IMG/VR virus record: IMGVR_UViG_3300025483_000071 | Span: 1 to 24,632 of that record | DNA length: 24,632 nt | Strand: one strand, 5' to 3' | Source: a virus | In this document: one piece after another, positions 1-24,632 of the stretch | How the letters are laid out: each line of letters starts with the position of its first letter | Numbering within the stretch: the stretch's first letter is position 1 | The notes under the pieces: model-generated | What the model was told of the DNA's origin: nothing | Seen by the model: the letters and a program-made list of their open reading frames with translations, nothing else | The model's database searches: none | Program-made: the position numbers and the translations under genes

Positions 1-1869
1 AGTATTTGTATCAGATCCAAATGAATATGTTGGAAGCGCTGCAGTACCGCTTGCGCCTCTTGCTTGTCCAGCAAATACGATAGAAGCTCCGGTATCTCCA
101 AAATTTGCATAGAAAGAGTTGTTATCTGAATCGTAGTAAGCGGGTGCAAAAATGGCTTGAGTAAAGTCAGCGGAATCACTATCGATGTTTACTCGCTCGC
201 CACCGCCTGTGTTGATTTTAAATACGTTATCGGCCGAGAAACCAAAGTATGATGTTGTATTACCGCGATGACGAATAAAATCATCTAGGTCAATACGTTG
301 CATCTCAGATACACCGGCTGGATTTGTAAAGTACGCGGTATCATTTGCATCTACAAATCTTGGAGCAACTAGATCTGTTCCAACAGTAACTGACGAGGCA
401 GTTGTTGTGAATACGGTATTACCACCTGCTGTTAATGTGATTTGGTTATCAGTAAATTCTAGATAAGTATCAGTATCTCCGTTATGAAGTAATCTATCGT
501 CGATCCCTACTCTGTTCATTACGGACGTTGAAGCGAAATTACCGAAATAAGCTTGGTTGTCGTTATCGTAATATACCGGTGAATACACCGCATTTACTGC
601 TGTCACACCATTGTTGTCAACGACAAGCCTTTGAGAGTTGCCGGTTCTAACTTCTAAAGAATCAGGACCATCAAAATTAATGAACGTATCTGAGTCGCCG
701 TCTGCAATGATTTGACCGTACAACTCAATGTCATTTAGATGAGATGCGGCAGCAGGTTCTACATAATAAGAAGCGTTGTCTGCATCTACAAACTGCTCGG
801 CAACAACATTTCTTCCTACAATCCAGTCATCGTTAGTGTCTGATTTTGCAGCATAGTTGAGTGAAGAGTTTAAGAAACCAATCTCACCAAGACTTGAATA
901 CAAAGATCTGTTAACGTTTTGGCCATCCATAATAAGCTGAGCACCAGCTGCAGTATTATTACCAAGAGTTAAAGTTCCTTGGAAGATATAGTCGCCTGTA
1001 CCAGTATCATTTGCATCTGAACGCAGGAACTGAGCAGCTTCTAAGCCGTCAACTGTGTCAGCATCAAAGCCATTACCAGATCCTTCGTCAGCAGTTGTAA
1101 TGATTCTGCCGAGTGGATTACCGTTTGTTTCAATCTGCCAATAGTCAGATGTTTCATTCCACACTAGCGCTGGGTTTGTAAGATTTCCACGTTCTACTTC
1201 AATACCAGCATTTTCTGTTGGAGTACTTCCCGTATAGTTTGCATTTAGAGTGATAATGTTATCAGAAAGTAGAATTTCTTCTGTATTGATGTATGTAGTT
1301 ACGCCTTGTACTGTGAGATTACCCGTGATAGTAAGGCTACCATCCATAGTATCATCTTCATCTGCACGAAGGAATTGAAGTGAATCAAGTCCATCGAGTA
1401 AGTCGGCATCCAAACCAGAACCCGCACCGTCGTTATTCGCATTCCAGAATACGTTACCTAGATATTGTGGCTCGCGTTTAAAATCGATACCTGTTGAACT
1501 AAATTCAAGATCTGTAACGCCATTGTAAACAATTTCAAGACCATCAGTATCGTCATAGAATCTAATACCGTTGTTTTGACCTGAGTTTGTAATCTCATAA
1601 TCACCTGAACCAAAGTTCACGATTTGAAGACTATCTGAATCGCCTCTAAATTCTGTGACAATTGAATTTGCTGCATGACCTCCAGTATTGAAGATCTGCA
1701 TTGTTGCTAAACTTGCATTTGATTGAGTAAACGATGCTGATCCGGTAAATAATGAACTACCAATTACTTGCAACTCGTCTGTGCTGTTAAATGAAGTTGA
1801 GCCTACTACAATAGCACCAGTTGGTGACAATAGGCCATTTTTGACTATAAACTTTTTATCGTTTGCCAT
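1..1869 (-). CDS. Phage tail-fibre-like structural protein, C-terminal part outside the window
   Basis: The reading frame opens at ATG 1869 (MANDKKFIVKNGLL) and has no stop down to base 1, so 623 codons are visible and the gene is partial. A GGGGAG ribosome site at 1880-1885 and a late promoter at 1912-1919 support this start. After the N-terminal stretch come a GLDADLLDGLDS module, then TGNLTVQG and INTEEILLSDNIITLN, a segment common in phage fibres, then a second DADTVDGLEAAQFLRSDAND module. The rest carries four copies of a short aromatic module of the form x-[YF]-[YV]-D-[AS]-[DN]-[DN]-x-[AS]-[FY]-[YF], at about 745-800, 535-585, 311-367 and 101-151. The last visible residues (PTYSFGSDTNT) look like the start of another fibre domain. 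No catalytic motif was seen. The role, inferred from family resemblance, is a virion fibre or baseplate appendage. Two modules closely resemble part of the 1394-aa protein encoded at 4229-8413. Confidence 0.93.
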   Translation of the reverse strand, partial: MANDKKFIVKNGLLSPTGAIVVGSTSFNSTDELQVIGSSLFTGSASFTQSNASLATMQIFNTGGHAANSIVTEFRGDSDSLQIVNFGSGDYEITNSGQNNGIRFYDDTDGLEIVYNGVTDLEFSSTGIDFKREPQYLGNVFWNANNDGAGSGLDADLLDGLDSLQFLRADEDDTMDGSLTITGNLTVQGVTTYINTEEILLSDNIITLNANYTGSTPTENAGIEVERGNLTNPALVWNETSDYWQIETNGNPLGRIITTADEGSGNGFDADTVDGLEAAQFLRSDANDTGTGDYIFQGTLTLGNNTAAGAQLIMDGQNVNRSLYSSLGEIGFLNSSLNYAAKSDTNDDWIVGRNVVAEQFVDADNASYYVEPAAASHLNDIELYGQIIADGDSDTFINFDGPDSLEVRTGNSQRLVVDNNGVTAVNAVYSPVYYDNDNQAYFGNFASTSVMNRVGIDDRLLHNGDTDTYLEFTDNQITLTAGGNTVFTTTASSVTVGTDLVAPRFVDANDTAYFTNPAGVSEMQRIDLDDFIRHRGNTTSYFGFSADNVFKINTGGGERVNIDSDSADFTQAIFAPAYYDSDNNSFYANFGDTGASIVFAGQARGASGTAALPTYSFGSDTNT

Positions 1870-1879
1870 TCGGTTCACT

Positions 1880-1885
1880 CTCCCC
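1880..1885 (-). promoter_or_regulatory. Ribosome binding site for the gene starting at 1869
   Basis: GGGGAG on the minus strand lies ten bases before ATG 1869. It supports the start of a gene that is otherwise incomplete in the window. Confidence 0.6.
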
Positions 1886-1911
1886 AGTTTGGCGTATATT
1901 CTGTTTTGATA

Positions 1912-1919
1912 TATTTATA
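1912..1919 (-). promoter_or_regulatory. T4-type late promoter TATAAATA
   Basis: An exact TATAAATA octamer on the minus strand, in the 55-base gap between the stop at 1925 and ATG 1869. This is the consensus -10 element of T4 late promoters, read by the phage sigma factor gp55 with its coactivator. It sits about 43 bases upstream of the ATG, so a short leader is expected. A second exact copy lies at 8769-8776 in an equivalent position, which makes chance unlikely. Confidence 0.8.
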
Positions 1920-1924
1920 AGATG

Positions 1925-4171
1925 TTAAGTAATCGTAGTGCCTACAACTTTAAATACTGTGCTTGAACTTGAAGCAGGTGTTGCTAATAGTTGTACAAAG
2001 GGTCCATTAATCGATACATCAAATATTGCTAGAGAACTGCCAGTATACACAGTACCATATTCTGTTGCAATTGCCGTAGATCCATCATGTGTAATTAGCA
2101 ATTTAGAAATATGTCTAGCACTACCTTGAGTTGCAGTAATTGTTAACTCAGCACCACTATACGTTGTAGGGAATACTTGTACTGTTGTTTGCGAAGTAGA
2201 AGTCGTTGTAGTGCTCGATGAAACAAAAGTAGAGTGACTTAGATTAAAATTACCCTGTACAGTCAAGTTGCCTGTCATTGTATCGCCGGTAACGTTTACA
2301 TATCTAGCGTCAGCAGTTGCTTCATCTAAGTAAGATCTTACACCTTTTGTTACAGCAATTACGTGACCAAAATCGTCAAAGTCTAAAGCTTCAACAAATT
2401 CTTGAGATACGCCTGTATTCGCAAAAGTAAGATTAGCTTGTGAAGAAGTATCATCGTGATCGATTGTAACGTTACTACCAAGAGCTCCGCCACCAGTTAA
2501 ACCGTCTCCAGCAATTACTTGAGTTGTTTGAGTTACAAATATTGTATCAGATTCTGTTTCTGTATAGTAACGGTTATCAAGTTGACCGCCTTCTAACTCA
2601 GTTTCTGTATAGTAACGATCATCTAAATTTAAAGTACCAAGACTTGTCACATGACCAAAACCATCTACATCTACACTTTGTATTACGCTACCTTGTACGT
2701 TAGTTACAGATGCCTGAGTACTCGTGTCGTCGTGCTGAATATGAATTGAAGCATTATTAGATTGGTTAAGAGTAAATGTTGTTGAAGTTACTACCAAGCC
2801 ATTGTTTGCAACAATATCAACCTGGCCGTCACCAATCAGATTAGATGCGTTGTTTGAAGATTCGTCAAAGATTTCTTGCGCAGAATATCCATCAAGAGTA
2901 TCCGCGTCAAGACCAGATCCATCACCGTCAACTGTTAAAAGAGCTGAAAGGATTTCTGCTGGTGTCTGGTCGCCAGTAGCACCTGCTTCGATACCATCGA
3001 GCTTATCACCGTCGGCTGTAACATCTCTTCCATTTATTGTATTTGCTGTGATTTGATTGAACGAATCAATAGTAGTGTTGAATACCGATCCATCACCAGT
3101 TTCTATAGCAAGTGTATTGTTTGATGAATACCAATTTACGTCTTCAACGCCAGCAACTGCGGTATTAGACATCGATGTAATACGACCATCTAATCCTACT
3201 GTTACAACAGGAATTTGAGATGCACTTCCATATGTTCCAGCAACAACACCTGAGTTAGCAATATCTGTAGTAACACTTATGTTACCATCTGTTGCAGTTG
3301 CCGTACCTGTTACATCGCCTGTTAGCGTAACTTCTGTTTCTGTAGCAACATGAAAAACAGATCCATCACCAGTTTCTAGAGTGATTGTATTGTTAGCAGC
3401 CGAATATGTAAAGTTATCTACACCGGCAACAGGAGTAGTATTTGCTAATGTAATTCTACCGTCGCTTGCGATTGTAAGAACTGGTATAGCTGTGGCAGAT
3501 CCATACGTATTTGCTGTAACACCAGTATCAGTTAGAGCGCCATTAACTACTCCACCTACAGTGATATCACCAGCAAAGTGACCGTTGTTTGCACTAATGT
3601 CACCGGCGACGTCTAACGCATCAAAGCCAAGTGTATCAATGTTAATTGAGTTGGCGGTAAGATCCTCAACTACGAGATCTTTAAATTGATTTAAGAATAT
3701 ATTATATACTGTACCGTCGCCAGTTGTCAACGACAATTGATTGTTTGCGCTGTCATACGTAAAATCATCTACGCCTGCGACTGCAACAGTATTTGCATTT
3801 GTAATTCTACCATCTGTATCAACAGTAATTACTGGAATGGCGGTAGAAGACCCATAAGTGTTTGCTGTAACACCTGTGGCTGTATTAGTGAAGTTGCCCC
3901 AATCTAAATAGTAAGATCCCTCTTGGCCATCTAGAAGATCTGCATCCAATCCTGAGTTAGCGCCATCAACTCCCGAAAGAAGTGAGAGGATAGCAGCCGC
4001 ATCAAGGTCTGCCGAAACGTCTACAATAGATTCGGTATTTGCAACAGCGTCATATTTCTTAAAATATAATTTACCATCGGCGGTGTTAATGGCAATTTCA
4101 CCAAGCTCTAGCTGAGCGGTGGTCGGAATTCGGCCAGCAACCGAACTACGGCGTAATTTAATTGTTGACAT
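1925..4171 (-). CDS. Phage tail-fibre-like structural protein, 748 aa, with a triplicated repeat
   Basis: Starts at ATG 4171 with an AAAGGGA ribosome site seven bases upstream. Residues 4-40 (KLRRSSVAGRIP...ELGEIAINTADGKLYFKK) match the short N-terminal module often seen on phage fibre and receptor-binding proteins. DADLLDG and DADTLDG modules follow at about 75-90 and 420-435, with KLDGIEAGATGDQTPAEIL at about 390-408 between them. A repeat of about 57 residues (core TYGSxxxIPVxTVxxDGRIT, then VAGV, then ETGDGSVF) occurs three times, at about 100-155, 217-273 and 308-364. Two copies of DDTSxQA followed by DxFGHV lie at 480-508 and 572-604, and paired DNRYYTETE elements lie between them. The last ~85 residues form a separate beta-rich domain (ISKLLITHDG...EYGTVYTGSSL). 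Virion fibre or appendage by resemblance; the exact position on the particle is not readable. It ends five bases before the next late promoter. Confidence 0.94.
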   Translation of the reverse strand: MSTIKLRRSSVAGRIPTTAQLELGEIAINTADGKLYFKKYDAVANTESIVDVSADLDAAAILSLLSGVDGANSGLDADLLDGQEGSYYLDWGNFTNTATGVTANTYGSSTAIPVITVDTDGRITNANTVAVAGVDDFTYDSANNQLSLTTGDGTVYNIFLNQFKDLVVEDLTANSINIDTLGFDALDVAGDISANNGHFAGDITVGGVVNGALTDTGVTANTYGSATAIPVLTIASDGRITLANTTPVAGVDNFTYSAANNTITLETGDGSVFHVATETEVTLTGDVTGTATATDGNISVTTDIANSGVVAGTYGSASQIPVVTVGLDGRITSMSNTAVAGVEDVNWYSSNNTLAIETGDGSVFNTTIDSFNQITANTINGRDVTADGDKLDGIEAGATGDQTPAEILSALLTVDGDGSGLDADTLDGYSAQEIFDESSNNASNLIGDGQVDIVANNGLVVTSTTFTLNQSNNASIHIQHDDTSTQASVTNVQGSVIQSVDVDGFGHVTSLGTLNLDDRYYTETELEGGQLDNRYYTETESDTIFVTQTTQVIAGDGLTGGGALGSNVTIDHDDTSSQANLTFANTGVSQEFVEALDFDDFGHVIAVTKGVRSYLDEATADARYVNVTGDTMTGNLTVQGNFNLSHSTFVSSSTTTTSTSQTTVQVFPTTYSGAELTITATQGSARHISKLLITHDGSTAIATEYGTVYTGSSLAIFDVSINGPFVQLLATPASSSSTVFKVVGTTIT
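3080..3874 (-). repeat. Three copies of a ~57-residue fibre repeat
   Basis: Copies at about 3707-3874, 3353-3523 and 3080-3250, all in frame in the 748-aa protein. Each reads TYGS, then IPV, then DGRIT, VAGV, and a closing TGDG[ST]V. Copies two and three are more alike at the end (ETGDGSVF) than copy one (TTGDGTVY). The spacers between copies differ in length, so this is a dispersed internal duplication rather than a strict tandem array. Confidence 0.85.
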
Positions 4172-4228
4172 ATGTATGTCCCTTTGTTATAATACCTATA
4201 TAGGTTACAAAATAATATTAGTTGTTTC
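4172..4228 (-). promoter_or_regulatory. Intergenic gap with ribosome site and a 12-base palindrome
   Basis: This 57-base gap separates two fibre genes. It holds the AAAGGGA ribosome site (4179-4185) for ATG 4171 and a perfect 12-base palindrome ACCTATATAGGT at 4194-4205. No exact late promoter octamer and no hairpin followed by T's is present, so the downstream gene is probably reached by read-through from the promoter at 8769-8776. The palindrome could be a protein-binding site or chance in AT-rich DNA. Confidence 0.5.
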
Positions 4229-7200
4229 TTAAAATGTTCCTCCATCAATCTCATTAATAGCAATAGCAACTTGGCCGGCTGTGACGGTTGTATCTACACC
4301 ATCTGTACCGGTAAATGTTAAGCTCGTGCCGAGATTGATTTCAGTATTCGCACCGTTTTCATCAACAATCGTAAATGGTTTTGCTTCTAGTGTATCATTA
4401 TTTATCTCAAGCGTAGAATTATCTACATTAACAGAGAACGTTGTACCTGTCAAGGTTAAACCGTCTCCACCAGTATATGTTCCCTCTCCTGAGAACTGAT
4501 ACCAATTTACAGCATCTGTTCCAAGACTAAAAGTTTCAGCATCATTAACAGTTGCAACATATCCAGTACCTCCATTTGTGGTACCGTCAGTTACAAATTG
4601 GAAAGATCCAGGAATCTCAGATGATTCGTTAAAGTATTCTCCTCTAGTAAGAACCCAAGGAGTTGCACCACTGCCGATCACGGTGACTTCATATGAGCCA
4701 TTTTCTTCTGCATTGGTCTGATCTTTAACAAGTACTTTATCTCCAATATTCCATGAAATAACATCATCTAAAGAGAAAGCCACATTAGTGTTGGCTGTAA
4801 GAGTTCCTGCACCGTTATTGTATATAGCACCAAGATCTACTGTAGTAGCAGCAAGAGCAGAAGGAATAACTCTTAGACCTTGTACTGTATTATCTACATA
4901 AGTTTTATTAGCAGCATCTGTCCCTGCTGTTGGTGCGGCAACATTTGTAATTCTAGAACTATTAACATTTAATTCAAGAGCTGTTCCAGTACTAATTGAA
5001 ACACCATTAGCTTGAAGTTGTAGATCTTGTCCGTTGTCTACATATATTCTTCTGTCTGCGCCTGATCCACCGATCTTAACATCAGAAGCCTGTACAACTG
5101 TTTCAACTTGAATATGTTTAAGGAACGAGTTCGTACCACCTGGATGTAAGAAGTAAGTTGTAGCATCTGCGTCTACAAATCTTTCGGCTTTAACATCACC
5201 GTTTTGTACAACCCAATCACCAGACTGTTTATCTGCATAAGCTGCAAAGTTGAATGTTTGATCAAGGAAACCAATCTTTCCGCTTGTTGCATAGATATAC
5301 GCGGAAGAAGACGCGCCATCTTTCATTTCAATTTGAGAATATGACTGGCCTTCACCAACCTTCAAACCTTTAATGATAGAGGTTCCGTTTGGATCCATGT
5401 AATACGCGTTGTCGTCTGAATCGTAATATCTTGGAGCAAAAACATTACCAGTAAATGTCGCGCCCGTGGTTGTTGAATATCTTGTATCTAGATATGTGTA
5501 GTCTAGATTAATATCAGGAACAGATCCAGCAGACTGAGTATGAGTAATACTGATACCGCTGTTATTGGCAGTAGATTCAATGTCGTTAACGTAATTCGCA
5601 GTAATCGTAACCGGAATTGTAACGTCGCCGCCTTGTACTACTGTATTTGCACCGCTTACGTCACCACCTAGATTAATATCAAAGTTTGTAATTTCTGCAT
5701 AAATCGTGTTGTTAGCATCGATGTTAAAGAAGTTGATACCTTTGTTAAGACCTGCATCCTGACCGTCCGTAAACATAAGACCAACGAGGTCATGCACAGT
5801 TTCTGTAAAGTCAGGAATCGCATTCGCTTGAAGTTCAACTGGAATCTCTGTAGCAAAATCAATACGCCCATCTGCAGTAATTCTAATACGAGGAGAAAAT
5901 CCATCATTACCGTATATGCCTTCAGATCCGGCCATTGGCTCGGTAAGACCAAGCTCAAAAGAGTTGTTTGCTTGATCTGGAACACCTTTTACTTCCAAAT
6001 GATCTTCAGTGAAAGTAATAGTTGGGCTTTGAATTAGGTTGATATAGTTATAAGTATTCGCACCGTTTTCACCTGAAATGATACTTAAGTTAGAGGTGAA
6101 TGTATCAACATAAGCTTTGTTTGCAGCATCGGTCGCGGCTGTGGGTGTTGCTACATCAGTAATTCTATTATTGTTAACACTGATATTTCCAGCAGCATCA
6201 AGGTTTAGATCGCCAGCAGATGTGATAGTAGAATTAGCAACAATGTTTGTTCCAATGGTAAGTTGCTTAACACCGGCTGTAAAGAATTCTAATTCATCAT
6301 TGTCTGCGTTTGGAGATGATTCTGCAGTAATCTTCGTATCTTGGTCGATGTCAATTACTGAACCAGCAAGACCTGCCCATCCTAATCCATCATAACCTTC
6401 GAAGCGAGAATCATCCGTGTTATAGCGTAACATACCAGTTACTGCTGACGGTCTTTCTGCTACAGTACCAACTGGAATCTTAACAGCGCCTGTTGTGTCG
6501 ATAGTAATAACTTCATCGTTGCTGTCAATCGTATCTACAAACAGTTTGTTCCAATTTTTAACAGGAGAACCTAAATTGTAAGATCTATCTGCATCTGGAA
6601 TCAAGTTACTTTCAAAATCAGCAACTACTTGAATAGCATCTGTATTTGCATCACCAATAGTAATGTTACCGCCGATAGTAACGTTTCCAGTTACATCAAC
6701 ATTTCCGTAGAAATAAGTAGTATTTGAAGAATCGATTTTTGCAGCAAGCGATCCGCCAGTAATAAATCTTAATTCATCGTTATCAGAGCCAGGCGACGAT
6801 TCAGCAGTAATCTTTGTATCTTGATCAACATCAATAACGCCTCCCAACCCAGACCAAGCAACGCCGTCATATCCTTCAAACTGACCGTCTTGGTTGTTAA
6901 AACGAATCATACCTTGAACTGGTGTTGGGCGTTCTGTAGTATTTCCGTTTGGAATTGTAATAGCGCCTGTTGTATCAATTACAACATTAACATTGGCAAG
7001 CATTTGTGTGGAATCTAAAAGAAGTGTTTGTGTTCCACCAGTGAAAAATTTAAGTTGGTCGTTATCAGAGCCTGCAGTATTTTCTGCTTCAATTTTTGTA
7101 TCTTGGTCAACATCAATAACACCGCCGAGTCCTGACCAAGCAATGCCATCGTATCCTTCGAATTGTCCATCAAGAGAATTAAAGCGAATCATACCTTGAG

Positions 7201-8413
7201 CAGGTGATGGTCTGTCGCTAGTATTTCCTGTAGGTAAAGCTACTGCACCTGTTCCACCAATTTGTAAAATACCGGTGTTAGGTGTAATAGAATTTATTAC
7301 TTGGCTAGCATCTACGTGAAACTCTGTGCCTTCTAATGAAAGACCGTTACCAGCAGTAAATGTACCAACACCTTGGAACTGAGTCCAAGTAATATCATTA
7401 ACATCTAGTTGGAACGTTTCAGCGTCAGCAACAGTAGCAACCCAACCAGTTTGTCCGTAAGTATTACCGTCTGTTACAAATTCGTATGATCCTGGAACAT
7501 CTGATGCTTTTACGTTAAAGAATGCTCTTCTAAGTACCCAATCGATAAGAGAAGAACCGACAACATCGATATTATATGAACCGTTTTCTTCTGGATTATT
7601 CTGGTTTTTAACGAGGACATTGTCTCCTCTTGACCAGTTTATAACGCCATCAATATTTAGAATTGGAGCTGCTGGAATAGTAATCGTAGCGCCGATGCTC
7701 GTATTACCACTTTCAAATGTGCCACCAAGATCTGTTGTCGTTGCTGCTAATGCTGTAGGTCTTACTATAAGTCCTTGAGCAGTATTGTCAACATATCTTT
7801 TGTTTGCCGCGTCTCTTGGATCTACTGGATCTTCGACAACACGAACAGTTAATTCAAGAGCGACTAGTTCGTCTGATAGATATTCTCGTGTTACAACATC
7901 TGTGTTTGCTTCAGGAGGCGCAACATTAATAAGTCTATTATTACTGAATGAAATATCATTGTTTGGACCTGATATAGATCCAACATTTGTAAATGACAAA
8001 CCATCTAGTGTAGACGTGTTGCCGCCTAAATTAAGTACTGTATTCGCAAAACTAATCGATTGAGAAGAAATAACTCCATTGGCAAATGAGAAGTTAGACG
8101 TATTTAACTCGGTGTTAGTAACAGTAGTAAGATGCCCAAACTGATCTACTGTAATATTATTAAGTAGACCAAGCGCGGTGTTATTTGTATTTGCTTGTGA
8201 AGATGTATCAGCGTGAGAAACTTCTACATTTGCCGTTTCAATCTGATTTGCAGTTACAACAATACCGTCGCCGGCTGTGATATTAGCAATATAATTGCCG
8301 GTTGTATCAGCGCCAAGTGCGACTGAATCTGGTGTTATAAGAGGCTTTTTCTCTCCGGCAGCTACAAGTCTTACTGAGTTTGTTTGGGAGTTAACCTTTA
8401 ATTTGATAGCCAA
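4229..8413 (-). CDS. Phage tail-fibre-like structural protein, 1394 aa, TTG start
   Basis: Begins at TTG 8413 (MAIKLKVNSQ), eight bases after a strong GGAGG at 8422-8426 that lies inside the end of the preceding gene; no ATG or GTG alternative is visible nearby. Domains in order: an N-terminal beta part with HADTSSQA...VDQFGHL (68-100); a DAANKRYVD hinge plus a domain of about 170 residues (198-368) with LVKNQ-ENGSY and VPGSYEFVTDG; three copies of a GMIRFN...FEGYDG...DxDQDTK module (399-470, 493-565, 653-720); a second DAANKAYVD hinge (762-770); a unique region with FTDGQDAGLNKG; YYDSDDNAYY and RFVDADATTYF modules (996-1095); and a second copy of the ~170-residue domain (1156-1330). No enzyme motif was seen. 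Likely a trimeric virion fibre. It is three bases downstream of, and in the same frame as, the 108-aa gene. Confidence 0.93.
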   Translation of the reverse strand: MAIKLKVNSQTNSVRLVAAGEKKPLITPDSVALGADTTGNYIANITAGDGIVVTANQIETANVEVSHADTSSQANTNNTALGLLNNITVDQFGHLTTVTNTELNTSNFSFANGVISSQSISFANTVLNLGGNTSTLDGLSFTNVGSISGPNNDISFSNNRLINVAPPEANTDVVTREYLSDELVALELTVRVVEDPVDPRDAANKRYVDNTAQGLIVRPTALAATTTDLGGTFESGNTSIGATITIPAAPILNIDGVINWSRGDNVLVKNQNNPEENGSYNIDVVGSSLIDWVLRRAFFNVKASDVPGSYEFVTDGNTYGQTGWVATVADAETFQLDVNDITWTQFQGVGTFTAGNGLSLEGTEFHVDASQVINSITPNTGILQIGGTGAVALPTGNTSDRPSPAQGMIRFNSLDGQFEGYDGIAWSGLGGVIDVDQDTKIEAENTAGSDNDQLKFFTGGTQTLLLDSTQMLANVNVVIDTTGAITIPNGNTTERPTPVQGMIRFNNQDGQFEGYDGVAWSGLGGVIDVDQDTKITAESSPGSDNDELRFITGGSLAAKIDSSNTTYFYGNVDVTGNVTIGGNITIGDANTDAIQVVADFESNLIPDADRSYNLGSPVKNWNKLFVDTIDSNDEVITIDTTGAVKIPVGTVAERPSAVTGMLRYNTDDSRFEGYDGLGWAGLAGSVIDIDQDTKITAESSPNADNDELEFFTAGVKQLTIGTNIVANSTITSAGDLNLDAAGNISVNNNRITDVATPTAATDAANKAYVDTFTSNLSIISGENGANTYNYINLIQSPTITFTEDHLEVKGVPDQANNSFELGLTEPMAGSEGIYGNDGFSPRIRITADGRIDFATEIPVELQANAIPDFTETVHDLVGLMFTDGQDAGLNKGINFFNIDANNTIYAEITNFDINLGGDVSGANTVVQGGDVTIPVTITANYVNDIESTANNSGISITHTQSAGSVPDINLDYTYLDTRYSTTTGATFTGNVFAPRYYDSDDNAYYMDPNGTSIIKGLKVGEGQSYSQIEMKDGASSSAYIYATSGKIGFLDQTFNFAAYADKQSGDWVVQNGDVKAERFVDADATTYFLHPGGTNSFLKHIQVETVVQASDVKIGGSGADRRIYVDNGQDLQLQANGVSISTGTALELNVNSSRITNVAAPTAGTDAANKTYVDNTVQGLRVIPSALAATTVDLGAIYNNGAGTLTANTNVAFSLDDVISWNIGDKVLVKDQTNAEENGSYEVTVIGSGATPWVLTRGEYFNESSEIPGSFQFVTDGTTNGGTGYVATVNDAETFSLGTDAVNWYQFSGEGTYTGGDGLTLTGTTFSVNVDNSTLEINNDTLEAKPFTIVDENGANTEINLGTSLTFTGTDGVDTTVTAGQVAIAINEIDGGTF
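4424..7822 (-). repeat. Two distant copies of a ~170-residue fibre domain
   Basis: Copy one at about 7310-7822 and copy two at about 4424-4948, within the 1394-aa protein. Both share DAANKxYVDNTxQGL, then ALAATTxDLG, LVKxQxNxEENGSY, WVLxR, PGSxxFVTDG, GxVATVxDAETF and a final FxVxxD[AN]S. This 'PEENGSY...PWVLTR' fold is common in phage fibres by family knowledge. The two copies are separated by about 2.4 kb of other modules. Confidence 0.85.
6254..7219 (-). repeat. Three copies of a ~70-residue GMIRFN-FEGYDG module
   Basis: Copies at about 7004-7219, 6719-6937 and 6254-6457, in frame in the 1394-aa protein. Core elements are RPSPxQGMIRFN, DGQFEGYDGxAWSGLGG, VIDVDQDTKI, and SDNDxLxFxTGG. Copies one and two are closer to each other than to copy three, where the core has drifted to GMLRYN and DSRFEGYDGLGWAGL. 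The module resembles the G-x-[IL]-x-[YF]-N...FEGYDG elements widespread in T4-like marine phage fibres. Confidence 0.85.
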
Positions 8414-8426
8414 GGGTTATACCTCC
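8414..8426 (-). promoter_or_regulatory. Start region of the TTG-initiated fibre gene
   Basis: On the minus strand: GGAGG (8422-8426), the stop TAA of the 108-aa gene (8417-8419), a CCC codon, then TTG at 8411-8413. The strong ribosome site decides the non-ATG start. Ribosomes ending the short gene stop on top of this site, which favours coupled translation. Confidence 0.75.
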
Positions 8427-8743
8427 GTTATAGTAGGAACTACTGTCGCAAGTCCTTCTAGGAGCTTAGACGTTTCTCCGGTGGCCTTCTTCATTAACAC
8501 ATCATATTGGTATTTTCCGGGATTTAATGTAGCCGTAGTATCTGATGAAAGCACTAGGGTTACGTCGTTGTTAGCAGTTTCAATATCGAAATCTACTGCT
8601 TTTTTAGACGAGTATAACTTACGCATGTCTGCATGAAACGTGATCGTGCTGAGAACCATCTCGTCATTGTCTTCGTCGAATAGCTCTAAGGATAGACGGA
8701 AATCTGTACCTTGATCTATATAGATATTTGCTTTGGATCCCAT
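8417..8743 (-). CDS. Small beta-rich phage structural protein, 108 aa
   Basis: ATG 8743 follows a weak AAGAGA ribosome site at 8750-8755 and the late promoter at 8769-8776, so it is the first gene of its transcription unit. The sequence (NIYIDQGTDFRLSLELFDEDND, then FHADMRKLYSSKKAVDFD, then LNPGKYQYDVLMK, TGETSKLLEGLATVVP) alternates polar and hydrophobic residues as in an Ig-like beta-sandwich. The PGKYQYDV turn recalls the N-terminal domain of phage upper-baseplate proteins, but this is a resemblance, not a firm family call. There is no signal peptide or membrane segment. Its stop TAA is followed by one codon and then the TTG start of the long fibre gene in the same frame, so the two are translationally linked. 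It may be an adaptor or anchor for that fibre; this is inference from position. Confidence 0.9.
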   Translation of the reverse strand: MGSKANIYIDQGTDFRLSLELFDEDNDEMVLSTITFHADMRKLYSSKKAVDFDIETANNDVTLVLSSDTTATLNPGKYQYDVLMKKATGETSKLLEGLATVVPTITEV

Positions 8744-8768
8744 TTTAAATCTCTTTTGCTTTTTTCTT

Positions 8769-8776
8769 TATTTATA
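8769..8776 (-). promoter_or_regulatory. T4-type late promoter TATAAATA
   Basis: Exact octamer on the minus strand, 26 bases upstream of ATG 8743 and just downstream of the terminator at 8792-8816. It would start the unit 108-aa protein, 1394-aa fibre, 748-aa fibre. T4 late promoters carry this octamer as the only conserved core element. Confidence 0.82.
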
Positions 8777-8791
8777 ATAAAATGATGGTTT

Positions 8792-8816
8792 GAAAAGGGG
8801 GTGTTGGTAACCCCCC
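8792..8816 (-). terminator. Rho-independent terminator after the collagen-like fibre gene
   Basis: On the minus strand a six-base-pair stem GGGGGT / ACCCCC with a seven-base loop is followed directly by TTTT. It lies 27 bases past the stop of the gene ending at 8843 and about 16 bases before the next late promoter. Read on the plus strand the hairpin is preceded, not followed, by the A/T run, so it acts on the minus strand. Confidence 0.82.
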
Positions 8817-8842
8817 TCTCAAAGTCGAGATTTAATCTGCAA

Positions 8843-11800
8843 TTACCCCTTGAATTTGTCTAAATCTTTTTTAAGTTCTTTAACTGCTTCGATGAGAAGA
8901 CCAACCAAGTTTCCGTAAGATACAGACTTAATTTTATCTTCGCTATCATCTTCAATAACAGCTTCTGGAATGATTTGTTCAACTTCTTGAGCAATGAGAC
9001 CGATTCTTCTAACATCAGGATCGTGTTTCTTATGGAAGTAAACACCTCTCATAGCTTCTACTTTATCTAGAGCATTTTGAATTGTTTCGATGTTTTCTTT
9101 CAATCTAATATCAGAGTTTGTTGTAACGTCACCAGTTGCAGTAAAGTTACCACCTCCAGATCCTAGACCAAATGTAAACCATGCTGTTCCATTTGCTTGA
9201 TTCTCAATCGAGAATGATTGAACTGCAGTAGTTGCATCAAACAAGAAGTTACCTGTCCCAGACTCGTAACCGAGTTTCATTACAGCGCCAGTACCGAATG
9301 TGGCATAAGTGTCATTCGGGAAGTTCATGTCTGATGTAATACCTGTTACGGATCCTGTTGATGTTGTACCATTAACTGTAAGGTTGCCACCAAGCTCTAG
9401 GTTTTCAATATAAAGTGTATCTACATCTGATTGATAGTAGAAGTTAGATTCACCGCCTGGGTTTGGACCAGTAGTACCAAGTAGAGGTCTCTGCTCTGCG
9501 CCACCTTCAAACATTGCAATAAAGAGTGCAGTATCTTGAAGAGCAGTTGTGTGAACGTTTTGTAGGTTACCTACGCCACCTTCATTACCGAAACCTTGCG
9601 TACCTTGTACACCTTGGAAGCCAAGATCACCTTGGAAACCTTGCGTACCTTGTAGACCCTGCAAACCTGCTCCAGTGAAACCTTGGAAACCAAGATCACC
9701 TTGGAAACCTTGAGTACCCTGAAGACCCTGAAGACCTTGAGTACCACCGCCGCCATCGAAACCTTGGAAACCGTACCAACCTTGGAAACCTTGAGCACCT
9801 TGGCCACCACCTTCACCAGGACCACCGGTGAAACCTTGTACACCGTCAGCACCTTGGAAACCATAGTAACCTTGAACACCGCCTGTACCAGCGTCGCCAG
9901 GAGTACCTTGGAAACCTTGATAGCCTTGAGTACCTTGGTTACCGATGGCACCAGCTCCAATAAAGCCTTGGTTACCTTGTACACCTTGGTTACCTTCACC
10001 ACTAAAACCTTGGAAACCTTGATATCCGTCAAAGCCTTGGAAACCTTGAGTACCAACACCAGGTCCACCTTGTATACCGGTGAAACCTTGGAAACCAGGA
10101 TCACCAGTGAAACCTTGGAAACCTTGAGCACCTTGGTTACCGTCGCCTGGCGCACCTTGGAAACCTTGAGCACCAGGATCACCGTCAAAGCCTTGGAAAC
10201 CTTGGACACCTTGTGTACCTTGGAAACCAGTACCTGAATCACCTTGGAAACCTTGAGTACCCTGTGCAGCTTGAGCACCTTGAACACCCTGTGTACCTTG
10301 GTTACCTTGAATACCAGTACCACCGATACCGTCTAATCCAGCAAAACCTTGGTAACCTTGGACACCTTGACCAGTTATACCTTGGTAACCTTGTACACCT
10401 TGGTAACCTTGGATACCATCTCCACCAATAATACCGGCATCACCTTGGAAACCTTGTACACCTTGAGTACCTTGTGGACCCTGCGCACCAACAGCACCTA
10501 AAGTACCTGAATCACCTTGGAAACCTTGTACACCTTGAGTACCTTGTGGACCTTGTGTACCAGCCCCAGTGAAACCTTGAATACCTTGAGTACCTTGTAG
10601 ACCTTGAATACCAGCAGGACCGGGAGCGCCTGAATCACCAATGTCACCAGTTCTAGCAAATGTGATTGTGATATCTTCGTCATTAGCGAACGTACCACCT
10701 ACAGAACCAGATACATATGAAACATCGATAGCAAAATAACCTGAAGCCTCTGTTACTCCACTGATAGTATACAGTTGGAAGTTAGCAGGTGTTTGCTTTT
10801 CAGTGATCTTAACATGACCTTTAATGGTACTTGTAGAATCATTAATAGTTCTTAGATATGGCTGAATGTCTGTGAAGTTATCATCACGATCATCCATTAA
10901 AAGAAGTGTAGCAGAAGATCCGTTTGAGTTATTGATCTTAGCGTAACCAACACCAGGATCTGATGTGGCTGTGTTTGTTGTCCAAGTGTAATCGAATGTT
11001 ACACCACCGAAGCTACCTGTTGAACCTTGAGCACCATCAGCACCTTGGAAACCGTACGAACCTTGCGCACCCTGCGGACCAACTTGGCCTGGGAAGCCTT
11101 GTACACCTTGGAAGCCAAGATCACCTTGGAAACCTTGTGCGGCTTGGAAACCTTGTATACCTTGAGTACCTTGGAAACCATACCAGCCTTGCGGACCTTG
11201 TACACCTTGGGAACCCTGAATACCTTGTGGACCAACTTCAGAAGTAGTAATATTTCCACCCATTGCGCCGTGTACTGTACACTGATAATACAACGAGTCT
11301 GGAGCATTAAACGGAACTCTAAATACTAGCTTACCGTTTTGTGTACCATTATTCGTTACACCTGTATTGTATGCTGCACCGCCATTAGACAATCTAATCT
11401 CGAATGGATGGCCTGGTGCATTGATATCAAATACGTATGTAAATCCTCTTAGAAGATGCAGATCAGGATCATTTACTCCGTCAATTACATAGTCTGTGGA
11501 GCCGTTATTTGTAACTGTAAATTCACGAGAACCTTCGAAGCCTTGCATACCTTGGAAGCCTTGAATACCCTGCACACCTTGATATGCTTGAGGCCCTTGT
11601 ACACCCTGAACACCCTGTGTACCTTGTGTACCTTGTACACCTTGGATACCTTGCGTACCTTGGGCACCTTGTGGACCAATAGGACCGCCCGGAATAAAGT
11701 TAATAATAGCAAATTCGTCGTGTGTATCAACAACTTCTGTTTGCCAGTTTGTAACTGTACTTTCGATATTTGTTACGTCAAAGTAACCCCAGTTTTTAGC

Positions 11801-13585
11801 AACTGAATCCCAAGTAAAGTTAGAGAATGTGTAAGCAACGAAATGATGACCGCCAGGACCGTCGCCATCTCCGCCTGCATGCGAAATAACGATATGACCT
11901 TTTGGTGTACCCGGAAGTCCAGCTAAATAATCTAGAATCTCATCGATCTGATTTGAATACTGATCAGAAGGAGTGTCATCTAGAATAATTCTTGTTGCTT
12001 GAGTAGGATCTACGTTATCAAATCTAAAGTTACTTGTACCAGGATCTGCTGTAGTAACACCACTATCGAATGCCCACTCGAATGTTAATCCGCCGTGTTC
12101 GCCATGTGTACCTTGTACGCCTTGGAAACCTTGATAGCCTTGAGCACCTTGAGTACCGAATCCACCTTGGAAACCATACCAGCCTTGCGGACCTTGGACA
12201 CCTTGATCCCCTTGAATACCTTGGAAGCCACGATAACCTTGAATACCTTGTGTACCTTGAACACCCTGATAAGCTTGTGGGCCTTGTACACCCTGAACAC
12301 CTTGATCTCCTTGTACGCCCTGTGCGCCTTGGTCTCCTTGGAAACCTTGAGTACCTTGTGCTGATTGATAACCTTGAACACCCTGTGTACCTTGCCAACC
12401 TTGGAAACCTTGTGTACCTTGTGGTCCTTGAATACCTTGGAAACCACGATCACCCGAAATGTCAAATGCGACAACGAGTGGATAAGAAGTATATGTGCTA
12501 GGCGGTGTAGTTAGTTCTGTAAAATCTTCTTTAACGGCTGTACCAGAAACGTATGTTACATCAAATTCCCAATAACCAGTCGCATCTGTAATTTCTTGAA
12601 CTGAGAAGATAACATACTTTGATGGAAAATCTCTTTTTGTAAATTTTAAATAACCTTTATTTGTTGACGATGCTTGATCCATCGCCTGATAAAGACCTTC
12701 AGCACTGATACCATGATTGTCTTCGTCGTCAAACCAGATCTGAGTAACTGCTGTGAAATCATCAGTACTTGCAGATGCTTCGTTAAAGATAACACCACCG
12801 AGGTTGGGATCGGCTTCTGTAATATCGTTAAGAAGATTATATGTAAGTACTAGACCAGAGTCAGCCCCTTGCCAACCCTGAATACCGTACCAACCTTGAA
12901 TACCTTGAACACCTTGATAAGCTTGAGGTCCTTGCACCCCTTGTACGCCTTGGTTGCCCTGTATACCTTGAATACCTTGCACACCTTGGTATGCCTGTGG
13001 ACCTTGAGTACCTTGGATGCCTTGGTTACCTTGTACACCTTGGATACCTTTATAGCCTTGGATACCTTGCGCACCTTGTTGCCCGCGGAAACCACGAGAA
13101 CCTTGAATACCTTCTTCACCAATTTCACCTTGCCAACCTTGGGTTCCCTGATTACCAGTAAAACCTTGTACACCACGGAAAGAACCGATGTTTACCCAAG
13201 TACTTGCGCCAACATAGATCCAAAGTTCATCATCAGCTTCGTCAATAACACCATCACCAATGGTAGGAGTTGGAAAGGCGGTGTTCAATGTGGCCTGGGG
13301 GTCGCCACCGGAATCTACATCAGCAACAGATCCGATGATTGTAAATCCCGGACCATAATCACCTTGTAAACCTTGAACACCTTGGATACCTTGGGTGCCT
13401 TGAGAAGTTGCAGCCGCTGCATCAAAAAGTACCCAGTTAGTACCATCTGAGTAGCGCATCTGCCCAGCAGTTGTATAGACAATAGATCCTTCGTGTGGCG
13501 CAGGATCAAGCGTCGTATAATCTTGTGGTACGCCCTGTCCTAAAAAAGTTGCGCGACCTCTAAGGCTCTTAAATCTACTCGACAT
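8843..13585 (-). CDS. Collagen-like phage fibre with cupredoxin-like domain and C-terminal S74 self-cleaving chaperone, 1580 aa
   Basis: I choose ATG 13585 because GAGG at 13592-13595 lies six bases upstream; an in-frame GTG at 13597 would add four residues but has a poorer site. Numbering from that ATG: residues 1-60 hold an [22 protein letters not shown] element; collagen-like Gly-X-Gln tracts cover about 62-76, 137-239, 380-497, 636-685, 785-858 and 983-1332. Three related globular insertions lie at about 242-379, 497-632 and 859-981. A cupredoxin-like domain lies at 687-783. After the last collagen tract come a ~150-residue beta region ([12 protein letters not shown]) and the peptidase S74 domain from Ser1491 (SDIRLKEN) to the end. 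S74 domains trimerise fibres and then cut themselves off; the Ser and the RLKEN context are present. The predicted product is a long trimeric fibre, plausibly with a host-contact role. It overlaps the 144-aa gene by 11 bases and is followed by a terminator. Confidence 0.95.
8846..9115 (-). other. Peptidase S74 intramolecular chaperone domain
   Basis: The last 90 residues of the collagen-like fibre. The start SDIRLKENI fits the family's catalytic serine box, followed by GVYFHKK, then [18 protein letters not shown], then [18 protein letters not shown], the order and spacing known from endosialidase-type chaperones. In that family the domain guides trimer folding and is released by cleavage just before the serine, so the mature fibre would end near residue 1490. 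Confidence 0.9.
9590..10639 (-). repeat. Main collagen-like tract (about 115 Gly-X-Y triplets)
   Basis: A 350-residue run of mostly unbroken Gly-X-Y triplets, with Gln in the Y position in most ([10 protein letters not shown] type). At DNA level it is an imprecise 9- and 18-base repeat of codons for Gly, aromatic/Val/Thr and Gln. Some stretches replace Gln by Asp, Gly or Thr (GFDG, GFTG, GEGGGQG). Proline is scarce and mostly appears as GDPG or GAPG. Confidence 0.93.
10643..11011 (-). other. Globular insertion C in the collagen-like fibre
   Basis: About 123 residues between collagen tracts. Core elements: [75 protein letters not shown]. The domain type recurs in many phage collagen-like fibres. 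It is one of three related copies in this protein. Confidence 0.8.
11012..11233 (-). repeat. Collagen-like tract between the cupredoxin-like domain and insertion C
   Basis: About 74 residues of Gly-X-Y triplets, including [10 protein letters not shown] and one Gly-to-Ala step in GFQAAQG. It links two globular domains and probably sets their spacing along the fibre. Confidence 0.88.
11237..11527 (-). other. Cupredoxin-like domain with type 1 copper-site pattern
   Basis: About 97 residues flanked on both sides by collagen-like triplets. The order is [16 protein letters not shown], then [13 protein letters not shown], then [10 protein letters not shown], then [17 protein letters not shown], then [10 protein letters not shown]. 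Possible copper ligands are His726 in GHPF and Cys769, His772 and Met775 in CTVHGAM. The Cys-x2-His-x2-Met spacing is that of amicyanin, and the upstream His is 43 residues before the Cys, close to the usual distance in the family. Copper binding is inferred, not shown. Confidence 0.78.
11531..11680 (-). repeat. Collagen-like tract before the cupredoxin-like domain
   Basis: About 50 residues of Gly-X-Gln triplets ending in [10 protein letters not shown]. It contains one GPQAYQG step, where Ala takes the place of the obligatory glycine. Confidence 0.88.
11690..12097 (-). other. Globular insertion B in the collagen-like fibre
   Basis: About 136 residues related to insertions A and [49 protein letters not shown], then a longer loop with [11 protein letters not shown], and [10 protein letters not shown]. 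The glycine- and histidine-rich loop is unique to this copy. Confidence 0.8.
12095..12448 (-). repeat. Collagen-like tract between insertions A and B
   Basis: About 118 residues of Gly-X-Y triplets with Gln in most Y positions. It contains GYQSAQG and GPQAYQG, both with the triplet glycine replaced, and one [10 protein letters not shown] aromatic element. Confidence 0.9.
12449..12862 (-). other. Globular insertion A in the collagen-like fibre
   Basis: About 138 residues: [25 protein letters not shown] is split by loops, then [11 protein letters not shown], then KGYLKFTKR, then [22 protein letters not shown]. The order matches insertions B and C. Confidence 0.8.
12869..13177 (-). repeat. First long collagen-like tract
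   Basis: About 103 residues of Gly-X-Y triplets just after the N-terminal domains. Unlike later tracts it includes charged triplets (GEIGEEG, GSRGFRG, GYKG) and two GPQAYQG steps. Confidence 0.9.
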
Positions 13586-14009
13586 CGTCTTCCTCACTTT
13601 GACCTAATGTGAACGACAACGTAGCATCTATTGATAAGTTTGCAGATGCTTTAATTTCCAACAAATCACCTGATGCATAGAATTGTCCGTTTAAAGGCAA
13701 AGCGAAGGTGTCATATGCCGGAATCGGCATGTTTCTTATTAAGTAAAATTCCTGGTTTAAGTTGTATCTATGTGTACGTACATCTACATTTACAGTAACT
13801 GCTGAGAAATTACATAAAATCAAAGGACTGATAACTTCGCCTACACCCGGTTCAACCACATTCGAGCCGCCAAAAACAAGCTCAGGAACTTCGTAGTTGG
13901 GTACTTCGATAAGGGTTTGCCAGTTCGTCGTTAACGTTAAATTCTTGGCGACCGGTTTTGCGTCGGGCGCCTGCGAGGTCGAAATTGTTGTAATATCATT
14001 GTTTGCCAT
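13575..14009 (-). CDS. Small beta-rich phage structural protein, 144 aa, unknown role
   Basis: ATG 14009 shares one base with the stop TAA of the giant gene (TAATG), and its own stop overlaps the start of the collagen-like fibre by 11 bases, so the three genes are tightly coupled. The sequence is beta-rich: [19 protein letters not shown], then [16 protein letters not shown], then [32 protein letters not shown] and a final LSFTLGQ followed by an acidic tail EEDDVE. This resembles small jelly-roll or beta-sandwich proteins encoded next to fibre genes in T4-like marine phages, but I cannot name a family. There is no signal peptide or transmembrane segment. A role as connector, cap or assembly partner between its two huge neighbours is inference from gene order only. 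Confidence 0.93.
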
Positions 14010-17000
14010 TATAGTACTGCCCTACTGTTAGAAGCTCTTCTAGCTAGTTTTCTGACCGATGACGTAAACGGTCTACCCTCAATACGTCCAGTTCTACCAT
14101 TGATTCTCAGTCCTCTTGCGAAGTACTGGTTGTTCAATTCGTCAGAACCAGACCATCTAATTCTACCACCATCTTCTGAAAGAACAGAAGCGGTAGCACC
14201 AATTGCAGCACCAACGTTTCTAAAGTTTAGCGGCAACGCATTTCTGTTAACACCTGCAGATGCGCCGTTAAACTGGTGGGCAATCGATTCAACAAGCGAA
14301 CCAAATGCCAAGAAGTTTGGTCTCAACACTGTGTCAATTAATACGTCATCAATTAATTCAGTAATCATAGATCTATGTGCTGCGTTAGGTGCGATATTGG
14401 TATTTATATAATCTCTCATACGCTCCCAAGCTTTATAGAAAGATTCCAGCAAATCTACGTTGTTTTGATGTCCGCTTGCAATCCATCCAGTACCATTCCA
14501 ATAATGAATTTCACCAACATAATCGTTATTATCTGGGTTAGATCCACCTGTTGCCGATACAACAAATGCATCCCATCTTTTCGGATTATCCAGCGCATCA
14601 CGTTCTGTTAGTGTACCTGCGCCTTTAAATCTTAGATCTCTCCAGTTAGCAAACGCGCTTGGCGGGTTGAATACTGGGAACACCGATTGTGAATCAATAT
14701 TAAATAGTGCTGCTGCAAAAGATCTTGTTGCTTTATCTGAACCTTTGATAATTGGGTTCTGTGAAGGATCTGTAAAGCGAAGATCGTTTTGTAAAATTTC
14801 AATTAAGTTACCAGCATCACGGTATGTTTTAGGTAGATCGATAAACTTGTATTCTGAAGTAATAAATCTCTGTACTTCTTTCTGAAGTGCAACTTTATTA
14901 TTCATCAAGATATCTCTTGAGAATCTAAACGCTTTATTCTGTTTATCTTCCCACATAAAGTTTGGTTTAATTGTTCTACCAAGAGCTTTTGGTGTGTTAT
15001 AGAATAGTGCGTTGTAGAAAATCATACCCAAGTCTTTTGCTTGTGCTTGCTGAGCTTCAGATCCCATTTCTGGACGAAGCTTCTGGCCTGGATACTTACC
15101 TACTGTAACATCACTTACGATCTTACCAAGTTGACGATAAGATTGTGCTGTTGCAACTCTTGTATCTTCCGGAATACGAAGTTCGTTGTTCCAGTAGTAG
15201 AAGTCTGCGTTCCAGCGAGATGCTAGGTTACCACCGTAGTTCAAATCCCAGCTCATAGCATCGATGATGTAACCTGAGTCACGGCGACACTTAGCTTTGC
15301 TGTAATCTACGATAGTAAAGTTGTCTGAGATAAACTTAGTTACATCGTCTGCAAGATCACCGAGTTTTCCATCGATCATCTTACCTGCTGATACCTTGCT
15401 ATCATCGACCCATGTTGTGTTGGGCTCGATAAGCTCAGGAACTGCATCCAATCCATCTCTTCTAATTGCTTCTTCAACAATACGAACCATGTCTGCAGCC
15501 CACTCACCTTCAACTGCTGTTGCTGCTGATGGACCACCTGCTTCACCGGCAACCGCGCCAGTGATAATCTTGCTGATGTAGTTAGACATTTCTTCGTAGA
15601 AATCAGCGGTTTGTTGACGCTGATCGAATGGAAGAACGCTTGTCGCATTATCGAAATACATATTAGCAGCAAGTCTTGTAGCATAGTTTGTTTCATATTG
15701 CACGTCGTGTGAGATAGCGTCGAGCATGATGCCAACGTCTCTACGGCATTTTTCTTTAGGATAACTGATACCATTGTAAGTTGTTGAGATATGATTAACC
15801 ATGCTTGTTGTAAGCGCTTCAAGAGCATCGTCAACTTTATCTTTCTCAGTCTTAAAGATTGAAGGTACCCAATCCATGTTAGGCTCGATACGTGCAGGTA
15901 GGTTATCAGGATTGTTATCATCTGCAATATCAGCAATCATAAGTGCAAGATGTTTTGCTTCCATAGCAATTTCTCTTCTTGCAGCCATTGTTGATTTGTT
16001 TTGCTTGAATGATTGTCCTCTAATAACTTTTACTGCGTTGTCTGTCGCACTTACGAATGTATGTGTTCCAGCATAACCTTTAGCGTATCCAGCTTGAACT
16101 GTAATTGTTGTTGCTGTTTTGGCATCAATTCTTAGTGGCTTCTCGAAAGAATCATCTGATTCTCTTGGATGAGAGATCTCAACCGGTCCTGGAGGACAAG
16201 AGAATGTAATGCTTTCTTTTTCGAACATGATGTAATCGCCAACAGCTAAGTTGTGAGCACCAAGAGTAACTTCCATAACACCTGTCAAAGGATCGTATGT
16301 CGCATTTGTAGGTGTAAAGCGCTTACCGATTCTTAGATCGACGTCTTCGTTACGGATTGTTTTGCGCATTACTTCAGCCATATGTGTAAAGGCTTTCTTA
16401 GTTGGCTCTCTTTGCTCAAGCGGTAGTAGGTTTGTCATGTTAACAAAGTAGATCTGCGCTGCATTCCACATTGCAGAGTTACCACCGTACTGAATATCGT
16501 GAGAGATCGCATCAACCATGTAACCGGTATCACGGCGACATTTTTCTGAATCGTACTCAAGATAATCAAACTTAGATTGCAAGTAAGAATTAACACCATT
16601 TTGTAGTGTTGTTTTACGAGCCGTAATCTTAGAAACGTCTAACGCGTCTGCATAACCTGTTGCGCCAGCGTTTCCAGTATCTGGGAATACAGGTGCAGGT
16701 AAACCAAAGAGAGAATCTTCAATAATAGTGTTAGTTACGATATTGAATAGATCTTCTGCATCTTGAGCAACCTGAGTGATAACATTACCGAATGCAGTAC
16801 TTACTGTTTCAGTGTTACCGGTTGTAGGTGTTACAGTTTGTTTCAACAAGATTCTTTCTGCGACTGTTGCCACGTGAGCGAATATTCCTGCAGTTTCTGT
16901 TTTCTGATCTGCGGGTAGAACAGAGGTTCCTTGATCGAAGTATAAACTTGCTACATCTCTCATAGCAACGTTTGAGCCGTGGCGAATATCCCAGCTTACA

Positions 17001-20000
17001 GCGTCAACCATGAAACCGATGTCACGCTCGCACTTATCTCTTTGATCAGCTGAAAGGGCTGCCCAAAGTGTTGGATAAGTTTGCTCGAAGTATGCTCTAC
17101 CTTCTTTCTGTAAGAATGTTCTGTTAGCAACCAAACCGTCTGTTGAGTTACCTTGGCTAACACCAATTCTAGATGTTCCGAAGTTGTATGTTAGACCTGA
17201 TACACCATCTTTCATAATATTGATGATGTTGTCAAACGCTCCACTGGCTGTTGCAAGAGCAGTGCCTGTAAGCTGTGCTTCGATGTCTTTTCTTACATAC
17301 TTAATTGCTTCAATAGTTTCTGCAAGCTGATCATTAATTACTGCATCTGTTGAAGGATTACCAGCTCTGTAAGCACGGCCAGCATACTTACTTGAGTAAT
17401 CACTATTTGTTTCAACGTCTCTTCTTACAGAATCGATAATGTAGCCAACATCTCTTGCACACTTATCTTCGTCATATGTGAAGTAAGTATCGTTGATGTA
17501 TCCAACAACCTCATCTTGGATGAAGCCTTTGTTCATCTGAAGTGCCTTACGAGCATATGTTCTTGATGGCTCGATAAGAGGCGCAATGTCTGTGTTTGCA
17601 GATGGAAGATTTTTAATTCTTGCTTCTGGTTTCTGAGTAATATCAAGAGACCCACGGTAATCTGGAATTACAAGACGATCATCTGTAATGTCTGAGATAA
17701 TGTTAGCCAATCTCTTAACTTCTGTGCCAGTTGCTGCATCAGCAGGAAGGCCTGAAGTATCTTGAGTTAGAGCATTACCTGTTGTAGGTGTAATTGCTGT
17801 CTCAGTAACAACATCTTCCATAAGATTTGCAATGTGCTCGAATGCTAGTCTTGTCGGCTCTCTTTGATATAGTGGTAGAACATTGATAGCACCTTCAAAG
17901 TAGTATCTCGCCGCATGAATTGTTGCGGAGTCTCCACCGTATTCTATATCTTCTGAAACCGCATCGACAACATAGCCAACATCACGTGGGCACTTATCTT
18001 CTTGATAAGCAAGACCATTATATGTTTCTCTAATATAATCGATAATCTCAGTTTGGTATTTAGCTGATGCACCAGCAATTTCTTCAAACATTGTGATTGT
18101 TGCTGAGTCATATCCTGTACCAGATAGAGTTGGTTCTTTGATAGTTGGAGTTGTTAGACCAGTATTGATTCCATCAGTACCGTATCCTTCACCTCCACTT
18201 ACATAGCCGTCTGTATCTTCGTAACCTTCAATACCGAATGTTGTTTTGTAATCATCTTCTTCGATAATATCAGAAATTGTTCTAAACAGTTTCTCAACTT
18301 CTGTACCAACAGCAGGTGCTACAGATGGTTTGACACAGTCTGTTGCTGCACTAACGAATGTATGAGCTTCAGTATAACCTTGAGCTGTGCCGACATACAT
18401 TGTAAGAATGTCGCCATCAACCTTAGTAATTTCAATTGGTGTATTAAAATATGGGTCTGATGCTCTTGGGTGAGAAATCTGAGTTGCAGGAGAACCACAC
18501 TCGAATGTAATACCATCTTCTGCAATAACAATGTAATCACCAACTGATTTACCGTGGCTTGGAATTGTTAGAGTCATAATTCCACTTACAGGATTATATC
18601 CAGCAAATGTAGGTGTTAGAGTATTAGCATATGTTTGGGTTGTAGCATTTTGTTGTGTTCTTACAACTTCTTGTCTTACCAACCCACCAGCAATATCTGC
18701 GATGTAAGCATATGCTTCTGCAGTTACTGGTTTTTCTTGCTCTGCTAATACGCTTACAGCATTGTCGAAGTAAACTCTTGCATTATTTACTGTTGCAGCA
18801 TTTGAGCCGTGTTGTACGTCCCATGATACCGCATCGATAAAGTATCCTAGATCTCTTTCGCAATCTGCTACGTTATAGGAAAGATCTGGATGTGTATTTG
18901 CAATCCATGCTGTTACTTCATCTTGCAAGAACGCTTTGTTAGACTGTAGAATTTCTCTTGCATCCAAAGTATCTTGTGATACATAGGACGCGCCGAATGT
19001 TCTAGCATCAGCATTACCTGCGCCGTTGTTCATGATGTCGATGATTTCATCGAAGGCAGCGTCAGCAGCTGTGGCTGCTGCACCTGAAGTAATTGTATTG
19101 ATTTTACCTTTTAACCAAGTAATCGCGCCAACTGTTTCTGTAAGTTGATTGTTAACAACATTTTCTGCGCTTGCATTACCAGTTCTATATGCCAACCCTG
19201 CAAATACTGCGTTAACATTAGAACCTGTAGCCATATCACGACGTACCGCGTCAAGAATATATCCTGTATCGCGAGCACATCTCTTATCATCATATACGAA
19301 ATAGTTGTCTTTTAGCCATGCGTCAACTTCGGCTTGTAAGAAGGCTTTGTTAGCCTGAAGTTGCTTACGAGCAAGTGCGCCATTTCTTGTAACTCTGTCT
19401 GGTGTTTTAACTACAGCATCATAGTCTGCTCTTACGAATGTGTGAGTACCAGTGTATCCACCAGCACCGCCAGGATTTACCGTAATTGTATTTGCAGCAA
19501 CCGCTGTAACTTTAAGTGGAAACTCGTAGTTTGGTTCACCAATTCTTGGGTGTGCAATCTCAATTGTTTCAAGAGTTGCAGTATTAACACATGAAAGTAC
19601 AATACTTGCTGGTTTAAATTCGATATGATCGCTTGTGGTGAAATCGTGAGGTGTACCAAAGTCAATAACCATATCACCAGTTGCTGGGTTATAATCAACA
19701 CCTGTTGGTGTATGATAGCTTGCAACTTTGGCAGGGTCTGTCCAGTAGATAGCATTTGTATCAACTGAATCAACCTTAGCGCTTACAAACGTATGCACAC
19801 CAGCATATCCACCAGCATTACCGACATTCATTGTAATTGCAGTATCAGTAACTGCAGAGATACGTACTGGTTTTCTAAATGAAGGCTCACCATCTCTTGG
19901 ATGCGAGATAGCACCGATATCGCCTGTTGACGTATTTGCGCAAGAGAATCTGATGCTTTCGTCTGCTAGCATTACATACTTACCAACCGGTAGGCTGTGC

Positions 20001-23000
20001 TGACCAATTTCTAGAGTCATATCACCGGTTACAGGATCGTAAGAACCTGTGCTTGGAGTAAATTTACCAGTGTAAACTGATGAAGATGTAATTGCAAATG
20101 GTTCTGCTCTTACAAATGTATGAGCTCCTGCGTAACCACCTGCATCTCCAACGTTCATTGTAATTGAATCTGCAGTAACCGAAGAAATGATTAGATCAGT
20201 ATTAAATGCCGGATCTGTTGGTCTTGGGTGTGAGATCTCAACCGCAGGTGAACCACATGAGAATGTCATTGCACCTTCGTTGATCTTAATTTTCTCGCCA
20301 ATTCTTAGATCATGCTCACCAATAGTAACAGTCATAATACCTGTATTTACATTATATGTAGCAGCAGTTGGAGTATATCCATTGCCTCTTGCATATTCCA
20401 CATGCTTGATAGAGTCCGTATCTGCACTTACAAATGTATGTGCACCTAGATATCCGTCTGAGATTGCACCTGCATCAATAGCAACTGTATTTGCATCAGG
20501 TACGTCAGTAATTTCAACCATATTGTTGAAGATTGGATCTGTAACTCTTGGGTGAGAAATTTGTACATCAGTATGGGTGTTGTTAGAACACTGATATGTG
20601 ATTCCAGTTTCATCAATTACGATGTAATCACCTTTACTTAAGTTGTGTCCTACCATCTCAAATGTTGTTCTACCAGATGCTGGGTCGTAAGTACTTCCTG
20701 TTGGAGTATAATTACGTTTTACTTCAGCATAGGTTTTAACAGCATTTGCTTTTGCTCTTACAAATGTATGAGCTCCTGTGTAACCGTTTGCATCACCAGC
20801 ATTAACCGTAATAACGTCGCCGGCAACATTTGTAATTTGCATTGGTTTTCTAAATAGAGGATCAGTCGCTCTTGGATGAGAGATTTCAACTACTGGAGAA
20901 CCGCATGAGAATGTGATAGACTCTTTTTCTACAATAATCATATCACCAATTTCATAGCTATGATTTGGTAATGTAAGAGTCATTACACCAGTTACAGGAT
21001 CGTATGTCGCAGTTTCCGGTGTGAACTTTCTAGCACCAGTATTCATGATACCGATGATTTCATTGAATGAGTCTTTTGATTTTGCAATAGCGATAGAATC
21101 TGACATGGTATCAGAAACTTCGTCTCTCAAGTGTGAGAATGCACCAACTGTTTCAGTAAGCTGATCTGTAAGTAGAGTCTTACTTGTTCCGCCGCGATAT
21201 GCAATACCAGCTTGGATAGCATTGAAGTTTGTACCCAACTGCATGTCTCTCATTGCAGCAGGAACGATGTACTCTTTCGTATCTCTCTGACATTTTTCTG
21301 AATCGTAGAAGAACCACTCTTCGTCAGCCCAGTTCATCATGTAGTCTTGGATCCAAGTACGGTTATGTTGTAGCTTAGCTCTAGCGTTACGCTTATCTGC
21401 AGAGATTGCGGTGTCGTCACTAAATGTGATTGCTGAACCAAGAACTGCTACTGCACTATCTTTTACAGATACAAGAGTATGTACACCGTTATATCCTGTA
21501 GTTCCAACATTTACAGTAATTGTAGTTGCTGTTGTTGATGTAATAGGAAGCGCTGATTTAAACGCAGGGTCCGATTTTCTTGGGTGTTTAAGTTCTACTA
21601 CATTACCATCTGTTGCACAAGTAAATGTGAATCCTTCTGGTTCTAGAAGAATATATCTTCCAACGTCAAGGCTGTGAGTACCTATAGTGATCTCAAAGTC
21701 ACCTGTTGAAGATGTGTAATTTACCGCAGTTGGCGTAAACTTATCACCATCATTCTTGAGGATGCCAATAATCTCGTTAAACTTCTCATATGCTTCTGCA
21801 GCAAATACTGCAGAGTTAGCTTGAGTTAACTCGTCTGTTGAGAAACGTAGTCTCTCATATGCAGCAATTGTTTCTTCTCTTTGCGCACCGATTACGTTCT
21901 TAGCAGCTTTAAAGTAATATGCATTACCGGCTGTTACAGAGTTGTAGTTTGTATCAAGCATTGTGTCATACTTGACTGCTGGTAAGATAAACTCGCGAAC
22001 GTCTCTCTTACATTTAGCAGAATCGTATGCATAGAATTCTTCGTTATTATCTAGCCAGTCGATAAACTCTTCGATAATGAATTCGCGGTTGTCTTGTACA
22101 ACTTCACGAGATGCAGTTGCAGGAGCATTACCTGTATCGGTAAAGATAATATTGTTTGCAAATTCTTCACCATTCTTAAGAACGTTGAGTGTTTCATCGA
22201 TTGATGTTGCAACTCTATCATTTACTTCTGTGTTTGCATTTCTAAAGATATGCTCGATAGAATCTTTTAGATGCTCAATAGAACCAACTGTTTCGGTAAG
22301 CTGTTCATTTACAACAACATATGAAATCGGGGAGCGATAAGTAATACCGTTTAGGCGACCCCAGTAGTTGCCTTTGGTTGCAATGTCTAGTCCAGTGTTC
22401 TCTACAATGATTCCAGTATCACGGAAACACTTGTCTGCATTATACCCTTGGTAGCCAAGACCCACATCAGAATTCAATGCAGAGGCCGGGTGTGTAGTGT
22501 TTGCAGTCAAGAAATTGACCATGTCGTCAACGATTGCTTGCTTATTATCTGAGAGAGCATCTGCAAAATCTGTATTAGAAAGAAGAACAATGCTATCTGC
22601 TTCTGCAGGTTTAACAATTGTTGTTTTACCGCTAGCTCTCATTGAGATGTCACCGAACTGAGAACCTGAGTTGTTCAACGTAACCTGTCCACCGTCAAGA
22701 GCAAAGAACGCCTGACGAGTAAAGATTGACAATGAACCGATACCGTTGATACCAGCACCGTTCTTAGCAACGTATCCTGTACCGTTTTGAGTACGAGGTG
22801 TAAAACCAAAACAAAGTAGATATGTGTAGAGTGAGTCAGTATCTAGAACTGCTCTGTCCATAAGCGCACAACCACCGCCTCTACCGATTAGTCTGTTCGG
22901 AAAGTCGTCAATGCCAAGACTTACAACTTCAGCTGTACCGCCTCTTTGCGCTGTTAGAATATCTCCTGGCTCTACGTTACCTTTAAGGTTACGAACGTGA

Positions 23001-24632
23001 ACTGTATTAGGCAGATCGTCAATATACGATATAACTCCTACAGCACCGCTTGAGAATACAACTTCATCATCAATCTCAAAGTTTGCTTGTCCTACAACAT
23101 TGGTAACATAGAATTCTCGTCCAAGATCGTAGATTGTGCCTTTTGAGTTGAATGGATTGAGTGAAGGTTCAACATCCAAACGGTTAAAGTTTGAAAGCTG
23201 AGAGGAGTCTCTGATGTATGGAGATCTTCTCATTAGAGCGCCCGGACGATAAACAATAGCGAAACCGCCTTCAGGATGATCGAAGTTATCGACCTCGAAG
23301 TTCATGTATGAGAAACCTTGTACGTAACAACCAGACCCGACTTGGATACCGTTTGTTTGTTCCCAACCTGGAAGTTTTTGAATTACTGTTGCATACTGAC
23401 CAGCAGTAGATGTTAACGAACAATCATCTGGAAGTGAGATTGGTTCATCGACATAATAAGTGCCTGGTCCGACGGAGATGTGTATAGCGTTGTTAATATC
23501 GTTTCTATTATACGAACCACCGGCTTTCTCCAATGCAAGTTCTTCAGCTCTTTTCAATGTTTGTACTGGTCTTAGAAGTGTACCATCATTTTCGTCTTCA
23601 CCGTCTGCTGAGACGTGAACCTTAAGAGCTTTTTCTGTTTTTCTTGAGAATTCGTCATAAAGCTGACGATAAGTCATTTGCTCTACATCGCCAGTCTTAA
23701 CATTTTTAAGGGCGAAATAACTATCTTCGTCGATAGGAGCTTCAAACTTTTTGGTTAGATCCATGTCAAAATCGACAAGCTTAGAATCGTCGATTGTTGA
23801 ATTAGAGATTAATGAATCTTCTACATTACCGTCTGTAAATGTAGATTTATTTTGTTGTAGTTCAGTTGCAGCAGAATTGTTGATAGTCATATTTTCTGCA
23901 ACAGTATTTTCCATAGTACCTTGGAATGCACTGTTTGCGATGACTGAATTCTGTACTGTGCCTTGGTCAATAGTTGTATTTGTAAATACGTTATTGTTAC
24001 CAGTGCCGTCTGAGAAATCTGAATTTACTAGGCTTGTGTTATTAGCAGTAGAATCGTTTAGTTCTGAATTTGTAATAACAATATTATTTGCAGTTGTATC
24101 AATGATAGCAGAGTTACTGATTGTCGTATCATATACGCTACCGTTAGCGAATACAGATCTAGTTATTACAACATTATCAAGATCGGTGTCGCGAATATCT
24201 GAGTTAGAGATATCAACATCCCAGATCTGAGTATTGCCATAGATCTCTACATCAAAAATGTCACCGTTTGAGAAGTTTGTGGTGACGATTGTTGAGTTAG
24301 ACATAAATGCATCTTCAAGAATAATCTCGTCGATGGTAATATTTGTAAGGATAAGACCGTTAGCAGTACCTTGATCGATAGTAACGTTATTATACTCTGA
24401 ATCGTCAATTGTAGAATTTGTAAGAGTAACGTTGTTTCCAGTACCGTCATTAAACTGAGAATCAGTAATAACAGACTGAGACATTGTTACGTTGTTAGCA
24501 GACGAGTTTGTAATTGTACCAAGATCGATAGTGGTATGAGTAAATACGTTGTTGTTACCAGTACCGTCTGAGAAATCAGAGTTTGCTATTTGAAGTTGAT
24601 CACCAGTAGAGCCTTCAAGACTTCCGCCAATA
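14009..24632 (-). CDS. Giant modular virion structural protein, at least 3540 aa, 5' end outside the window
   Basis: The frame is open from the right edge (last whole codon at 24631) to TAA at 14009. An ATG at 24484 is internal: 49 more in-frame codons lie upstream without a stop and carry the same repeat, so the true start is beyond the window. Visible parts in order: pentapeptide-repeat tract (24583-23771); a linker with YFALKNVKTGDV; a beta-helix-like domain (about 23620-22619) with DGTLLRPVQTLKRAEEL and ISVGPGTYYVDEPI; then, to about 14800, alternating helical CxRD modules and ~100-residue beta modules ending in HTFVxA; and a C-terminal end with GGRIRWSGSDELNNQYFARG and GRTGRIEGRPF. No enzyme signature was recognised. 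By resemblance it belongs with the very large CxRD-repeat structural proteins of T4-like cyanophages and their marine relatives. Baseplate or tail appendage is the likely place. It is the largest gene here and heads the 144-aa and collagen-like genes. Confidence 0.95.
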   Translation of the reverse strand, partial: IGGSLEGSTGDQLQIANSDFSDGTGNNNVFTHTTIDLGTITNSSANNVTMSQSVITDSQFNDGTGNNVTLTNSTIDDSEYNNVTIDQGTANGLILTNITIDEIILEDAFMSNSTIVTTNFSNGDIFDVEIYGNTQIWDVDISNSDIRDTDLDNVVITRSVFANGSVYDTTISNSAIIDTTANNIVITNSELNDSTANNTSLVNSDFSDGTGNNNVFTNTTIDQGTVQNSVIANSAFQGTMENTVAENMTINNSAATELQQNKSTFTDGNVEDSLISNSTIDDSKLVDFDMDLTKKFEAPIDEDSYFALKNVKTGDVEQMTYRQLYDEFSRKTEKALKVHVSADGEDENDGTLLRPVQTLKRAEELALEKAGGSYNRNDINNAIHISVGPGTYYVDEPISLPDDCSLTSTAGQYATVIQKLPGWEQTNGIQVGSGCYVQGFSYMNFEVDNFDHPEGGFAIVYRPGALMRRSPYIRDSSQLSNFNRLDVEPSLNPFNSKGTIYDLGREFYVTNVVGQANFEIDDEVVFSSGAVGVISYIDDLPNTVHVRNLKGNVEPGDILTAQRGGTAEVVSLGIDDFPNRLIGRGGGCALMDRAVLDTDSLYTYLLCFGFTPRTQNGTGYVAKNGAGINGIGSLSIFTRQAFFALDGGQVTLNNSGSQFGDISMRASGKTTIVKPAEADSIVLLSNTDFADALSDNKQAIVDDMVNFLTANTTHPASALNSDVGLGYQGYNADKCFRDTGIIVENTGLDIATKGNYWGRLNGITYRSPISYVVVNEQLTETVGSIEHLKDSIEHIFRNANTEVNDRVATSIDETLNVLKNGEEFANNIIFTDTGNAPATASREVVQDNREFIIEEFIDWLDNNEEFYAYDSAKCKRDVREFILPAVKYDTMLDTNYNSVTAGNAYYFKAAKNVIGAQREETIAAYERLRFSTDELTQANSAVFAAEAYEKFNEIIGILKNDGDKFTPTAVNYTSSTGDFEITIGTHSLDVGRYILLEPEGFTFTCATDGNVVELKHPRKSDPAFKSALPITSTTATTITVNVGTTGYNGVHTLVSVKDSAVAVLGSAITFSDDTAISADKRNARAKLQHNRTWIQDYMMNWADEEWFFYDSEKCQRDTKEYIVPAAMRDMQLGTNFNAIQAGIAYRGGTSKTLLTDQLTETVGAFSHLRDEVSDTMSDSIAIAKSKDSFNEIIGIMNTGARKFTPETATYDPVTGVMTLTLPNHSYEIGDMIIVEKESITFSCGSPVVEISHPRATDPLFRKPMQITNVAGDVITVNAGDANGYTGAHTFVRAKANAVKTYAEVKRNYTPTGSTYDPASGRTTFEMVGHNLSKGDYIVIDETGITYQCSNNTHTDVQISHPRVTDPIFNNMVEITDVPDANTVAIDAGAISDGYLGAHTFVSADTDSIKHVEYARGNGYTPTAATYNVNTGIMTVTIGEHDLRIGEKIKINEGAMTFSCGSPAVEISHPRPTDPAFNTDLIISSVTADSITMNVGDAGGYAGAHTFVRAEPFAITSSSVYTGKFTPSTGSYDPVTGDMTLEIGQHSLPVGKYVMLADESIRFSCANTSTGDIGAISHPRDGEPSFRKPVRISAVTDTAITMNVGNAGGYAGVHTFVSAKVDSVDTNAIYWTDPAKVASYHTPTGVDYNPATGDMVIDFGTPHDFTTSDHIEFKPASIVLSCVNTATLETIEIAHPRIGEPNYEFPLKVTAVAANTITVNPGGAGGYTGTHTFVRADYDAVVKTPDRVTRNGALARKQLQANKAFLQAEVDAWLKDNYFVYDDKRCARDTGYILDAVRRDMATGSNVNAVFAGLAYRTGNASAENVVNNQLTETVGAITWLKGKINTITSGAAATAADAAFDEIIDIMNNGAGNADARTFGASYVSQDTLDAREILQSNKAFLQDEVTAWIANTHPDLSYNVADCERDLGYFIDAVSWDVQHGSNAATVNNARVYFDNAVSVLAEQEKPVTAEAYAYIADIAGGLVRQEVVRTQQNATTQTYANTLTPTFAGYNPVSGIMTLTIPSHGKSVGDYIVIAEDGITFECGSPATQISHPRASDPYFNTPIEITKVDGDILTMYVGTAQGYTEAHTFVSAATDCVKPSVAPAVGTEVEKLFRTISDIIEEDDYKTTFGIEGYEDTDGYVSGGEGYGTDGINTGLTTPTIKEPTLSGTGYDSATITMFEEIAGASAKYQTEIIDYIRETYNGLAYQEDKCPRDVGYVVDAVSEDIEYGGDSATIHAARYYFEGAINVLPLYQREPTRLAFEHIANLMEDVVTETAITPTTGNALTQDTSGLPADAATGTEVKRLANIISDITDDRLVIPDYRGSLDITQKPEARIKNLPSANTDIAPLIEPSRTYARKALQMNKGFIQDEVVGYINDTYFTYDEDKCARDVGYIIDSVRRDVETNSDYSSKYAGRAYRAGNPSTDAVINDQLAETIEAIKYVRKDIEAQLTGTALATASGAFDNIINIMKDGVSGLTYNFGTSRIGVSQGNSTDGLVANRTFLQKEGRAYFEQTYPTLWAALSADQRDKCERDIGFMVDAVSWDIRHGSNVAMRDVASLYFDQGTSVLPADQKTETAGIFAHVATVAERILLKQTVTPTTGNTETVSTAFGNVITQVAQDAEDLFNIVTNTIIEDSLFGLPAPVFPDTGNAGATGYADALDVSKITARKTTLQNGVNSYLQSKFDYLEYDSEKCRRDTGYMVDAISHDIQYGGNSAMWNAAQIYFVNMTNLLPLEQREPTKKAFTHMAEVMRKTIRNEDVDLRIGKRFTPTNATYDPLTGVMEVTLGAHNLAVGDYIMFEKESITFSCPPGPVEISHPRESDDSFEKPLRIDAKTATTITVQAGYAKGYAGTHTFVSATDNAVKVIRGQSFKQNKSTMAARREIAMEAKHLALMIADIADDNNPDNLPARIEPNMDWVPSIFKTEKDKVDDALEALTTSMVNHISTTYNGISYPKEKCRRDVGIMLDAISHDVQYETNYATRLAANMYFDNATSVLPFDQRQQTADFYEEMSNYISKIITGAVAGEAGGPSAATAVEGEWAADMVRIVEEAIRRDGLDAVPELIEPNTTWVDDSKVSAGKMIDGKLGDLADDVTKFISDNFTIVDYSKAKCRRDSGYIIDAMSWDLNYGGNLASRWNADFYYWNNELRIPEDTRVATAQSYRQLGKIVSDVTVGKYPGQKLRPEMGSEAQQAQAKDLGMIFYNALFYNTPKALGRTIKPNFMWEDKQNKAFRFSRDILMNNKVALQKEVQRFITSEYKFIDLPKTYRDAGNLIEILQNDLRFTDPSQNPIIKGSDKATRSFAAALFNIDSQSVFPVFNPPSAFANWRDLRFKGAGTLTERDALDNPKRWDAFVVSATGGSNPDNNDYVGEIHYWNGTGWIASGHQNNVDLLESFYKAWERMRDYINTNIAPNAAHRSMITELIDDVLIDTVLRPNFLAFGSLVESIAHQFNGASAGVNRNALPLNFRNVGAAIGATASVLSEDGGRIRWSGSDELNNQYFARGLRINGRTGRIEGRPFTSSVRKLARRASNSRAVL
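14012..14230 (-). other. C-terminal domain of the giant protein
   Basis: The last ~70 residues: LNFRNVGAAIGA, GGRIRWSGSDELNNQYFARG, LRINGRTGRIEGRPF and a basic tail (SSVRKLARRASNSR). It is free of the internal repeats and unusually rich in Arg and Gly. It could mediate attachment or trimer closure, but nothing in the sequence proves this. Confidence 0.6.
16030..16324 (-). repeat. Beta module, copy 8 (solitary)
   Basis: RFTPTNATYDPLTGVMEV, then ITFSC, EISHPRESD, ITVQAG and GTHTFVSA. It sits alone between two class-two CxRD modules, far from the tandem group. Confidence 0.85.
18330..18626 (-). repeat. Beta module, copy 7 (solitary)
   Basis: TLTPTFAGYNPVSGIMTL, then ITFECG, QISHPRASD, and AHTFVSA, ending in a cysteine (AATDCV). 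It lies between CxRD modules at 18837 and 17968. Confidence 0.85.
19415..21030 (-). repeat. Five tandem ~100-residue beta modules (copies 2-6)
   Basis: Copies at about 20740-21030, 20415-20716, 20095-20383, 19770-20067 and 19415-19720. Each reads FTPxxxxYDPxTGxMTL, then HxLxxGDYI, IxFSC, xISHPRxxDPxF, ITxNxG, GYxGxHTFVxA. Linkers are of uneven length. Copies 2 and 4 share a 33-base stretch with one difference (20753-20785 against 20105-20137). Confidence 0.9.
21430..21747 (-). repeat. Beta module, copy 1 (most diverged)
   Basis: KFTPTAVNYTSSTGDFEI, then FTFTCA, VELKHPRKSD, ITVNVG and VHTLVSV. The core residues Cys, His-Pro-Arg and His-Thr are kept, but HTFV has become HTLV. Confidence 0.8.
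22619..23620 (-). other. Beta-helix-like (pectate-lyase-like) domain of the giant protein
   Basis: Starts VHVSADGEDENDGTLLRP with PVQTLKRAEEL, then HISVGPGTYYVDEPISLPD, then short hydrophobic beta rungs (GCYVQGFSYMNFEV; FFALDGGQVTLNNSG; QFGDISMRAS). This is the usual opening of right-handed parallel beta-helix domains on phage spikes, including some depolymerases. A YVTNVVGQANFEIDDEVVFS insertion interrupts it. I see no catalytic residues that could be assigned. Confidence 0.7.
23771..24583 (-). repeat. Pentapeptide-repeat tract, 54 pentads, at the visible N-terminal side of the giant protein
   Basis: The 271 residues from 24583 to 23771 split into 54 five-residue units plus one extra residue. 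In the first two blocks a hydrophobic residue fills the fourth place of nearly every unit (NSDFS, NNVFT, NSTID, NVTID, NSDIR, DTDLD, NIVIT, NSELN, NSVIA). One register slip occurs at GNTQI-W-DVDIS and another after NSAFQ. This is the periodicity of pentapeptide-repeat proteins, which form a square right-handed beta-helix. The pattern continues to the right edge of the window. Confidence 0.85.

Follow-up and report, generated by a model that had tools for sequence, protein, structure and literature searches.

A predicted cupredoxin domain with a candidate type-1-like metal site in a collagen-like phage tail fibre

The fibre gene and its insert

The window, i.e. the whole stretch of DNA that was analysed, is a virus record of 24,632 bases. 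It contains five genes for proteins of more than 600 amino acids, all of which lie on the minus strand and match PHROG families of tail-fibre, baseplate or virion-structural proteins. Two small genes lie between these large ones; one matches an unknown family (3.9e-20) and a fibre-assembly family (7.9e-16), and the second has no significant PHROG match. For a neighbouring gene of 10.5 kb, no near DNA match was found among 50,697 phage records. As protein, its last 2663 codons matched 336 records, every one with less than 60% identity, and these records are named Synechococcus, Prochlorococcus, cyanophage or marine. Because of these matches of the neighbouring gene product, the phage is probably a T4-like marine myovirus related to cyanophages. 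The features of the gene under study are as follows.

8843..13597, minus strand: parent gene with GTG start, encoding a collagen-like (Gly-X-Gln) tail fibre of 1584 amino acids (ORF, Pfam, PHROG)
11237..11530, minus strand: cupredoxin-like domain, fibre residues 690-787, 98 residues (translation, AlphaFold2, PDB fold matches)
11408..11410, minus strand: first His ligand candidate H730, in GHPF (translation, register with PF00127, conservation)
11345..11371, minus strand: family signature YNTGVTNNG, residues 743-751 (alignment; position counted from the translation)
11279..11281, minus strand: Cys ligand candidate C773 (translation, register with PF00127, conservation)
11270..11272, minus strand: second His ligand candidate H776 (translation, register with PF00127, conservation)
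11261..11263, minus strand: axial Met candidate M779 (translation, register with PF00127, conservation)
8957..9115, minus strand: C-terminal intramolecular chaperone (Peptidase_S74, chaperone of endosialidase), residues 1495-1547 (Pfam; coordinates computed from residue numbers)

A preliminary description had placed a cupredoxin-like domain at 11237-11527. These coordinates are correct: the minus-strand translation is a single open stretch of 97 residues, and the plus-strand reading contains two stops. Residue numbers are higher by four than in that description, which counted from the ATG of M5 and not from the GTG start, so that the ligand candidates H730, C773, H776 and M779 correspond to its His726, Cys769, His772 and Met775. 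The translation also bears out the His in GHPF, the Cys-x2-His-x2-Met motif in CTVHGAM, the spacing of 43 between the first His and the Cys, and the Gly-X-Gln tracts on either side of the domain.

The fibre is a chain of Gly-X-Gln tracts with several globular inserts and Peptidase_S74 at its end. In Pfam, it matches Collagen (4e-77 over 13 stretches) and Peptidase_S74 (4e-16), and many PHROG tail-fibre families match it as well. Three further globular inserts are encoded on the minus strand at 12440-12859, 11678-12091 and 10622-10999 (residues 247-386, 503-640 and 867-992); none has a Pfam match, as Pfam gave collagen and S74 only. The third of these is related to the first (E 1.3e-15) and to the second (E 2.8e-6), and comparison of the first with the second gave no significant similarity.

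C773 is the sole Cys in the fibre, and the motif C-x2-H-x2-M occurs a single time in the window (six frames, open stretches of at least 80 codons). A chance origin of the ligand pattern was rejected, since H-x(38-48)-C-x2-H-x2-M arose once when the whole protein was shuffled 20,000 times and once in as many shuffles of the domain.

Predicted fold and relation to known cupredoxins

Modelling of the domain by AlphaFold2 with 56 sequences yielded a confident all-strand structure (pLDDT 97.9, pTM 0.89). In a Foldseek search against the PDB, this model matched 91 chains at E<=1e-3. Of the 50 matches listed, 49 carry the title of a copper protein; no molecule is named in the title of the remaining one (3cvd). 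Rusticyanin heads this list (E 1.2e-5), which also includes AcoP, amicyanin, CuA-domain proteins, pseudoazurin, plastocyanin, purple cupredoxin, nitrite reductases, laccases and other multicopper oxidases. In VIA-align, all 50 matches listed are copper proteins, and rusticyanin is again at the top (Z 10.8, 1.9 Å over 90 of 98 residues), a rank that it shares with the cupredoxin domain of a nitrite reductase and with two-domain laccases. Thus, the predicted model is a Greek-key beta-sandwich that matches solved cupredoxins, in agreement with the fold proposed in the preliminary description. An Ig-like or other phage beta-sandwich was rejected, since cupredoxins make up the listed fold matches and the ligand positions co-vary. 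The BFVD search found the same fold in proteins predicted for several cyanophages, pithoviruses and marseilleviruses. Those of the pitho- and marseilleviruses are 'Beta-sandwich proteins' (A0A481Z7Q7, A0A481Z6J5, A0A481YVH3 and others) with fold matches of E 5e-8 to 2e-6.

The fold prediction was repeated with a ligand-poor profile of 47 rows, consisting of 43 copies with none of H, C and H and 4 partial copies, and with a first row lacking all three residues. The resulting model (pLDDT 97.3) again matches rusticyanin (Z 10.2) and multicopper proteins; the fold call is therefore independent of the ligands. This agrees with the caution, voiced at the outset, that the fold might be retained without a metal site, as the ligand-less copies are still predicted to be cupredoxins.

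At the level of sequence, the domain is outside PF00127 and outside the amicyanins when judged by curated cut-offs. Neither the window domain nor the virus record has a PF00127 match at the curated Pfam cut-off of 21.2 bits; within the phage alignment of 56 rows, PF00127 gave a weak match in 6 rows (best E 0.03), and one cellular relative scored 17.9 bits, under the same cut-off. The amicyanin model TIGR02657 of NCBIfam scored the window domain with 12.8 bits against a cut-off of 110.2 (E 0.12), and no curated Pfam or NCBIfam cut-off is passed by the domain. A match to an NCBIfam cytolysin model (E 0.065), far below its cut-off, was taken as chance. Weak matches to an At5g54830-like plant domain were found in 31 of the 56 rows, the best with E 3.8e-5, and with E 0.028 for the window domain; they may reflect a common relative. 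Searches of PDB-chain sequences with the single domain or the 56-row profile returned weak matches only and no close relative with a solved structure. With both queries, the best match was the Glr2806 protein, which is not named a copper protein (E 0.023 for the domain, 0.0052 for the profile), followed in the profile search by laccases (0.016, 0.26) and auracyanin (0.29).

A comparison profile was made from 13 bona fide PF00127 proteins drawn from 28 loci, and hhalign aligned the phage profile to it with E 1.1e-6 and probability 90.9 (E 2e-5 and probability 53 with other settings), placing H, C, H and M each in register with the known cupredoxins in the order His...Cys-xn-His-xn-Met. This match was gone when the four ligand columns were masked (E 0.5), so that kinship by sequence alone is carried by the ligands. 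The ligand-poor profile of 47 rows likewise did not match PF00127 (E 0.94), although it matched the ligand-bearing phage profile with E 5e-45. Two lines thus tie the family to cupredoxins, namely the ligands by sequence and the fold by prediction, and by predicted fold and ligand order the domain is a member of the cupredoxin superfamily.

In single-domain cupredoxins such as rusticyanin and plastocyanin, the ligands follow the order H...C..H..M. The phage domain shares this order and, in its model, the cupredoxin fold with rusticyanin, AcoP, pseudoazurin and plastocyanin, to which identity in structural alignments is 14-21%. These four proteins are periplasmic or lumenal electron carriers, whereas the phage domain is a fibre insert with the signature YNTGVTNNG of its own. 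Few stretches of the family are as conserved as this signature, which ligand-less copies retain in part (Y, G, V, N, G). Amicyanin is defined by a C-x2-H-x2-M ligand loop and has an upstream His followed by Asn. The same spacing and upstream His are found in the phage domain with its CTVHGAM loop (Foldseek match to 3ply, E 9.3e-5), and several of the 13 PF00127 proteins also have this loop. In contrast to amicyanin, the phage domain has Pro after the first His, a position occupied by Asn in 8 and by Pro in none of the 13 PF00127 proteins.

Occurrence of the domain and conservation of the ligands

As a module, the domain recurs in marine phages, where fibre and baseplate proteins contain it. 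Tblastn detected it in 345 of 50,697 phage records, 339 of which are cyanophages by name (268 Synechococcus, 52 'Cyanophage' and 19 Prochlorococcus phages; the others are 4 marine, 1 uncultured and 1 Pelagibacter phage). For 60 matches listed, which are spread over the ranking, the annotation is baseplate wedge tail fibre connector in 48 cases and baseplate wedge subunit and tail pin in two; the other ten are annotated as tail-fibre, structural, peptidase-S8 or hypothetical proteins or are unannotated. The same domain corresponds to positions 308-408 of the 412 positions of PHROG 677 (E 1.5e-30). Proteins of this family, the gp9-type connectors of cyanomyoviruses, have about 410 amino acids and carry the domain at the C-terminus, while in the window it is an insert in a collagen-like fibre of 1584 amino acids. 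The rest of the PHROG 677 profile has no match in this fibre, to which a single C-terminal stretch (307-408) aligns. The domain is also present in the podoviruses P-GSP1 and P-SCSP2 and in pelagiphage HTVC028P. Phage P-SSM2 has four copies across three reading frames, two of them within a putative proximal tail fibre. In S-SSM4, an additional copy is encoded by the gene following the gp9-like one (L452, ORF piece in frame +2, domain at 331-456); it is more divergent and has H-C-H-M. The 96-position model of the 56-row alignment did not report this copy in a whole-record search. Because of this second copy in the next gene, one baseplate may carry the domain in two different proteins.

Relatives in cellular genomes are few, with 5 loci found in a genome collection by one peptide pattern and with the domain in 5/149, 1/144 and 7/148 genomes of three phylum samples (seed genomes counted in). 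Some of the copies in bacterial genomes are very probably phage DNA that was binned with bacteria. One contig in a bacterial MAG (FZLS01000008.1, Rhodobacteraceae bin, L240) is phage-like and encodes a collagen-like fibre of 1565 amino acids, and genome G002 includes several contigs that resemble phage DNA and bear fibre genes of this kind. Other bacterial carriers appear to be secreted proteins (L242, L364, L366, L367, L465, L466, L467). In L242, the domain lies behind three CHRD repeats, and in L366 it is accompanied by fn3 and a sorting-signal match slightly below cut-off. A further relative that appears secreted, L244, is a protein of 149 amino acids with an N-terminal hydrophobic stretch and Cys. 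The secreted-looking cellular relatives retain the H, the Cys and the following His, and a few copies in genome G002 (L327, L335/L375) lack the full H, Cys, His set. It is possible that the secreted-looking bacterial proteins represent a cellular source or a recipient of the phage module.

The preliminary description had argued that the intact ligands speak against pure scaffold drift, and that free loss of the ligands in homologues would tell against the site. In a scan seeded with the window domain, with peptide patterns that in part cover the C and H positions, H-C-H-M was present in 58 of 60 distinct copies. In a wider set of 241 distinct full copies, H, C and H are all present in 182, all absent from 54 and partly present in 5; ligand-less copies are over-represented in this count and in that of 171 copies used below, since each of the later scans started from a ligand-less copy. 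The 241 copies come from viral contigs (213), bacterial genomes or MAGs (15, some of which are phage DNA) and isolate phages (13); 73 partial stretches had been dropped from 629 aligned ones, and 49 short or gapped copies were left out of 290 distinct ones. A search of IMG/VR with the window domain gave 531 relatives, the best 80 of which were retained. In isolate phages, H, C, H and M are retained in all 16 copies read, namely 13 copies in 12 loci picked for variety, a non-random choice, and three further P-SSM2 copies; the gp9-type isolate copies read likewise have H-C-H-M. Thus, homologues do not freely lose the ligands, and in the wider set their loss is near all-or-none.

The three columns also change together. 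In 171 copies, the columns with at least 85% conservation form 435 pairs, and the three formed by the first His, the Cys and the second His show the highest correlations of departure (0.96, 0.95 and 0.91), followed by a value of 0.59. In a tree calculated without the ligand columns, the number of shared branches of change ranks Cys and second His first (9 shared of 13), the two His second, and first His and Cys fifth among 861 pairs; this ranking used midpoint rooting and four other roots, and the best tree whether supported or not. The best tree has only 9 changes between the full and the empty state, few of them on supported branches, and a tree-based sign test for independent co-loss is underpowered, as it offers only 3-4 supported pairs, typically with 2 in the same direction, 0 opposite and the rest equal.

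These data bear on the view that the phage proteins have borrowed the cupredoxin fold for adhesion or spacing, the ligand residues then being relics or contributing to packing and hydrogen bonding, and the virion binding no metal. It can draw on the 54 copies without all three residues, on the ligand-poor profile, for which the fold is likewise predicted, and on the Met, which is retained in 42 of the 59 copies without the full triad. However, the full set prevails both in the window-seeded copies and overall, and packing residues would be expected to drift singly, whereas partial copies are rare and the three columns change together. This view is therefore considered unlikely, and the near all-or-none loss supports the earlier argument against scaffold drift. 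Since Met is common in copies lacking the triad, it is not diagnostic. Outside the domain, Cys is rare (1.93 per 1000 amino acids), and every Cys lies inside the domain or domains in 81 of 246 distinct ORF pieces of at least 500 amino acids, with overlapping loci of one contig counted apart. Judged by ligand columns and models, there probably is a genuine metal site, and one that can be separated from the fold.

Putative role of the metal site in the virion

Quite probably, the region encodes a cupredoxin domain in which a type-1-like site of His, Cys, His and Met is complete and selectively maintained; this domain is carried as a module in a collagen-like, presumably trimeric fibre. From the ligand set and the modelled fold, we infer that the domain would bind copper (Cu(I)/Cu(II)). 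The cytoplasm of the host is reducing and contains little free copper. As the particle would be built in this compartment, the metal would be loaded after lysis. Once bound, it would clamp the strand of the first His to the loop with Cys, His and Met, where the barrel ends. Less certainly, the domain held in this way might serve in the virion as a rigid, protease-resistant module for adhesion or spacing and would not carry electrons. Since ligand-less copies are predicted to retain the fold, the metal would have to add something beyond folding. Most simply, this could be stability outside the cell or in seawater, or a surface for host contact.

A real site for another natural metal (Zn, Ni, Co, Fe), or one that is a Cu(I) sink only, would have no blue copper centre. 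His-Cys-His sites bind several metals, and the computed results do not tell metals apart; in a cupredoxin fold, however, an upstream His together with a C-x2-H-x2-M loop is the canonical copper arrangement, and it is in register with copper proteins, so that such a site appears improbable. A redox-active, true plastocyanin-like electron carrier on the virion is a very remote prospect, since the ligand set is the same as in electron carriers but the domain sits in fibres and baseplate connectors with no electron donor or acceptor apparent, and Pfam and PHROG indicated no partner redox domain in the 1584-residue fibre.

A parallel from other phage fibres concerns iron. According to PMC11705849, iron is bound through HxH motifs in the tail fibre gp37 of T4, and the same is proposed for cyanophages and others (Trojan Horse hypothesis), with octahedral iron sites in the trimer and a suggested role in attachment and marine metal cycling. 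These fibres and the window fibre can be likened as metal-carrying phage tail fibres, the metal of the latter being predicted only; they differ in that the iron site is octahedral and formed in the trimer, whereas the candidate site consists of His-Cys-His-Met in a single domain. The window fibre itself has no HxH, as no two of its 16 His are two residues apart.

A more far-reaching and doubtful idea is that marine phages, above all cyanomyoviruses with this domain at the end of their gp9 connector, are copper metalloparticles, in which type-1-like sites would be loaded after lysis and the metal used at the host surface. Such particles might dock to copper-handling outer-membrane proteins, in analogy to the Trojan Horse proposed for iron, or the fibre might have a copper-dependent switch of stability. 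If this were true, virions would represent a copper ligand pool in seawater; and if virions carry copper at all, copper would join the debate on phages and ocean metals, which is about iron in the literature examined.

No account of virion cupredoxins was found in the open literature searched; subscription papers and preprints are outside this scope, so the absence of such an account is unproven. In a survey table of PMC3567143, the cupredoxin-like fold is given as containing no capsid proteins. The copper-protein subject of PMC8115048 is viral NirK and not virions, copper in the cyanophage papers PMC9964418 and PMC10665884 refers to electron-microscope grids or film, and PMC2984593 describes petE (plastocyanin) as carried by cyanophages. 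A predicted fold and a probable metal site are now assigned to a virion domain of marine phages, the carriers of which are recorded, where examined, as tail fibre, baseplate connector, structural protein, peptidase S8, hypothetical protein and the like. Since isolates with named hosts exist, the presence of copper in virions of tailed phages is directly testable. Type-1 copper is recognized by a band at ~600 nm and small EPR hyperfine splitting.

The family would offer a cupredoxin as a structural module with a separable metal site, for which the natural ligand-less copies are controls. As the ligand-less group is sizeable, the metal would be dispensable in some phages. In a large group of ligand-less copies, loci L378-L450, all three ligands are replaced in nearly all copies, with the types S/S/Q, L/S/E and Y/N/Q, and these loci share the context FTVPQDAPDTLYY and a similar position.
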